A DNA stretch of 64,000 bases from Desulfomicrobium macestii (lineage in GTDB: Bacteria; Desulfobacterota; Desulfovibrionia; Desulfovibrionales; Desulfomicrobiaceae): contig NZ_JADBGG010000005.1 of assembly GCF_014873765.1 (NCBI RefSeq), positions 1-64,000 of the forward strand. The letters are read 5' to 3'. A program made the position numbers and the translations under genes. Shown here in pieces: positions 1 to 64,000 of the stretch; within the stretch, counting starts at the first letter, position 1; each line of letters starts with the position of its first letter. A model generated the notes under the pieces. That model did no database searches, was not told the origin of the DNA, and saw only the letters and a program-made list of their open reading frames with translations.

Positions 1-470
1 ACCGTAGGGGCGGCCCTGCGTGGCCGCCCTTCTTCGCCCTGCGTGACCACCCTGGCACCCCAGGTCCTGAAATCGGACCGGGGCGGAACGAAGAGGGCAG
101 GCACGCAGGCCTGCCCCTACGCCAATCGAACGTCATGATTTACCCATTTCCAACAATCCACACACCGTAGGGGCGGCCCTGCGTGGCCGCCCTTCTTCGC
201 CCTGCGTGGGCACCCTTCTTCGCCCTACGTGGCCACCCTGGCACCCCAGGTCCTGAAATCGGACAGGGGCGGAACGAAGAGGGCAGGCACGCAGGCCTGC
301 CCCTACAACGATCAAACGCCACGGTTTACCCATTTCCAACAATCCACACACCGTAGGGGCGGCCCTGCGTGGCCGCCTTTCTTCTGCCCTACGTGGCCGC
401 CCCTGCACCCCAGGTCCTGAAATCGGACAGGGGCGGAACGAAGAGGGCAGGCACGCAGGCCTGCCCCTAC
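1..470. repeat. Tandem array of REP-like palindromic pairs (BIME-like), three copies
   Basis: Three related units begin at about 1, 164 and 350. Each opens with a GTAG foot followed by a hairpin (stem GGGCGGCC, loop CTGCGT, at 8-29 in the first copy). Each closes with a second hairpin (stem GGGCAGGC, loop ACGCAG, at 95-116) and the inverted foot CTAC (117-120). The spacer after the first two units is also repeated. The middle unit has about 20 extra bases, a partial internal duplication. The loops are reverse complements while the stems differ in a paired manner, as in REP/BIME elements. No protein is supported here. The array may continue upstream of the window. Confidence 0.85.
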
Positions 471-643
471 AACGTGTCGTCTTGGCAAACACACCGCACC
501 CACACAACGTATCGCATTGCAAAACACCTCGCGCCACCACGCAACGATTTTCCAATTTTGCAAATCACCGCCAAAAACAAGACAAGCGCCCCTCTCTTTG
601 CTAGGTTCCGCGCAGTCAAACACCATGTCGCGGAGGAACACCC
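471..643 (+). other. Upstream region of the glutamine synthetase gene
   Basis: About 170 bases between the repeat array and the glutamine synthetase start. It is comparatively A/C-rich and carries no convincing reading frame. I looked for a sigma-54 type -24/-12 element and for a strong sigma-70 promoter and found neither. The only clear signal is the ribosome binding site GGAGGA at 632-637, just before the ATG at 644. Confidence 0.4.
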
Positions 644-1990
644 ATGCCCGAATTTCCCATCTTCAACTGCAAGAATTCCGACGATGTCGTCAAAGCCGTG
701 CGTGAACACAGGATCGAATTGGTCCAGTTCTGGTTCGTGGATGTGCTTGGAACCTTGAAAAGCTTCCAGGTCCTGCCCGGCGAACTGGAGGCGGCCTTCG
801 AGGAGGGCATGGGTTTCGACGGCTCCTCCCTGGAAGGATTTTGCAGAATTGAAGAAAGCGACATGATCGCCATCCCGGACCCGGCTACCTTTCAGCTGGT
901 CACCTGGCGGCAGACAGCCGCACCCATCGCGCGCATGTTCTGCGACATCCTGGAACCAAACGGCACCCCCTTTGCCGGAGACAGCCGTCATTGCCTGAAA
1001 CGGAACCTGCAGGCCGCGGCGAGCAAGGGCTATTCCTTCTATGTCGGCCCGGAACTGGAATTCTTTCTGTTCGAGAGCTCGACGTCTCCCAAGCCTCTCG
1101 ACGCGGGCGGCTATTTCGACGCCCCGCCCCTGGATCTGGCCGGGGACATCCGCCGCGAGATCATATCCTGCCTGCGTTCCATGGGCATTCCCGTTGAATA
1201 CGGGCATCACGAGGTCGCGCCCAGCCAGCACGAACTGGCCCTGCGCTACGCCGACGCCCTCAAGATGGCGGACACGGCCATCACCTACCGCGTGGTGGTC
1301 AAGGAAATCGCGCGCCAGAACGGTTGCTACGCCTCCTTCATGCCAAAGCCTCTATACGGCGAAAACGGCAGCGGCATGCACGTGCATCAGTCACTGTTCA
1401 AAAACGGACGCAATCTTTTCTACGATGCCGACGGAGATCATCACCTGAGCCGTGAGGCCAAGGCCTATATCGCGGGACTGCTCACGCACTGCAGGGAGTT
1501 CACGGCCATCACCAACCAGTGGGTCAACTCCTACAAGCGCCTCGTGCCCGGCTTCGAGGCCCCGACCAACATCGCATGGGCCCGGCGCAACCGCTCCACT
1601 CTGGTCCGCGTGCCCATGTACAAGCCCGGCAAGGAAGCCGCCACCCGTGTGGAGCTGCGATCTCCGGACCCGGCCTGCAACCCGTACCTGACCTTTGCCT
1701 GCATGCTCGCCGCCGGTCTCAAGGGCATCGAGGAAAACTACACGCTGCCGGCGCCCGTGGAAGAGGACATCTACGTCATGACGGCGGGCCAGCGCAGGGA
1801 CCGCGGCATCGGCAGCCTCCCCGGCAGCCTGGAGACGGCCCTCGAGGCCCTGGAAGGCAGCACCCTGATCCGCGAAGCCCTGGGCGAGCACATCTTCACC
1901 AAGTTCGTGGAAAACAAACACATCGAATGGGATCAGTACCGCTCGCAGGTGACGAATTACGAGTTGGAAAAGTACTTACCTCGCTTGTAA
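644..1990 (+). CDS. glnA: Type I glutamine synthetase, GSI-alpha-like
   Basis: Makes glutamine from glutamate, ammonia and ATP in the cytoplasm. The 448-residue protein has the GS beta-grasp motif GMGFDGSS, the metal and glutamate motif GPELEFFLF, the NGSGMHVHQSL loop, NRSTLVRVP, and the active-site ELRSPDPACNPYL. The C-terminal part reads EEDIYVMT and GIGSLPGSL, as in Bacillus-type GSI-alpha. The adenylylation tyrosine motif NLYDLP of GSI-beta enzymes is absent, so control by GlnE-type adenylylation is unlikely. The ATG has a GGAGGA ribosome site. A perfect hairpin follows the stop within five bases. A glutamate-polyamine ligase of the same fold is possible, but all core GS motifs are intact. 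Confidence 0.9.
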   Translation: MPEFPIFNCKNSDDVVKAVREHRIELVQFWFVDVLGTLKSFQVLPGELEAAFEEGMGFDGSSLEGFCRIEESDMIAIPDPATFQLVTWRQTAAPIARMFCDILEPNGTPFAGDSRHCLKRNLQAAASKGYSFYVGPELEFFLFESSTSPKPLDAGGYFDAPPLDLAGDIRREIISCLRSMGIPVEYGHHEVAPSQHELALRYADALKMADTAITYRVVVKEIARQNGCYASFMPKPLYGENGSGMHVHQSLFKNGRNLFYDADGDHHLSREAKAYIAGLLTHCREFTAITNQWVNSYKRLVPGFEAPTNIAWARRNRSTLVRVPMYKPGKEAATRVELRSPDPACNPYLTFACMLAAGLKGIEENYTLPAPVEEDIYVMTAGQRRDRGIGSLPGSLETALEALEGSTLIREALGEHIFTKFVENKHIEWDQYRSQVTNYELEKYLPRL

Positions 1991-1994
1991 GAAA

Positions 1995-2032
1995 ATGGGT
2001 CCTATAGGTCATATACGACCTATAGGACCCAT
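1995..2032. repeat. Perfect 16-bp inverted repeat with 6-base loop
   Basis: Left arm ATGGGTCCTATAGGTC (1995-2010), loop ATATAC, and a right arm that is its exact reverse complement (2017-2032). It lies between the glutamine synthetase stop and the next gene. No T-run follows, so it is not a standard intrinsic terminator, although it could stabilise the mRNA end. The arm contains the near-palindrome CCTATAGG, which recurs inside the next gene at about 2408-2435. Confidence 0.9.
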
Positions 2033-2049
2033 AGTAAGAATGCTGCGCC

Positions 2050-2619
2050 ATGACGCAGCACTTTATTTCCAAACACGGCGCCTACGAAGAGCTTCTTTCC
2101 TACCGCAAGGCTGTCATTGTCTATGACGGCACGGTGTGCTTCTGTGAGCGGTTCATGCACAGGCGGGACCGCACCGTGGACCAGATGGTCCAAGCGGCGC
2201 GGTCGGGCAAGCAGAACATCATCGAAGGCTGCATGGCCTCGGCGACTTCGAAGAAAAGCGAGATCAAGCTGATCAATGTTGCCCGCGCCAGCCTGGAAGA
2301 ACTGCTCGAAGACTACCGCGACTACTTGCGCATACGCGGACAAACGCTCTGGCATAAGTCCAGCGAACAGGCCCTGTACGTCCGCAAACTCGGCAGCCAA
2401 AAAAATACGTCCTATGAGACCTATAGGTCCTATATTCAAACCCGCCCGCCCGAAACCGTCGCCAACATCCTCGTCTGCCTCATCCACCAGACCAACTACC
2501 TGCTCGACCGCCAAATCAGGCAGCTCGAAAAAGCCTTCGTCGAAGACGGGGGCCTGTCCGAACGCATGACCCGCGCCCGTCTCAAGAACCGCATTGGCCA
2601 ATCCGAAAACGGCTTTTAA
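2050..2619 (+). CDS. Four-helix-bundle protein of the 23S-rRNA intervening-sequence/Avd-like superfamily
   Basis: A 189-residue helical protein. Its core (QMVQAARSGKQNIIEG, then NVARASLEELLEDYRDYLR) matches what I know of the four-helix-bundle family found in 23S rRNA intervening sequences, related to the Avd proteins of diversity-generating retroelements. The C-terminal part has the motif TRPPETVANIL and an NYLLD helix. In the middle, residues near 120-130 read SYETYRSY, encoded by CCTATAGG-type repeat DNA. No reverse transcriptase or variable repeat is nearby, so it is not a retroelement here. There is no clear ribosome site, and the start lies 18 bases after the inverted repeat. Biological role unknown. 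Confidence 0.75.
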   Translation: MTQHFISKHGAYEELLSYRKAVIVYDGTVCFCERFMHRRDRTVDQMVQAARSGKQNIIEGCMASATSKKSEIKLINVARASLEELLEDYRDYLRIRGQTLWHKSSEQALYVRKLGSQKNTSYETYRSYIQTRPPETVANILVCLIHQTNYLLDRQIRQLEKAFVEDGGLSERMTRARLKNRIGQSENGF

Positions 2620-2634
2620 CCCGTCCTGCGGACC

Positions 2635-2785
2635 AAATGGTCCGACCTTTTCCCTCTTTTTCCACCAACCGGGTTGACACCTGAGCCTTACTTGGGCAGA
2701 AAGGTCCTACCATTTGCGAGTAAAAAGCTCTTCAACGCCATTTTTTACCCGTTTTTGCGCAAAATATCACCAAAAGGTACTACCA
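2635..2785 (+). promoter_or_regulatory. Promoter region with three FadR/GntR-type operator-like sites
   Basis: The pattern GGT-NNN-ACC occurs three times before the regulator gene: GGTCCGACC at 2639-2647, GGTCCTACC at 2703-2711 and GGTACTACC at 2776-2784. The first two are flanked by AAAT and CTTT in opposite orientation, giving related sites on opposite strands. The third overlaps the ribosome binding region. A TTGACA -35 box lies at 2674-2679, with only a weak -10 match. TGGT-NNN-ACCA is the usual half-site arrangement for FadR-family regulators, so autoregulation of the gene at 2786 is a reasonable inference. Confidence 0.65.
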
Positions 2786-3550
2786 ATGACCACCTCTGAA
2801 CCCCTCTTCTTTCCGGCCAAGGCCGGACGCGCCAGCGAAGACGTCGCTTTGCAGATCGAAGCTGCCATCCTGGCCGGGCGACTGGCGCCCGAAGAGCGCC
2901 TGCCCAGCGAACGCGAGATGCAGCAACAGTTCGGCACCGGACGCGGCGCAATCCGCGAGGCCCTGCGGGCGCTCAAGCAAAAAGGGCTCCTGGACATCCG
3001 CAAGGGAGTCAAGGGCGGAGCCTATGTGTGCAAGGTCGGCATGGTCAGCATCGGGGAGTCCTTGGCCCTCTTTCTCAAGCAGCACGATGTCGCGCCTTCG
3101 GCCCTCATCGAATTTCGCGAGAGCGTGGATCAGACCCTGGTCCTGCTGGCCATTGCCCGGGGCTCGGCCGAAGCCAAGCGGACCCTGGTGGCCATGGCCG
3201 AAGAGTTCGAGGCCTGCCTGCGGCAGGACGAGCACGACGCCGACAGGATCGGGCATCTGGACCGGGACCTGAACCTGACTCTGGCCGGCATGGCCGCCAA
3301 CCCGATTTTCGAGTGGATCATGCAGGCGCTGCAACGCGGCTTCAGCTCCCATGACTACACCCTTTACGACACGCCAATGTACCGCGAGCGCACCGCCGCC
3401 AACTGGGCCGAGACCGCCCGCGCCATTGCTGAAAACGACCCCCTGCGCGCCAGAAGCCTCATCGGCTACCATTACGCGATGCTCAGGTCCTGCCTGAACG
3501 AGCGCGCAGCGGCGTCTTCCTCCCCCCGTGTTTCGCCCGACGATTCCTAA
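2786..3550 (+). CDS. FadR-subfamily GntR transcriptional regulator
   Basis: The N-terminal winged helix includes RLPSEREMQQQFGTGRGAIR, typical of GntR proteins. The C-terminal part (residues about 95-235) is an all-helical FCD ligand-binding domain with metal-binding-type residues (HLDRDLN and a later GYHYAML). Likely a repressor or activator of the choline genes that follow 33 bases downstream. I prefer the ATG at 2786 (254 residues) over an in-frame TTG at 2714, because the longer form would translate across two operator-like sites and its extra N-terminus is unlike the family. Most proteobacterial choline clusters use the TetR regulator BetI, so a FadR-type regulator is a variation. The ligand is unknown. 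Confidence 0.85.
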   Translation: MTTSEPLFFPAKAGRASEDVALQIEAAILAGRLAPEERLPSEREMQQQFGTGRGAIREALRALKQKGLLDIRKGVKGGAYVCKVGMVSIGESLALFLKQHDVAPSALIEFRESVDQTLVLLAIARGSAEAKRTLVAMAEEFEACLRQDEHDADRIGHLDRDLNLTLAGMAANPIFEWIMQALQRGFSSHDYTLYDTPMYRERTAANWAETARAIAENDPLRARSLIGYHYAMLRSCLNERAAASSSPRVSPDDS

Positions 3551-3583
3551 AGCGGGGCAACCCTCATCTTATAAGGATATTAC

Positions 3584-5242
3584 ATGAAGTTCTATGATTA
3601 CATCATTGTCGGTGGCGGTTCCGCCGGCAGCGTCCTGGCCAACCGTTTGAGCGCCAATCCCAAAACCAGCGTCCTGGTCCTCGAAGCGGGCCTGCCCGAC
3701 TTTCGCCTTGATTTCCGCATCCACATGCCCGCTGCCCTGACCTATCCCCTGGCCGGAAAGACCTACAACTGGTGGTACGAATCCGAGCCGGAACCGCACA
3801 TGCACAACCGGCGCATCTATCAGCCGCGCGGCAAGGTGCTCGGCGGGTCAAGCTGCATCAACGGCATGATCCACATTCGCGGCAATGCCATGGACTTCGA
3901 AAAATGGGCGCGCGAAAAGGGCCTTGAGAACTGGGATTACGCCCGCTGCCTGCCCTACTTCAAGCGCTTCGAATACCGGCTCAAGGGCACGGACGAATAT
4001 CAGGGCGGCGCGGGCCCCCTGTATCTGACCAGCCCGGATTGCGACAACCCGCTCTTCGACGCCTTTTTCCAGGCCGTGCAGGAAGCCGGGTATCCTCTGA
4101 CCGACGTCAATGGCTACCAGCAGGAAGGCTTCGGCAAGTTCGACCGCACCACCTATCGCGGCCGACGCTGGAACGCCGCCAGGGCCTACGTCCATCCCGT
4201 CAAGAGCAGGCGCAATCTGACCGTCAAGTGCAAGGCCACGGCCCATCGCATCCTCTTTGAAGGCACCCGCGCCGTGGGCGTCGAATACGAGCGCCTGGGC
4301 CGCATGCACCGCGTCAACGGCGGTGAGATCATCAGCTGCGGCGGGGCCATCAATTCCCCGCAGCTCCTGCAGCTCTCCGGCATCGGCAACGGGGCTCAGC
4401 TGCGCGAACTGGGCATCCCCGTGGTCCACGACCTGCCCGGCGTTGGCGAGAACCTGCAGGACCACCTGGAGCTCTATGTGCAGTACGCCTGCACCAAGCC
4501 CGTCAGCATGTTCCCGGCCCTCCAGTGGTGGAATCAACCCTGGATCGGCCTGAAATGGCTCTTCGGCCAGACCGGCGAGGCGGCCACCAACCATTTCGAG
4601 GCCGGCGGCTTCATTCGCGGCAACGATCAGGTCGAATACCCGAACATCCAGTATCACTTCCTGCCCATCGCCATCCGCTACGACGGCTCATCTCCCAACG
4701 AGGGCCATGGCTATCAGGTTCACGTCGGACCCATGAACACCGACGTGCGCGGCCGTGTGAAGATCAAAAGCGCTGATCCCAAGGAATACCCGTCCATCCT
4801 GTTCAACTACCTGTCCACGGAACAGGAGCGCAAAGACTGGGTCGACGCCATCCGCCTGACCCGCAAGATCATGACCCAGCCCGCCTTCGACAGCTTGCGC
4901 GGACGGGAACTGGCTCCGGGCGAGGACGTACAGACCGACGAGGAGATCCTCGATTTCGTGGCCCGCGAAGGCGAGAGCGCCTATCATCCGAGCTGCACCT
5001 GCAAGATGGGCTACGATGACATGGCCGTGGTCGACAACGAGCTGCGCGTACATGGCGTGCAGGGACTGCGCGTGGTCGACGCCTCAATCATGCCCTACGT
5101 GACCAACGGCAACATTTACGCCCCGGTGATGATGATCGCCGAGAAGGCGGCGGACATGATCCTCGGCAACACGCCGCTGGCGCCCGACACCGCCCCCTTC
5201 TACCGCCACGGAGGCAAGGCCTCGGCCAAGGAGAAGAAATGA
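3584..5242 (+). CDS. betA: Choline dehydrogenase (GMC oxidoreductase)
   Basis: FAD enzyme oxidising choline to betaine aldehyde, passing electrons to the respiratory chain. The 552-residue protein starts with the dinucleotide fold IIVGGGSAGSVLA and ends the FAD strand with VLVLEAG. It has GKVLGGSSCINGM and the PROSITE-like segment GGAINSPQLLQLSGIG. The catalytic His region is YHPSCTCKMGYD, and the C-terminal segment GNIYAPVMMIAEKAADMI is of the form I recall from Gram-positive BetA proteins. Ribosome site AAGGA precedes the ATG. The stop overlaps the BetB start by four bases (ATGA), implying coupled translation. Confidence 0.9.
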   Translation: MKFYDYIIVGGGSAGSVLANRLSANPKTSVLVLEAGLPDFRLDFRIHMPAALTYPLAGKTYNWWYESEPEPHMHNRRIYQPRGKVLGGSSCINGMIHIRGNAMDFEKWAREKGLENWDYARCLPYFKRFEYRLKGTDEYQGGAGPLYLTSPDCDNPLFDAFFQAVQEAGYPLTDVNGYQQEGFGKFDRTTYRGRRWNAARAYVHPVKSRRNLTVKCKATAHRILFEGTRAVGVEYERLGRMHRVNGGEIISCGGAINSPQLLQLSGIGNGAQLRELGIPVVHDLPGVGENLQDHLELYVQYACTKPVSMFPALQWWNQPWIGLKWLFGQTGEAATNHFEAGGFIRGNDQVEYPNIQYHFLPIAIRYDGSSPNEGHGYQVHVGPMNTDVRGRVKIKSADPKEYPSILFNYLSTEQERKDWVDAIRLTRKIMTQPAFDSLRGRELAPGEDVQTDEEILDFVAREGESAYHPSCTCKMGYDDMAVVDNELRVHGVQGLRVVDASIMPYVTNGNIYAPVMMIAEKAADMILGNTPLAPDTAPFYRHGGKASAKEKK

Positions 5243-6714
5243 CCGAAAAAATGATGCACATAGACGGCCTCTGGACCCGCGCCCAATCGACGACCACACG
5301 GGACATCATCAACCCTTTCGACCAGGGCGTCATCGCGACCGTCTCGGAAGGGGGGCGCGCGGATGCCCGTGACGCCATCGATGCGGCGCGGCGCGCCTTC
5401 GACCGTGGCCCGTGGTCGAGGACCACCGGACCGGAGCGCGGGCGCAAGCTGCTGCTCCTGGCGGACCTGATCGAACGCGACACCGAGGAACTGGCCAGGC
5501 TTGAGACCCTGAACACGGGCAAAACCCTGGAGGAGAGCCGCTGGGACATGGCCGACATCGCGGGCATCTTCCGCTACTACTCTGGGCTTGCGGACAAGGA
5601 CGGGGGCGAGGTCATCGCGTCCCCGGTCCCGGATTCCACGAGCATCGTGGTTCGCGAGCCCGTGGGGGTCTGCGGCCAGATCTCGCCCTGGAACTATCCC
5701 CTGCTGCAGGCCGCCTGGAAGCTTGCTCCGGCGCTGGCCGCCGGGTGCACCGTGGTCATGAAGCCAAGTGAAATCACGCCCCTGACCAGCATAAAAGTCA
5801 CCGAACTGTGCGCGGAGGCCGGATTTCCGGAGGGCGTGGTCAATCTGGTTCTCGGGCCCGGCGCCACGGTGGGCGCGGAACTGGCCGAGAACCCCGATGT
5901 GGACCTCATCTCCTTCACCGGCGGCATCGAGACCGGCAAGACCATCATGCGCGCGGCGGCGGCAAACGTGAAAAAGGTCGCCCTTGAGCTTGGCGGCAAG
6001 AATCCGAACATCATCTTCGACGACGCCGACTTCGACACGGCCCTGGACTACATTCTGAACGGCGTGTTCTTCCACGCCGGACAGATCTGTTCCGCCGGAG
6101 CCCGAGTCATGCTGCAGGAGGGCATCCACGACCGCATGGTTGAGGCCCTTGCAGACCGCATGGCCAAGATCCGCTTGGGAGACGGCATGACGGACGGCAC
6201 CCAGATGGGGCCGCTCATCTCGGCCGCGCACCGCGACAAGGTGGAAAGCTATATCGGCATCGCCCGCGAGGAAGGGGCCCGGCTGAGGCTGGGCGGAAAG
6301 CGTCCGGCCGATCCGGCCCTGGCCAATGGCTTTTTCGTGGAACCGACCCTGTTCACGGAGTGCGCAAACGACATGCGCATCGTGCAGGAGGAGGTCTTCG
6401 GACCGGTCATCACCGTGGAGCGCTTCAGCACCGAAGACGAGGCCCTTGCCCGGGCCAACAACACCATCTACGGCCTGTCCGCCGGATTCTGGACCCGCGA
6501 CCCCGACCGTATGCGGCGCATGTCGGCGGGCCTGCGCTTCGGCACGGTCTGGGTCAACGACTTCAACGTCTATTTCACCCAAGCGCCCTGGGGCGGATAC
6601 AAGCAGTCCGGCCTGGGCCGGGAGCTCGGCCGCATGGGCCTTGAGGAATACACGGAAGTCAAACACATTTTCCAGAACCACAACGCACGCCCGATCCGCT
6701 GGTTCGGCGTGTAG
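5239..6714 (+). CDS. betB: Betaine-aldehyde dehydrogenase
   Basis: NAD(P)-dependent enzyme of the aldehyde dehydrogenase superfamily, converting betaine aldehyde to glycine betaine. The 491-residue sequence has PWNYPLLQAAWKLAPALAAG, the catalytic Glu in ALELGGKNP, and the nucleophilic Cys in FFHAGQICSAG. The C-terminal PWGGYKQSGLGRELG is typical of betaine aldehyde dehydrogenases. It overlaps betA by four bases and is followed 64 bases later by the choline/betaine binding protein, so the three genes very likely share a transcript. Confidence 0.92.
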   Translation: MTEKMMHIDGLWTRAQSTTTRDIINPFDQGVIATVSEGGRADARDAIDAARRAFDRGPWSRTTGPERGRKLLLLADLIERDTEELARLETLNTGKTLEESRWDMADIAGIFRYYSGLADKDGGEVIASPVPDSTSIVVREPVGVCGQISPWNYPLLQAAWKLAPALAAGCTVVMKPSEITPLTSIKVTELCAEAGFPEGVVNLVLGPGATVGAELAENPDVDLISFTGGIETGKTIMRAAAANVKKVALELGGKNPNIIFDDADFDTALDYILNGVFFHAGQICSAGARVMLQEGIHDRMVEALADRMAKIRLGDGMTDGTQMGPLISAAHRDKVESYIGIAREEGARLRLGGKRPADPALANGFFVEPTLFTECANDMRIVQEEVFGPVITVERFSTEDEALARANNTIYGLSAGFWTRDPDRMRRMSAGLRFGTVWVNDFNVYFTQAPWGGYKQSGLGRELGRMGLEEYTEVKHIFQNHNARPIRWFGV

Positions 6715-6778
6715 CACGCAGGGCCGGGATGTCCCGGCCCCGCATCAGCGACCCTTTCATCTCAACAAGGGAGTATCC

Positions 6779-7732
6779 ATGACCATCGCCACACTCAAAA
6801 AAACCATCCCCGTCCTTGTCCTGCTTCTGGCCCTCTTCACCGCCCCGGCTCAGGCGAGTCGCGACGATGTACGCATCACCAGCGTCGGCTGGACCGACGT
6901 CACCGTTACCAGCGAACTGGCCGTGGCCATCCTGCAGAGCCTCGGCTACTCCTCCTCCAACATGATGACATCCCTGCCCATCTGCTATCAGGCCCTGGCC
7001 ACCGGCGAAGCCGACGTGTTCCTTGGCAACTGGATGCCGTCCATGGAAAGCGTGGCCCGGCCGCATTTCGACTCCGGCAACGTGATCCAGCTCGTGCCGA
7101 ACATGACCGGGGCGAAATACACCCTGGCCGCTCCGGCCTATGTCGTGGACGGAGGAATCAAGGATTTCAAGGACATCGCCAAATACGGCGACAAACTGGA
7201 ATGGAAGATCTACGGCATCGAGGAAGGAAACGACGGCAACGACATCATCCAGTCCATGATCGACACGAACATGTTCGGCCTTGGCAAGTTCGAGCTGGTC
7301 GCATCCAGTGAATCCGGCATGCTGGCGCAGGTGCAGTCCTTCATGCGCGAAAAGAAATGGATCATTTTTCTGGGCTGGTCCCCGCACAGCATGAACGAGA
7401 AGATCGACATGCGCTACCTGACGGGCAGCACGGATGAGACCTTCGGTCCCGACGACGGCACGGCCACGGTCTACACCAACGTGCGCAAGGGTCTCCCCGA
7501 GGACATGCCGAACGTGGCCCGCTTTCTCAAAAACTACGTCGTCCCGGTCGGCATGATGAACTCGATCATGGTCACCATGCACGAAAGCCCCGAGATGAAG
7601 GCCCGCGACGCCGCTCTCGACTGGGTGGCGGCCCATCCCGAAATGGCGCCCAAATGGCTTGAAGGCGTCACCACCAAGGACGGCAAGCCAGGACTTGCCG
7701 CCTTCATGACCGTTCTTGAAGCCAGGAAGTGA
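6779..7732 (+). CDS. ChoX-like choline/glycine-betaine ABC transporter substrate-binding protein
   Basis: A 317-residue periplasmic binding protein. A signal peptide covers roughly residues 1-27 (VLVLLLALFTAPAQA). The mature part begins with VRITSVGWTDVTVTSELA and contains GEADVFLGNWMPSME, characteristic of the OpuAC/ChoX family. Aromatic residues expected for a quaternary-ammonium cage are present (WM, GWSPH). GGGAG-like ribosome site before ATG 6779. No permease or ATPase gene follows: a hairpin and an opposing gene come next, so it must work with a transporter encoded elsewhere. Choline or betaine is the likely ligand from context. Confidence 0.85.
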   Translation: MTIATLKKTIPVLVLLLALFTAPAQASRDDVRITSVGWTDVTVTSELAVAILQSLGYSSSNMMTSLPICYQALATGEADVFLGNWMPSMESVARPHFDSGNVIQLVPNMTGAKYTLAAPAYVVDGGIKDFKDIAKYGDKLEWKIYGIEEGNDGNDIIQSMIDTNMFGLGKFELVASSESGMLAQVQSFMREKKWIIFLGWSPHSMNEKIDMRYLTGSTDETFGPDDGTATVYTNVRKGLPEDMPNVARFLKNYVVPVGMMNSIMVTMHESPEMKARDAALDWVAAHPEMAPKWLEGVTTKDGKPGLAAFMTVLEARK

Positions 7733-7738
7733 ACGCAA

Positions 7739-7792
7739 GCGTGGCAAGCCGGTCCCGGCCATCATTGGATGCCTGGGACCGACTTGCCACGC
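7739..7792. terminator. Long stem-loop between convergent genes
   Basis: An 18-bp stem with one mismatch: arms 7739-7756 and 7775-7792, inner bases GGTCCC/GGGACC. It begins six bases after the binding-protein stop and lies between two convergent genes. No long T-run follows on either strand, so it may act as an mRNA-stabilising end or a factor-assisted terminator. Confidence 0.6.
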
Positions 7793-7896
7793 TTCATTCC
7801 AGACTATTTTGCGCCGTTACCCGTCGTCACGCCGCGTCAGGCTACCGTCATCTTCCAGCGCTTCAAATGCTTCCCAAATATCCCGCGACTTAGCTG

Positions 7897-8793
7897 TTAG
7901 CGCATCAGCAAAAGGCTGAGCGCCATGACCGCCATGCCGCCCACCAGTCCGAAGAGGCTGTCATGGCCTTCCCCGTAGGCCTGGCTGGTCGGCAGGAGTT
8001 CGTCGAGGCTGATGTAGACCATGATCCCGGCCACCCCTCCAAAAAGGATGCCCATGAGCTGCGGCGGCAGAACTCCGTCCGGCCCCCCGGCAAAATAGAG
8101 GATGCCGAGATAGGCGATGCCCGCCCCGATCGGTTCGGCCAGGCCGCTCAGGAAGGAATAGAAGAATGCCGTCCTGCGCTTCCCTGTGGCGTAGTAGATG
8201 GGCACGGACACGCTCACGCCCTCCGGAATATTGTGCAGGGCAATGGCGATGGCGATGGCGACACCAAGGCTTGGGTCATCGAGGGCGGCCAGAAAAGTGG
8301 CCAGTCCTTCGGGAAAATTGTGGATTCCGATGGCCAGCGCGGTGAAAAGCCCCATGCGCATGAGCTTTTTTTCATGGCCGGGCTGAGGCTTGAACGGAGT
8401 CTTGGCCGGACCGCAGCTGTTTTCCCCGATGTTCAAAAGGGTTGCGACCTTGCCATGCAGCCGGTCAGCCTCGGCTTCGGAAGGAATCTCATGCGGATTG
8501 GTCTCTTCGGGGATGAGGTTGTCGATGAGTCCTATGAGGAGCATGCCCCCGAAAAACGACCCCACGTTGACCCAATATCCAAGAGGATCCCCGTAATGGT
8601 TCACCAGGGATTCCTGCCCCTTGAAGAATATTTCCACAAAGGAGACATAGAGCATGACTCCCGCCGAAAACCCCGTGGCCACGGACAGAAAACGGTAGCT
8701 GGAAAGCTTGGCGGTAAAGGCTATGATGCTGCCTATTCCCGTGGCCAGGCCCGCAAACGTGGTCAGAGCCAGGGCAAACCATACGTCATTCAT
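7897..8793 (-). CDS. zupT: ZIP-family divalent metal transporter, ZupT-like
   Basis: Inner-membrane uptake of zinc and other divalent metals. The 298-residue protein has about eight hydrophobic helices. Two paired metal motifs are visible, [10 protein letters not shown] and [12 protein letters not shown], which form the binuclear site of ZIP proteins. Between helices 3 and 4 is a soluble loop of about 55 residues with a CGP motif; it is longer than in E. coli ZupT. Ribosome site AAGGAG before the ATG. It is followed on the same strand by no other gene, and the CNNM/CBS gene lies 21 bases upstream, so the two may be cotranscribed. Confidence 0.88.
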
Positions 8794-8814
8794 GGGCGAG
8801 AACTCCTTGCTGCG

Positions 8815-9918
8815 TCACGGGCGGATATGTTTCTCGGACTCAATTTCCTGGTCCTGTTCCTGTTCGAAAATGCCCAACGAGCGAGCTCTTTTTTCCCACT
8901 GCTGCCGGGCCAGGGCCTGCATGTCGGCCACGCTGTCCATTTCATCCACGATTTCCATCCCAAAGAGGGTCTCAACCACATCCTCCAGCGTCACCACCCC
9001 CCGGGTTCCACCATATTCGTCCAAGACAATGGCCAAATGCTGACGCTTGTCGAGAAAGAATTCCAGCAGATCGGAAAGAGAGAGACTGTCGGGCACCGAC
9101 AGTATCGGACGTTTCAATGATTCCAGAGAACCCTCACAGCCCCCCTTGGACATGCAGATCAGCACCTCGTCCTTGAGCACAAGACCGGTGATGTCATCCA
9201 GATCCGCGCCGTAGACAGGCAACCTGGAAAACGGAGTCTTGGTGACAAAGGGCAGGGAGTCCGCGATGCTCATGTCCTGCTGAAGGGCCGTCATGACCGT
9301 GCGAGGAGTCATCACGGCGGTGATTGCCACGGAACCGAAACGGAAAATGTTGCGGATGATCCGTGACTCATGCTCCTCCAGATGTCCCGACTGCTCTCCG
9401 ATGCCGGCCATGGCGATGAATTCGTCGCGACTGAAGACATGCTCCCTTTTTCCCCGGGAGATCAGCTTGGTCAGCCCGTTGGAGAGCCAGACCAGGGGAA
9501 AGAGAATCCTGATCAACGCGCTGACGAAATATGCCGTCATTCCGGTCAACGACTGCCAGTAAATCGCGCCGATGGTCTTGGGCACGATCTCGGACAAAAA
9601 CAGGATGAGCAGCGTCATCACCGCCGAAAAAAGGCCGATCCACGCATTGCCGAAAACCACAAGCGCCTGCGCCCCGGCCACTATGGCGCCCACGGTGTGG
9701 GCGATGGTGTTCAGCGTCAGAATCGCGGACAGGGACTGGTCCACCTTGTCGAGGCGAAGCTGCGTCAGAACGTCCGCTCGCCCCGGATTCTTTTCCCGAA
9801 GACTCGCGATGTAGGACGGGGTGATGCTCAAGAGCACGGCCTCGGCCACGGAGCAAAGAAAAGAAAAGCCCAGCGCCAGAAAGACAACGAGGACAAGCAA
9901 CAGAAGATCCGCGCTCAT
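8815..9918 (-). CDS. CNNM/UPF0053 transmembrane protein with CBS pair (hemolysin-C-like)
   Basis: A 367-residue protein with a DUF21/CNNM membrane domain (residues about 1-180, hydrophobic segments beginning LLLLVLVVFLALGFSFLCS and the motif SEIVPKTIGA). Two CBS domains follow (VMTPRTVMTAL; VLDEYGGTRGVVTLEDVVE). Relatives are linked to magnesium or cobalt handling; specific transport is not shown here. The short acidic C-terminus replaces the usual CorC_HlyC domain. I chose ATG 9918, which has GGAGGA upstream, over an upstream in-frame start. Confidence 0.85.
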   Translation of the reverse strand: MSADLLLLVLVVFLALGFSFLCSVAEAVLLSITPSYIASLREKNPGRADVLTQLRLDKVDQSLSAILTLNTIAHTVGAIVAGAQALVVFGNAWIGLFSAVMTLLILFLSEIVPKTIGAIYWQSLTGMTAYFVSALIRILFPLVWLSNGLTKLISRGKREHVFSRDEFIAMAGIGEQSGHLEEHESRIIRNIFRFGSVAITAVMTPRTVMTALQQDMSIADSLPFVTKTPFSRLPVYGADLDDITGLVLKDEVLICMSKGGCEGSLESLKRPILSVPDSLSLSDLLEFFLDKRQHLAIVLDEYGGTRGVVTLEDVVETLFGMEIVDEMDSVADMQALARQQWEKRARSLGIFEQEQDQEIESEKHIRP

Positions 9919-10126
9919 GATCTGGATTCCTCCGGCGCGATGCGTTTCGCCGCAAGCGGCTGCCGCGACCGCGAGAAATGCGCCCGGAACATGCCTTGAG
10001 GCAACCTGCAAGAATGTGTGAGCAAATCCTCCTCCTTGATTCATGCGACATTTTTGAATCCATCCGGATCCGTAAGTTCTTGCAATTACCCCGGAATGTG
10101 GAGGCGGCACAAGCGATTTTGAACAC

Positions 10127-10160
10127 TTGACATATTTGCCCATGCGGATATGTTGCGGAC
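10127..10160 (+). promoter_or_regulatory. arsR promoter/operator
   Basis: TTGACA (10127-10132) and TATGTT (10149-10154), separated by 16 bases, form a good sigma-70 promoter. An imperfect dyad (CATATTTG at 10131 against CGGATATG further on) spans the spacer and -10 box, the expected place for an ArsR operator. The -10 box lies so close to the ATG at 10161 that the transcript could be nearly leaderless, and no Shine-Dalgarno sequence is visible. Confidence 0.6.
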
Positions 10161-10508
10161 ATGGAAAAAATAGCCGAAACACTCAAAGCCCTGTCCGATC
10201 CCACCCGACTGCGCATCGTCAGCCTGCTCCGACACGGCGAACTCTGCGTGTGCGATCTGACGGAAGCCCTGCAAACGCCGCAGTCCAAGGTCTCAAGGCA
10301 TCTGGCGTTTCTGAAGAACGCCGGTTGGGTCAAGGCACGCCGCAGCGGAAAATGGGTTTACTACCAACTCCTAGGCTCCGAGCCATCCCTGCAATCCTCG
10401 GTCGCCGAGGCCCTCACGACGCATATCGTGACACACCCCGTCTGCCTTGAGGACGACCGGCGATATTTTGACTTTCTTGCAACCAAATCGTCACAATCCT
10501 GTGACTGA
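10161..10508 (+). CDS. arsR: ArsR-family metalloregulator
   Basis: A 115-residue winged-helix repressor. The N-terminal helix LSDPTRLRIVSLL leads to ELCVCDL, the CxC metal-binding motif of arsenite/antimonite-sensing ArsR proteins, followed by the recognition helix SKVSRHLAFLKNAGWV. Expected to leave DNA when As(III) binds. An ArsC-like reductase follows 52 bases downstream. A third sensing Cys could be in the C-terminal part (HPVCLEDD or SQSCD). Confidence 0.9.
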   Translation: MEKIAETLKALSDPTRLRIVSLLRHGELCVCDLTEALQTPQSKVSRHLAFLKNAGWVKARRSGKWVYYQLLGSEPSLQSSVAEALTTHIVTHPVCLEDDRRYFDFLATKSSQSCD

Positions 10509-10560
10509 GACATCATAACTCCTCCATGTCCTGACCAATTCGCCAACCAGTGAGCTATCT

Positions 10561-11007
10561 GTGAAAATTCTCTTTTTATGCACAGGCAATTCATGCCGCA
10601 GCCAGATGGCCGAAGGCTGGGCCAAGCACTTGAAGAAAGGACAAGTGGAGGCCTGTTCCGCGGGCATCAAGCGCCACGGCATGAACCCCCATGCCGTGCG
10701 CGTCATGGAAGAGGCCGGAGTGGACATGAGCGGGCATTCATCCAAAACCCTGGACGAACTGCCGGACCAAAATTTCGAGGTGGTGGTCACGTTGTGCGGA
10801 CATGCAAATGAAACCTGCCCCTTCTTTCCAGGACAGGTCAGGCGTGTGCACCGGGGCTTTGACGATCCTCCGAGCCTGTGCGCGGAAATGACGAATGAAG
10901 ATGAGATCCTGGCGGTCTACCGGAGGGTACGCGACGAAATCCGGGATTTCGTGGCCGGATTGCCGCAAACCCTGGACGCGGAGCAAGCCGGAACAAACGA
11001 CCTATGA
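10561..11007 (+). CDS. arsC: Arsenate reductase, low-molecular-weight phosphatase type
   Basis: Reduces arsenate to arsenite. The 148-residue sequence has the P-loop CTGNSCRSQMAEG (Cys7-X5-Arg13) and the redox pair Cys79 and Cys86 in TLCGHANETC, as in the thioredoxin-coupled pI258 type, plus the acid loop HRGFDDPP. The GTG start at 10561 begins directly with the first beta strand MKILFLCTGN. No ArsB, Acr3 or ArsA gene is adjacent, so efflux of arsenite must be encoded elsewhere. Its 3' end overlaps the convergent kinase gene by six bases. Confidence 0.88.
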   Translation: MKILFLCTGNSCRSQMAEGWAKHLKKGQVEACSAGIKRHGMNPHAVRVMEEAGVDMSGHSSKTLDELPDQNFEVVVTLCGHANETCPFFPGQVRRVHRGFDDPPSLCAEMTNEDEILAVYRRVRDEIRDFVAGLPQTLDAEQAGTNDL

Positions 11008-12234
11008 CGGGGTTTCGGACAAGGCAGCGGCTCTGTCCGGATCCTTGGGCAAAGTCGGCATGAATACGACGCCCTGCCCGGGGCTGGTCTCCAGCAGGAT
11101 GGACCCTCTCAAGGTCTGGGTGACCAGATTGTAGACAATGTTCATGCCCAGACCCGTTCCTCCAGATCCGCGCGTGGTGGTGTAAAACGGATCGTAGATC
11201 CGCTCCTTTTGCTCACGGTCCATGCCCATGCCCGTATCGCGATAGGTCAGCAAAACTTTTTCGCCAGCAGACTCCACATTGATGGATATCTCCCCGGGCC
11301 GTCCGTCCGCGAAACCGTGGATAAGCGAGTTCATGATCAGGTTGGTCATGATCTGCATGATCGCCCCGGGGTAGGAATCAAGGATCAGGTCATCGGGGCA
11401 CTGCATTCGCACCTGATGCGGGGTGCGCTTGAACTGAGGCCGCAGGCTCAGGAGAATCTGTTCCAGATAATTCTTCATCTCGAAGGCGCGCTTCTCTTCG
11501 GAACTCTGATCCGCGGCGACCTTCTTGAAGCTCTGCACCAGCTCAGCGGCCCGCTCCAGATTGGAAAGCACCGATCCGGAAGATTCCTCGGCCAGGGCCA
11601 GGTACTTCTCCAGATCCGAACGCTTCATATCCCCCTTCTCGTATAGCTCCCGCAACTGCCGCGTCCGTTCGGACAGAAAGGACGCCGCCGTGACGCTCAC
11701 CCCGATGGGCGTGTTCACCTCATGGGCCACCCCTGCCACCAGATCGCCCAGAGCCGCCATTTTGGCCGACTGGATCATCTCCTTCTGGGTGCGGTGCAAT
11801 TTTTCAAGGGATTCCTCAAGACTCTGCTGGTACTCCCGGTTCTGACGCTGCAGCCTGGCCCGCTCAAGGCAAGTCTCCACGGAATGCAGGAGGATATTCA
11901 TGTCCTGGATGGGCTTGACCAGATAATCCCAGGCGCCGCGCCGCAATGCCTCGACCACGTCGCGGATGTCTCCGGCCCCGGAAACCACCATGATGGGCGT
12001 CTGCGGGGAGAGCTCCCGCACCTTGGCCAGAACCTGCAATCCGTCCATGCGCGGCATGCGCAGATCCACCAGGATCAGATCGGGCCGGTTGGCCGCAAAG
12101 ACTTCCAGGCCCTGCTGACCGTCCCCGGCCTGCAGCACGCCGTATCCGAAGTCCTCAAGAAAATTAGCCAGACTTTCGCGCACCGCCTGATCGTCGTCGA
12201 TGGTCAGGACCACGGGCCTCCCATCTTGGTTCAT
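11002..12234 (-). CDS. Receiver domain fused to histidine kinase
   Basis: A 410-residue cytoplasmic protein. Residues about 8-120 form a receiver domain (acidic pair DDD, phosphoacceptor Asp in LILVDLRMPRMDG, Lys in YLVKPI). A coiled-coil linker (residues about 125-160) leads to a dimerisation helix with the phospho-His in GDLVAGVAHEVNTP. The ATPase domain has DTGMGM and GGTGLGMNI boxes. It ends a three-gene run and overlaps the preceding receiver gene by four bases. Signal and output gene are unknown. Confidence 0.88.
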   Translation of the reverse strand: MNQDGRPVVLTIDDDQAVRESLANFLEDFGYGVLQAGDGQQGLEVFAANRPDLILVDLRMPRMDGLQVLAKVRELSPQTPIMVVSGAGDIRDVVEALRRGAWDYLVKPIQDMNILLHSVETCLERARLQRQNREYQQSLEESLEKLHRTQKEMIQSAKMAALGDLVAGVAHEVNTPIGVSVTAASFLSERTRQLRELYEKGDMKRSDLEKYLALAEESSGSVLSNLERAAELVQSFKKVAADQSSEEKRAFEMKNYLEQILLSLRPQFKRTPHQVRMQCPDDLILDSYPGAIMQIMTNLIMNSLIHGFADGRPGEISINVESAGEKVLLTYRDTGMGMDREQKERIYDPFYTTTRGSGGTGLGMNIVYNLVTQTLRGSILLETSPGQGVVFMPTLPKDPDRAAALSETPS

Positions 12235-12638
12235 GACCTGCCCTCCGCGACCTTTTCCAGAATAAGGGTCTCGAAAATGCCCATATCCAGGACCGGCTTG
12301 AAAAGCACCTCGCGCTCCGTCAGGCCGATGGCCCGCAATTCATTGTCCAGCTGAAAATCCGTGGAGCCTGTATGGATCAGACAGCGCACCGAAGGATGCA
12401 GGACGTGCAGCCTCTTGATGAACTCCAGACCGTCAATGCCTCCAAGACGGATGTCCACCACAGCCACCGCGACGTCGCCAAGCTCGGGAAGTTCAAGGGC
12501 GTCCTCCGCGCTCTCGGCCGTCAACGTGCCAAAACCGCAGTCCATCAGGTACTCGGCCAGACTCTCCCGAATGTTCGGTTCGTCGTCCAGAACGAGCACC
12601 GTTACCGTGCTTTGAGTGATCGTGTTCTCCGACATCAT
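12231..12638 (-). CDS. Stand-alone response regulator receiver
   Basis: A 135-residue single-domain receiver: acidic residues in VLVLDDEPN, phosphoacceptor Asp in VVDIRLGGIDG, Thr in IHTGST and Lys in LFKPV. There is no output domain, so it probably passes phosphate between the two kinases of this cluster or acts by protein contact. Starts and stops overlap both neighbours by four bases, indicating translational coupling. Confidence 0.88.
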   Translation of the reverse strand: MMSENTITQSTVTVLVLDDEPNIRESLAEYLMDCGFGTLTAESAEDALELPELGDVAVAVVDIRLGGIDGLEFIKRLHVLHPSVRCLIHTGSTDFQLDNELRAIGLTEREVLFKPVLDMGIFETLILEKVAEGRS

Positions 12639-14533
12639 GAAGCTCCGCCGATGGTTTTATCCACCGGAGTGAGAGGCAGATGGATGATGAAGACGGAACC
12701 CTTGCCGGGGCTGGATTCCACATCGATCCTGCCGCCATGGTTTTCAACTATCAGGAAATAGGAAACCGAGAGGCCAAGGCCGGTGCCTTCCCCCACCCGC
12801 TTGGTGGTGAAAAACGGCTCGAAAACCCTCTTGCGCAACTCTTCGGACATGCCCGGCCCGTTGTCCTCGATCTCGATCCGAACCTCCGTGCCGGCGCCCA
12901 TGACGCGCAGGATGAAACAGGGAGGACGGTCCTGGGAACCCATGGCTTGGGCCCCGTTGCGGATCAGGTTGAAAAAGACCTGCTGGATCTTGCTTTCCTC
13001 GCAATGGACCAGCGGCAGATTCTCCTCGTACTCGCGCTCGATCCTGATCTTTCGAAAGTCGTACTGCTTTTTGAGATCGTAGTCATTGGCCGCAAGCTCG
13101 AGAGTGCGGTCCAGGAGAGCCGGAATGTCGACCTCGGCCATGCGCAAATTGTTCTTGCGGCTGAAAGAGAGCATGTTCTCCACGATCCGCGCCGCGCGCA
13201 AGCCCGAATCCATGATCGAGTCCATCATACGCAGGCAGCCACGCCGTTCGAAGTAGGTACTGATCAGCTCCATGTCCGTGCCCAGTTCTTCCGCCAGCTT
13301 CCTGTTCGCGGGCAACTCGGGGGAAATCCTGTTCCTGATGACCTGCCCGTTTTGCAGAATTCCGGCCAGGGGATTGTTGATCTCGTGGGCCATGCCCGCA
13401 GCCAGGCCTCCTACGGAAATCATTTTCTCCGACTGGATGAGCATCTCTTCGAGCCGCACCCGTTCCGTGGCATCGTCAATACGGATGACCGCGCCCTGCA
13501 CGTCGTTGGTCATCAGGGGATAGACCGTGACATCCACATATTCGACCACCACGTCTTCGTTTTTCCTGGGCACCTTGGGTATCTTGACCGGAAGGTTGGT
13601 GTTCACTGCAGCCCTGATCTGCTCCATGCTGACCGGAGCCCCGGGAAATACGTCCGTGACCTGACGGCCCATGGCAGCTTCCACCGAAACGCCGGTTTTG
13701 AGCACCGCCTGCTGGTTCCACTGGGTGATACGTCCATCCACATCGACAGAGACCAGGATCGAGGGCATCGAATCAAGAATGTTGCGGATGTACCCTTCCG
13801 CCTCCTTGAGCTTCTTTTCGGCGTCTTCCCTTTGCTTGATATCCCGGAGCAGGTTTTCGCGCATGTCGTTGAAGGCGCGAACCACGATGTCGATCTCGTC
13901 GGGCCGGGACGAGGACTTGTCCAGCAAGAGCGGCTCCTGCAGCCTGTCGATGGTCAGTCCGGAAGTGTAGAGAGCCATCCGACGCAAATGACGCGTGACC
14001 AGCATGTAAAAGATGAAAACGACAAGGATGGCCACCAGGAAGATCTGCACGCCCTGGGTGATGCCGATGACCAGGCTCTTGTCCAGAAGTCTGCGCCACA
14101 AGGCGCTCTTGTCGGCGGCCACGACGAGGGTGCCGATCATGTCGATGCGGTCCAGCACCCTGTACTGGAGAGGAAACTTCCGAACGATCAGGTTCTTTTC
14201 CTCGGCCTGCGCGCCACGAAAATACCGTATCCCTTCCGGAGTGATGACCTCGGCGTACATCATGTCGCGCATCTCCAGAACCCCTTCGAGCTGAACCAGG
14301 ATCTGCACCTCGTCCAGATGCCACAGGGCGCTGGTCAGGCTGGACAAACGCGATGTGCGGATCTGTTCCAGCTGTGAAAGCATGGCTTCCCTGTCGTTGC
14401 GGTAATCGAAAGTGAGCTGCACCACCGTTCCAAGCACGGTGAACACGGTACTCCCGAGAAGGATCCAGAGCAGCAGCTTGCGACCCAGGCGACCGCTGAC
14501 GTCGGTTGGAAGAATTCTTGAGGAGGTCGCCAT
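12635..14533 (-). CDS. Membrane sensor histidine kinase (periplasmic sensor, HAMP, PAS)
   Basis: A 632-residue kinase. A first membrane helix at about residues 18-40 and a second near residues 170-190 enclose a small periplasmic domain. A HAMP segment and a PAS domain (NILDSMPSILVSVDVDGRI) follow, then a HisKA helix with GLAAGMAHEINNPLAGIL and an ATPase domain (EDNGPGMS, GEGTGLGLSV). First gene of the three-gene two-component run. I chose ATG 14533; an in-frame start 33 codons upstream would add a low-complexity, basic extension. Confidence 0.88.
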   Translation of the reverse strand: MATSSRILPTDVSGRLGRKLLLWILLGSTVFTVLGTVVQLTFDYRNDREAMLSQLEQIRTSRLSSLTSALWHLDEVQILVQLEGVLEMRDMMYAEVITPEGIRYFRGAQAEEKNLIVRKFPLQYRVLDRIDMIGTLVVAADKSALWRRLLDKSLVIGITQGVQIFLVAILVVFIFYMLVTRHLRRMALYTSGLTIDRLQEPLLLDKSSSRPDEIDIVVRAFNDMRENLLRDIKQREDAEKKLKEAEGYIRNILDSMPSILVSVDVDGRITQWNQQAVLKTGVSVEAAMGRQVTDVFPGAPVSMEQIRAAVNTNLPVKIPKVPRKNEDVVVEYVDVTVYPLMTNDVQGAVIRIDDATERVRLEEMLIQSEKMISVGGLAAGMAHEINNPLAGILQNGQVIRNRISPELPANRKLAEELGTDMELISTYFERRGCLRMMDSIMDSGLRAARIVENMLSFSRKNNLRMAEVDIPALLDRTLELAANDYDLKKQYDFRKIRIEREYEENLPLVHCEESKIQQVFFNLIRNGAQAMGSQDRPPCFILRVMGAGTEVRIEIEDNGPGMSEELRKRVFEPFFTTKRVGEGTGLGLSVSYFLIVENHGGRIDVESSPGKGSVFIIHLPLTPVDKTIGGAS

Positions 14534-14665
14534 CTGCCCACCGCTGAAAGTTTGACTCCACACATGCCCGAGCGGAAAAAACCGACTCTGACCTTTCTTT
14601 TTTAAACATATCGGCAAGGCTTTGAAAAGCAAAACTCTTCTCCGCCAGGAAGGAACGGACGCCCC

Positions 14666-15352
14666 TTACGGAAAAATGATGGAGAGGATGACGATCACGA
14701 CCAGGGACGGCAGCAGGCTGGATAGGCGAATGGCCGTCAGCCCCAGCAGGTTGATGCCTATGCCAAGAATCAGGGTCCCGCCGGTGGCCGTGAGCTGGGC
14801 GATGAGATAATCCGAAAAATACGACTGAAAGGACCCGGCGAAAAGGGTCAGAAGGCCCTGGTAGACAAGGACCGGCAAGGCGGAAAAGAGCACCCCCGCA
14901 CCGTAGGTCGAAGCCAGGGCGATGGAGGCGAATCCGTCCAAAAGCGCCTTGGTGAAAAGGATAGAGTGATCGCCTCGAATGCCCTCGTCAAAAGAGCCGA
15001 GAATGGCCATGGCACCGATGCAGTAGATCAGGGACGCGTTGACCATGCCGTCCACGAAACGGGTGTTGTTTGAGCGCACCAGACCCTTGAGCTTGCTGGC
15101 CAGGCCCGCAAAGCGGTCTTCGAGCCGCAGGGCCTCGCCCATCACCCCGCCGATAAGGACGCTAAGAACCACAAGCAGCCCGTTCTTTCCCTGCAGAGCC
15201 ATCTGCATGCCGATGACCAGAACGCAAAGCCCGAGGCCCTGAAAAACGACCTGCCGCATTTTTTCCGGCAAACGGCCATGCAAAAGCAGCCCCAAAGCGC
15301 CACCGACCAAAATGGCCAGCGCGTTGATCACCGAACCGAGGGGAAAAACCAT
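14666..15352 (-). CDS. DUF554 family membrane protein (YqgA/YdfK-like)
   Basis: A 228-residue hydrophobic protein with about seven membrane segments, beginning LGSVINALAILVGGALGLLL, with the family-typical GLGLCVLVIGMQMAL and IGAMAILGSFDEG. No biochemical function is established for DUF554. ATG 15352 is preferred over a GTG five codons upstream because GGAG lies nine bases before it. It sits alone between the amidase terminator and the kinase cluster. Confidence 0.82.
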   Translation of the reverse strand: MVFPLGSVINALAILVGGALGLLLHGRLPEKMRQVVFQGLGLCVLVIGMQMALQGKNGLLVVLSVLIGGVMGEALRLEDRFAGLASKLKGLVRSNNTRFVDGMVNASLIYCIGAMAILGSFDEGIRGDHSILFTKALLDGFASIALASTYGAGVLFSALPVLVYQGLLTLFAGSFQSYFSDYLIAQLTATGGTLILGIGINLLGLTAIRLSSLLPSLVVIVILSIIFP

Positions 15353-15378
15353 GACACGTGACTCCACTGCGAATTGTT

Positions 15379-15418
15379 AAAAAAAGACCGCCCAACCCCA
15401 AAACGGAGCGTGGGCGGC
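15379..15418 (-). terminator. Rho-independent terminator of the amidase operon
   Basis: Read on the minus strand: stem CCGCCCA...TGGGCGG (15411-15417 with 15388-15394), followed by a run of seven T (15379-15385). It lies 25 bases beyond the amidase stop and ends the minus-strand run that begins at 23459. Confidence 0.8.
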
Positions 15419-15442
15419 AAAAATCTCGCCAGAAACGATTTC

Positions 15443-17407
15443 TCAGGATTTGCCCGATGAGTTGAGGGCAAATCGTTCCAGTTTCTTTTTGTACGCCAGC
15501 ACCCCGCGCGTCAGACCTTGAGCCATGCTTTTGAGATAGGCGTCCGTGTTGAGTCTGCCCGCCTCCTTGGCATTGGTCAGGTAGCCGAGCTCCACCAGAA
15601 TGGATGGCATGCGCGCCCCGGTCAGGACGTAGAAAAACGCGCCCTTGGAGCCGTGGCTGGAGAGAGCGTACTTGGAACGCATGATCCGCAAAGTCTCCTC
15701 TTCGACAAGGGCCGCCATCTGCCGCGACTCGTTGATCTTGGAATTGAGCATGAGGTCCGAGAGAATGAACTGCATGTCGCTTATCTTCTTGGCGGACACG
15801 CCGTTTTCACGGGCCGCGACACGCACGGCCTGTGCGTCGGTGGCCAGGTTCAGGTAGTAGACCTCAAGGCCGTTGACTGTCTTATCCTTGTGCGCGTTGC
15901 AATGGATGGAAATGAACAGGTCCGCGTTCTTGGCGTTGGCCATGGCGGTGCGCTCCTCCAGAGGGATGAATGTGTCCCCGGTGCGCGTATAATGCACCTC
16001 GAAGCCCTGCTCCTTGAGCATCTCCCCCAGAATCTTGGCCATGCGCAAATTGAGTTTTTTTTCATGAAGACCGTTGGCCACTGCGCCAGGGTCCTTGCCG
16101 CCATGTCCGGCATCGATCATGATGGTGCGTACCTTGAGCCCGAGCTGTTCGACCAGGGATCCGGTATATTTTTTCTGCGTCGAACTGACCTTGATCTCCG
16201 GCGTCTTGGCAGCCGGGGGGCTAGTCCCCTTGGCTGCCGCCTGAACCGGGGGCTTGGTCTTCGCGGCCGTGCTCTTGGTCGCCGGAATCTTGCCGGCCTG
16301 CTTTACCGCGGCGTCCTTCTTGGAGGAGGCGGGTTGCGCCTGTTTTGCCTGCAACTCGGCCAGTGCCGCCTGAACATGGTCCACCTCCACGTCCGAAGCG
16401 GCGGCAACGGCCCCGGACTTTTGAGTGGTCCCACCGGCAGCACCGTATATGTCGATGACCACGCGGTACGGCTCAGGCAGGGTAAAAACCCGATAGTGAT
16501 CCATCGCCATCAGATCGAAGGTGATGAGCGCTCCTCCGGCCGGATCCGGAGCAACCTGAATCTTGGAAAGGATTCCGTCCTCGATACTGCGCACGGGCAT
16601 GACGTCGGCCGCGATACCGGCCTGCTGCAGCGTGATCTGCAACTGCTTGTTGCCGTTTTTGGCCTTCTCGACGAGCGCCCGTTCATAGTGTGCATCCTGG
16701 GTGATATCCATGACCACCCGGGTATAGTCCGGACTGGACCAGTGGCGGATGCCAAGCAGGGTCAGCCCGTCCTTGAGCTTTGCCGCCGGAACAGCGGCCT
16801 GCTTCGGAATCACGGCTGGTTTTGTGCCTGCGGATTGTGGCTGCTCGGGCGTTGTCTGTTCGGGCTTCGCCTGGGCAGACGCCTCGGGCCTTGCCGGTTC
16901 ACCGCCCTGAATTCGCGCCAGGAGCTCGCGAGCCTCGGAGACCTTGTCGCCTTTGGGGTAGTCGTCGATGACGGCCTGTAAAACCCTGGCTGCCCGAGCG
17001 GAATCCTTGAACTGTTCCAGCCAGACCAGCCCCATGCGGAACAGGGCGTCATCGGCCCAGCCATGCTTCTTGTAAACGGCGAGCATGCGGTCGTAGGCTT
17101 CGAGCGCCTTGAGCCGGTCGGTCCGGGAAAAAGAGCGGCGGGCCAGCTCCTCATAGCATCTGCCGAGAAAAAACATGGAGCGGGGCGCATACTCGCTTTT
17201 GGGATCAGCCCCAAGAGAGCGCAAAAACGGCTTCATGACCGCTTCCCACTCCGCCCGCAGCCCGGCCCTTTTTTCGTTGGCCAGCAATGAATTGAAGGCG
17301 GTGACCCCGCGCGTGTACTCGCTCTTGGCCGAAGCCAGGGCAACACAGGCAAACCCAAGCACCAGCACCAGGGCAAAAACGATTCCAAGCGGTTTTCGTA
17401 AAGACAT
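15443..17407 (-). CDS. amiC: N-acetylmuramoyl-L-alanine amidase, AmiC type with AMIN domain
   Basis: Periplasmic zinc amidase cleaving the stem peptide from septal peptidoglycan. The 654-residue protein has a signal peptide (residues about 1-26) and an N-terminal TPR-like region of about 140 residues (FLGRCYEELARRSF). A Pro/Ala/Lys/Gln-rich linker leads to an AMIN domain (HWSSPDYTRVVMDI), a second low-complexity linker, and a C-terminal Amidase_3 domain with zinc and catalytic residues in IDAGHGGKDPG, ADLFISIHCNAH and VELGYLTN. Much longer than E. coli AmiC (about 420) because of the TPR region and linkers. A degenerate EnvC-like LytM gene at 56020 is a possible activator. Start lies two bases after the glmS stop. 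Confidence 0.92.
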   Translation of the reverse strand: MSLRKPLGIVFALVLVLGFACVALASAKSEYTRGVTAFNSLLANEKRAGLRAEWEAVMKPFLRSLGADPKSEYAPRSMFFLGRCYEELARRSFSRTDRLKALEAYDRMLAVYKKHGWADDALFRMGLVWLEQFKDSARAARVLQAVIDDYPKGDKVSEARELLARIQGGEPARPEASAQAKPEQTTPEQPQSAGTKPAVIPKQAAVPAAKLKDGLTLLGIRHWSSPDYTRVVMDITQDAHYERALVEKAKNGNKQLQITLQQAGIAADVMPVRSIEDGILSKIQVAPDPAGGALITFDLMAMDHYRVFTLPEPYRVVIDIYGAAGGTTQKSGAVAAASDVEVDHVQAALAELQAKQAQPASSKKDAAVKQAGKIPATKSTAAKTKPPVQAAAKGTSPPAAKTPEIKVSSTQKKYTGSLVEQLGLKVRTIMIDAGHGGKDPGAVANGLHEKKLNLRMAKILGEMLKEQGFEVHYTRTGDTFIPLEERTAMANAKNADLFISIHCNAHKDKTVNGLEVYYLNLATDAQAVRVAARENGVSAKKISDMQFILSDLMLNSKINESRQMAALVEEETLRIMRSKYALSSHGSKGAFFYVLTGARMPSILVELGYLTNAKEAGRLNTDAYLKSMAQGLTRGVLAYKKKLERFALNSSGKS

Positions 17408-17409
17408 CC

Positions 17410-19227
17410 TTATTCCACGGTCACGGATTTGGCCAAATTCCGGGGCTGGTCCACGTCCTTGCCCAGGTAGACGGCCATTTCATAGGCGAAAAGCTGCACT
17501 GCCGGCAGCACCAGAAAACTCTTCAGCGGCCCCCACATGTCGGGCAGGACCCATGGGTCCTCGACGGCAGGCGCGGCCCCGGGGTTGACCAGGGCGATGA
17601 TCCGTCCGCCCCGGGCCTGCACTTCCTGCAGATTCGAGGCTACTTTTTGCAGCAATTCGTCCCCCAGCGCCATGGCGAAGGTCGGAAAATGCTGGTCGAC
17701 GAGGGCGATGGGGCCATGCTTCATCTCGCCGGCGGCGTACCCTTCCGCGTGAATGTAGGAAATCTCTTTAAGTTTCAGCGCACCCTCGAGGGCCAGGGGA
17801 AAGTTCAGTCCGCGCCCCAGAAAAAAGAAGCTGCGGGCGTCGGCGTAACCCTGGCTCAAGGTCTTGGCCTTCTCGCGGATGGTGGGCAGCTCCGCCTCCA
17901 GCTGGTCGGGGAGCAGGGGCAGATCGTGCAGGCAGCGCTCCAGGATGTCACCCTGCAACACGCCTTTGCGCACGCCCCAGGACAGGGTCATGAGCAGCAG
18001 CAGGACCATCTGGCTGCACATGGCCTTGGTCGAGGCCACGCTGATCTCGGGTCCGGCCTGGGTGTACACGACCGAGTCGGACTCGCGCGCGATGGAGGAC
18101 CCGACCACGTTGCACAGGCCGAGGATGGGCGCGCCCGCCTCGCGAGCGATACGGATGGCGGCCTGGGTGTCGGCGGTTTCGCCGGACTGGCTGATGGTCA
18201 GGACCAGGTCGCCGGGCAGAAAGACGCTGTCGCGGTAGCGGAACTCCGAGGCGATCTCGACCTGCACGGGGATGCGGGCCCAGGACTCAAGCAGATACTT
18301 GGCCCACAGCCCGGCATGATACGAGGTTCCGCAGGCCACTATGGTCAGGCGGCCGGGGATGTCCAGCGCATCGAGTTCGGGCAGCACGACCCGGCCCTTC
18401 TGAATGCGTCCGGTCAGGCAGTCGCGGATGACCTTGGGCTGCTCGAAGATCTCCTTGAGCATGAAATGCTTGTACCCGTCCTTCTGGGCGGCCTGCACAT
18501 CCCAGGAGATGTGCTTCACTTCCTTGACCTTGGGCTCAAGGGTCAGGGAATCGAAGACCTGCCATGAGCCCGCGTCGATCTCCACCAGCTCGCCGTTGTC
18601 CAGAAAAACCACCTCGCGGGTGTACGGCAGGAAGGCCGGGATGTCGGAAGCCAGGAAATTCTCGCCCGTTCCGATGCCCATCAGCAGCGGGCTGGCCTTG
18701 CGGCTGGCCCAGATCTTTCCGGGATGTTCGCGCGAGAGCAGGGCGAAGGCGTAGGCCCCGTCGATCCGGGAAAGCGCCCAGGAGATGCCGCGGCGCACGT
18801 CGCCGGTCAGATCCACGCCCTTGGCGATGACGTGCACCAGCACCTCGGTGTCCGTTTCGGAATGAAAGACATTCCCCTCGGCCATGAGCTCGGCCTTGAG
18901 TTCGGCGTAGTTCTCGATGATCCCGTTATGGACCAGGGCGAACCGGCAGTCCCCATCCATGTGCGGATGGGCGTTGCGCTCCACGGGCAGTCCGTGGGTG
19001 GCCCAGCGGGTATGCCCAATGCCGCAGACGGAAGACGCCGTGTCCAGCCCCGCGATCTTCTGGTCCAGGGCCCCGAGCTTGCCTTCGGCGCGGATGACAC
19101 GCAGCCCCTGCGGCTCTTCGTAAGCCACCCCGGCCGAATCATAACCCCTGTATTCCAGGCGCCGCAGTCCTTCGACAATGGCCGGAATGGCCGGACGATG
19201 CCCCGTGTATCCGATGATTCCGCACAT
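17410..19227 (-). CDS. glmS: Glutamine-fructose-6-phosphate aminotransferase (isomerising)
   Basis: First step of UDP-GlcNAc synthesis. The 605-residue length is standard. The N-terminal nucleophile Cys2 (MCGIIGYTGHR), the glutaminase motifs GIGHTRWATHG and LVHNGIIENY, and two SIS sugar-isomerase domains (SQSGETADTQAA; GYAAGEMKHGPIAL) are all present. The C-terminus LAKSVTVE matches the family end. Two-base gaps to rdgB and amiC place it in an envelope-synthesis operon. No glmS ribozyme is expected or seen. Confidence 0.97.
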   Translation of the reverse strand: MCGIIGYTGHRPAIPAIVEGLRRLEYRGYDSAGVAYEEPQGLRVIRAEGKLGALDQKIAGLDTASSVCGIGHTRWATHGLPVERNAHPHMDGDCRFALVHNGIIENYAELKAELMAEGNVFHSETDTEVLVHVIAKGVDLTGDVRRGISWALSRIDGAYAFALLSREHPGKIWASRKASPLLMGIGTGENFLASDIPAFLPYTREVVFLDNGELVEIDAGSWQVFDSLTLEPKVKEVKHISWDVQAAQKDGYKHFMLKEIFEQPKVIRDCLTGRIQKGRVVLPELDALDIPGRLTIVACGTSYHAGLWAKYLLESWARIPVQVEIASEFRYRDSVFLPGDLVLTISQSGETADTQAAIRIAREAGAPILGLCNVVGSSIARESDSVVYTQAGPEISVASTKAMCSQMVLLLLMTLSWGVRKGVLQGDILERCLHDLPLLPDQLEAELPTIREKAKTLSQGYADARSFFFLGRGLNFPLALEGALKLKEISYIHAEGYAAGEMKHGPIALVDQHFPTFAMALGDELLQKVASNLQEVQARGGRIIALVNPGAAPAVEDPWVLPDMWGPLKSFLVLPAVQLFAYEMAVYLGKDVDQPRNLAKSVTVE

Positions 19228-19229
19228 GA

Positions 19230-19856
19230 TTATTTCTCCAGTTCCAGCTGAGCTTTTTTCCAGAATTCAGGCCAGCCGCGCAGCAGATCCCGCAGGGCAA
19301 GGCCGCGATGACTGCGCGCATTCTTGACCTGCGCTTCCATTTGTGCCGCCGTCACACCCAAGGTCTCGTCGAAAAATACAGGGTCATACCCGAAGCCGCC
19401 GCTGCCCGAGGGCGCTCTGGTCACCCGGCCCTGCCAGGCTCCCCGGCCGATCAACTCCTCTCCGCCGGGGGTGACCGCCAGCATGACGCAGGCGAAATGA
19501 CAGCCCCGTTCGGCATCCGGCACATCAGCCAGGGCGTCAAGCAACTTGACCACGTTCTTTTCGTCCGTGGCGCCCTCACCGCTGTAACGGGCGGAATAGA
19601 CACCCGGAGCACCGCCAAGAGCGTCCACGGCCAGGCCGGAGTCGTCGGCCACGGCCACCAGCCCCGTTGCCTGGGCCACGGCCACGGCCTTGATGCGCGC
19701 GTTTTCCTCGAAAGTCACTCCTGTCTCGGGGATGTCCTTGATCATGGGAAAATCGGACAGTCCAAGAACCCGGATATCAGGCACCTGCTCGGCCAGCATG
19801 GCCCCCAATTCACGGATTTTTCCCGCGTTGCTCGTTGCCAAAACAATTGTATTCAT
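19230..19856 (-). CDS. rdgB: dITP/XTP pyrophosphatase (Ham1 family)
   Basis: Removes non-canonical purine nucleoside triphosphates such as dITP and XTP. The 208-residue protein has the family start LATSNAGKIREL, the metal motif TFEENARIKA, VADDSGLAVDALGGAPGVYSA (shown in part), and GFGYDPVFF with the C-terminal SHRGLALRDL. I chose ATG 19856, giving the canonical N-terminus MNTIVLATSN, over an in-frame start 13 codons upstream. Lies between ThiF-like and GlmS genes in the same operon. Confidence 0.95.
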   Translation of the reverse strand: MNTIVLATSNAGKIRELGAMLAEQVPDIRVLGLSDFPMIKDIPETGVTFEENARIKAVAVAQATGLVAVADDSGLAVDALGGAPGVYSARYSGEGATDEKNVVKLLDALADVPDAERGCHFACVMLAVTPGGEELIGRGAWQGRVTRAPSGSGGFGYDPVFFDETLGVTAAQMEAQVKNARSHRGLALRDLLRGWPEFWKKAQLELEK

Positions 19857-19872
19857 CTCATTGTCTCGTATC

Positions 19873-20712
19873 TTATTCAAGATCATAGATTTCAAAAGAA
19901 AAGGAAGCCAGATCGGCGTGCAGCATGCGCCCGGCTAACCGAAGCTCGCCCTTGAGCAGATAGCGGGAGGTCTCGGCCGCCATGAGCGCCGCTGCCAGCG
20001 AAACCGCCGGGGCCAGGCTGCCCAGGGTGTGCTCCGCGTCCGAAGCGCCGGGATCGGACCACATTCGTGAGATGCCCCGGCGCGCTTCAGTCTCGCTGCC
20101 CACCACCACCGTCCAGCCGGCCACGGCGGCGGCCACGACCGGAATTCCAAGACCCAGCGCCACATCGTGCAGGGCGATGCGCGGCTCTATCCCGCCCAGC
20201 GCATCGACGACCACCCCGACCCCTTGCAGGGCCAGGGGCAGATTGCTCCGGTCCAGAAACATCTCAAGCGCCCGCACTTCCACCAAGGGGGCAATGCGCG
20301 CCACCCGCTCCGCCGCGACCCTGGCCTTGTTGCGGCCCAGATCCGCCACGCTGGAGAGCAATTGCCTATTGAGATTGCTCTCCTCGAAAACATCGCCGTC
20401 TGCAACGACTATGTGCCCCACGCCAAACCGGGCCAGCAGTTCCAGCACATAACCGCCCAGCCCTCCGGCCCCGACCAACAGCACGGTCGAGTCCATGAGC
20501 GCGGCCTGTTCGGACAGGCTGATGCCATGCCTGCTCTTGAGCAACGGCAGGGGCGTGACGTCATGCGCCAGAGCCTGCCGCCCTCCCTGGGCCGGAGTCA
20601 TGCCCTCGCGTTCACACAACGCGCCAAGCTCCGCCAGCGAAACGGTGCGCACCCTACGCTGGGCGTCATGGCCGCTTACCCGCTCAAGGCCGCGCGCGAA
20701 CGAGTCGCTCAT
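19873..20712 (-). CDS. HesA/MoeB/ThiF-family adenylyltransferase
   Basis: A 279-residue E1-like enzyme expected to adenylate the C-terminal glycine of the MoaD-like protein encoded just upstream. The ATP-binding LLVGAGGLGGYVLELLARFG, the motif ESNLNRQLL and the DALGGIEPR segment are present. It lacks the two CxxC zinc motifs of E. coli MoeB and lacks an obvious catalytic Cys, having only one Cys overall. An N-terminal extension of about 60 residues (EREGMTPAQGGRQAL) is family-specific. It overlaps moaD by four bases. Role in tungsten or molybdenum cofactor sulfur transfer is inferred. Confidence 0.83.
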   Translation of the reverse strand: MSDSFARGLERVSGHDAQRRVRTVSLAELGALCEREGMTPAQGGRQALAHDVTPLPLLKSRHGISLSEQAALMDSTVLLVGAGGLGGYVLELLARFGVGHIVVADGDVFEESNLNRQLLSSVADLGRNKARVAAERVARIAPLVEVRALEMFLDRSNLPLALQGVGVVVDALGGIEPRIALHDVALGLGIPVVAAAVAGWTVVVGSETEARRGISRMWSDPGASDAEHTLGSLAPAVSLAAALMAAETSRYLLKGELRLAGRMLHADLASFSFEIYDLE

Positions 20713-20939
20713 CCCCCGCCCACCGCCGGAAATATGCCCAACTGATCGTCATCGGCCAGCACGGTATCGAGCCCCGCGCTCTTGCTGTTGACGAAGATCA
20801 GCTTCACATCCGTCTCCTTGAGCCCGACCAGGGTCATGGCGTCCATCACCGTCGCGCCCTCGGGCAACTGCAGGCTGCCGCCTTGCGGAGTATGGTCGCT
20901 GAGCGTCGCGAAACATTTGATCCGTATCTGCATGGTCAC
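20709..20939 (-). CDS. MoaD/ThiS-family sulfur carrier
   Basis: A 76-residue ubiquitin-like protein ending in AVGGG; the terminal Gly-Gly is the adenylation and thiocarboxylation site. Begins with IRIKCFATLSDHTP and contains LPEGATVMDAMTL, typical of MoaD-like proteins. Overlaps the ThiF-like gene downstream and the ClC gene upstream by four bases each, so the carrier and its activating enzyme are coupled. Could serve molybdopterin, tungstopterin or another thio-modification. Confidence 0.85.
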   Translation of the reverse strand: MTMQIRIKCFATLSDHTPQGGSLQLPEGATVMDAMTLVGLKETDVKLIFVNSKSAGLDTVLADDDQLGIFPAVGGG

Positions 20940-22726
20940 CCCTTTTCCTTGCGCTGGCGAAGCTTGGCCAGACGCCTGTTGTAAAAGTCGATGATGGTTC
21001 TCCTGCTGAGCATGCCCAGCACAATATCTGGGTCATCATCCCGAACCACTGGTATGGAGTCAATATTCTTCACCGTCACCTTGGAAAGAACGGAATTGAG
21101 GTCCTCGCCAAGTGTGGTGGATATGACGTCCCTGGTACCCAATTCCGACATGACCACCAGGGAGTCAAGGCCCGGTTCAAAAAGAAACTCGCGCACATCG
21201 TTGACGGAGAAGATCCCGATCATGCGCTCGTCGCCGTTCACCACGGGAAAATAATGTTCCTTGGTGGAGCAAAAACGTTCCTTGAAGCGGGCCAGGGTCA
21301 TGTTATGCGGAATGAGACAGGGCGGAGTAAGGCGGTCCTGCAATTCCTCGACTTTAAGCTTCTGCAGCACATCGACGAAGAGCGTCCCGGCATGCGCGGG
21401 AGAATCGACAGGCCCGTCCACCTGCGAGGTGTAGATGGTCCAGCGCTTGGACAGAAGGTAGGTCAGGGAACAGACCAGCAGGCTCGGCAACAGCAATTGA
21501 TAGGAATTGCTCATCTCGCTGATGAAGATGATGGTCGAAATGGGCGTGTTGGATACTCCGGTGAAAAATCCGGCCATGCCCACCAGCACGAATGCCGCGG
21601 GCTGCGGAACCACCGAGGGCATGTAATGATGGAAGAAAATTCCGACCAGCGCACCGGCGGCGCCGCCGATCACCACGGAAGGACCGAACACGCCGCCGGA
21701 ACCGCCGGAGCCGATGGTCAGCGAAGTGGTCAGGATCTTGCCGAAACAGACCGTCCCCAGCAACCACAACGACGCGTCGCCGTCCAGGGCCATCTGCACG
21801 AAACCGTATCCGAAACCCAGGGTCTGGGGCAGCCAGAAGCCGATCACGCCGACGGCAAGCCCCCCGAGGGCGGGGCGCAGGTGCCGGGGCATGCGCAACG
21901 ATCTGAAAAAAGCGGTGATGCGATGGAAGCTGGTCACGTAAAGCCAGCCCACGCCGGCCAGAACAACGGCCAGAACCGTATATGGCCCCAGCGCCAGGGG
22001 ATTCGAGAACTCCATATGCGGCGCCCTGAAAAGATTCCCCCAACCGAAGAACATGCAGAAGATGCAGTACGCCACCACCGAGGACAGACCGGCAGGGATG
22101 ATCACGTCCCCCTCTATTTCAGGATCGCGATACAGCACCTCGGCCGCGAACAGCGCCCCGGCCAGGGGGGCCCTGAAAATGCTGCCCACCCCGGCGGCCA
22201 TGCCCGCGGCCAACATGATCCGCCGGTCCCGGTCCGAAAGTTTCAGCCGCGTGGCCAGGAAGGATCCGAAACCGGCCCCGATCTGCGCGATGGGGCCTTC
22301 GCGTCCCCCCGACCCGCCGGAGGTCAGGGTTATGGCCGAAGCCAGGGTCTTGATGATGGGCACACGCCCTCGAATGTGCCCCGCCTTGCGGTGGTAGGCG
22401 TCGATGGCGCCGTCCGTGCCGTGGCCTTCGGCTTCCGGCGCGAACGTGTACACCAGCCAGCCGCTGACCAGGCCGCCCAGAGCCGGAAGCACGAGGAGCA
22501 TGTACCTGTTGAACTCGTTCCCCGTGCTGGGCAGCAGATGCCGCTCACCGGCCGGTGCGGGCGGATGGTATCCGGCCAGCATGTCCATGAACAGAAAATT
22601 GCCGCCTTCGCACAGCAAATGAAAAAGTACCGCCCCCAGGCCGCTGACCACGCCGATGAGCACAAAATTCAGGAGCCACCTGCCCATGGCCATGATCCGG
22701 TCGTATTCAGCCGGGTCTTTGCGCAT
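20936..22726 (-). CDS. ClC-family chloride channel/antiporter with CBS pair
   Basis: A 596-residue membrane protein. The selectivity motifs GSGGREGPIAQIGAG (with the gating Glu) and GSGGSGGVFGPS identify a ClC fold. About 120 C-terminal cytoplasmic residues form two CBS domains (HNMTLARFKERF; RDVISTTLGEDL). The tyrosine of the central gate is not assigned with confidence. Substrate could be chloride or fluoride; the GREGP motif suggests an ordinary ClC rather than the fluoride subtype. ATG 22726 has GGAGA upstream and is preferred over a start 22 codons earlier. Lies between MobB-like and MoaD-like genes. Confidence 0.88.
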   Translation of the reverse strand: MRKDPAEYDRIMAMGRWLLNFVLIGVVSGLGAVLFHLLCEGGNFLFMDMLAGYHPPAPAGERHLLPSTGNEFNRYMLLVLPALGGLVSGWLVYTFAPEAEGHGTDGAIDAYHRKAGHIRGRVPIIKTLASAITLTSGGSGGREGPIAQIGAGFGSFLATRLKLSDRDRRIMLAAGMAAGVGSIFRAPLAGALFAAEVLYRDPEIEGDVIIPAGLSSVVAYCIFCMFFGWGNLFRAPHMEFSNPLALGPYTVLAVVLAGVGWLYVTSFHRITAFFRSLRMPRHLRPALGGLAVGVIGFWLPQTLGFGYGFVQMALDGDASLWLLGTVCFGKILTTSLTIGSGGSGGVFGPSVVIGGAAGALVGIFFHHYMPSVVPQPAAFVLVGMAGFFTGVSNTPISTIIFISEMSNSYQLLLPSLLVCSLTYLLSKRWTIYTSQVDGPVDSPAHAGTLFVDVLQKLKVEELQDRLTPPCLIPHNMTLARFKERFCSTKEHYFPVVNGDERMIGIFSVNDVREFLFEPGLDSLVVMSELGTRDVISTTLGEDLNSVLSKVTVKNIDSIPVVRDDDPDIVLGMLSRRTIIDFYNRRLAKLRQRKEKG

Positions 22727-22754
22727 GAATTCTCCTCGCCATTTGTTCGCGGGT

Positions 22755-23459
22755 TTATTCCAGGATGATTTCAACCTTCTGCCCAGGCACATTGCCCTTG
22801 AGCTCGGTCAAAAGTCCGCGAATCGTTCCCGTGACCAGCCTGTCCAGAAAGGGATTCAGCGCCAGGCGTTTGCCTCCGATCCGGATACAGAGCTTGGCAT
22901 GCATGGCCACGCAGAAATCCGCGTCGGCCTTGCCGGCCACGATTTCCCGCGCCAGCGCCAGGCAGGACTCCCTGCCGCATGCTCCGCAATCAAGCCCGGG
23001 CAGGGAAAAGGCCCGGCTGTCGGCCAGCGTGGCCAGGTCCGCCACGGAGTCGGCCTTGCGCACTCCGGGCAATGCTCCGGTTCCCCAGGAAGCCAGGGCC
23101 AGGCCGTTGTCCAGCATGGACTCGTCTTCCCCGGAGCCAAGGGCCACGATCCGGGGCAGCCAGGTCAGGGACTTGCCGCCCTCGACCAGCACGATGTCCG
23201 CATCCAGCAAAGGCAAGATGTCTTGCAGTTGCCGCGCCGAATTCCACAGCAAGGCCGTGGTCTTGGGGCCGATGCCTGCAACGCTGACGCATTCCTGCGC
23301 AAAACGGGACGTATCCGTGCCCTCGAGGTCCAGCCCGTGATGGGAGAACTTGACCGCAGCCACCCTGTGCCCCCGCGCCGTCAATTCACGGGCAAGGTCG
23401 AGCACAAGAGTGGTCTTGCCTGATTTCTTGAAACCCACCACTGAAACAGCCTTGAACAT
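22755..23459 (-). CDS. MobB-like P-loop protein with C-terminal 4Fe-4S domain
   Basis: A 234-residue fusion. Residues 1-165 are MobB-like: Walker A GFKKSGKTT (residues 9-17), KFSHHGLDLEGTDTSRF, and VLVEGGK. Residues about 170-200 carry a 4Fe-4S cluster motif (LDCGACGRESC with a later Cys in ADFC). MobB assists guanine-dinucleotide attachment to molybdopterin; the Fe-S domain is an addition seen in anaerobes. ATG 23459 has GGAGG upstream. An open frame continues far upstream, antisense to hisS, but is not coding. First gene of the minus-strand run and divergent from hisS. Confidence 0.85.
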   Translation of the reverse strand: MFKAVSVVGFKKSGKTTLVLDLARELTARGHRVAAVKFSHHGLDLEGTDTSRFAQECVSVAGIGPKTTALLWNSARQLQDILPLLDADIVLVEGGKSLTWLPRIVALGSGEDESMLDNGLALASWGTGALPGVRKADSVADLATLADSRAFSLPGLDCGACGRESCLALAREIVAGKADADFCVAMHAKLCIRIGGKRLALNPFLDRLVTGTIRGLLTELKGNVPGQKVEIILE

Positions 23460-23606
23460 TGCTCCTCCGTCTTTGACAATCCTTCGTTCATCAATTAACC
23501 AATTCAATTTTCCCATGCGCATCGCCGCAAGTCCCGCCCCACCGTAAACGGAGCCTGGCTCAAGGCGCGCATCCCCCATCCCATTCGTCAAGGACAGATA
23601 TTTTCT
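23460..23606. promoter_or_regulatory. Divergent intergenic region between mobB-like gene and hisS
   Basis: A 147-base spacer that must hold promoters for both operons. A TTGACA at 23473-23478 with a weak TTAACC 16 bases later could drive the plus-strand hisS operon, leaving a leader of about 100 bases. No T-box or other riboswitch structure is recognisable. Confidence 0.35.
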
Positions 23607-24860
23607 ATGTCTAAAATTCAGAAAATTAAAGGCTTTTCTGACCTCTTCTGCCCGGAGAGCACGGTCCACACCCTGATGGAAAACCTGGCCCGCCAGGTTT
23701 TCGCCACATACGGTTGCCAGGAAGTGCGCGTGCCCATCCTGGAGAAAACAGAGCTTTTCGCCCGCTCCATCGGCGAAGAAACCGATGTCGTACAAAAGGA
23801 AATGTATACCTTCGCCGACCGCAAGGGACGCTCCCTGACCATGCGCCCAGAAGCCACGGCCGGAGTGCTGCGCGCCTTCATCGAGTCGGGCCAGTGCGGA
23901 TCCGAAGGCACGACCAAGCTTTTTGCCTGCGGCCCCATGTTCCGTTACGAACGCCCGCAAAAAGGCCGTCTGCGCCAGTTCCATCAGCTCGACGTCGAGG
24001 TTTTGGGCACGGACGCCCCCCAGGCCGACGCCGAGGTCGTGCTCATGCTCTGGACCTTCCTGTGCAAGCTGGGCCTGAAAAATCTTTCCCTGGAGCTCAA
24101 CTCCCTGGGCTGCCCCGAGTGCCGGCCGGTCTTCCACCAGCGCCTGCGGGACTTTTTGGCCGGAGTGGACCAGTCCAAGCTGTGCGAGGACTGCAAACGC
24201 CGCAGTGAAACCAACCCCCTGCGCGTCCTGGACTGCAAGGTCCCGGCCTGCAAGGAGCTGGTCGAAGGCGCCCCCAGCATCGCCGACTCCCTGTGCCCCG
24301 GATGCGACGAACATTTCGCCCAGGTGCGCGACATCCTGGACAGCGCCGCTCTGCCCTACCGCCTGAACGAACGCCTTGTGCGGGGTCTGGACTACTACCA
24401 GCGCACCACCTTCGAGGTCGTCTCCGGAGAGATCGGCGCCCAGACCGCCGTGGCCGGCGGAGGCCGCTACGACGGCCTGATCAAGCAGCTCGGCGGCCCC
24501 GACCTGCCGGGCATCGGATTCGCGTGCGGCATGGAGCGCCTGGCCCTGCTCTACGGTCAGGCCCAGATCCCGGCCCCGGATTTCTATCTGGCGGTGCTCG
24601 ACTCCCGCGCCCTGAACACGGCCCTGCTTCTGGCCCAGCGCATGCGCGAGCGGGGCTTCGCCGGAGAGGTATCCTTCGAGGCGCGCAGTATCAAGGCCCA
24701 GATGCGCCAGGCCAACAAGCTCGGCGTCAAGACGTGCCTCATCCTTGGTCAGGATGAAATGGAAAAGGGACAGATCGTGGTCAAGGACATGGCCACGGGC
24801 GTGCAGAAGAATATCGGCCAGGATGATCTGGAGCAGGCCCTGGGTTTTCGCAAGCCCTAG
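23607..24860 (+). CDS. hisS: Histidyl-tRNA synthetase
   Basis: Class II synthetase charging tRNA-His. The 417-residue protein has FSDLFCPES near the start, class II motif 2 ([18 protein letters not shown]), and the histidine motifs [15 protein letters not shown] and [14 protein letters not shown]. The C-terminal anticodon-binding domain covers about residues 325-410. It opens a plus-strand operon with aspS, def, fmt, DUF116 and rsmB. Confidence 0.96.
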
Positions 24861-24910
24861 GGCTTTACACACACATTTTGCAGCTTATCGTACCCAAGCG
24901 AGGAACATAT

Positions 24911-26707
24911 ATGGATGACAGAAACACGGAACTCGGGATGGACTCCCTCGGCGGCTGGCGCAGAACCCACACCTGTGCGGATCTCGGACCGGAAGAGCTG
25001 GGCCGGGAAACCTGCCTCATGGGCTGGGTGCAGTATCGCCGTGACCACGGCGGGCTGATTTTCATCGACCTGCGCGACCGCCACGGCCTGACCCAGGTCG
25101 TCTTCTCCCCCGAAGTCGCTCCCGAGGCCCACGCCCGCGCCCACGTGCTGCGCACGGAATTCGTGCTGGCCATCAAGGGCGTGGTCCGTGCGCGTCCCGA
25201 TGACATGGTCAATTCCAAGCTGGCCACGGGCGCCATCGAAGTCTACGTCACGGAGTTCAAGCTCCTGAACACGGCCAAGACCCCGCCCTTCCCCATCGAG
25301 GACCGCGTGGACGTGTCCGAGAACCTGCGCCTCAAATACCGCTTTCTGGACCTGCGCCGCAAGACCATGGCCGACAACCTCATCCTCAGAAGCCGCGTCT
25401 CCCAGTCGGTGCGCCGCTATCTGGACGAGCTCGGCTTCCTTGAAATCGAGACCCCGGTCCTGACCAAGTCCACCCCCGAGGGCGCGCGCGACTTTCTGGT
25501 GCCGAGCCGCGTCAATCAGGGCCAGTTCTATGCGCTGCCCCAGTCGCCCCAGCTCTTCAAGCAGCTCCTGATGTGCGGCGGGATGGACCGCTATTTCCAG
25601 ATCGTCAAATGCTTTCGCGACGAGGACCTGCGCGCCGACCGCCAGCCCGAGTTCACCCAGATCGACATCGAGATGTCCTTCGTGGACGAAGAGCAGGTCA
25701 TGGGCATGGCCGAGGGCATGATCGCCCGCGTGCTGCGCGAGTCCCTGGGCCAGGAGCTCGCCCTGCCCATCCCGCGCATGAAGTACGAGCAGGCCATGGC
25801 CGAATACGGCGTGGACAAGCCGGACATCCGCTTTGACCTGAAGCTCACCGACGTGACCGAAATCGTGCGCGGCTCCGAGTTCAAGCTCTTCGCCACGGCC
25901 GCCCTGATAAAAGCCCTGCCCGTCTCCGGCGGCGCGGAGCTTTCGCGCAAGGAGATCGACGACTACACCGAATTCGTCAAGATTTACGGCGCCCAGGGCC
26001 TGGCCTGGATCAAGATCAAGGAGGACGGCTGGCAGTCCCCCATCGCCAAGTTCCTGAGCGATGCCGAACGGGCCGGACTTACCGAGGCCCTGAATCTCAA
26101 GCCTGGCGACATCGTCTTCTTCCAGGCGGGCGCCCCGGACATGGTCAACAGCGCCCTCGGCAACCTGCGCCTCAGGCTCGGCGAGCGCTTCGGGCTCATC
26201 CCCGAGGGAACGTTTGCGCCCCTGTGGGTCACGGATTTCCCGCTTTTGGAATGGGACCCCGAGGCAAAGCGCTGGGTGGCCATGCATCATCCCTTCACCG
26301 CCCCCAAGGACATGGACGCACTGGCCTCCGATCCAGGGTCGGCGGTCGCCCGGGCCTATGATCTCGTGCTCAACGGCACCGAGGTCGGCGGCGGCTCCAT
26401 CCGCATCCACAATCCCGAGACTCAGCAGCAGATGTTTGCCGCGCTCGGGATAGATGCCGAGGAAGCCCAGGCCAAATTCGGATTTCTGCTCGACGCCCTG
26501 GTCTTCGGCGCCCCGCCCCACGGCGGCATCGCCTTTGGCCTGGACCGTCTGATCATGCTCCTGACCGGAGCCAAGTCCATCCGCGACGTCATCGCCTTCC
26601 CCAAGACCCAAAAGGCGACCTGCCTCATGACCGAGGCCCCGTCGGCGGTCGAAAACACACAGTTGCGCGACCTGGGCCTGCGCCTGCGAGAAAAGCCCAA
26701 AGAGTAA
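24911..26707 (+). CDS. aspS: Aspartyl-tRNA synthetase
   Basis: A 598-residue bacterial-type class II enzyme. It has the N-terminal OB fold ([20 protein letters not shown]), class II motifs [20 protein letters not shown] and [18 protein letters not shown], the GAD insertion domain, and the C-terminal GIAFGLDRL. Whether it is discriminating or charges tRNA-Asn also depends on whether GatCAB is in the genome; this cannot be judged here. ATG 24911 (ribosome site GAGGA) is preferred to an upstream in-frame start that lacks one. Confidence 0.96.
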
Positions 26708-26712
26708 ACATC

Positions 26713-27225
26713 ATGTCGAGATCGATCATTACCTATCCCCATCCGGTGCTGGCCAAAAAGGCCGCGCCGGTGACGGAGATCACGGACGAAATACGCGCCC
26801 TGGCCGCCGAGATGCTTGAAATCATGTACAATGACAAAGGCATCGGGCTGGCGGCCCCGCAAGTGGCGGAGAGCATCCGCCTCATCACCGTGGACCTTAG
26901 CGGCCCGGACAAGCGCGAAGACCCGCTGGTCTTCGTCAACCCCGTTCTCTCCAACCTTGAGGGCACGGTGGAATCCGAGGAAGGATGCCTGTCCGTCGTC
27001 GGCTACCGCACCACGGTGAAGCGCGCCGAACGCCTGCACCTTTCCGCCACTGACCTGGACGGCAACCCGGTGGAGATGGATGCGGACGACCTCATGGCCA
27101 TTTGCCTGCAACACGAAGTGGATCACCTCGATGGCGTCCTGTTCATCGACAAGATCAGCAAATTGAAACGCACCCTGTATGAAAGAAAGCTCAAAAAATG
27201 GCTGAAAGAGAAAAACGAAGACTGA
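26713..27225 (+). CDS. def: Peptide deformylase
   Basis: Removes the N-formyl group from nascent peptides. The 170-residue protein has all three metal motifs: GIGLAAPQV, EGCLSV and QHEVDHLDGVLF. It lies five bases after aspS and overlaps the fmt start by 28 bases, the common def-fmt arrangement that pairs deformylation with formylation of the initiator tRNA. Confidence 0.97.
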   Translation: MSRSIITYPHPVLAKKAAPVTEITDEIRALAAEMLEIMYNDKGIGLAAPQVAESIRLITVDLSGPDKREDPLVFVNPVLSNLEGTVESEEGCLSVVGYRTTVKRAERLHLSATDLDGNPVEMDADDLMAICLQHEVDHLDGVLFIDKISKLKRTLYERKLKKWLKEKNED

Positions 27226-28202
27226 AAGTGGTGTTCATGGGCACGCCGGATTTCGCGGCCGCGTCCCTGAAACATCTCCTTGACTGGGGCGGCTGCGACG
27301 TCGTTGGAGTCTACTGTCAGCCCGACCGCCCCTGCGGCCGGGGACAGATCTGCACGCCCCCGCCCGTCAAGCTGCTGGCCATGGAGTCGCGGCTCCCCGT
27401 ATTCCAACCGCTGAACTTCAAGGAGCAGGCGGACGTGGATCAGTTGGCGGCCCTTGAGCCCGACCTTCTGCTCGTGGCGGCCTACGGCCTGATCCTGCCC
27501 CGCACGGTGCTTGAGATCCCGAAGCTCGGGGCCATCAACGTACACGCCTCCCTGCTGCCCGAGTACCGGGGCGCGGCCCCCATTCAGCGCGCCATCATGG
27601 ACGGAAAGCCCGTGACGGGCATCACCATCATGCAGATGGAGGCGGGCCTCGACACCGGCGACATCCTGCTGCAGCGCAGCCGCGCCATCGGCATCATGGA
27701 CACGGCCCAGTCCCTGCACGACGAGCTGGCCGAGATGGGCGGCAAGCTTCTGGTCGACGCCCTGGAAAAAATGGATCAGGGACGCCTCGTGCGCATCCCC
27801 CAGGACCACGCCCGGGCCACCTATGCCGCGAAGCTTTCCAAGGAAGAGGGGCGCATCGACTGGAACCGGCCGGTGCTGGACGTGCACAACCGCATCCGCG
27901 GCCTTTTCCCCTGGCCCGGGTCCTGGTTCGACTGGGACGGCATGCCCGGCAAGACCCTGCGCCTGACCGTGCATCCGGGAACCATCGGCGACCCACTGCC
28001 CGAAGGCGTGCACCCTGGTGAAATCCACGGCGTGGCCGACGACAGCGTGCTCATCGCCTGCGCCGACCGCCTGTATGCGGTACCGGTCATCAAGCCCGCG
28101 AACAGCAAGCCCCTGCGGGGCCGGGAGTTCTACTGCGGCTATTTGAGTCGCTGCTCCGGCGACCATCTGCTCAAACCCGAACCTGCCTGCCCGGGCGAAT
28201 AA
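27198..28202 (+). CDS. fmt: Methionyl-tRNA formyltransferase
   Basis: Formylates initiator Met-tRNA using 10-formyltetrahydrofolate. Motifs: VVFMGTPDFAAASL, the catalytic NVHASLLPEYRGAAPIQ and the linker to a C-terminal OB-like domain (KLSKEEGRIDW). 334 residues, slightly longer than the usual 315. The start overlaps def; a GTG ten codons later is a possible alternative and would give the shorter family-typical N-terminus. Confidence 0.95.
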   Translation: MAEREKRRLKVVFMGTPDFAAASLKHLLDWGGCDVVGVYCQPDRPCGRGQICTPPPVKLLAMESRLPVFQPLNFKEQADVDQLAALEPDLLLVAAYGLILPRTVLEIPKLGAINVHASLLPEYRGAAPIQRAIMDGKPVTGITIMQMEAGLDTGDILLQRSRAIGIMDTAQSLHDELAEMGGKLLVDALEKMDQGRLVRIPQDHARATYAAKLSKEEGRIDWNRPVLDVHNRIRGLFPWPGSWFDWDGMPGKTLRLTVHPGTIGDPLPEGVHPGEIHGVADDSVLIACADRLYAVPVIKPANSKPLRGREFYCGYLSRCSGDHLLKPEPACPGE

Positions 28203-28206
28203 TTCC

Positions 28207-29013
28207 ATGGCCAGTCCCAGGAGCGCCAAAACAAGAAGCCCATTGGAACAGGAGATCCGGGATTCCTTTCAGACCCGCAAGCGTGTCTTCATCGGTCTGA
28301 TCACCGGCTCTTCGGTGCTGATCTGCCTCTTTTTGGCCATGGTCTGGTTCATCCCCTTTGTCGGGCTGACCACCATCCATCCCGCCGCACCCTGGGTTTT
28401 CGGCTTCATCACCGTCGCCCTGATCCTGGCTATCGGCTGGGCGGCCCTGGCCTTGGTCCTGAACATCCTGCTAGGCCGCCCCGTGCTCTTCGCCAAGCGC
28501 CTGCGCGGCATCACGGTCAAGCTCTTCCTGCCGCTCATGACCCTGCTGGGACGCGCGGTGGGCATCCCCAAACAGACGGTGCGGGCCTCCTTCATCAAGG
28601 TCAACAACGAGCTGGTCCGGGGCGAGGGGCACCGCTACCCCGCCGACAGGCTTCTGCTGCTCATGCCCCACTGCATCCAGAACAGCCGCTGCAAGTACCG
28701 GCTGACCTACGACATCGACAACTGCAAACGCTGCGGCGAATGCGCCCTGGCGGGCCTGCTGAACCTGCGTGACAAATACGGCATCAAGCTGGCCGTGGCC
28801 ACGGGCGGAACCATCGCCCGGCGCATCGTGGTCCAGCACCGGCCCAAGCTCATCATCGCCGTGGCCTGCGAGCGCGACCTGGCCAGCGGCATCCAGGACA
28901 CCCACCCGCTGCCCGTCTACGGCATCCTGAACTCCCGCCCCTTCGGCCCCTGCCTGGATACCGACGTCGCCCTGGACAAGGTCGAGTGGGCCATCAAGGA
29001 GTTCCTGGCATGA
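28207..29013 (+). CDS. DUF116 family membrane-anchored Cys-motif protein
   Basis: A 268-residue protein. Two membrane helices lie at about residues 28-50 and 60-90, followed by a cytoplasmic domain with clustered cysteines (MPHCIQNSRC, then NCKRCGECALAG). Such cysteines could bind metal or an iron-sulfur cluster; this is inference. The family has no assigned function but recurs beside fmt and rsmB in Desulfovibrionales as far as I know. It overlaps rsmB by four bases. Confidence 0.82.
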   Translation: MASPRSAKTRSPLEQEIRDSFQTRKRVFIGLITGSSVLICLFLAMVWFIPFVGLTTIHPAAPWVFGFITVALILAIGWAALALVLNILLGRPVLFAKRLRGITVKLFLPLMTLLGRAVGIPKQTVRASFIKVNNELVRGEGHRYPADRLLLLMPHCIQNSRCKYRLTYDIDNCKRCGECALAGLLNLRDKYGIKLAVATGGTIARRIVVQHRPKLIIAVACERDLASGIQDTHPLPVYGILNSRPFGPCLDTDVALDKVEWAIKEFLA

Positions 29014-30287
29014 GCACGCCTTCGGCCCGCCGCCTGGTCATGGACATCCTGCGCCGCACCCTGGACAACAACCAGGATCTGCAGGCCGCCGTGGACGACG
29101 TGCTGTCCGCGTCGCCCGCGACCCCACAGGACAAGGGACTGGCCACGGAACTGGCCTACGGCTATCTGCGCATGCGCGGACGCATAGATTTTCTTCTCTC
29201 CCAGTTGCTCAAGAACCCGGTCCAGACCTCCCCCATCATGAAGCGCATTCTCGGCGTGGCCATATACGAGCTCCTTTTCCTGAGCCGCATCCCCGATTAC
29301 GCCACCCTGGACTGGGCGGTGACCCTGGTGCGCGAACGACTGGACCAGACCATGGGCAAGGTGGCCAACGGCGTGCTGCGAAGCCTGCTGCGCCTTGGGC
29401 TGGCCGTGCGCTTCGAGGATTATTACCAGACCAAGACCGCCGGTCACGACCAGTTCCTTTCCGCCTGGTACTCCTGCCCCAAGTGGCTGGTGCGCATGTG
29501 GCTGAACAGCTACGGCAAGGAGCGGACCCAGGCCTTCCTGCAGGCGACACTCGGCGCGCCGCCGCTGGGAGTCAGAATCAACCGCGGGCACGCCCGGGCG
29601 GAAGAGCTGCGAAACAATCTGCAGCCTCTGAAACTGGATTCCTCGAATTGGGGATTTGCCGTGACGCAGTGGCCGGAATTCCTGCAACAGGCAGTGAGCG
29701 AAGGGGCGGCGACACGTCAGAGCCTTGCCGCACAAAAAATCATGGACTTCCTCGGCGTTGACCATTGGCCGTCCCCCGTGCTCGACGCCTGCGCCGGTCG
29801 CGGCGGCAAGACGTATCTGGTGGCCGAACGGGGCAAAAGCGTCTGGGCGTCGGATGTCAATGTCTTTCGTCTGAGGCAGCTAAAGGCAGAAGGCGCGCGG
29901 CTCGGCTTTGACATCCCGGCATTCCGGGCCCAGGGGCAAGGCCCCTATCCCCTGCGGCAGATGCCCCGCACCGTATTTCTTGATGTGCCCTGCTCGGGCC
30001 TTGGCGTTATCTCCCGGCGGCCCGACATCAAATGGAAGCGTACAGCGGCCGATTGCGCGGGCTTGGTCGCCCTGCAGGGAGAAATTCTCCGGGCAGCGGC
30101 CGATATTCTCACATCGGGAGGATGTCTGGCCTATGTGACATGTACGCTCAATCCGGAAGAAAACGAGAAGCAGATCGAACGGTTCACCCGCGACCATCCC
30201 TCTTTCTCCTGCCTGCGGCAATCCACAAGCGATCCTGCGGAAGGATTGGGTGAATTTTTCTACGGCGCGGTCCTGCGTAAAAGCTAA
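29010..30287 (+). CDS. rsmB: 16S rRNA m5C967 methyltransferase, RsmB/Sun-like
   Basis: A 425-residue SAM-dependent RNA methyltransferase. Residues 1-140 are the NusB-like RNA-binding domain. The C-terminal domain has VLDACAGRGGKT (SAM site), the catalytic pair FLDVPCSGLGVISRRPD and YVTCTLNPEENE, typical of m5C enzymes. I chose the ATG at 29010, which overlaps the DUF116 stop (ATGA); an upstream in-frame start is less likely. Confidence 0.92.
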   Translation: MSTPSARRLVMDILRRTLDNNQDLQAAVDDVLSASPATPQDKGLATELAYGYLRMRGRIDFLLSQLLKNPVQTSPIMKRILGVAIYELLFLSRIPDYATLDWAVTLVRERLDQTMGKVANGVLRSLLRLGLAVRFEDYYQTKTAGHDQFLSAWYSCPKWLVRMWLNSYGKERTQAFLQATLGAPPLGVRINRGHARAEELRNNLQPLKLDSSNWGFAVTQWPEFLQQAVSEGAATRQSLAAQKIMDFLGVDHWPSPVLDACAGRGGKTYLVAERGKSVWASDVNVFRLRQLKAEGARLGFDIPAFRAQGQGPYPLRQMPRTVFLDVPCSGLGVISRRPDIKWKRTAADCAGLVALQGEILRAAADILTSGGCLAYVTCTLNPEENEKQIERFTRDHPSFSCLRQSTSDPAEGLGEFFYGAVLRKS

Positions 30288-30297
30288 AAAAGGCCGC

Positions 30298-30335
30298 CCC
30301 CGCATCTTCGCTCAGGCAAAAGACGCGGACAAAAA
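30298..30335. terminator. Hairpin between convergent rsmB and CxxC protein genes
   Basis: Stem CCGCATCTT (30308-30316 region) against AAGACGCGG (about 30323-30331), with one mismatch. It is flanked by A and T runs that suit termination from the minus strand and, less well, the plus strand. Lies between two converging genes. Confidence 0.45.
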
Positions 30336-30350
30336 GACCTCTCCGCCATG

Positions 30351-30599
30351 CTACTCCGGCTTTCTGGCCCGCCGATGGAACTCCTTGACCAGAATCTTTT
30401 CCAGACATTCTCGGCAGATATCGGTATTGTTGCTATTCTGGAGCTTCATCTCGATGACCGGATTCATCTTGCCGAGCTGCCCGCCGAGGCGGGTCAGATT
30501 GGCCGGGTCCTCAACGACCAGCGTGTAGCGTTCCTCGTAGATTCCATCCTTGAGGCCCTTGATCTCCACACTGCAGATGTCGCAGAATCTCTTGATCAT
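30351..30599 (-). CDS. Small CxxC/CxxC protein, zinc-ribbon-like, unknown function
   Basis: An 82-residue protein with CDIC near residue 6 and CREC near residue 62, spaced like a zinc ribbon. The middle reads YEERYTLVVEDPANL and is rich in charged beta-strand-like residues. A strong ribosome site (AAGGAGGG) eight bases before ATG 30599 supports real translation. It is alone on the minus strand between rsmB and the REP pair. No function is recognised. Confidence 0.7.
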   Translation of the reverse strand: MIKRFCDICSVEIKGLKDGIYEERYTLVVEDPANLTRLGGQLGKMNPVIEMKLQNSNNTDICRECLEKILVKEFHRRARKPE

Positions 30600-30649
30600 C
30601 CCTTCCCTCCTTGGGTGATGCCTCGTTAACGGGCGACGCGCTCAGTAAG

Positions 30650-30774
30650 GCATGGATCCCCGCCTTCGCGGGGATGACGTCACGATATGCGGTCATGCCT
30701 TTTCCCGCAGATGGGCAAGCGGCTGACGTAACGCAGGTCACCCATGTCATTCCCGCGAAGGCGGGAATCCATGC
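30650..30774. repeat. REP-like inverted pair, second family
   Basis: Two palindromes in opposite orientation: one at 30656-30675 (stem ATCCCCGC, loop CTTC) and one at 30749-30768 (stem ATTCCCGC, loop GAAG). Each carries the outer flanks GATGAC / GTCAT and CATGGAT / ATCCATG. This is the widespread proteobacterial CCCGCCTTCGCGGG-type element. Differs completely from the array at 1-470. Confidence 0.85.
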
Positions 30775-30802
30775 ATTTCTCTGAGTACTCCTCTGCAACC
30801 GC

Positions 30803-31711
30803 TCAAACCTGAAGCGTCCCCCGATAGTCATCCCATGACTCTATCCCCAGCGACTCGGCCAGCACCCGCACCTCTTCAACCAGGCGAAAGGCGTTGTCGG
30901 GACGCATGAAATTGTAGGTGCCGATCTGCACCGCATGCGCGCCGACCAGGATGAATTCCAGCACATCCTCGGCACTGGTGATTCCGCCCATGCCGATGAT
31001 CGGTACATTCACGGCCTGCGCCACCTGATGGACCATGCGCAGGGCCACGGGCTTGATGGCCGGGCCGGACAGTCCACCGACCACGTTGGCCAGGCGGCTT
31101 CTGCGGGTACGGATGTCCACGGACATGCCCGAGAGGGTGTTGATGAGCGAGAGCATGTCCGCCCCTGCGTCCACGGCGGCCTTGGCGATGACCCGCACAT
31201 CGGTCACGTTGGGGCTGAGCTTGACGATGACCGGCTTGGTTCCGGACCGTTTCTTGACCGCGCCGACGACAGCCGCCGCCATGTGCGGGTCCTGGCCGAA
31301 CTGGACGCCGCCCTCGCGCACGTTGGGACATGAGATGTTGACCTCAAGGGCCGCGATCTTGTCCTCGGTCGAAAAAATGCCGGCCAGCTCGCCGAAGTCC
31401 TCGGGAGTCTGGGCGTAGAGGTTGGCGATGAGCGTCGCCCCGGCGGGAATGTAGGGCAGCTTCTCCTTCAGGAACTTTTCCACGCCCACGTTCTGCAGGC
31501 CGATGGCATTGAGCATGCCGCACGGGGTTTCGGCTATGCGCGGCATGGGGTTGCCCGCGCGCGGAGCCAGGGAGATGCCCTTGAGGCAGATCGCGCCTAT
31601 GGCGGACAGGTCGCCGTAACGCATGAACTCAAGGCCGTACCCAAAGGTGCCGGACGCGGTGATGACCGGATTCTTGAGGGTCAGGGGTCCAAGCTGTATT
31701 TTCTGGTCCAT
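30803..31711 (-). CDS. pyrD: Dihydroorotate dehydrogenase B, catalytic subunit
   Basis: Class 1B enzyme oxidising dihydroorotate to orotate, working with PyrK. The 302-residue FMN barrel has SGTFGYGLEF, GISLAPRAGNP, the catalytic Cys in VNISCPNVREGG, and the phosphate loop GMGGITSAEDVLEFILVGA. The ATG at 31711 is two bases after the pyrK stop; an in-frame upstream start would overlap pyrK by over 100 bases and give an unlikely arginine-rich N-terminus. Confidence 0.95.
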   Translation of the reverse strand: MDQKIQLGPLTLKNPVITASGTFGYGLEFMRYGDLSAIGAICLKGISLAPRAGNPMPRIAETPCGMLNAIGLQNVGVEKFLKEKLPYIPAGATLIANLYAQTPEDFGELAGIFSTEDKIAALEVNISCPNVREGGVQFGQDPHMAAAVVGAVKKRSGTKPVIVKLSPNVTDVRVIAKAAVDAGADMLSLINTLSGMSVDIRTRRSRLANVVGGLSGPAIKPVALRMVHQVAQAVNVPIIGMGGITSAEDVLEFILVGAHAVQIGTYNFMRPDNAFRLVEEVRVLAESLGIESWDDYRGTLQV

Positions 31712-31713
31712 GA

Positions 31714-32490
31714 CTATACCCCCAGCTCGATGTCGCGCACGTCGAAGACGGGACCATGCACGCAGCTTTGCACGTAGTCCCCGGCCGTGGTCTTGCAGAC
31801 GCAGCCAAGGCATGCCCCCACACCGCAACCCATGCGATTTTCAAGGGAAACCTGGCCGTCCGTGCCGTGCAGAAGACAGTACTTGCGCACGACCTTGAGC
31901 ATGGGCTCCGGCCCGCAGGCCAGCACCTGCCCCACACCGGCCAGAGCCTTGATGCGCTCCGAGAGCACCGTCTCGAACTGGGCGATGTCGGCCGGGGTTT
32001 TCTGCTGCATGGCCTCGCTTTTGATGCGGGCCGCTATCTCGTCGTACGGATAATGTTCAAGGTCGAGGCGATGTCCGAAGAGCATGGACAGATTGTCCGT
32101 ACGTTCGCGCCGGGCGAGCATGACAAAGGGGGCGATGCCCACTCCTCCGGCCAGAATCAGGTTGGGACGAGCCTCGTCGATGCGGAACCAGCGTCCAAGC
32201 GGGCCCCAGACCGTGACTTTCTGTCCGGGCTCAAGCTCGGCGAGCTTGCGCGTGCCGCGTCCCACGGTCTGGAAAATGATGCGCAAGCCCTTGTCGGACA
32301 CGTCGCAGACGGAAAAGGGACGGGGCCAGACCAGCTCCACGCCCCAATGCGCGGGGCGGATCATGACGAACTGTCCGGGCTTGCATGTCCAGCCGGGCGC
32401 GGAAAGCACAAGGTCGATGAGGGAAGGGTCGCTTCCGGGACGGCAGGACAGAACCTCCAGATCCCGGCATGGTGTTTGACTGTCGATCAT
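31714..32490 (-). CDS. pyrK: Dihydroorotate dehydrogenase B, electron-transfer subunit
   Basis: FAD and 2Fe-2S protein linking PyrD to NAD. The 258-residue protein has the FAD motif RPFSVCD, the NAD-binding ILAGGVGIAPFV, and a C-terminal cluster motif MGCGVGACLGCVC with a final Cys in VQSCVHG. Its start overlaps recN by four bases. Confidence 0.94.
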   Translation of the reverse strand: MIDSQTPCRDLEVLSCRPGSDPSLIDLVLSAPGWTCKPGQFVMIRPAHWGVELVWPRPFSVCDVSDKGLRIIFQTVGRGTRKLAELEPGQKVTVWGPLGRWFRIDEARPNLILAGGVGIAPFVMLARRERTDNLSMLFGHRLDLEHYPYDEIAARIKSEAMQQKTPADIAQFETVLSERIKALAGVGQVLACGPEPMLKVVRKYCLLHGTDGQVSLENRMGCGVGACLGCVCKTTAGDYVQSCVHGPVFDVRDIELGV

Positions 32491-34088
32491 ATGAAATTCC
32501 CGGACTCTTGTCCTGGGTCATGGGTGACGGGTGGAACCTCGCCCACCATGCGGGCCAGTTCGGCCTGACGCTCGGCGGGGGAGAGGCTTGCGCACAAGGT
32601 GTAGGTCACGCCATCGTGAACTTCCTTGCGGATGGCGAAATGTTCGTCGGCCAGCCGGGCCAGCTGCGGCCAGTGGGTGATCAGGATGACCTGCTGGCGT
32701 GCGGACAAAAGGCGGATGCGCTCGGCGACCTTGATCAGGGTCTGCCCACCTATACCCGAATCGACTTCGTCGAAAAGCAGGGCCGGGAGCTGAGCCCTGG
32801 CGCGCAGGCTGACCACGGCCAGCAGAAAACGGGACAGCTCGCCCCCCGAGGCGATACGATCAAGGGGCTGGGCATCGAGACCGGGGTTGGGCACCCATAA
32901 AAACCGGGGCCTGAGTTCGTCAATCCCCGCATGGATGGTCAGGGTCCGAAAATCGACCAGCACCCGCAAATGCTCCGAAAATCCCAGATTGACGAGCTCG
33001 CTCTTGAGCCCCGCTGTCAGATCAACGGAGGCCGCCTCCCGCGCGGAATTCAGCGCCGCCGTGGCCAGCCCCAGGGCCTTCGCCGCCTGGACCTCGTCCT
33101 TTTCCAGGCGTTGCAAGGCAAGGCCGCTTTCGTCCAGGAAGGACAGATTCTCCTCGATCTCCTCGCCAAGCGCCACGATGGAATCCAGGGATCGCTTGAG
33201 CTTGCGCTGCAGCTGTTGCAGCTCCCACAGGCGCTTCTCCACTTTTTCGGCATCGAAATCCGCGTTCCGGTCCGAACCGAGGGCGCGCAGGTCGCGCACC
33301 ATGTCGGACATGCCATCACGAAAACGCCCGACCTCCCTGGCATGCTCGCCAAATCCCTCGTCCGCCTCGCCCAGCCCGGCCAGGGCCCGTTCCAGAGACG
33401 TCAGCGCGTCCTGCAGGCCGTTCTCGCCCAGCAGCAGGCCCTGGGCTTCATCGGCCAGCGCATGGGTCTTCTCGGCCCTGCGGGAAGCGTCACGCAGGCG
33501 CAGCAGCTCATCTTCCTCGCCGGGGCGGGGGTCCACCTTGCGTATCTCGGCCAGTTGAAATTCCAGAAATTCGCGCCGCTCCAGCAGCCCGGCCATGCGC
33601 CGCTGCACCTCGGCCTTGCGCGCCAGGATGGCCTGCAATGCTTCGCGGGCCTCGCGCTGGGAGACAAGGATTTGCGGATCCGCCAGGAACGCATCCAGGA
33701 TCTCGACATGATGTTCCGGCGAAAGCAGACGTTGCTGACCGTGCTGGCTGGTGTGCATCAGGAGGCGGGGACGAAGCTCGGCCAGGCGCTCCTGGGAACC
33801 CAGGTCGTCGTTGATGAAGAGGCGGCTGCGGCCGGTCTTGGCGGAGAGTTCGCGGCGCAGGAAAAGCTCCTCGCCTTCAAGGTGGAACACGGCCTCGACC
33901 AGGGCCTTTTCACGGCCGGGGCGGACCAGGTCGGCGGCGATGCGCTCGCCGAGGATGAAATCCAGGGCGCGAAGGATGAAAGACTTGCCCGCGCCGGATT
34001 CGCCCGTGAGCACGTTCAGTCCCGGACAAAATTCAAGCTCGACATCGTCGATGAGGGCCAGATTCCGAATGCGCAGTGTTTCGAGCAT
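32487..34088 (-). CDS. recN: DNA repair ATPase RecN
   Basis: SMC-like protein in double-strand break repair. The 533-residue sequence has Walker A (GESGAGKSF), long coiled coils (about residues 160-370) and C-terminal signature and Walker B motifs (ASGGELSRFLLAV and ALLFDEVDSGIGG). ATG 34088 begins the canonical MLETLRIRNLALIDD; upstream extension is spurious. Four-base overlap with pyrK. Confidence 0.95.
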   Translation of the reverse strand: MLETLRIRNLALIDDVELEFCPGLNVLTGESGAGKSFILRALDFILGERIAADLVRPGREKALVEAVFHLEGEELFLRRELSAKTGRSRLFINDDLGSQERLAELRPRLLMHTSQHGQQRLLSPEHHVEILDAFLADPQILVSQREAREALQAILARKAEVQRRMAGLLERREFLEFQLAEIRKVDPRPGEEDELLRLRDASRRAEKTHALADEAQGLLLGENGLQDALTSLERALAGLGEADEGFGEHAREVGRFRDGMSDMVRDLRALGSDRNADFDAEKVEKRLWELQQLQRKLKRSLDSIVALGEEIEENLSFLDESGLALQRLEKDEVQAAKALGLATAALNSAREAASVDLTAGLKSELVNLGFSEHLRVLVDFRTLTIHAGIDELRPRFLWVPNPGLDAQPLDRIASGGELSRFLLAVVSLRARAQLPALLFDEVDSGIGGQTLIKVAERIRLLSARQQVILITHWPQLARLADEHFAIRKEVHDGVTYTLCASLSPAERQAELARMVGEVPPVTHDPGQESGNFI

Positions 34089-34101
34089 ATCCGCCTTGTG
34101 C

Positions 34102-35745
34102 TTAGGTTGCGTGCGTTCCCGGAACGATCGCGGGGCGCAGCAGGTCCCGGATCCGTCCGGATTCGTCATGGGCCTCAAGCCGTCGCCAAAAGCGATCTTC
34201 CTGCCCCTGGCGCAGGGCTTCGTCCCTGGCCGCCAGCAGTTCTTCGAGGCCCTGCCGCACGCGAAAGGCACGGCAATTGGTGGCCCCGAGTTCCAATGTC
34301 AGCCGCCAGTTCGTGCGTTCGCGCAATGAGAGATAGGACAGGGCCTTGAGCCGCAGGCCGTCCCATCCGCTGTCGCGGGCGAGGATTCGGGCCATCTCCC
34401 GGTACACGTCCGTGTTTTGTGGCTCGAATTCGCTGGCCAGCACCAGACATTCCAGGCTTGATGCCGGCAGGTGCTTCTTGGGGTTGAACACGAATCCGGG
34501 CCTGAAAACCTGCCTGCAACGTTGTAGCTCCCTGGCCCAGGCAAGGCAAATCAAAAGCGGCGTGCTCCCCGGGTCCGGGGACGAAGGCGCGCAGTGACGC
34601 CTGTGCCGCAGAAAAAAAAGACGCGACAGGCGCACATCCTCAAACCGGAGCGCCCCCATGCCGCCCGCCAGATTGACTTCTGGCGAGGACTCGTACTGCC
34701 CTTTCTCCGCCACCGGCACGGCCAGGCGCATGAACTCGTCCCGGCCGAGCCGGGCCTGCAGCCGCAGCAATACGGCCAGAATCTCTTCCGTCAGGGGCAG
34801 GGCCGAAAGCCCCGCCGCAAGAGCGTTTGCATCCATGTCCAGCCGCCCGGCCTCCCAGAGATGATACAGCGTCAGCCACCAGGCCACCCGCGCTTCGACC
34901 CCCCCGGCCGCCGACCGGCCGCCGATATCTTTGGCCGCGTCCAGCAGCGTCGTGGCGCGATGCTCTGGCAGATGCTCGCGCCTGACCCGCTCACGGGCGC
35001 GCAGGCCCATGCTGCGGGCCAGCAGATCCTCCGAACCCAGCCGCCGGGCCCAGGCGGCAAGCTCCGCGCCATCGCGATACACGGCCACCTCCTCGTCCGG
35101 GACGAACAGTTCCTCAAGGCCGGGCGTCGCCGGATTGATCAGGGCGCATCCGCAGGAAGCCGCTTCGAACAGGCGGAAATTGATCTCCCCGAAAATGGAT
35201 TCGTTAGGCACGATCCGGCTGCGGTCATAAAAATCGAGCATGGACGCAAAGCCCAAATCCGCCCGCGCCTCAAGCGGCCCCAACTCCTTGAGCCAGTCCA
35301 GAAACCATCCCCGGACCGGCCTCTCCGGGGTGACCCGGCCTACAAACCCCAACCCCCTGCGCCGCTCGTCCCAGGGCGCAAGGGCGCGCTGCGATCCATA
35401 CCAGGGCAGCCACAGGGTCCGGGCCGTGCCCCGCTCCCGGAACCAGGCCTGCCAATGCTTCTGGGTTGTGCAGAAGAGGTCGAAAAGGCGGGCGTAATAC
35501 TGATGCCAGAAACTGTTCAAATGCGTGTCTATGGACCAGAAAACCTTGGGGCAGGAAAAAGCGTCGAGATCGACGACGAGGGTCCGGGGGCCAAGGGCTT
35601 CCTGCTGGATCAAGAGGTCGGGAACAAAATCCCCCAGAAGCGGGGCAAGGCGCACGATGCCCGCCCCCGGACGCAGGTCCTTCACGGTGTGTCCGAGGTC
35701 GGCCAGAGCCGTGCCCAGGCTCGAATCCAGACAGACAATGTTCAT
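34102..35745 (-). CDS. CgeB-like glycosyltransferase with helical C-terminal region
   Basis: A 547-residue protein. The N-terminal half resembles GT-B fold glycosyltransferases of the CgeB/Glyco_trans_1_2 type: CLDSSLGTALADLGH, a sugar-nucleotide domain with WSIDTHLNSFWHQYY, and the donor-site NFRLFEAASCGCALINP followed by EELFVPDEEVAVY. The last 200 residues are helical, TPR-like. Polysaccharide or protein glycosylation is likely; acceptor unknown. Starts overlapping the ABC gene by four bases and lies 13 bases before recN. Confidence 0.82.
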   Translation of the reverse strand: MNIVCLDSSLGTALADLGHTVKDLRPGAGIVRLAPLLGDFVPDLLIQQEALGPRTLVVDLDAFSCPKVFWSIDTHLNSFWHQYYARLFDLFCTTQKHWQAWFRERGTARTLWLPWYGSQRALAPWDERRRGLGFVGRVTPERPVRGWFLDWLKELGPLEARADLGFASMLDFYDRSRIVPNESIFGEINFRLFEAASCGCALINPATPGLEELFVPDEEVAVYRDGAELAAWARRLGSEDLLARSMGLRARERVRREHLPEHRATTLLDAAKDIGGRSAAGGVEARVAWWLTLYHLWEAGRLDMDANALAAGLSALPLTEEILAVLLRLQARLGRDEFMRLAVPVAEKGQYESSPEVNLAGGMGALRFEDVRLSRLFFLRHRRHCAPSSPDPGSTPLLICLAWARELQRCRQVFRPGFVFNPKKHLPASSLECLVLASEFEPQNTDVYREMARILARDSGWDGLRLKALSYLSLRERTNWRLTLELGATNCRAFRVRQGLEELLAARDEALRQGQEDRFWRRLEAHDESGRIRDLLRPAIVPGTHAT

Positions 35746-37244
35746 GATCCGCCTGCCAGCCGCTCCGCGCTTTCGAAAAGAGCGGCAAAGGCGGGAGTCT
35801 GCCGCAATGCGGACCATTCCGTGGCGGCCACGAGCCGTCCCTGGTCGAGGATGAGTCCGTGGGTCAGCAGCTCGTCCATGTACTCCGGAGAGTGGGTGGC
35901 CAGCACCAGGGTGCGCCCCTGGTCGGCCCAGTGCCGAAGCAGTTCGACCATGCGCGCCTGCCAGGAGGCGTCGAGGCCGGAAAAAGGTTCGTCCAGGACC
36001 AAGAGTTCCGGACCATGCACAACGGCGCGACCCAGCATGACCTGCCGCGCCTGACCGTAGGAAAGCGAACCCAGTGGCCGGTCCAGCCAGTCCTCCATGC
36101 CCCAGGCCCGGGCCAGCTCCCGCGTCTGGCTGACTTGCGTCTCGGAAAGGCCGCGATGCACGCCCAATCCGTCGCACCGGCCCGAAAGCAGCACGTCGCG
36201 GCAGGTGGCTTTGGGCTCGATGCGCTCCCCGATCCAGGGAGCCAGAATGCCTATGCGGCCCCGGATCTGCGCCATGCGCGTGAGCCCCGAACGTCCGAAC
36301 CACCTCGCCTCGCCTCCCGGCCAGGGCCGTCGATATCCGGTGACAAGCTGCAGCAGAGTCGATTTGCCCCCGCCATTGTGCCCGAGCACGCCCCAGCATT
36401 CACCGCTGTTGACCGTCCAGCTCAGGTTGTCCACGGCAGCGCGGCCTTCCATGACCACGGTGCAGGATTCAAGCTCGACCACGGCACCCGAGCGGGCCGA
36501 GGCGGCCTGCCCCTGGGGCAGTTCCAGGGTGCCGGGTCGTACCTGCGCTGGTCGATCCACCAGACGTCCGTGCTCAAGATATATCCGTCCCCGGACCTCT
36601 TCGGGCACCGGCAGCAGGCCGTGACCACTGACCAGGAGGCGGGTGCGGCCCGTGGCCGCGATGCGGTTCAGCGCGTCGAGCAGCTTCAGCTGCCCTTGCC
36701 GGTCCAGCCCCTGGGTCAGTTCATCGACAGCGAGCAGTTTTGGAGAGGCGATGAGCGCCCGGGCCAGAAGCGCGCGTTTGGCCTGACCCGTGGATACCGC
36801 CCGCATGGGACGATCCAGGACCAGCCCCAAACCCATTTCAAGACCCAGGGCGCGCGCCTTTTCGCGTTCGGCCTCGGCAGGTTCGTGATAGAGAAAGGGG
36901 GTGTTGTGCAGCCCGGCGCAGATGATTTCCCAGACCGGCACGCGCAGGTCGTGGCGCAGGTACCAATCCGCCATGGAAGGCGTGACCAGGCGCACATGCG
37001 GACGCACGCCGATGGGCGACGACGATTCTTCCCCGAAAAGGCGGTAGATGCGCTGGCCGGAGCTTCGCTGCGAAGGCCACAGCTCGCCGACCAGCAGGCG
37101 CAGCAAGGTAGTCTTGCCCGCCCCGTTGTCGCCGAGAACGGCGAAATGTTCACGACCACCAAGGGTCAGGTTCAGGTCGTGCAGGATGCGGGCTGTGCCC
37201 AAATCCACATCGACGTGCCGAAGATGAATCTCAAGACTGTCCAT
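35742..37244 (-). CDS. Duplicated ABC ATPase, ModF/PhrA-like
   Basis: A 500-residue protein with two ATP-binding cassettes and no membrane segment. Cassette 1: Walker A GDNGAGKTT, signature VSTGQAKRAL, Walker B LLAVDELTQGLD. Cassette 2: GHNGGGKST, LSYGQARQVM, LLVLDEPFSGLD. The family member ModF is associated with molybdate transport regulation in E. coli; here no ModABC genes are near. ATG 37244 has AGAGGA upstream. First gene of the run leading to pyrD. Confidence 0.85.
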   Translation of the reverse strand: MDSLEIHLRHVDVDLGTARILHDLNLTLGGREHFAVLGDNGAGKTTLLRLLVGELWPSQRSSGQRIYRLFGEESSSPIGVRPHVRLVTPSMADWYLRHDLRVPVWEIICAGLHNTPFLYHEPAEAEREKARALGLEMGLGLVLDRPMRAVSTGQAKRALLARALIASPKLLAVDELTQGLDRQGQLKLLDALNRIAATGRTRLLVSGHGLLPVPEEVRGRIYLEHGRLVDRPAQVRPGTLELPQGQAASARSGAVVELESCTVVMEGRAAVDNLSWTVNSGECWGVLGHNGGGKSTLLQLVTGYRRPWPGGEARWFGRSGLTRMAQIRGRIGILAPWIGERIEPKATCRDVLLSGRCDGLGVHRGLSETQVSQTRELARAWGMEDWLDRPLGSLSYGQARQVMLGRAVVHGPELLVLDEPFSGLDASWQARMVELLRHWADQGRTLVLATHSPEYMDELLTHGLILDQGRLVAATEWSALRQTPAFAALFESAERLAGGS

Positions 37245-37301
37245 GCTTCCTCTGGCTGCGGGCAAGTTGACCGGGAGTGGGCCCCGGACCGGAGGACAGT
37301 A

Positions 37302-37913
37302 CTAGCGTTGCAGCAGCTCCATGTCGATAGTCAGATCAATGGTTTCGCCCATGACACCCATCCGGGTCCATTCCTCGGAGCCCACGTGGAAATCCAGGCG
37401 GTTTATGGAAAACGCGGCATGCAGGCCGAGCACCCTGGTGCCGGGCATCTTGTCCGTGAAGGGATGAGGTGCGATGCCGAGCACCCGCAGCGGAACCCTG
37501 ACCTCGGCGGTCACGTCGCGGATGGTCAGGTCTCCGGTGACGGCGAGGACGCCGCCTTCTTCGAGGACCACTTTTCTGGAAGCGAAAATCATCCGGGGCG
37601 ACTTTTCCACGTCCAGAAAATCCGGGCTGCGCAGATGATCGTCACGAGCGGGTACGCCGGTATGAACGCTTGAACTGTCGATCAAAAAATAGAACTGGCT
37701 TTTCTCGGGCGCGGCTGCATCATACTCGACCTGGCCGGAAAACCGACTGAAGACGCCGGGCACATAGCCCACGATATGACGAATCCGGAAACCCACGGAA
37801 GAATGCTCCATATCGATATCCCATTGCCCGGGAGCCTTTTCGGCCGCCAGGAGCACTCCGGGCCCCAAAATGCAAAAACCAGTGAATAAAACCATCTTCA
37901 AAAAAAATCGCAT
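37302..37913 (-). CDS. YceI-family periplasmic protein
   Basis: A 203-residue secreted lipocalin-like protein. Signal peptide about residues 1-27 ending VLLAAEKAP. Mature start WDIDMEHSSVGFRIRHIVGYVPGVF is typical of YceI (shown in two halves: WDIDMEHSSVGF and RHIVGYVPG). The DDHLRSPDFLDVEKSPRM and VTGDLTIRDVT segments match the family. Binds isoprenoid-like lipids in known members. ATG 37913 has GGAG upstream; a longer frame runs antisense through the tRNA and is spurious. Confidence 0.88.
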   Translation of the reverse strand: MRFFLKMVLFTGFCILGPGVLLAAEKAPGQWDIDMEHSSVGFRIRHIVGYVPGVFSRFSGQVEYDAAAPEKSQFYFLIDSSSVHTGVPARDDHLRSPDFLDVEKSPRMIFASRKVVLEEGGVLAVTGDLTIRDVTAEVRVPLRVLGIAPHPFTDKMPGTRVLGLHAAFSINRLDFHVGSEEWTRMGVMGETIDLTIDMELLQR

Positions 37914-38138
37914 CAAAAAAATCTCCGCTAAGGTTGCGACAGGCCGGTTTCCGACATCGGAAAAAAGCCCGCCCCGGCCGCCTGGCTCCTTCGAACCACG
38001 TCGATCTGGAAAGCTCTCAAGGCCGGATTTGTCAGGCCCCCCTATCAGGGACGAACCTTTTGCGCCATACTTGAGCGTATGACAATTTTTCCTATTGACA
38101 GCCGATGGCGAATGTATCAAAAGGCGGCTTCGCGTTGT

Positions 38139-38214
<76 letters not shown>

Positions 38215-38583
38215 CTTAAACGCTTAAAAAACATTACGTTTACTTGAATGCCGCAAACAACGAAGCTGTCAGAAATGACGGCTTTTTTGTTTTGGCTTCC
38301 GCTGATCCTCCCAGCGGGTCAAAACTATATGGTACGCCAAGAGGTGACGCACGGTTTGCTTTTTTTTGTAAGAAAAATGTATTGGCGAGTCCGAGCGTGA
38401 CACATCTTGCCGTATTCACATGTTGTTTTGTAAGCACGCAACCCGCATGCGCCAACAGCATCCAATTGTTTTATGAACAGTTATCAGGCATTGTCGAACA
38501 TTGAACGGTTCAATGCTTTCTTTCGACATGTGACACAATTCTTCCGCCACCCAGGCCTGTAGGGCCTTATGGATAGATAACCA
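38215..38583. other. Gene-poor, AT-richer spacer after tRNA-Ala
   Basis: About 370 bases with lower GC than the surroundings. It holds an intrinsic terminator at 38262-38292 and otherwise no supported gene. Short open frames on both strands lack ribosome sites and family features. No duplicated tRNA end marks an integration site. The 3' part must contain the promoter of the receiver-protein gene at 38584. Confidence 0.55.
38262..38292 (+). terminator. Rho-independent terminator downstream of tRNA-Ala
   Basis: Stem AGCTGTCA (38264-38271), loop GAAA, stem TGACGGCT (38276-38283), then a T-rich run interrupted once by G. Lies 48 bases after the tRNA end. Confidence 0.75.
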
Positions 38584-39636
38584 ATGACCGGAAAGAAACG
38601 TTCCAAAATCCTGATTGTCGACGACACTGAAGTGAACATCGACATTCTGGTGGAATTTCTCGGCGACACATATGATGTCAGCACGGCACCCGATGGCTTC
38701 GCGGCCCTGGAAAGTGTCGCCGCCAATCCCCCCGACCTCATTCTGCTCGACATCATGATGCCCGGACTGGACGGTTTTGGAGTTTGCGCGAAGCTCAAGG
38801 GCGATGCGGCAACTTCCGACATTCCGATCATCTTCGTAACCACCCTCTCCGACATGGCCACCGAATCCCGGGGATTTGACCTCGGTGCCGCCGACTTCAT
38901 CACCAAGCCCTTCAGCAGCGCGGTGGTCAGGGCCAGGGTCAAAAATCACCTCGCCCTGCGCGAAGCTGCCCGGTTCAAGGCAGATGTGGAGCAAATCACG
39001 CGGCATGACCTCAACTCTCCCCTGACCACGGTCATTGACCTGCCGCAGCGCATGCTCTCGGACGAAAATCTTTCCAACGGACTGCGCGACATGCTGCAAC
39101 GCATCGAGGACGCCGGGCGCTCGCTACTGGCCATGACCAATCTCTCCTCCGCGCTCTTCAAGATGGAGCAGGAAGCCTACACCCTGGCTCCCGCGAAAAT
39201 CGACCTGACCGCCGAGGCACGCAAGGTCCTCTCGGCCCTCGAAGATGCCGCCCGGACGCGCGGCATAAGGCTGCAACTAATCGTCAACGGCGCCGACACC
39301 CCCGCCCCAGTTCATTTCATGGGCGAGGAACTGCTCTGCCACTCCTTGATCTGGAACATCGTCGATTGGGCCGTGGAGGCTTCCCCGCAAGAGGACTCCG
39401 TTCTGGTGTCCATTGAATCCAAATCATCGAGCTTGATTCGGATCGACATCACCTGCAAGACAGGAGCGCCCCTGGAACTTCGGGATATCTTCTTCGAAAA
39501 ATACGCATGCGACAAAAAAAGCGGAACCGGGCTCAGGACATATTCCGCTCGGCTTATCGCAAGGACGCACGGCGGGGACGCCATCGTGAGCAGCAAGGAC
39601 GGCAAGGTCGTGATCAGCATCTTCCTGCCCGCATGA
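38584..39636 (+). CDS. Receiver domain fused to kinase-like domain with degenerate ATPase
   Basis: A 350-residue cytoplasmic protein. Residues about 7-122 are a receiver domain (IVDDTEVN, phospho-Asp in LILLDIMMPGLDG, Lys in ITKPF). A dimerisation helix with an H box (QITRHDLNSPLTTVI) follows. The ATPase region keeps a G2-like GTGLRTYSARLIARTHGG, but the DxG of the G1 box is replaced (CKTGAP) and the N box is altered (WNIVDWAVE). Kinase activity is therefore uncertain. No partner genes adjoin. Confidence 0.82.
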   Translation: MTGKKRSKILIVDDTEVNIDILVEFLGDTYDVSTAPDGFAALESVAANPPDLILLDIMMPGLDGFGVCAKLKGDAATSDIPIIFVTTLSDMATESRGFDLGAADFITKPFSSAVVRARVKNHLALREAARFKADVEQITRHDLNSPLTTVIDLPQRMLSDENLSNGLRDMLQRIEDAGRSLLAMTNLSSALFKMEQEAYTLAPAKIDLTAEARKVLSALEDAARTRGIRLQLIVNGADTPAPVHFMGEELLCHSLIWNIVDWAVEASPQEDSVLVSIESKSSSLIRIDITCKTGAPLELRDIFFEKYACDKKSGTGLRTYSARLIARTHGGDAIVSSKDGKVVISIFLPA

Positions 39637-39800
39637 TGCATCGCCGATAAAAACCATCGCCCTTCTTCGGCCTCGGAAGGCACGGTCCGCGAACGGGACG
39701 CCGGTAAAATCCCGCTCCTGGACATGCGCGGGTTCAAACACGCTTCGATCCCGTCATTCAGGGCAGGCCCCGTTCCCGAAGCAAATGCTCAAAGCGCTTT

Positions 39801-40658
39801 TTACGTCACGGCCTGGCCAGCGGGCCATTCTTGCTGCATCCCACGCAACAGTCTGATTTCTTCGGCGTATCCCGGCAGTTCGTTCGGCGTTTCCAGATAA
39901 AACGGCAGATGCCGCAAGCGCGCATGATTGACGATGCGCCTAAATGCCGCCAGCCCGATATGCCCCTCGCCGATCCGGGCGTGACGATCCTTGCGGCTGC
40001 CCCTGGGATTCAGGCTGTCGTTCAGATGAATTGCGTGCAGATTTTCAAGGCCGACGACTCGATCGAATTCGGCCAGCACGCTGTCCAGGTCTCCTACGAT
40101 ATCGTATCCCGCGTCATGAACATGGCATGTGTCCAGACAGACCCCGATCTTTTCCGGCATCCGCGCACGGTCCATGATTTCCCGCAACTCCTCGAAAGTA
40201 CTCCCGACCTCGCTGCCTTTGCCGGACATGGTTTCAAGCAGGACCAAGGTCATCGTCTGCATCGTGAGCACGGCGTCCAGTTGCGCCGCGATGAGCCGTA
40301 TCCCCTCGTCCACGCCCTGCCCCACATGGCTTCCTGGATGAAAATTGTACATGTTTCCGGGAAGATGCTCCATGCGCACCAGATCGTCCCGCATCGTCTC
40401 CAGGGCAAAGTTCCTGACCTTGGCGTCGGCCGAGCACGGATTCAGCGTGTACGGCGCGTGAGCCAGGAAGGGGCCAAGTCCATGCTCCACGGCCAGCGCC
40501 CTGAACGCGGCTACATCCGCCGGGTCGATATCCTTGGCCTTCCCGCCGCGCGGATTGCGCGTGAAGAACTGGAACGCGCTCGCACCAATTTCGATGGCCG
40601 TGCGCCCCATGGCCAAAAAGCCCTTGGAAGAGGAAAGATGACATCCGATATTCAGCAT
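39801..40658 (-). CDS. nfo: Endonuclease IV
   Basis: AP endonuclease of base excision repair. The 285-residue TIM barrel has the zinc-ligand motifs [21 protein letters not shown] and [19 protein letters not shown], and the start [15 protein letters not shown]. The family-typical ATG 40658 has AAGGAC upstream. An in-frame upstream start of 50 codons is unsupported. The gene stands alone on the minus strand. Confidence 0.95.
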
Positions 40659-40728
40659 CACGTGTCCTTTTTTTAAATGACGCCCCAGGCCCAGCCCATA
40701 AAGACGTGCCGAACGGAGCAGAGAATCC

Positions 40729-40762
40729 CAAAAAACAGGAAAGCCGCCCCAAAGGACGACTC
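40729..40762 (-). terminator. Probable terminator of the chemoreceptor gene
   Basis: On the minus strand a seven-base stem (GTCGTCC with GGGCGGC, including G-T pairs) at about 40743-40760, then a T-rich run (40729-40742). Lies about 75 bases past the receptor stop. Confidence 0.5.
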
Positions 40763-40834
40763 TCCTGCCAATCATTTCTTCACGACACACGCCAGGCGGG
40801 TTCTCCATAAAACCGGACCTGAAACTTTGCGCTC

Positions 40835-42898
40835 CTAAATCTTGAACTTGCTGACCATGGTGTCAAGGCCCTCGGCCAGACCGGACAGGTTCTGCGCATT
40901 CTCGTGCACGGATTTTGCCGTCGAGGTTACTTCCTCGGCGACGCTGCGCACCTGCCCCACGTCACGGGCGATGTCGCGCACCACCGAGTCCACATGGGCC
41001 ACGCTCTCATTGACCTGCTGAACTCCGACAGAGGCCTGGCCGACGTTTTCGGCAATGTCGCGCGTGGTCACGGACTGCTCTTCAACGGCCGCGGCGATGG
41101 ACCCGACAATGACATCCACGTCACCGATGACCTCCGTGATCTCTGCGATTTCCGAAATCGTCTGACCGGTCGCCTGTTGGATGCCCTGGATACGGTTGCG
41201 GATCTCTTCGGTCTCCTTTGCCGTCTGTTGGGCCAGTTCCTTGATCTCGTTGGCGACAACGGCGAACCCCCGCCCGGCATCACCGGCCCGGGCCGCCTCG
41301 ATGGTGGCATTGAGCGCAAGCAGGTTGGTCTGCGAGGAAATGGCGGTGATGGATTCTGTCACCTTGCCGATATCCCTCGTCGCCGCGCCCAGCTCACTGA
41401 CCTGGGCCGTGGCCTTGCTCGCGGCGGACACGGCCCGGACAGTCATCTCCTTGGCCTTGCCGGTGCTGACCGCGATCTCGGAAATGGTCGCGCTCATTTC
41501 ATCCGAATTGGTGGCCACGGTGCCGATGTTGACCGTGAACTCCTCCATGGCCGCCGCCACGGTGTTCATGTTCGAACTCATGTCGTCCGTGGAGGATGCC
41601 GCCGCCTTGGAAGTTTGCGTCATCGTGTCCGCGTAGCCGTTGAGGCTGCCGGCCAGCTGCAACAGCCCCTGGGAGGCGCTGGCCACCTGATTCGAGCTTT
41701 GCGCCACACTCGCGAGCATGTTCCGGATCTTCTCCATGAGCTTGTTGAACCAGGAACACAGCTCGCCAATCTCGTCGCTGGACGTGACCGCAAGGCTGTC
41801 GGTCAGGTCGGCCCGGTCTTCCGTGATGTCGACGATACGCGTCTTCATGAGCGACAGCGGGCGGATGATGAGACGCATGAGCACAAACGAGCTGATCAAT
41901 CCGGCCGCCATGAGCACCACCGCCATGAGGGCCAGGATATAGAATCCCACATCGCGGATCGCCGTGGTCCAGGAGGACGCATCGAATGCATAGACCAGAA
42001 CGCCGACCTGCCCGCCCGCATAATCCCTGACCGGGAAAGCCGCCAACGCTGCATTGCCGTATCGTTCATAAACAGTGCCCTGCTGTCCTTTCAGCAAAAA
42101 ATCCAGGGTCACGAGACCCTCGACCCGTCCGTCCTCGGTGGGGGTGACCAGAACGAACTTGTCGCCGACCAGAGGGTTCTTTTCCGGATTTTGCAGGGCC
42201 GTGGCCACGGACAGATTCGCGGCGTTCATGTACACGACCATGCTCTGCCCCTCACCGGAGGCGGCTCCCGCGATGACGGACTCGAAGGATTCAAGGGTTT
42301 CGACCGACCCCAACTGCTTGCCGTCGGCATCAACTACCGGAGCTATGCCTCGGATGGCGAAGCCGCCGCTGCCGACCTCGATACCCTTGATGGGCTTGCC
42401 GTTGGTATTTACCTGCACGACCGTTTCCCTGAAAGAGGTCAGGTCGTCGGAGATGTCGACCCACTCCCCGCTGCGCTTGGTCTGCTTCTCCCGCCACAGG
42501 CGCACCAGGCTGCGCGCCTTGGGCAGATGAAAATGCAGCTGCATGGACTTGCCCGAGATGCTCTTGAACCCGGCCAGATCGTCTTCAAGCAACCTCCTGA
42601 GCTCGTCCCGGGCCTGCTGCATGAGCGGGTCCGCTTCATTTTCGATATTGCCCATATGAGCCAGCTCAAAGGCCTGCACCACATCCGTGCGCCGGGAAAA
42701 AAGCGCGGCCTTTTCAAGTCCCTGAGTCGCCAGCGTGGCAATGGCGGTGTCCACCTCGCGCGATTTCTCCTCGGCAATGGAGCGCAGCAGTTGCCCCTGA
42801 AAATCAGTCAACTGCGAGCGGATGAGCAACCCGCCCGCAAGGCCAAGGACGACCACCGAAATAAAAAGCGGGAGGACAAATTTGAATCTGAGTTTCAT
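40835..42898 (-). CDS. Methyl-accepting chemotaxis protein
   Basis: A 687-residue transmembrane receptor. Membrane helices at about residues 6-28 and 325-348 enclose a periplasmic Cache-like sensor of about 290 residues. A HAMP domain and a signalling domain with the hairpin tip ETEEIRNRI region and [19 protein letters not shown] follow. No CheR pentapeptide at the C-terminus. ATG 42898 has GGAG upstream. Ligand unknown. No other chemotaxis gene is near. Confidence 0.9.
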
Positions 42899-43063
42899 GC
42901 CACACTCCAACTGTTTGATTTGAACACGAGCCTTTTCAAAGAGTACTCCCGCATAACCCAGCACTCAGGGGACTTCAACATTTCGTGTTCATTTAATTCG
43001 TATCAAGTGATTCAATTTTTACAAAAGGCCTGGAGTTCCGCATCAAGCCTATTTTCAGAACAA

Positions 43064-43095
43064 ACGCCCCTGCACTGCATCCAGTCCAGGGGCGT
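43064..43095 (-). terminator. Hairpin after the ferredoxin-subunit gene
   Basis: Nine-base perfect stem ACGCCCCTG/CAGGGGCGT (43064-43072 and 43087-43095), 25 bases past the stop of the minus-strand 4Fe-4S gene. A short T-rich tail follows on the minus strand. Likely ends the molybdoenzyme transcript. Confidence 0.65.
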
Positions 43096-43119
43096 CGAAA
43101 TGACAGGGAACAGCAAGCC

Positions 43120-43569
43120 TTACTTCTTGCGTTCCAGACACAGCGCATGCGTGGTGCACGCAGTCACGCAGGCCGGTTCCAGACCGGCATCAAGGCGGTC
43201 CATGCAATAATCGCATTTCCCGACGATATTGTCCTCCTCGTGCAGGACAGGAATGTTCCAGGGGCACGCCGCGATGCACGCCTCGCATCCGATGCACAAG
43301 TCCTTAACCACGTACACAAGACCATCGGACTCCCGGCGCACCATGGCTTCCGTGGGACAGGCCGCAACGCAGGCGGGGTCGTCACAATGATAGCAGCTTC
43401 GAAAAGAGGCCTTCATCACGATCTTGCCGTCTTTGAGTTCTGGCTTGCCGGAGGTGTGTACGGCGTATTTGATCCCGACGGGATTATTATTCTTGACCTT
43501 GCAGTGCACTTCACAGGCCTTGCAGTGAATGCAACGCTTCTTGTCCAATTTCATTCTGTAATTGCTCAT
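43120..43569 (-). CDS. 4Fe-4S ferredoxin-type electron-transfer subunit of the molybdoenzyme
   Basis: A 149-residue DmsB/PhsB-like subunit with up to four clusters. The Cys groups are CIHCKACEVHC, CYHCDDPACVAAC, CIGCEACIAAC, and CDYC with a later CVTAC. There is no signal peptide. Nine bases downstream of the catalytic subunit. It would carry electrons between the molybdenum centre and soluble carriers. No membrane anchor gene (NrfD/PsrC) is adjacent. Confidence 0.9.
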   Translation of the reverse strand: MSNYRMKLDKKRCIHCKACEVHCKVKNNNPVGIKYAVHTSGKPELKDGKIVMKASFRSCYHCDDPACVAACPTEAMVRRESDGLVYVVKDLCIGCEACIAACPWNIPVLHEEDNIVGKCDYCMDRLDAGLEPACVTACTTHALCLERKK

Positions 43570-43578
43570 CGCTGCCCC

Positions 43579-45666
43579 CTAGATTTTGCGCACGCCGACA
43601 AAATGTTCCTGCATGGAGAGACATCCCCCGCCCTTGTCCCAGCTTTCCAGACCGCCGGGCATGAGCTCATGGTCGGCCGCGCCCTTGCCTATGGCCCGCG
43701 ATTCCACCGGCAGCTTGTGCCCGAATCCGTGAACCATGAACAGGGCTTCCGGATGCACGCAATCCGTCACAAACGCCCGAATTCTTCCGCTTTCACCCCT
43801 GACCGAGAAGACCTCGACCAGGTCGCCGTCGGCGATACCCATCTCGGCGGCGCGGCTGGTGTGAATCCAGGCCACGTTCTCGGGCATCTGCTCGGCCAGG
43901 AGAGGATTATTGACCGTGTGCCCCTGGGTGTGCACGCCGACCCGGCCAAAGGCGATGCGGAACATCCCCTGCGGCGGACGTGCCGGAGAAACGTACGGAG
44001 GCAGAGTGTCATGTCCGGCCTTGGCCCACTTGCCGCTCAACATCTCGATCTTCCCCGATGGCGTGGGCAGCTTGATTTCGGACATGGGGCGGTACAGAGG
44101 CTTGTCGGCCAATTCCACAAAACCCTTGGCCTTGAAGTCCTCGATGCTCACGCCGGTCTCCTGCAACTGGTAGTTCCAGAGGTCCTCGATGGTCTCGAAG
44201 GCCAGGGGATCAAGACCCAGGCGCTTGGCCAGACCGCAGATGATTTCCCAGTCGGCCTTGGAGTCAAAGGTCGGCTCCTGAGCCCGGTGCCTGACAAAGA
44301 ACTGGGGTTTGAGGCCCGACTTGCCGGCGATGATGCTCTCACGCGCCAGGTAGGTGGACAGGGGCAGAACCACATCCGAATTCCAGGCCGTGTCGGACCA
44401 GGAGAAGGTGATGCTGACCAGAAGGTCGAGCCCGGCCCATTTTTTCTTCAACGCCTCGGGATCGGGCATGGCCATGAGCGGATCGTGGCGAAAACAGAGG
44501 TAGGCCTTGACGGGGTAGGGTTCGCCCGTGACGATGGCGTCATAGGCAAGGTTCACAAGGCCCGGGCCGCCGTCGAACTGCGGGTATTTCCAGCCCACGC
44601 CGTCGGCCCGCTTCTCTTCCGGCTTGGGGAAGAGATCGGCCAGCTTCTTCAGGCCCTTGCGGCCCACTTCCTTGGCCGCATTGACGAAGGGCAGTCCGCC
44701 CTTGGCGCCGATGGAACCGAGCAGGGCGTTGATGATGTAGGCTGTGCGGCAGACCTGAAAGGAGTCGTTGTAGCGGGCGACCATCCAGCCGGGATGCCAG
44801 ACCACGCTCGGGGCGGCGGCGGAGAGCTGGCGGGCCAGATCGACGATGGCCTCGGCCGAAGCGCCGGTCTCGGCGGCGGCCCACTCGGGCGTGTAGGGCT
44901 TCACGAATTCCTTGAGCTGCTCGAAGCCGTCCACGAACTGCTCGACGTATTCCTTGTTGTAGAGCCCCTCGTAAATGAGCGCGTGGATGACGCCGAGGTT
45001 GAAGCCGTAGTCCGTTCCGGGACGGATGAGGAAGAAATTGTCGGCCTTGCTCGCGCTGACGTTGCCGCGGATGTCGATGACGGTCAGCTTTGCGCCCCCG
45101 GCGATGCCGTCCAGGGCGGCGTTGACCTCGGCCACGTTGATGGCCTCCATGATATTGCGGGTCTGGAGGATGATGTGCTTGGCGTTGCGCAGGTCATAGG
45201 CCACCATCTTGCGGCCCACGCCGATGACGGACTGCGCGCCGTGCTGCACGTTGCGGGCGCAGGAGGCGTCATGGTTGCAGTAGTTGGGCGAGCCGATGCC
45301 GCGCATGAAGGCCTGATGCAGATCCGGGAAGGGACCTCCGCGGTCGCTCCACAGCACCGAACGGGGGCCGTGCTCGGCCATGATCCCCTTGAGTTTGTCG
45401 GCCACGTAATCCAGGGCTTCGTCCCAGGACACTGCCCGCCATTTGCCTTCGCCGCGCTCGCCCACGCGAATGAGCGGAGTCTGGGGCTTTTCCGGATCCT
45501 GCTCCAGGGCGATACCTGCCGCCCCGCGGGCGCAAAGCCCCTTCTTGAGCGGAGAAAATTCGTTACCCTGGACGCGAACGGCCTTGCCGTCCTGCACATC
45601 CACCTGGATTGGGCAGCGCACGGTGCACATGCCGCAGACACTGAACACTGATTTTGTTGCCGTCAT
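43579..45666 (-). CDS. Molybdopterin oxidoreductase catalytic subunit (PhsA/PsrA-like)
   Basis: A 695-residue DMSO-reductase-family enzyme. The N-terminal 4Fe-4S motif is VCGMCTVRC with a later GLCARG. The probable molybdenum ligand is the Cys in HDASCARN. The C-terminal MopB_CT region has GVHTQGHTVNNP. No Tat signal precedes the Fe-S motif, so the enzyme is inferred to be cytoplasmic, unlike exported PhsA and PsrA. The substrate is unknown; polysulfide, thiosulfate or a carbon compound are possible. ATG 45666 is chosen because GGGAG precedes it at good spacing, whereas the ATG two codons earlier has no gap to it. Confidence 0.85.
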   Translation of the reverse strand: MTATKSVFSVCGMCTVRCPIQVDVQDGKAVRVQGNEFSPLKKGLCARGAAGIALEQDPEKPQTPLIRVGERGEGKWRAVSWDEALDYVADKLKGIMAEHGPRSVLWSDRGGPFPDLHQAFMRGIGSPNYCNHDASCARNVQHGAQSVIGVGRKMVAYDLRNAKHIILQTRNIMEAINVAEVNAALDGIAGGAKLTVIDIRGNVSASKADNFFLIRPGTDYGFNLGVIHALIYEGLYNKEYVEQFVDGFEQLKEFVKPYTPEWAAAETGASAEAIVDLARQLSAAAPSVVWHPGWMVARYNDSFQVCRTAYIINALLGSIGAKGGLPFVNAAKEVGRKGLKKLADLFPKPEEKRADGVGWKYPQFDGGPGLVNLAYDAIVTGEPYPVKAYLCFRHDPLMAMPDPEALKKKWAGLDLLVSITFSWSDTAWNSDVVLPLSTYLARESIIAGKSGLKPQFFVRHRAQEPTFDSKADWEIICGLAKRLGLDPLAFETIEDLWNYQLQETGVSIEDFKAKGFVELADKPLYRPMSEIKLPTPSGKIEMLSGKWAKAGHDTLPPYVSPARPPQGMFRIAFGRVGVHTQGHTVNNPLLAEQMPENVAWIHTSRAAEMGIADGDLVEVFSVRGESGRIRAFVTDCVHPEALFMVHGFGHKLPVESRAIGKGAADHELMPGGLESWDKGGGCLSMQEHFVGVRKI

Positions 45667-45951
45667 GGCCATCTCCCGCTGATAAGGCGCGAGACCCGAA
45701 ATCGGGCCCCGCTGATGGTTATTCAATATGATTGTTTGTCACTACCTGCAGACATGAGACAAGGAAAACACACCCGGGGAATGACCTTTTTTTCACAACC
45801 TCATCCTGGTCTAGCCCCCGCGCAAGCCCTTTTCTTTTCCGTGCTTGTATCAATTCTTCGTAGCTCCTGCTTCTCGTTCTCAAGGATGCGCCCGCCATTT
45901 TTTTTGATTGGCGTGAATCCGCATATCGTCACGACGAACATCCGCGCGTCT
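45667..45951. other. Intergenic region upstream of the molybdoenzyme
   Basis: About 285 bases between two minus-strand genes. It must hold the molybdoenzyme promoter. AT-richer stretches are present, but no clear -35/-10 pair, terminator or RNA structure is recognised. Confidence 0.4.
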
Positions 45952-47373
45952 CTATTTCCCGATCACGGAAGACTTCGCGCCGATCAGCGTCAATCCACGC
46001 ACCTTGTCCAGGAAGTCGTCCCGACGCACATCGTCCCGCTCCTCGCCGGGGCGCAGGGTCGAAATGACGAGACGACCGACCACGGCACGCCCTTCGCCCC
46101 CTTCCGGCAAAGCGGTGCGCACGCCCCAAAGATTGTGCAGCATGAGCGGTTCGTTCCGGTCGCTTGTGCCGAGGTAGAGCCCGATATGGCCCGGCAGCCA
46201 GATCAGGGAAGCAAACGGCACTCCCTGGGTGCGGATGGCGTGCAGCTTGGCGACAGCGTCCAGTCCCTCCAGGGAAAGGGATTCGCCTCCGTGTTTCGCC
46301 TGCTGCGAGGAATTGCGCGGCAGCCAGATGCCAAAGGGCAGGAACAGGTCGCGCATGGTGGATGAGCAGTCGCGATTCTCGAACATGCCTCCCCAGCCGT
46401 AGAGCTGCCCGGACATGGCGTCGGCCAGATCCGCCACGGAGCGCGAAGTCAGCGGCAGCGGCATGCGCGACGCCTGCAGATAGCCAAGCTCGGCCAGGGC
46501 CACCTTTGCCCGGCCCGTGGCGTCCCGGACAGGGACCTTGACCATGAAACCCTGCCCACCCCGGGAATGCAGGGGAAAAATGGCCCCGATATGGGTCTGT
46601 CCCAGAAACATGTCCTGCCCGATCAGCGAAGTCTCGTCCTTGCGCAGGGCCACCATGGCCCTTGATTCGTATTGCGCGCAAAAATTCTCGTCCGTCAGGG
46701 CCACGTCCTCGCTACGCACCCATCCGTTGGCAAAGGCCGTCTCGACGTAATACCAGGCCCGATCCAAAGAGACATGGGTGATGAAGACAGGCGTGCCCAT
46801 CCACACGGCGGTGTTCTGAAAATAGTCGAAGGGGAAGCCTTCGCCGGGCCGTTTCGGGTCCAGAAAAAACGGCCGGTTCGAGGGCAGCACGCGCATGGAG
46901 GTGTTGCGTACGGTGATGGCCGGAGCGCTCAAGGAGGGATATGTGGGCAGATCCTGCAAGGCCACGACATGCACCCACCTGTCCTGCGGATACGGCTGCA
47001 GATTTTCGGCGTAGCCCTGTTTGGATCCGAGGCCGCGCACGCCCCAGGAAATGTCTTTCGCGGACAATGACGCACGCACCTGCTTCCACGGCGCAAAAAA
47101 ACGCTCCAGGGCCTGGTTGTGCATGGCGACCTGCTCCGCCGGGGCCATGAGCGGCTGATCCGACACCTGCACTGCAAGGCTTGCCCGCTGCGGCACGGCA
47201 AGGACGATTTCCGAAAGCAGTGCCGGACCTTGCGGCGTCTCGTCCGTCTCCACCAGCGCAGGGCCGGAATCGGGCAGGATCTCGGGGCGGGGCTTGCCCG
47301 CGCAGGCGCTCAGGAGCGAGATGAAAACCGCCGTCCAAACCCCGAGAATCAAACCGCGCAAAATTTTCTTCAT
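45952..47373 (-). CDS. NlpC/P60 peptidoglycan endopeptidase lipoprotein with SH3 domains
   Basis: A 473-residue outer-envelope protein. The lipobox LLSAC places the lipidated Cys at residue 24. An N-terminal helical domain and two SH3b-like domains (SMRVLPSNRPFF; QTHIGAIFPL) precede a C-terminal NlpC/P60 domain with the nucleophilic Cys in NRDCSSTMRDLF and His in LPGHIGLYLG. It resembles the gamma-D-glutamyl-L-diamino-acid endopeptidase structurally solved from Desulfovibrio vulgaris. Cleaves stem peptides during recycling or remodelling. Confidence 0.9.
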   Translation of the reverse strand: MKKILRGLILGVWTAVFISLLSACAGKPRPEILPDSGPALVETDETPQGPALLSEIVLAVPQRASLAVQVSDQPLMAPAEQVAMHNQALERFFAPWKQVRASLSAKDISWGVRGLGSKQGYAENLQPYPQDRWVHVVALQDLPTYPSLSAPAITVRNTSMRVLPSNRPFFLDPKRPGEGFPFDYFQNTAVWMGTPVFITHVSLDRAWYYVETAFANGWVRSEDVALTDENFCAQYESRAMVALRKDETSLIGQDMFLGQTHIGAIFPLHSRGGQGFMVKVPVRDATGRAKVALAELGYLQASRMPLPLTSRSVADLADAMSGQLYGWGGMFENRDCSSTMRDLFLPFGIWLPRNSSQQAKHGGESLSLEGLDAVAKLHAIRTQGVPFASLIWLPGHIGLYLGTSDRNEPLMLHNLWGVRTALPEGGEGRAVVGRLVISTLRPGEERDDVRRDDFLDKVRGLTLIGAKSSVIGK

Positions 47374-47455
47374 GTTTCCTGACCCATGCGTTGATGTGCG
47401 AAAATCTGCCCGTCCGGCACAGGCTTGGCCAGTACGCTCCTGTCCCCCGCCGCGC

Positions 47456-48319
47456 TCAATACACCTTGCGCCGGGAAAACCCCTTGCCGATGACGTTGAA
47501 CGTGTTCTCGAAAATGACGAATGCGTCGGGATCGAGAGTGAATATCAATTCCTCAAGTTTTTTTTGCTGCACGTTGTTGACCACGGTCATGACCACCTGC
47601 TTGGGTTGCCCGGTGTACCCGCCACGCCCTTCGAGCAGGGTCACGCCCCGGTTGGCGCTCTTGATGATGGCGTCCGAAATGACCTGCGCATGATCGGAGA
47701 TGATGAACACAAGCTTGCGCTGATTGAACATGCTCAGGACATAATCCATGATCTGGCTGGTCACGAAAACCATGATCAGGGAATAGAGCACCATGTCCGT
47801 CTCCAGCAGCGAGAAGCTGACGGTGAACAGGGCCGCGTTGAATATGAAGCTGACCTGGCCGATGCGGAATCCGAAACGCTGGTGCAAAAGGATGCCGAGA
47901 ATATCGAGCCCGCCGGACGATCCGAGGGAACGCATGCTTATTCCCGATCCCGCGCCGAGCATGGCCCCACCGGCAATGGCCGCGAGCAGATGGTCGTGCA
48001 CGGGAAGGGTGAAGCTGATGATCTCCATCCAGGCCGTGATGGCGCACATGCCGTAGGCCGTGTACAGCACGAATCTGCGGCTGATCATGACCCAGCCGAT
48101 CACTGCGATGGGAATGTTCAGGACGAAGAGCCACAGTCCCGGAGTCAGCGTTTCCGTGAAGTAGTAGATCAAAAGGGCGATGCCCGACACGCCGCCGGTC
48201 ACGAATCCGTGCGGCACGGCCACCGACTTGATGGACATGGCGATAAGAAAGCTGCCCACGGTCAGGAGAAATATGTTCCACGGGATGGAATAGGCGTAGA
48301 GCCGAAGTTTGGAGTTCAT
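47456..48319 (-). CDS. YitT-family membrane protein with DUF2179 domain
   Basis: A 287-residue protein. Five or six membrane helices (LTVGSFLIAMSIKSVAVPHG; GSSGGLDILGILLHQRFG) are followed by a soluble DUF2179 domain of about 80 residues (RGVTLLEGRGGYTGQPKQVV), which relatives use to bind small ligands. Function of the family is not established. Start uncertain: ATG 48319 and ATG 48331 are both possible and neither has a strong ribosome site. Confidence 0.8.
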   Translation of the reverse strand: MNSKLRLYAYSIPWNIFLLTVGSFLIAMSIKSVAVPHGFVTGGVSGIALLIYYFTETLTPGLWLFVLNIPIAVIGWVMISRRFVLYTAYGMCAITAWMEIISFTLPVHDHLLAAIAGGAMLGAGSGISMRSLGSSGGLDILGILLHQRFGFRIGQVSFIFNAALFTVSFSLLETDMVLYSLIMVFVTSQIMDYVLSMFNQRKLVFIISDHAQVISDAIIKSANRGVTLLEGRGGYTGQPKQVVMTVVNNVQQKKLEELIFTLDPDAFVIFENTFNVIGKGFSRRKVY

Positions 48320-48478
48320 GGATGGCAACATGCCGCGTTTAACGAAAATGTCCAGCCTTTTGCCGAGGCAACGCCGTGACAAGCCCGCGTCTCATCCTCG
48401 TGGACGCGCCAACCTCTTCTTGTCCTGTCGCCCTCCCCTGCGCTACGCTGCGGCAAATCCATCGCCGGGAGCACTTCC

Positions 48479-50914
48479 ATGAGCATCAAAGTCGCCACGC
48501 ATATCGATTTCACGGCCATGACCCAGATTTTTGCGCAGGCCGGGCGCAAGGGACGAGACCTCCTCTACGAGCACGAGGTTTACAGCCTGCTGCGCAACCT
48601 CGGCTCCGAGACGCCGCCGCGCAGCCTCCTGCTCCTGGCCGGAACGCGGCCATCGGACGAGGAACTGCTGGCCCTGCCCGGAGACAGGGTCGTGCTCAAG
48701 ATCGTCTCGCCCTACATCGTGCACAAGAGCGACGTCGGAGGCGTGCGCATCATCCCCAAGCATCCGGACAAGATCCGTTCGACCTGGCGGCGCATGATGT
48801 ATGAAGTCGCCGAAAATTATGCCGATCGCATCGAGCGCCGCCCCGCCCATGCTCCGGCGCACTACCAGGGACTGACCGGCGATGCGCTGGTCTCGGCCAT
48901 CTCCCAGGACATTCAGGGCGTGCTCCTGGTGCAGTTCATTCCTCCGGACGCCACCTCTTTCGGCAACGAACTCATTGTCGGCCTGCGCGCCACGCGCGAA
49001 TTCGGCATGGTCCTCACCGCCGGAGTCGGCGGCACGGACACGGAGCTTCTGGCCGACAATTTCCGCAAGAACCGCAGCATCGTCTCGGCCTCCACGGAAC
49101 TCAACGACGGCGAGTCCTTTTTTGAACTCTTCAGGCGCACCGTGGCCTACAAGGTCCTGGCCGGAAAGACGCGCGGCCAGAAGCGCGTGGTCGCCGACGA
49201 ACAGCTCATCGAATGCTTTTCGGCGTTCATCCAGGTCGGTAACTTCTTTTCGCCCACGGCCGTGGACGCCCCCTTCGTCATCGAGGAACTGGAGATCAAC
49301 CCCTTCGCCTTTTCGGACTTCATGATGGTGCCGCTCGATGGAATGTGCCGGTTCTCGCTGCCGCAAAAGACGCTGGCCGCCCCCAGGCCCGTGGAAAAGA
49401 TCCACACCCTGCTGCATCCGGTCCGCATCGGCCTGATCGGGGTGTCCACTTCCCGGCGGAACTTTGGCCGCGTCATCCTGCAGAACGTCCTGGCGCACGG
49501 ATTCCCGGCGGACAGGATAACGGTCGTCCATCCGGCCGCGACGGAAATCGACGGCGTCGCCTGCGTCCGGGAACTGTCCGCCCTTGACGAGCCGGTGGAT
49601 CTCTTCGTGGTGGCCGTGGCGGCCGAAAACCTGCCCGAACTGATCGAGGAGATCATGTACTGCAAAAAGGCCGCATCCGTGTTGCTCATCCCGGGCGGCC
49701 TGGGCGAAACGCAAGACAGCAAGGCCATGGCTGAAAGGATCATGGCCTGGATCGACGACGGTCACAGGCAGGGCGACGGGCCCGTCTTCCTGGGCGGCAA
49801 TTCCATGGGCGTCATTTCCCATCCGGGAAACTACGACACCTGGTTCATTCCCGAGAACAAGCTGCCCAAGGGTCGGGGACAGCACCATCGCAACTCCGCC
49901 TTCATCAGCCAGTCCGGGGCGTTCATGGCCACACGCATGAGCCGGGCCCCGGAACTTGACCCGGCCTATCTGATCTCCATCGGCAACCAGAACGACCTGA
50001 CCCTGGGCGACTTCATGGCCTACTTCAGGAGCCATCCGGACACGGACGTGATCGGCGTCTACTGCGAAGGATTCAATGACCTGGACGGCGTGCACTTCAC
50101 CCGCGCCGTGCGGGAGGCGGTCCTGGCCGGCAAGGAGATCATCTTCTACAAGGCCGGGCGCACGCCCGAGGGCAAGACCGCGACGTCCAGCCACACGGCC
50201 TCCCTGGCGGGAGACTACACGGTCTGCGAATCCTGCCTGACCCAGGCCGGAGCCATGGTGGCCAGATCCTTCAACCAGTTCACGGAACTCTACATGCTGG
50301 CCAAGGGCCTGCATGGCAAGACCATTGCCGGAAACCGCATGGCCGCCGTCTCAACGGCCGGATACGAGGCGGTGGGCATGGCCGACAACATCACGGCCGA
50401 TGACTTCGAGCTGCGCATGGCCGCATTCCGTCCCGCCACAAGACAGCGCATCTCCAAGGCCCTGGCTGCCTGCGGACTCGACAGGCTGGTCGAGGTCAAG
50501 AATCCGCTGGACATGAACCCCGCGGCCACCGACGAACTTTTCACGGAGGTCGTGGAAGCGCTGGCGGCGGACCCGGGTGTGGACCTGGCCGTCGTCGGCA
50601 TGATCCCGCTCACTCCGTCCCTGTCCTCCCTGGACATGGACGCAAGCCAGAACATTGCCGAGCGCATCAGCGCCATAGCGCGGCACAGTCCCAAGCCCAT
50701 CGTGGCAGTGGTCGACGGCGGCGAGATGTACAACCCCTTCGCGGCCATGCTGCGCGAACGGGGCATGCCCGTGTTCAGGGATGCGGACCGGGCCGTGAGG
50801 GCCCTCGGGCTGTATGTTCAGGCCCGGCTTGGAGCGGAAAACCTGCGCTGCAGGAGAGGGGGAAACGTGGAAGAAAAAAAGGCTAGTCCTCTGCGTTCCG
50901 GCGCAGATTCTTGA
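48479..50914 (+). CDS. ADP-forming acyl-CoA synthetase, swapped domain order
   Basis: An 811-residue enzyme of the NDP-forming acyl-CoA synthetase family. Residues about 1-310 are an ATP-grasp domain (VLKIVSPYIVHKSDVGGVRI; FVIEELEINPFAF). A CoA-binding Rossmann domain (RIGLIGVSTSRRNFG), a flavodoxin-like domain (AFISQSGAFMA) and a C-terminal ligase domain follow. The probable phospho-His is in SHTASLAGD. Most single-chain relatives place the CoA-binding part first; here the ATP-grasp part is N-terminal. It may make acetate or another acid plus ATP. The 3' end overlaps the opposing arfB gene by 32 bases. Confidence 0.85.
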   Translation: MSIKVATHIDFTAMTQIFAQAGRKGRDLLYEHEVYSLLRNLGSETPPRSLLLLAGTRPSDEELLALPGDRVVLKIVSPYIVHKSDVGGVRIIPKHPDKIRSTWRRMMYEVAENYADRIERRPAHAPAHYQGLTGDALVSAISQDIQGVLLVQFIPPDATSFGNELIVGLRATREFGMVLTAGVGGTDTELLADNFRKNRSIVSASTELNDGESFFELFRRTVAYKVLAGKTRGQKRVVADEQLIECFSAFIQVGNFFSPTAVDAPFVIEELEINPFAFSDFMMVPLDGMCRFSLPQKTLAAPRPVEKIHTLLHPVRIGLIGVSTSRRNFGRVILQNVLAHGFPADRITVVHPAATEIDGVACVRELSALDEPVDLFVVAVAAENLPELIEEIMYCKKAASVLLIPGGLGETQDSKAMAERIMAWIDDGHRQGDGPVFLGGNSMGVISHPGNYDTWFIPENKLPKGRGQHHRNSAFISQSGAFMATRMSRAPELDPAYLISIGNQNDLTLGDFMAYFRSHPDTDVIGVYCEGFNDLDGVHFTRAVREAVLAGKEIIFYKAGRTPEGKTATSSHTASLAGDYTVCESCLTQAGAMVARSFNQFTELYMLAKGLHGKTIAGNRMAAVSTAGYEAVGMADNITADDFELRMAAFRPATRQRISKALAACGLDRLVEVKNPLDMNPAATDELFTEVVEALAADPGVDLAVVGMIPLTPSLSSLDMDASQNIAERISAIARHSPKPIVAVVDGGEMYNPFAAMLRERGMPVFRDADRAVRALGLYVQARLGAENLRCRRGGNVEEKKASPLRSGADS

Positions 50915-51296
50915 GACGAGACTGTTTGGCCTTGGATGCCAGACGCCTCTCCTTGGAAGCCCGGGTGGGCTTCGTGGCCCGGCGAGGCTTGGGACGCACG
51001 GCGGCCTGGGCCACCAGATGCGCCAGTCGCTCAAGGGCGGCCTTGCGATTGGCCTCCTGGGTGCGATGCGACTCGGCCCGGATGACCAGCTCTCCGTCCA
51101 CGGTGAGCCGCTTTCCGGCCAGCGCCTCAAGACGGGCCATCCCGTCCTCGTCCAGCCCGCGAATCGCGTCCAGGCGAACGCGCAGACGCACTGCCGTCGC
51201 GACCTTGTTCACGTTCTGGCCGCCGGGACCGGAGGAGCGGATGAATTCGAGGCGGATGTCCTCGTCTTCGATATGTACGCGGGGTGTGATTAACAT
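50883..51296 (-). CDS. arfB: Alternative ribosome-rescue factor ArfB (YaeJ-like peptidyl-tRNA hydrolase)
   Basis: A 137-residue RF-1-like protein. The GGQ motif is in RSSGPGGQNVNKVATAV, and a basic C-terminal tail (KERRLASKAKQSRLKNLRR, 19 residues) can enter the ribosomal mRNA channel. It releases peptides on stalled ribosomes lacking a stop codon. The family-typical start MLITPRVHI (ATG 51296) is preferred. Converges with the acyl-CoA synthetase gene, sharing 32 bases. Confidence 0.92.
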   Translation of the reverse strand: MLITPRVHIEDEDIRLEFIRSSGPGGQNVNKVATAVRLRVRLDAIRGLDEDGMARLEALAGKRLTVDGELVIRAESHRTQEANRKAALERLAHLVAQAAVRPKPRRATKPTRASKERRLASKAKQSRLKNLRRNAED

Positions 51297-51331
51297 GGGG
51301 AGTGGATACCGAAAATGTCTTGGTTCCGAAA

Positions 51332-51363
51332 GCGAAAAGGGCAGCCTTGGCCGCCCTTTTCGT
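51332..51363. terminator. Bidirectional-type hairpin downstream of the IscA-like gene
   Basis: Stem GCGAAAAGGGC (51332-51342) with GCCCTTTTCG and following bases (51352-51363), loop about nine bases. AAAA and TTTT inside the stem provide the T-tract on either strand. It lies 22 bases past the IscA-like stop and 36 bases upstream of the arfB start. Confidence 0.7.
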
Positions 51364-51385
51364 GCTTGATGATTTTTCCTTGCGA

Positions 51386-51706
51386 TCAGCCGCAGCTTCC
51401 GCCGCATCCGCAGGAGGAGCACCCGCCTTCGCCCTCGGGGAAGACCATGCTCGATTCCACGGTAAAGCCCACGTTCTGATCAAAGAGAACGGTCATGGGT
51501 TTGGCCTGCTCGAACAGGGCCCCCTCGACCAGAAAGGAATATCCGTCCACGTCGAAGATCTGATCATTGTCTTTCTGCTCGTCCAGGGCCAACCCGAGAC
51601 GGGGTCCGCCGCAGCCGGAAGCCAGGTATATTCGAATGGGTTCCTTGTCCTTGCCGCCAAAATGCTCGTCCAGCTGCGCCTTTGCCGCCGGTTGGAGAGT
51701 AAACAT
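51386..51706 (-). CDS. IscA/HesB-like Fe-S scaffold protein with Cys-rich tail
   Basis: A 106-residue A-type carrier-like protein. The core Cys is in LASGCGGPRLGLALDE, and the C-terminus ends GGCSSCGCGGSCG, which contains the usual CGC element plus extra cysteines. A TTGACA/TAAATT promoter and the ribosome site AGGAGG lie upstream. Probably holds or delivers iron-sulfur clusters; the Cys-rich tail resembles the CC-HesB subgroup of anaerobes as I know it. Confidence 0.85.
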   Translation of the reverse strand: MFTLQPAAKAQLDEHFGGKDKEPIRIYLASGCGGPRLGLALDEQKDNDQIFDVDGYSFLVEGALFEQAKPMTVLFDQNVGFTVESSMVFPEGEGGCSSCGCGGSCG

Positions 51707-51735
51707 AGATGCCTCCTATAGTTTGAATAGGTGAA

Positions 51736-51763
51736 AATTTAATCCCGACAGACGATATGTCAA
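51736..51763 (-). promoter_or_regulatory. Sigma-70 promoter of the IscA-like gene
   Basis: On the minus strand: TTGACA (51758-51763) and TAAATT (51736-51741) with a 16-base spacer, then AGGAGG just before the ATG at 51706. One of the clearest promoters in the window. Confidence 0.7.
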
Positions 51764-51826
51764 CACCTCCGGCAGCGAACTTCCAAAATTTGGCGCGAAT
51801 CCGGCAGGGGTACCGACCGCAGGCAC

Positions 51827-51853
51827 AAAAAAAGCGGACCCGGAGCCCGCTTT
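51827..51853 (-). terminator. Rho-independent terminator of the GAF/PilZ gene
   Basis: On the minus strand: AAAGCGG (51847-51853), a nine-base loop, CCGCTTT (51831-51837), continuing into a T-run. It lies 24 bases after the stop of the GAF-GGDEF-PilZ gene. Confidence 0.8.
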
Positions 51854-51876
51854 CAGCAAATTCAAGATTCAAACGA

Positions 51877-53223
51877 TCAGCGCATCAAATAAAAACCAAG
51901 GTCGCTGTCGTAGCTTTTCTGGTCCGCGAACTGGCATCCGACATACCTATCGTTCATGTATTTGACCCGAGTCACCCGGGTGACTTCCGTATTGCGTGAA
52001 TCATCCAGACGGAAACGGACCTTGATCAGGGCCCCCCGGACCAGGCGATGGGAAAGCAAGGTCGTGAAGCCGACGCCGTTCAGGGAGACATTTTCCAGCA
52101 GAAAATCACCAGTCTCGCCCGTTTCGGGATTTTCGAACTGCCCGGCAAGCTGCACATTCTTGCGGTAATACTGCCTGCGCTCCATGGCCTGCTTTTCCTC
52201 GTTGAGGAGCAGCACAAGATTTGCGGCCACATTGCGGAATTTGCGAAAGCCCCGGGTCGTGGCCCTGCTCGTATCGCAAATCCCGATCAGCGGGGCGACA
52301 TCTTCCTGAACTCCGGACACGACATCAAGAAGCACCGAAAAATAGGGCATCTGCCTGGTGGCGCTTTGCTGGGCGATCTTGGTGTTGATGCGCTGGCTGA
52401 CATCCAGAGCGGCGGGTCTGGCCGTATTGGGCATGATCACCGCGAACTTGTTGGAGGCGATGCGGCACGGCACGTCGACCTTTCGCACCTCCTCGCCCAG
52501 GACCACGGCGAGCGTTTGAATGATCTTGTCCACGCTCGAAGGACCATATTCCTCGTTGAGCCTGCGCAAATTCTCGATCGTGACCATCAACACGCTCGAA
52601 GGGGTTCCATAGCGCTTGCAGACCTCGATCTCGCGCTCCATGTAACGGTCAAAGGTCCGCTTGTTCGGCAGGCCGGTCAGCTGGTCCGTTTCGGCCATGC
52701 GCCTCATGGCCTGAAAATAGTATGCCCGCTCAAGAGCCACGGAGGTAACCTCGGCAATGGCCGCGAAGTCCGCCAGATTCCTCTTGGTAAAGGGCTCTCC
52801 ATGACGGGTGTCGATGAGTTCCAGGACACCGTAAACCATATCGCCACTCTTGAGCGGCACGGCCATCACCGTTGAACAGCCCTTGGTCTTGGCCGTCAGG
52901 AATTGTGTAGTGAAGCGCGGGTCCCGCGCAGTGTCCTCAATCAGCAGGGCATCTCCGGTCTCTGCGACCCATCCGGCCAGGCCCGTGCCCTTCCGCAATT
53001 TCTTTCCGCTGACCAAATCGGTCTTTTCCCCCACAACATGATTGAAAGTCAGGTCCCCGGTGTCCGGATCCACAAGCAAAAACGCCAGGTGCCTGGGAGA
53101 AAAAAAGCTCTCCACGTGGACACAAATTTCTTCAAGTGTTTTTTGAATGCTGGTACGATGCGAAAGTCCCCGGGAAATCCCGAGAAGGACATTTATGCAC
53201 GAAGAAGGGGTAAGCGGCTCCAT
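51877..53223 (-). CDS. GAF, degenerate GGDEF and PilZ domain protein
   Basis: A 448-residue cytoplasmic signalling protein. A GAF domain lies at residues about 20-165, a GGDEF-fold domain at about 175-335 (TDQLTGLPNKRTF), and a PilZ domain at about 347-448. The catalytic GGDEF site reads ASNKF (residues 256-260), so cyclase activity is not expected. The PilZ c-di-GMP motifs look intact: Arg350-x3-Arg354 and Asn378-x-Ser380-x2-Gly383. Likely a c-di-GMP receptor gated by a GAF ligand. Monocistronic, with its own terminator. Confidence 0.88.
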   Translation of the reverse strand: MEPLTPSSCINVLLGISRGLSHRTSIQKTLEEICVHVESFFSPRHLAFLLVDPDTGDLTFNHVVGEKTDLVSGKKLRKGTGLAGWVAETGDALLIEDTARDPRFTTQFLTAKTKGCSTVMAVPLKSGDMVYGVLELIDTRHGEPFTKRNLADFAAIAEVTSVALERAYYFQAMRRMAETDQLTGLPNKRTFDRYMEREIEVCKRYGTPSSVLMVTIENLRRLNEEYGPSSVDKIIQTLAVVLGEEVRKVDVPCRIASNKFAVIMPNTARPAALDVSQRINTKIAQQSATRQMPYFSVLLDVVSGVQEDVAPLIGICDTSRATTRGFRKFRNVAANLVLLLNEEKQAMERRQYYRKNVQLAGQFENPETGETGDFLLENVSLNGVGFTTLLSHRLVRGALIKVRFRLDDSRNTEVTRVTRVKYMNDRYVGCQFADQKSYDSDLGFYLMR

Positions 53224-53298
53224 CTTTGGCTCCTGCTGATGAGCTGAAATACATCTCTATGTACAGGTTTCATTACTTGGAGAAAAAGCAGGAATTTG

Positions 53299-54600
53299 TC
53301 AAATATCTTGTATTTTGCAGATAACCACGCTCATGTCGCGGGTCCTGGCCCACGACTCAAGCGCTGACAACGTCGCCGGGTAGGGATGCCCGATGGCCAC
53401 GGCAAGCCCGGTACGCTTGGCCAGGCTCTCGGCTTTTTTGAGCTGCAGCAGGATTGCATGCTCCTTTGCCGTATTGTCGAGAAAGATATGCCTTCTGTAG
53501 TAGCGCAGACCCAGGGTTTTGCTCACGTCGCGCACGCAACTCTTGGGCGTGGTCAGGCTGTCCACGAAAAATTTCCCCCGTCCTTGCAGATGGGCAAGCA
53601 CTACGGTCATGGCCTTTTTGTCCTGGGTCAGACGCGAACCCATGTGATTGTTGACTCCGTCCACTTCCGGCAGGCGCGCCAGATTGTCGGCCAGAGTCTG
53701 TTCCAGAACGGCCGGGTTCATGTTCACGCGCAAGGTCCCGGGACCGGAATTGGCCGACTTGGGATAGCCCTCCGGCTCGCAGGGAAGATGCAACAGCAGC
53801 TCAAGATTTTTCTGCCTGGCCAGGTCGGACACCTGACGAGCCTTGGTGTTGTGCGGCAGCACCGAAAAGCTGACCGCGAAAGGCAGATCGGCCAGCCGCT
53901 TGGCCACGGCCATGCTCTCGCCCAGATCGTCGATGATGATGACGAGCCGTGGGGCCCTCACGGTCGGAACCTCGGGCTCCGGCTCGGGAACCAGGGACAG
54001 GGGCAGAAAGATGTGATGAGTCGGCTCGCCAAGGATGGAAATCTCAAGATCGCGAGGGTTGCTGTCCACGGTCTTCAGGCCAAAATCCGGCCCGAGTTGA
54101 TCCAGGTTCTTCTTGAGTTCGGCCAGAAAGGGAAAAACTTCGTGCCCCAGATTGATGGTCAGGTTCTGATAATAGAACTCCTGACCGCCATGACGCCGTA
54201 CCTCCACGGTCCTGTGGCGCATGAGGCTCTCGGATTCGCCCTGGGCGGCAAGGCCCATCAGTATGGCCAGATCGACACTGCGGACCTTGGCGTCAAAATC
54301 GTCGATCTGGGCCTCGTATGCCAGCGGCTGGTTCTTTCGAACCGAAGCGTCCCTGGCGGAAACCTGGCTGGGCCGGGCTTCCTTGCGGCTTTGCGGGGCA
54401 GGCTCTTCAAACGACTTGTGTGCGACCGGCGGCTGAACTTTCCCGGACTTGCTCGGAGCGTTTCTGAGCGGCAGATGCATGGCCACGAAAAGGGTCAGAC
54501 CGGTCAGGAGGACGACGCAAATCCAGAGCAGTGATTTGAACAGCGAAAAGCCGGACGCCTTGGCCGCTGGCTTCTTCTTTTTTCGTTTTTTTGGGGGCAT
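53299..54600 (-). CDS. Divergent polysaccharide deacetylase (DUF610, YibQ-like)
   Basis: A 433-residue inner-membrane or periplasmic protein. A lysine-rich N-terminus and membrane anchor (LLWICVVLLTGLTLFVAMHL) are followed by a low-complexity linker, then a deacetylase-fold domain: LVIIIDDLGES, LELLLHLPCEPEGYP and GVNNHMGSRLTQD, ending VAIGHPYPATLSALESW. Family members lie next to envC, as here two genes downstream of it. Substrate unproven; role in the envelope likely. Confidence 0.87.
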   Translation of the reverse strand: MPPKKRKKKKPAAKASGFSLFKSLLWICVVLLTGLTLFVAMHLPLRNAPSKSGKVQPPVAHKSFEEPAPQSRKEARPSQVSARDASVRKNQPLAYEAQIDDFDAKVRSVDLAILMGLAAQGESESLMRHRTVEVRRHGGQEFYYQNLTINLGHEVFPFLAELKKNLDQLGPDFGLKTVDSNPRDLEISILGEPTHHIFLPLSLVPEPEPEVPTVRAPRLVIIIDDLGESMAVAKRLADLPFAVSFSVLPHNTKARQVSDLARQKNLELLLHLPCEPEGYPKSANSGPGTLRVNMNPAVLEQTLADNLARLPEVDGVNNHMGSRLTQDKKAMTVVLAHLQGRGKFFVDSLTTPKSCVRDVSKTLGLRYYRRHIFLDNTAKEHAILLQLKKAESLAKRTGLAVAIGHPYPATLSALESWARTRDMSVVICKIQDI

Positions 54601-54652
54601 GGAGGTGGAAAGAACGCGGGACGACAGGAGCCGTCCCGCGTTGCGATGAGAA

Positions 54653-55924
<1,272 letters not shown>

Positions 55925-56019
55925 GATATCCTCCCTGAGGGAATGGCGAGAAATTGTTGGAATCACTTGAAAGCGGATACCGTGGTGCAGTCCAGTCCGA
56001 AAAAATGCGAACCCACTTT

Positions 56020-57141
56020 TCACCCCGACTGTAACCATTTTAAAGGATTAATGACTTTTTGCCTGTAACGCAATTCGAAATAGAGGCCTTCGCCCTTGGC
56101 CGCCGGGTAGAATCCGCACACGCCGATCTGCTGTCCGCGCTCCACTTCCCGGCCCACCGGAATGGGGGCATCGGACAAAAAGGCATACAGCGAATAATAA
56201 TCCTCGCCGTGAAAAACAATCACAACCTGTCCGAACCCGCGCAACTGGTCGTTGTGCACGACCTTGCCCCAGGAGACGCTGCGCACCGGAGTGCCGGCAG
56301 ACAGGGCGAGGCCAATCCCGTTGCTGGGCGGATTTCCGTCCGGCGCGAAGGACACCACCCGCTTGCCTTTGGCCGGCCAACTCAGCTTGCCCTGCAGCTT
56401 TGAAATCTTCTTGGAGGATTGCAGGCTGATCTTGTGGCGGATGCCGGCGATGGAACCCATCAGATTCTGGATTTCCTTTTCGCTCTCCTTCTTCTTGACC
56501 CGCACCTCGGCAATCTGGCGTTCGTACTGCGTCCTCTTTTTTTCCAGCTCTGCCCTGGACGCCTTGATCTTGTTCAGCTGGGCCTCGGCCTGGTCCGCAT
56601 TCTGATCAAGAACCGACTGCTGGTCGGCCACGATCTGGCTCTGCCGCTCGATATCTTCCCGCAAGGATTGGGCCTCGCCATACAGGGCCGTCAGCCAGGC
56701 CTCCCGGCGGTTAGCCTCTGCCCACCGCTCCGCAGAGGCAAAACCTTCTTCCTTGGCGGTCAGGTAGATGGGCCACAGTGTTCGCATCAACTCCTGCAGA
56801 CGGCCGGTGGTCTTTTCCCGCTCCTTCAGCAGCGCATCAAGGCGACTGGCGCCTTCGGCCTGCTCTTTTTTGAGAACGGCCAGTTCGTCTTCGAGCTTCT
56901 GGAGGGATGCCGCGGCCTGCTTGACCGAACCTTCGAGTTTGGCCAGATCCTTGTGCAGGCTGCGCTCTTTTTCGGTCAGGCTCTGGATGACTTTTTTACG
57001 CTCGGCCAACTGCTTGTTCTTGGCGGCCATCTCTTCTTCCAGAGAGGCAAGGCCGAGCGTGGCCGTAAACACAAGACCGCCCAGGAGCATCAGGATGATC
57101 GCGAAAAAGCGCGGCTTGAGGCGGGATGACGGACGATTCAT
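56020..57141 (-). CDS. EnvC-like coiled-coil protein with degenerate LytM domain
   Basis: A 373-residue exported protein. A membrane or signal segment (residues about 12-32) is followed by two long coiled coils (about 35-120 and 165-250) and a C-terminal LytM/M23-fold domain. The zinc ligands of active M23 enzymes are lost: GIGLAL, SLYAFL and LYFELRY stand where histidine-bearing motifs occur. Such proteins activate cell-division amidases, as E. coli EnvC does for AmiA/AmiB. ATG 57141 overlaps the upstream glycosylase stop by four bases. Confidence 0.87.
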   Translation of the reverse strand: MNRPSSRLKPRFFAIILMLLGGLVFTATLGLASLEEEMAAKNKQLAERKKVIQSLTEKERSLHKDLAKLEGSVKQAAASLQKLEDELAVLKKEQAEGASRLDALLKEREKTTGRLQELMRTLWPIYLTAKEEGFASAERWAEANRREAWLTALYGEAQSLREDIERQSQIVADQQSVLDQNADQAEAQLNKIKASRAELEKKRTQYERQIAEVRVKKKESEKEIQNLMGSIAGIRHKISLQSSKKISKLQGKLSWPAKGKRVVSFAPDGNPPSNGIGLALSAGTPVRSVSWGKVVHNDQLRGFGQVVIVFHGEDYYSLYAFLSDAPIPVGREVERGQQIGVCGFYPAAKGEGLYFELRYRQKVINPLKWLQSG

Positions 57142-57836
57142 GGGTGAGGGATGATGCTTTTTCCCACGCAGGTCAAGGGGCTGAACTCTTCCAGAAACAC
57201 CGCCAGGGGGCAGCTCGCGCATTTTCCCGCCTTCTTTGCGCACCAATTCTTGCCCGTGCGCACGATGAGGGCGTGGTATTCATTATACAATGCCGCGTCC
57301 GGCGGCAGGACATCCATGAAAAAATCCCGCAGCTCCCCGTACCCGATGTCTTCGGGGATCAGCCCGTGCCTGCCCAGGATGCGCCGCGTGTACGCGTCGA
57401 CCACAAAGGACGGCAGCCCGAGGGCGTAGAGCAGGATGGAGTCCGCCGTTTCCGGGCCAATGCCGGAGACTTCGAGCAGGGCCGGGCGCAACCCTTCCAC
57501 CGTCTCGCCGCGCAATCCATCCATATCCAGATCACAGGCCCCGTGCAGGAAATTCAGGAAATTGCGCACCCGCGCCGCCTTGACCCGAAAAGCCCCGGCA
57601 GGCCGGATGAGCATCGCCAGCTCCCCGTCGGTCAACCGTGCAAGCGCCCGGGGTTCGAGCAGGCCGGATTCGCGCAGGTTGTGCATCGCCTTCTCCACGT
57701 TGGCCCAGGCCGTGTTCTGGGTCAAGATGGCGCCAAGGGCGATTTCAAAAGGCGTGTCTCCCGGCCACCACCGGCTTGGGCCCAGCTCGGCCCGCATCGC
57801 GCGGTAGTAGTCAAGCAGCACGGCTTCCCGGTTCAT
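57138..57836 (-). CDS. Endonuclease III-like DNA glycosylase with 4Fe-4S loop (MagIII-like)
   Basis: A 232-residue HhH-GPD protein. The hairpin motif reads LLEVSGIGPETADSILL, with Glu at the place where Nth has its catalytic Lys. The catalytic Asp is retained in VVDAYTRRIL. C-terminal cysteines (CAKKAGKCASC and a later Cys) form the probable 4Fe-4S loop with unusual spacing to the last Cys. This suggests a monofunctional glycosylase such as 3-methyladenine glycosylase MagIII. Overlaps prmA and the EnvC-like gene by four bases each. Confidence 0.85.
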   Translation of the reverse strand: MNREAVLLDYYRAMRAELGPSRWWPGDTPFEIALGAILTQNTAWANVEKAMHNLRESGLLEPRALARLTDGELAMLIRPAGAFRVKAARVRNFLNFLHGACDLDMDGLRGETVEGLRPALLEVSGIGPETADSILLYALGLPSFVVDAYTRRILGRHGLIPEDIGYGELRDFFMDVLPPDAALYNEYHALIVRTGKNWCAKKAGKCASCPLAVFLEEFSPLTCVGKSIIPHP

Positions 57837-58687
57837 GTCCGAAAAACGAGCAAGGTCCATTCCCCGGAGTAGGAGATCTCGGGGGCCGCAAGACCCTGCC
57901 CGATGTAGGCCTGCACGACGCGGTCCGCCTGCTCGCGCAGGATGCCGGACAGGATGAGCACTCCCGGCCGGGCCAGACGGGCACTTATGTCCTCGGCCAT
58001 GTCGATGAGCGGATTGGCCAGGATGTTGGCCAGGATGCAATCAAAGCGCTGCTCCGAGGGGATGTCCGTGACGCTCCCGGTGGCGGCTGTGAAAGCGCCC
58101 CCCACCGCGTTCAGGACCGCGTTTTCGCGGGCGTTGTCGATGGCCACGGGGTCGATGTCCAGCCCCTGGCCGACGAGTCCGAGCTTGACGGCGGCGATGC
58201 CCAGAATACCCGAACCCGTGCCCAGGTCGAGGAAAGACTGCCCCGCCGCCAGCACGCCCTCCGTCGCCAGGCGATCCAATGCCTCAAGACACAGGGCCGT
58301 GGTCTGGTGATGCCCCGTCCCGAAGGCCATCTTGGGCTCGATCAGGATGGGCTGGGCCGTGCAGGGCTCGTCCTTGAGCCAGGCCGGCAGGACCACGAAC
58401 CGCGACCCGATGGGGATGGGCGTGAAATATTTTTTCCAGGCGCTGGTCCAATCCGCGTTGTCCACGCTGGACCTTTCGAGCCGCACCTCGGGGCACGCGG
58501 CCTGAAGCGCGGCCTCGGTCTCGGCGGACTGCTCAGGGCGGTCGAAGTGCACGGTCAGGTGGCGCAGGCCGTCCTTTATGCCGCCGTCCTCCCAACCCCA
58601 CGGGGTGTGCAGAAACAGCAGGCCGGTGACAAGATCCTCGTTTTCCGGGGCAAAGGCGAGGGCAAGGCGGGCGAGTTTGTTTGACAT
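57833..58687 (-). CDS. prmA: Ribosomal protein L11 methyltransferase
   Basis: Trimethylates ribosomal protein L11. The 284-residue protein has the family segment EPKMAFGTGHHQTTALCLEA, SAM site FLDLGTGSGILGIAA and DCILANILANPLIDMA. ATG 58687 begins MSNKLARLAL; a longer in-frame start overlaps the terminator and is rejected. First gene of the run that continues to the DUF610 gene. Confidence 0.93.
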   Translation of the reverse strand: MSNKLARLALAFAPENEDLVTGLLFLHTPWGWEDGGIKDGLRHLTVHFDRPEQSAETEAALQAACPEVRLERSSVDNADWTSAWKKYFTPIPIGSRFVVLPAWLKDEPCTAQPILIEPKMAFGTGHHQTTALCLEALDRLATEGVLAAGQSFLDLGTGSGILGIAAVKLGLVGQGLDIDPVAIDNARENAVLNAVGGAFTAATGSVTDIPSEQRFDCILANILANPLIDMAEDISARLARPGVLILSGILREQADRVVQAYIGQGLAAPEISYSGEWTLLVFRT

Positions 58688-58738
58688 GTATGAACCTGAC
58701 AACGGGATAACACCGTTGGAATTTGAAGTTTGAAAAAA

Positions 58739-58766
58739 GGGCCCGCTCCCCTCGGGAAAAGGGCCC
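58739..58766 (-). terminator. Rho-independent terminator of the dut-argD transcript
   Basis: Six-base GGGCCC arms at 58739-58744 and 58761-58766, with further CCC/GGG pairing inside, followed on the minus strand by six T. Lies 22 bases past the argD stop and just upstream of prmA. Confidence 0.8.
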
Positions 58767-58788
58767 AAGAACAAAAACTCGGCAAGGA

Positions 58789-59982
58789 CTAACCCTTGGC
58801 CAGGATGGATTCCAGAGCCAGGCAGAACGCCTCAAGCTCTTCCTCGGTTATGACCAGCGGCGGCAGCAGACGCAGTACCGTGTCCTGGGTCAGGTTCAGG
58901 ACAAAGCCCTGCCCGAGCAGTTCCTTCCAGACCTCGGCCCCGGGATGGGTCAATTCGATGCCGACCATCAGGCCATGCACCCGCACCTCGGCGATCTTCT
59001 CCGGGAACCTGCTCCTGATCCCTTCCAGCCGCCCGCGCAGCCAGTCGCCCATGCGCGCGGCCCGACCGCAGAGATCGTCGCGTTCGATGATCTCGATGAC
59101 CTTGGACGCCACGGCGGAGATGAGCGCGTTGCCGCCGAAGGTCGTGCCGTGGCTGCCCGGAGGAAAACCCTTGGAGACCTCTTCGGTGCACATGACCGCG
59201 CCCATGGGCAGGCCCCCGGCCAGGCCCTTGGCCACGGTGACGATATCCGGCTTGAGGCCCGCGTGCTGGTGCGCCCAGAATCTTCCGGTCCGGCCCACGC
59301 CGGTCTGGATTTCATCGACGATCAGCAGCACGCCCTTGGCGGCGCAAAGAGCGGCCAGTCCACGGACGTAATCATCGGGCAGGGGTTTGACCCCGCCCTC
59401 GCCCTGGATCATCTCGATCAGCACCGCGGCTGTGCGCTCGTTCATGACCGCCTCCATGGCCGCCAGATCCGCAAAGGGCACGGTGATGAAACCCTCGGGC
59501 AGCGGCCCGAAACCGGTCTTGATCTTGTCCTGGCCCGTGGCCGTAAGAGTGGCCAGGGTCCGGCCATGGAAGGACCCGCCCAGGGTGATGATCTCGTAGC
59601 GTTCCTCGCCCCGGCCCTCGCGCATGTAGCGCCGGGCCAGCTTGATGGCCCCTTCGTTGGCCTCGGCGCCGGAGTTGCAGAAAAAGACCCTTTCCAGGTG
59701 CGAGGTGCCGAGCAGCCTTTTGGCCAGGGCGACCTGCTCTTCCTGATAGAAAAGATTGGAAACGTGAATGAGCTTGCCTGCCTGCGCGCAGATGACCTCG
59801 ACCAGCTCGGGATGGGAATGCCCCAGGTTGCAGACGGCGATGCCTGCCAGAAGGTCGGTGTAGACGCGCCCCTCGGGGGTGTAGAGTCTGGTCCCCTCGG
59901 CCCGGCTCACGGCCAGGGGATAACGTGCATAGGTCCGGCACAGGGCCGAGGCTTCGCCTTGTTTTATATCTTCGCTGTTCAT
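58789..59982 (-). CDS. argD: Acetylornithine aminotransferase
   Basis: PLP enzyme of arginine synthesis; may also act on succinyldiaminopimelate. The 397-residue sequence has NSGAEANEGAIKLAR, ITLGGSFHGRTLATL, the cofactor Asp in LLIVDEIQTGVGRTG, and the PLP Lys in VTVAKGLAGGLPMGA. ATG 59982 has GAGGAGA upstream. Follows dut by 26 bases; the two are likely cotranscribed. Confidence 0.94.
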   Translation of the reverse strand: MNSEDIKQGEASALCRTYARYPLAVSRAEGTRLYTPEGRVYTDLLAGIAVCNLGHSHPELVEVICAQAGKLIHVSNLFYQEEQVALAKRLLGTSHLERVFFCNSGAEANEGAIKLARRYMREGRGEERYEIITLGGSFHGRTLATLTATGQDKIKTGFGPLPEGFITVPFADLAAMEAVMNERTAAVLIEMIQGEGGVKPLPDDYVRGLAALCAAKGVLLIVDEIQTGVGRTGRFWAHQHAGLKPDIVTVAKGLAGGLPMGAVMCTEEVSKGFPPGSHGTTFGGNALISAVASKVIEIIERDDLCGRAARMGDWLRGRLEGIRSRFPEKIAEVRVHGLMVGIELTHPGAEVWKELLGQGFVLNLTQDTVLRLLPPLVITEEELEAFCLALESILAKG

Positions 59983-60008
59983 GAAATTCTCCTCGCAAAT
60001 GAGTTGGA

Positions 60009-60485
60009 TCAGATCGTGCCGGTGTGCCCGAATCCTCCGGCGCCGCGCGCGGTGTCCGAAAGAGTGTCCTGCGCAATGATCTCTGCGCGCACGACAGGCT
60101 GAAAAACGAGCTGGGCGATGCGCTGTCCCCGGGTCACGGTGCGGGTCTGGTCCGAAGTGTTCAGGAGGCTGACCAGGATCTCGCCGCGATAGTCCGGATC
60201 GATGACCCCAACCCCCTGACTGACGACCAGTCCATCCTTGGTTCCCAGGCCGCTTCGGGAATAGACAAAACCGGCCACTCCCGGCATCGTGCATTCCACG
60301 GCGATGCCCGTTGGAAAGCGGTGCCTTCCTCCGGGGGGGATCAAGACCTCCGCTTCCGCCATACAAGCCCGCAGATCAATACCGGCCGATCCCGAAGTGG
60401 CATAGTTGAACTTCTCCGGCGGGCACGTTTCCGATAAAAAACGGACCTTGACCGGCATGGTGACAATTCCGGAACAGGGATTCAT
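60009..60485 (-). CDS. dut: Deoxyuridine 5'-triphosphate nucleotidohydrolase
   Basis: Hydrolyses dUTP to dUMP, keeping uracil out of DNA. The 158-residue trimeric-type enzyme shows all five motifs: SAGIDLRAC, YSRSGLG, GVIDPDYRGEI, RGQRIAQLVF and the C-terminal RGAGGFGHTG. ATG 60485 has AAGGAG upstream and is preferred over ATG 60458. Divergent from the phosphorylase gene. Confidence 0.95.
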   Translation of the reverse strand: MNPCSGIVTMPVKVRFLSETCPPEKFNYATSGSAGIDLRACMAEAEVLIPPGGRHRFPTGIAVECTMPGVAGFVYSRSGLGTKDGLVVSQGVGVIDPDYRGEILVSLLNTSDQTRTVTRGQRIAQLVFQPVVRAEIIAQDTLSDTARGAGGFGHTGTI

Positions 60486-60560
60486 TTCTTCTCCTTGGCA
60501 TGCTAGCTTGTACTCCAAGCGCATGCAGGGATGCGTTACAAATTTATGACAGGGGGATTT

Positions 60561-63149
60561 ATGCAACCATTGCATGTCTATACAGTTGTGCCCAAGCTTC
60601 CGGAAAAACTTCTGCCGCTCAAGACGCTGGCAAGCAACCTCTATTTTTCCTGGCAGCATGAAATCGAGGAGTTCTTTGCCCAGATAGACCGCGAACTGTG
60701 GGAAAAAAGCGAACACAATCCGGTCTGGTTCCTGAACCATCTGCCCCAGAGCACACTGGAAGAGCTGGGCGAGGATGAATTCTTTCTGGACCGTCTGTCA
60801 ACCATTGCGGCGGGTTTCGAAAAATACATCTCCAAGCGCGGCCCCATGACCGGACTCGACGCCCTCGACAGCGGGCCGGTGGTCGCCTATTTCAGCGCCG
60901 AATACGGCATCGCCCAATGCCTGCCCGTGTATTCGGGAGGGCTTGGCGTGCTGGCCGGAGACCATCTCAAATCCGCCAGTGACCTGAACATTCCCCTGGT
61001 CGGCATCGGCCTTTGCTACCAGCGCGGATTTTTCCGCCAGTACCTGACCCACGACGGCTGGCAGCAAGAGCGCTACCAGCCCAACGATTTCGACCAAATG
61101 CCCCTCTTTCCCGTGCTCAACGAGGAAGGGCTGCCGCTCAAGGTCCGCTTCCAGATGCAGGGCAAGCCCCTCTATTTCCGCGTCTGGCGGGCCGACGTGG
61201 GCCGCGTGCCGCTGTTCCTGATGGACACCAACATCCCCGAAAATCCGCCCGAGCGCCGGGAGCTGACCTCCCAGCTCTACGGCGGCGATCTGGAAATGCG
61301 GCTCATGCAGGAATACCTGCTCGGCATCGGCGGCATCAAGGCCCTGGAGGCCATGGGCCTCTCGCCCCGGGTCATCCACATGAACGAAGGGCACTCGGCC
61401 TTTGCCGGTCTGGAAAGAATCCGCGTGCTCATGCAGGACCGGCACCTGTCCTTCGAAGCGGCCCTTGAACTGGTCGCCCAGAGCTCGGTCTTCACCACGC
61501 ACACTCCTGTTCCGGCGGGCAACGACCGTTTCTCCCCGGACCTTATGGCCAGATACTTCCAGGAATACTCCGCGGACCTGGGACTCTCCTGGAAGGTTTT
61601 CCTGGCCCTTGGCCGTGAAAACACGCGCGACGATGCCGAGCACTTCTGCATGACGATCCTGGCCCTGCGCCTATCCCGGTTCAACAACGGCGTAAGCCGG
61701 CTGCACGGCAAGGTCTCACGCAAGATGTGGGCCAAGGTCTGGCCCCAGTACCCGGAAGAGGATGTGCCCATCGGCTGGGTCACCAACGGCATTCATTTCC
61801 CGACCTGGGTGGCCCCGGAAATGTCCGTCCTTTTCGACCGCTTTCTCGGCCAGTCCTGGCGCGAGGATCCGGACTGCGAGCGCGTGGGCGAAAAATTCGG
61901 GACCATCCCCGACATCGAGCTCTGGCGCACCCACGAACGCCTGCGCGAGCGGCTCGTGGACTTCGTCCGGCGCAGGCTGCAGCAGCAGATCATGTCCCGC
62001 GGCGGCCGGAGCTGGGAGCTGGAAGTGGCCGACAACGTCCTCAATCCCGAGGCCCTGACCATCGGCTTCGCCCGCCGCTTCGCGTCCTACAAGCGCGCCT
62101 ACCTGCTCTTGAAGGACGATGACCGCCTGAAACGCCTCGTCACCGACCCGGCCCGCCCGGTGCAATTCGTCTTTGCCGGCAAGGCCCATCCCCGCGACAA
62201 CGAGGGCAAGAAAATCATCCAGGAGCTCATCAGCCTCTGCCAATCCCCCGAGAGCCGCGCGTCCATGGTCTTTCTGGAAGACTACGACATGCAGGTCGCC
62301 CGCTACCTGGTCCAGGGCTGCGACATCTGGCTCAACAACCCGCGCCGCCCCCTTGAGGCCTGCGGCACCAGCGGCATGAAGGCCATGGCCAACGGCGTCC
62401 TGAACCTGAGCACCCTCGACGGCTGGTGGGACGAGGCCTGGTGTCCGGACAATTCCGTGGGCTGGGCCATCGGCAACGCCGAGGAATACGACGACGTCGA
62501 GTACCAGGACTTCGTGGAGAGCCAGACCCTCTACAACATCCTCGAAAAAGACGTCATCCCGCTCTTCTACGATCGCGTGCAGGGCTCTTTCCCGAGACGC
62601 TGGGTGCAGAAAATGAAGCAGGCGCTCAAAACCCTGGGTCCGGTCTTCAACGGACACCGCATGGTCGAGGAATATTCCAAGCGCGCCTACCTCCCGTCCA
62701 ACATCAGCTACGGCAAGCTCTCGGCCAACGAGTACCGCCCGGTCGTGGAACTGGCCGAGTGGCGCATGAACCTGCTCACCCACTGGGGAGCGCTCGACAT
62801 CCGAAACGTGCAGTGCATCACGGCCCACGAGATGTTCGTCGGCGAGAACCTGGAGGTCAGCGCCGAGGTCAAGGTCGAGGGACTCGGCATCCAGGACATC
62901 CGCGTGGAGATCTACACCGGCCCCCTCGATCACACCGGCAAGTTTGCCAGCAGGTCCACCTTCCTCATGAGCCCGGATGAACGCACTCCGGACGGCTGGT
63001 ACGTGTATCGCGGCAAGGCCATGCCTATGGCCACCGGCAAGTTCGGCTTCACCGTGCGCATCCTGCCGCACCACCCATTGCTGCGCGATGCGCACAGCCT
63101 GGGTCTGATATTCTGGGCCGACGAGCCCGCGCCGAAACTCCAAGGGTAG
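60561..63149 (+). CDS. glgP: Alpha-glucan phosphorylase (GT35, DUF3417 type)
   Basis: Releases glucose 1-phosphate from glycogen or maltodextrin. The 862-residue protein has the N-terminal DUF3417 region (LKTLASNLYFSWQHE) found in the Thermotoga-type branch, the motif YFSAEYGI, and the PLP-Lys segment EACGTSGMKAMANGVLNLS. ATG 60561 has AGGGGG upstream; an in-frame ATG-like start ten codons earlier lacks support. Followed four bases later by tlyA. Confidence 0.93.
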   Translation: MQPLHVYTVVPKLPEKLLPLKTLASNLYFSWQHEIEEFFAQIDRELWEKSEHNPVWFLNHLPQSTLEELGEDEFFLDRLSTIAAGFEKYISKRGPMTGLDALDSGPVVAYFSAEYGIAQCLPVYSGGLGVLAGDHLKSASDLNIPLVGIGLCYQRGFFRQYLTHDGWQQERYQPNDFDQMPLFPVLNEEGLPLKVRFQMQGKPLYFRVWRADVGRVPLFLMDTNIPENPPERRELTSQLYGGDLEMRLMQEYLLGIGGIKALEAMGLSPRVIHMNEGHSAFAGLERIRVLMQDRHLSFEAALELVAQSSVFTTHTPVPAGNDRFSPDLMARYFQEYSADLGLSWKVFLALGRENTRDDAEHFCMTILALRLSRFNNGVSRLHGKVSRKMWAKVWPQYPEEDVPIGWVTNGIHFPTWVAPEMSVLFDRFLGQSWREDPDCERVGEKFGTIPDIELWRTHERLRERLVDFVRRRLQQQIMSRGGRSWELEVADNVLNPEALTIGFARRFASYKRAYLLLKDDDRLKRLVTDPARPVQFVFAGKAHPRDNEGKKIIQELISLCQSPESRASMVFLEDYDMQVARYLVQGCDIWLNNPRRPLEACGTSGMKAMANGVLNLSTLDGWWDEAWCPDNSVGWAIGNAEEYDDVEYQDFVESQTLYNILEKDVIPLFYDRVQGSFPRRWVQKMKQALKTLGPVFNGHRMVEEYSKRAYLPSNISYGKLSANEYRPVVELAEWRMNLLTHWGALDIRNVQCITAHEMFVGENLEVSAEVKVEGLGIQDIRVEIYTGPLDHTGKFASRSTFLMSPDERTPDGWYVYRGKAMPMATGKFGFTVRILPHHPLLRDAHSLGLIFWADEPAPKLQG

Positions 63150-63153
63150 AGGG

Positions 63154-63900
63154 ATGGCCAAGAAAGTCGATCGGGCCGACGTGGTCCTGGCCGAGCAGGG
63201 GCTGGTCGAGAGCCGCGAGAAGGCCAAACGGATGATCATGGCCGGTCAGGTTCTGCTGCTCCAGGGCGAGGCCCGGACACCCGTGGCCAAGCCCGGGCAG
63301 CAGATTCCGCGCGATGCGCGGCTGGAGCTCAAGGAAGCGGAGCGTTTCGTGTCGCGCGGCGGCTACAAGCTGCTCACGGCTCTTGAGCATTTCGCCCTGG
63401 ACGTGAGCGGCATGGTCGCCCTGGACGCAGGGGCCTCCACCGGCGGATTCACGGACTGCCTGCTGCAATTCGGGGCCGCGCGGGTCTACGCCGTGGACGT
63501 TGGGCACGCCCAGCTGCACTGGAAGCTGGTCACGGACCCGCGCGTCGTGAATCTGGAGCGGGTCAACCTGCGTCACGCCACCGCCGACCTCCTTCCCGAA
63601 AAAGTGGACCTGGTGGTGGCCGACTGCTCCTTTATCTCCCTGCGGCTCATCCTGCCCCCCTGCCTGCAATTCCTGAAGGACGAAGGACAGATCCTGGCCC
63701 TGGTCAAGCCGCAGTTCGAGCTGGGCCCCGAGCATGCGGTCAAGGGCGTGGTCCGTTCGGAGGAATTGCAACTCAGGGCCGTGGACGAAATACGGGAATT
63801 CGCCCGGGAGGAGCTCGGACTGCACGTCCTGGGCTCCGTCGCGGCAGGGATCAAGGGCCCCAAGGGCAACCAGGAATACCTGCTCCATTTGCGGCGCTGA
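63154..63900 (+). CDS. tlyA: TlyA-family rRNA 2'-O-methyltransferase
   Basis: A 248-residue protein with an N-terminal S4 RNA-binding domain (residues 5-65, ESREKAKRMIMAGQVLL) and an FtsJ-like SAM domain: RGGYKLLTAL, ALDAGASTGGFTDCLLQ and LVVADCSFISLRLILP, ending VKPQFELGP. Known members methylate 16S and 23S rRNA; a hemolysin role is historic. Starts four bases after glgP. Confidence 0.92.
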   Translation: MAKKVDRADVVLAEQGLVESREKAKRMIMAGQVLLLQGEARTPVAKPGQQIPRDARLELKEAERFVSRGGYKLLTALEHFALDVSGMVALDAGASTGGFTDCLLQFGAARVYAVDVGHAQLHWKLVTDPRVVNLERVNLRHATADLLPEKVDLVVADCSFISLRLILPPCLQFLKDEGQILALVKPQFELGPEHAVKGVVRSEELQLRAVDEIREFAREELGLHVLGSVAAGIKGPKGNQEYLLHLRR

Positions 63901-63925
63901 GCTCAGACTTTGCCAAGAGAGGCCG

Positions 63926-64000
63926 ATGCGGGTACAGACCGCGTTCATCGTCAACACTTCAACCAAATTCGAGCCCATGCCTGACAGATTTCTGACCGAA
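63926..64000 (+). CDS. Possible start of a reading frame cut by the window end
   Basis: ATG at 63926, preceded by AGAGG, opens a frame that stays open to the last base (about 25 residues, beginning MRVQTAFIVNTS). A second in-frame ATG is at 63977. Too short to identify. Confidence 0.35.
   Translation, partial: MRVQTAFIVNTSTKFEPMPDRFLTE

Follow-up and report, generated by a model that had tools for sequence, protein, structure and literature searches.

In REP/REPIN systems a protein gene (RAYT) lies beside its own palindromic repeat, solitary copies of which are dispersed, and the cyanobacterial STRRs are a family of short tandem repeats. To our knowledge, the proteins annotated as 'four helix bundle' or 'S23 ribosomal protein' have no established job outside rRNA. 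The intervening sequence (IVS) of the Coxiella 23S rRNA carries an S23p ORF and 28-bp terminal inverted repeats, is excised by RNase III, occurs sporadically and has been called selfish (PMC4990558).

Further short repeats have been described on their own. Xanthomonas campestris has 186 patterns of GGGAATC and 70 convergent pairs, and Nostoc has GGGGA(C/T)T (PMC4692102); Beggiatoaceae have TAACTGA, and MacGregor suggested in 2015 that a repeat-binding protein might be the mobile element (PMC4679880); Geobacter metallireducens has GGACCGG heptamers in 49 places and GTTGCTYN octamers on opposite strands (PMC2700814), and some of the multicopy repeats of G. bemidjiensis lie inside genes without causing a frameshift (PMC2996986). 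In the portions of these papers considered here, no four-helix protein is named for such orphan repeats, and no link between the four-helix family and short tandem repeats emerged from searches of the open-licence literature.

The locus that concerns us lies in a 64-kb stretch of DNA from Desulfomicrobium macestii (64,000 nucleotides; hereafter the window). It is one case of a wide pattern, in which genes of the four-helix family lie beside or between a short repeat type of their own, and this suggests that the family may help to spread such repeats in bacterial genomes. Like the IVS (PMC4990558), the present loci combine this protein fold family with a stem of terminal inverted repeats whose loop holds the ORF; unlike the IVS, the present genes lie outside rRNA wherever neighbours were seen, and their stems consist of arrayed tandem units of 7-9 bp, which are not the same in every clade. 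The window gene departs further in that it has an upstream palindrome and an internal tract instead of two flanking arms, with no downstream array of its unit. Dispersed palindromes linked to a protein gene, as in REP/RAYT systems, are found in the window genus, but the window protein matches four-helix families only, with no tyrosine (HUH) transposase match, and the repeats are short tandem units that can lie inside the gene. The orphan repeats of Xanthomonas/Nostoc, Beggiatoaceae and Geobacter (7 or 8 nt), like those of G. bemidjiensis and the STRRs, are likewise short tandem arrays with some inverted pairs, mostly intergenic and sometimes intragenic. The simplest account would be an element that works like REP/RAYT and the IVS but, with no HUH transposase match and a position outside rRNA, belongs to neither.

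The window locus

The features of the locus, in window coordinates, are as follows.

1995-2032, no strand: palindromic array of a 9-bp unit, 38 bp, with a perfect 16-bp stem and a 6-nt loop
2041-2060, plus strand: second hairpin (-11.3 kcal/mol); the stem has 7 bp and the loop contains the ATG start codon (2050)
2050-2619, plus strand: gene for a four-helix-bundle protein with suffix domain (189 aa), S23/23S-rRNA-IVP family
2134-2307, plus strand: region matching the TIGR02436 profile; helices from the AlphaFold2 model
2410-2433, plus strand: in-frame array copy encoding SYETYRSY, which the model places in the helix 3-helix 4 linker
2449-2592, plus strand: TIGR04258 'suffix', in the model the last long bundle helix and an extra C-terminal helix

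The gene is flanked by a glutamine synthetase gene on one side and, on the other, by a GntR/FCD regulator gene followed by GMC oxidoreductase and aldehyde dehydrogenase genes; the palindrome stands between the four-helix gene and the stop codon of glutamine synthetase. The original prediction placed a perfect inverted repeat just before the gene, and the arms, ATGGGTCCTATAGGTC-ATATAC-GACCTATAGGACCCAT, do pair exactly at all 16 positions, with the small correction that arms and 6-nt loop together make up the 38 bp. No other exact stem of at least 12 bp with a loop of at most 8 occurs in the 64 kb. Folded as RNA, the palindrome reaches -30.1 kcal/mol (z -9.3), and its minus strand passes a simple terminator scan. 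Pairing is kept across seven species/sequences, with 95.5% of cells paired and both partners altered in two of the pairs; as many altered pairs arise in 70/500 shuffles, and the covariation score is reached in 3/500, so that covariation lends the pairing modest support. The 8-mer CCTATAGG occurs at three sites in the window, standing in 9-bp register, against 0.10 expected, and none of 100 shuffles reaches three.

The hairpin around the start codon suggests translational control of the four-helix gene; by eye, it is also present in a second genome (G001). Across window positions 1-4000, we found neither an rRNA match nor a known RNA family, a single sub-threshold miRNA match (E 0.099) being taken as chance. 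The window also contains unrelated, longer direct repeats at 13-474 (186 nt twice, 93% identical, and 89 nt three times), and GC-rich sequence resembling them fills the orthologous site of one dispersed palindrome in another genome (G005).

The protein scores 29.8 bits against TIGR02436 'four helix bundle protein' (cutoff 24) and 83.1 bits against TIGR04258 'four helix bundle suffix' (cutoff 40), but its 27.3 bits against Pfam PF05635 (23S_rRNA_IVP) fall below the gathering score of 33.8, so that membership of the S23-IVP family follows from the scores of one library and not the other. The AlphaFold2 model (pLDDT 91.1) superposes on 2GSC over residues 8-160 (VIA-align Z 16.3, rmsd 1.7, 113 residues) and on 2RLD with Z 14.1, and the predicted fold is a four-helix bundle like these two. 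Foldseek found no match to the model at E<=0.001, the best being 2GSC at 0.024. Note that VIA-align Z scores of 10-13 between helical bundles may reflect a common arrangement alone: DGR Avd structures (4DWL, 8UBE, 8UB7) align with Z 11.6-12.1, rmsd 2.4-2.5 over 105-107 residues, a range (10-12) that unrelated helical bundles reach too. The Avd profile is not among the matches of the window protein at E 0.001, and a relative without the suffix (L256) scores 40.8 bits against a cutoff of 80. No nuclease, transposase or reverse transcriptase family in Pfam or NCBIfam matches the window protein, and searches of phage and defence families gave nothing convincing, with one weak PHROG match (E 0.012) in a search with two proteins and none in a search with three. 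Two of six family members scanned, the TD-class suffix proteins of L064 and L080, end in a PF01396 zinc ribbon of the DNA-binding topoisomerase type, a fusion that hints at DNA as the target.

Inside the gene, the original prediction located the motif of the palindrome in DNA encoding SYETYRSY. It is present in frame at 2410-2433 (TCC TAT GAG ACC TAT AGG TCC TAT), including an exact match to GACCTATAGGTC at 2418-2429. The repeat, with a unit of three codons, is tolerated in frame, and relatives have it at the corresponding linker; some of the match may nevertheless be protein-driven, because the tract overlies a segment conserved at the protein level, in which relatives of this class (SY) that lack the repeat keep Y-E-x-[YF]-[RK]. 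In a further genome (G013) the in-gene copy is itself palindromic (15/17). The suggestion that the unit has a role in the protein's putative DNA or RNA target is plausible.

Repeat arrays at suffix genes

Relatives with the suffix domain come from many phyla among the best 80 of 573 confirmed stretches. In many of them, an inverted array in frame makes up the linker that joins helix 3 to helix 4; that of L101, for example, consists of four GGAC-containing units followed by four inverted ones. Arrays with 9-bp period reach 5.50 per kb in this linker (45/80 loci), compared with 1.20 per kb within 300 bp upstream (21/80), 1.72 per kb within 300 bp downstream (31/80) and a background of 0.17-0.18 per kb at 300-600 bp and 0.17 and 0.27 in the two protein domains, an enrichment of about 30-fold in the linker and 7-10-fold in the near flanks, for the 80 of 88 suffix loci that had the necessary landmarks (8 lacked them). 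In a de novo search with no motif assumed, at least two 6-mer pairs spaced by 9 bp occur in 59 of the 145 loci (out of 168) that entered these tests, as against 0/725 shuffles, and with flanks alone in 44/145 loci near the gene, 0/100 far flanks and 0/151 window segments.

Within linkers the arrays are inverted, with GGA prevailing over TCC in the left half (45:10) and TCC over GGA in the right (54:20). Flanks of suffix loci are inverted to each other no more often than they are direct (39 inverted and 46 direct of 134, compared with 490/2885 between loci). In one class (ST), serine codons in the linker are TCC in 95 of 163 cases but in 53 of 272 elsewhere in the same genes, a synonymous choice that shows a DNA-level constraint on the linker. 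The SD class has no such bias (11/86 in the linker, 43/310 elsewhere), since its unit leaves that base free.

The unit itself is not the same everywhere. Its core is ATAGGA in the window and ATGGGA, GTGGAC, ATGGAC, GTCNGA, CACGGAC (with 10-bp period), AAGGAC or AGGGAC in other clades, and a single universal motif for all suffix loci is ruled out. The expectation that homologous loci would share the motif thus survives in part: relatives have arrays in the same linker and flank places, but other clades carry other units there. For the same reason, absence of the motif from homologous loci, which had been named as grounds for refutation, would mislead. On a protein tree built without the linker, unit class changes 13 times, compared with a shuffled mean of 42.8 (0/200 shuffles as low; 84 of 139 rows labelled, 55 without a class label), although the linker contributes to the class label and the contrast is inflated by near relatives. 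With flank-only labels and one row per 80% identity cluster (29 rows), there are 10 changes versus 14.1, again with 0/200 shuffles as low, and single classes are weak on this deduplicated tree (SH is matched in 36/500 shuffles, K in 41). Unit type follows the protein tree in part.

Dispersal and turnover in the genus

In the window's own genome, the bare 8-mer is a poor marker, because it is rarer (26 sites) than its reversed control word (112 sites), and on its own it was set aside as uninformative. By eye, 16 of the 26 sites lie within arrays of the 9-bp unit and 10 are singletons. The array 20-mer, allowing up to three mismatches, finds 21 + 27 = 48 matches as against 0 + 0 for its reversed control; these counts overlap, with several matches per element and both strands included. 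Across 22 family genomes, in each of which the reversed control gives 0-2 matches, those with a full-length SY-type gene have 48 (G000), 56 (G001), 28 (G011) and 29 (G013). G005 has 19, with a gene that seems frameshifted in its first part (open frame of 165 aa) and was not counted as intact; two genomes with a broken gene remnant have 7 (G002) and 34 (G012); G015, a draft, has 36 with no suffix gene detected; the remaining 14 have 0-6 each.

The dispersed elements are palindromes: across 43 distinct elements, pairing with the own arm averages 13.3/17 and with swapped arms 7.7, the former value being inflated in that centres were picked for best pairing and elements below 9/17 left out. At orthologous sites they are shared, altered in 9-bp steps or absent, which bears out the idea of a short repeat that spreads or expands at such loci: the repeat is dispersed, and its copies differ in presence or absence and in length, by entire 9-bp units. 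Set against MITEs, these are palindromic elements with presence/absence differences and without target duplication in the orthologous-site alignments. None of the orthologous sites aligned has a clean insertion with target duplication, the element being present, altered or replaced by unrelated sequence. Clean empty sites were sought and not obtained; for the window gene, G003, G007 and G010 match the left flank only.

One event connects the palindrome with the in-gene tract directly. The locus has lost about 400 bp in G002 and G012, window positions ~1841-2029/2033 being joined to 2418-2800 across a junction with a 13-17-bp match on both sides, and both genomes thereby lack about 400 bp of the gene (window equivalents ~2029-2418). 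Since the ends of the deletion fall within the palindrome and the tract, recombination between the two seems to have taken place in a sister lineage, probably on a single occasion.

Two unusual arrangements were seen by eye: a larger gene-free element with two facing arrays of 9-bp units, like a non-autonomous cassette (L006, ~2505-2625), and an SY palindrome inside a tandemly duplicated unit of ~76 bp (L001, 2370-2530). ORF calling around the dispersed elements was marred by spurious long ORFs.

Outside the window genus SY arrays are few. A genome holding an ATGGGA (SH)-type gene (G265) has 99 overlapping matches to the SH pattern and 0 to its control; a single base distinguishes the SY unit from the SH unit, so that each pattern also picks up the other. 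The GTGGAC pattern gives 26 matches versus 2 for the control in G003, where the places listed lie away from its genes; among the matches listed, counts for this pattern are near control in many genomes and many of the matches in G166, G252, G326 and G389 fall at the gene itself. Genome-wide dispersal thus depends on lineage and is not general, and a clean class-by-genome matrix was not found.

Plain genes and the possible origin of the arrays

As an intended negative control, we fetched 30 loci with plain four-helix genes (TIGR02436 without the suffix), taken from many more matches. As an array-free control they failed, and instead gave the main surprise. Arrays of 9 bp, by 6-mer pairs, occur at 2/30, but within 250 bp of the gene 16/30 have 7-bp arrays and 2/30 have 8-bp arrays, compared with 1/30 and 0/30 far from it (thresholds: 6-mer pairs; 80% self-match over three units for plain genes, 70% for suffix genes). 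With inversion defined by at least three shared 9-mers, the upstream flank matches the reverse complement of the downstream flank at 23/30 loci and the direct sequence at 6/30, versus 49/870 between loci. L279, for instance, has AAAGGTT units before the gene and CCTTTAA units after it, and L256 has CGTAAAT before and ATTTACG after, whereas the flanks of L272 are not inverted by the 9-mer test. Units differ between loci, although the flanks of one locus match each other. Where the flanks are inverted, the plain gene is enclosed by a stem as its loop, which is how the 23S rRNA IVS with its S23 ORF is arranged.

Named plasmid loci (23, 21 of them cyanobacterial) repeat this picture, with nearby arrays of 7 bp at 13, 8 bp at 3 and 9 bp at 2, none of 23 far away, and flanks inverted at 16/23 and direct at 4/23; the set derives from 30 listed matches (of 42 records) without H8, H15, H17 and H20-H23, mostly apparent near-copies, and keeps the near relatives L286/L296 and L299/L300. 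Plain genes have unrelated neighbours: in pNe_5 these are nrd genes of opposite strand, elsewhere cas6 and cas4, or cas10 and cmr3. The GGGAGTA arrays that flank the pNe_5 gene are absent from the first 50 kb of that plasmid. Unit length follows architecture in most array-bearing loci examined, 7 or 8 bp at plain and 9 bp at suffix genes, with exceptions: the related plain genes L299 and L300 carry 9-bp arrays (self-match 0.93 and 0.85), so that length is not strictly set by the suffix. Among plain genes, the split between 7 and 8 bp follows the protein tree weakly (5 changes versus 7.4, with 9-10/500 shuffles as low; L276 and L280 are left out of this tree). In a side observation, the downstream flank of L258 has 7-bp arrays and a separate 9-bp array of AGGCCTTAG; in another, three plain genes on cyanobacterial plasmids (L287, L289, L291) sit between CRISPR genes, twice cas6/cas4 and once cas10/cmr3.

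How might these arrangements have come about? We think it somewhat more likely than not that the window locus is one member of a family of selfish elements, each made up of a protein and its cognate repeat. In such an element the gene for a small four-helix-bundle protein of the S23/IVP/Avd fold has arrays on one side or on both, built from a short tandem unit that is mostly 7 or 8 bp long at plain genes and 9 bp (10 in one class) at suffix genes. Most likely, the protein would recognise its own unit, as a hairpin or as an array, and recognition would keep and spread arrays and gene in the way that RAYT transposases keep and spread REP palindromes, with solitary arrays as non-autonomous offspring. 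At plain genes the two arrays are usually inverted and enclose the gene in a stem-loop like that of the 23S rRNA IVS, and operon transcripts containing the insert could be trimmed by RNase III. At suffix genes a unit of 9 bp, being three codons, would explain why the helix 3-helix 4 linker within the gene can hold an array as well. The data show the anatomy, the enrichment, a unit type that partly goes with protein clade, dispersal in some genomes, changes of unit number and a deletion that fuses the two tracts; binding, the copying mechanism and RNase III trimming are inferred from these.

Three other explanations have to be set against this one. If the protein were a regulator, and not selfish, the arrays could be its operators or RNA sites and the dispersed arrays its regulon; this autoregulatory scheme is the strongest of the rivals, yet we consider it unlikely. 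It gains from the closeness of arrays to the gene, from their partial match to protein clade, from a window palindrome and second hairpin that flank the start codon, and from the terminator-like T-runs in which some orthologous dispersed arrays end. At the same time, array position varies by clade between upstream, linker, N-terminus and downstream, plain genes sit between unrelated neighbours (nrd, cas and cmr genes), and dispersed sites differ between close relatives, all of which argue against regulation. The T-runs, seen at several orthologous elements, would also fit a family of bidirectional terminators in this genus, with the SYETYRSY match a protein-level coincidence on a conserved segment. 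The terminator scan passed by the minus strand, the kept pairing with its two pairs changed on both sides in seven sequences, and the Y-E-x-[YF]-[RK] of relatives without the repeat point the same way, but a shared stem sequence with 9-bp period throughout the genome is not what ordinary terminators would show, linkers of other clades contain inverted arrays in frame although they are not conserved, and the in-gene copy of G013 is palindromic; we regard this explanation as very improbable.

Only slightly better placed, and still improbable in our judgement, is a neutral origin, in which slippage and recombination produce repeats that a dispensable and frequently transferred gene family happens to tolerate nearby, with no part for the protein. 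The gene is indeed patchy (of 395 phylum genomes, 52 have a TIGR04258 match), arrays do vary in unit number, and a deletion between tracts has happened in G002 and G012. What such an origin does not lead one to expect is a specific period (9 at suffix genes, 7 or 8 at most plain genes with arrays), flanks that match each other at one plain locus though units differ between loci, a unit class that clusters on the protein tree, and far flanks that are nearly clean.

The selfish protein-plus-repeat reading can be extended, more tentatively, in a direction that we judge less likely to be right than wrong. The S23/four-helix family might be the agent behind bacterial short tandem repeat families at large, each protein recognising its own 7-, 8- or 9-bp unit, with length set mainly by architecture, the suffix helix adding about two bases. 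Gene and arrays together would then be a mobile element of a new, stem-loop class that does without a classical transposase; the 23S rRNA IVS would be one special site of it, and the dispersed STRR, GGGAATC and TAACTGA-type arrays its non-autonomous copies. The heptamers and similar short repeats of cyanobacteria, Xanthomonas, Geobacter and Beggiatoa have been described without a cause, and the selfish-element reading could explain them; linking orphan repeats to the four-helix family gives each a testable partner, would make 23S rRNA intervening sequences one instance of something more general, and supplies naturally occurring proteins that are each matched to a different short DNA unit, so that a recognition code might be read from them. 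The closest structural match to the window protein, 2GSC, is XCC0516, a plain four-helix protein of Xanthomonas campestris.
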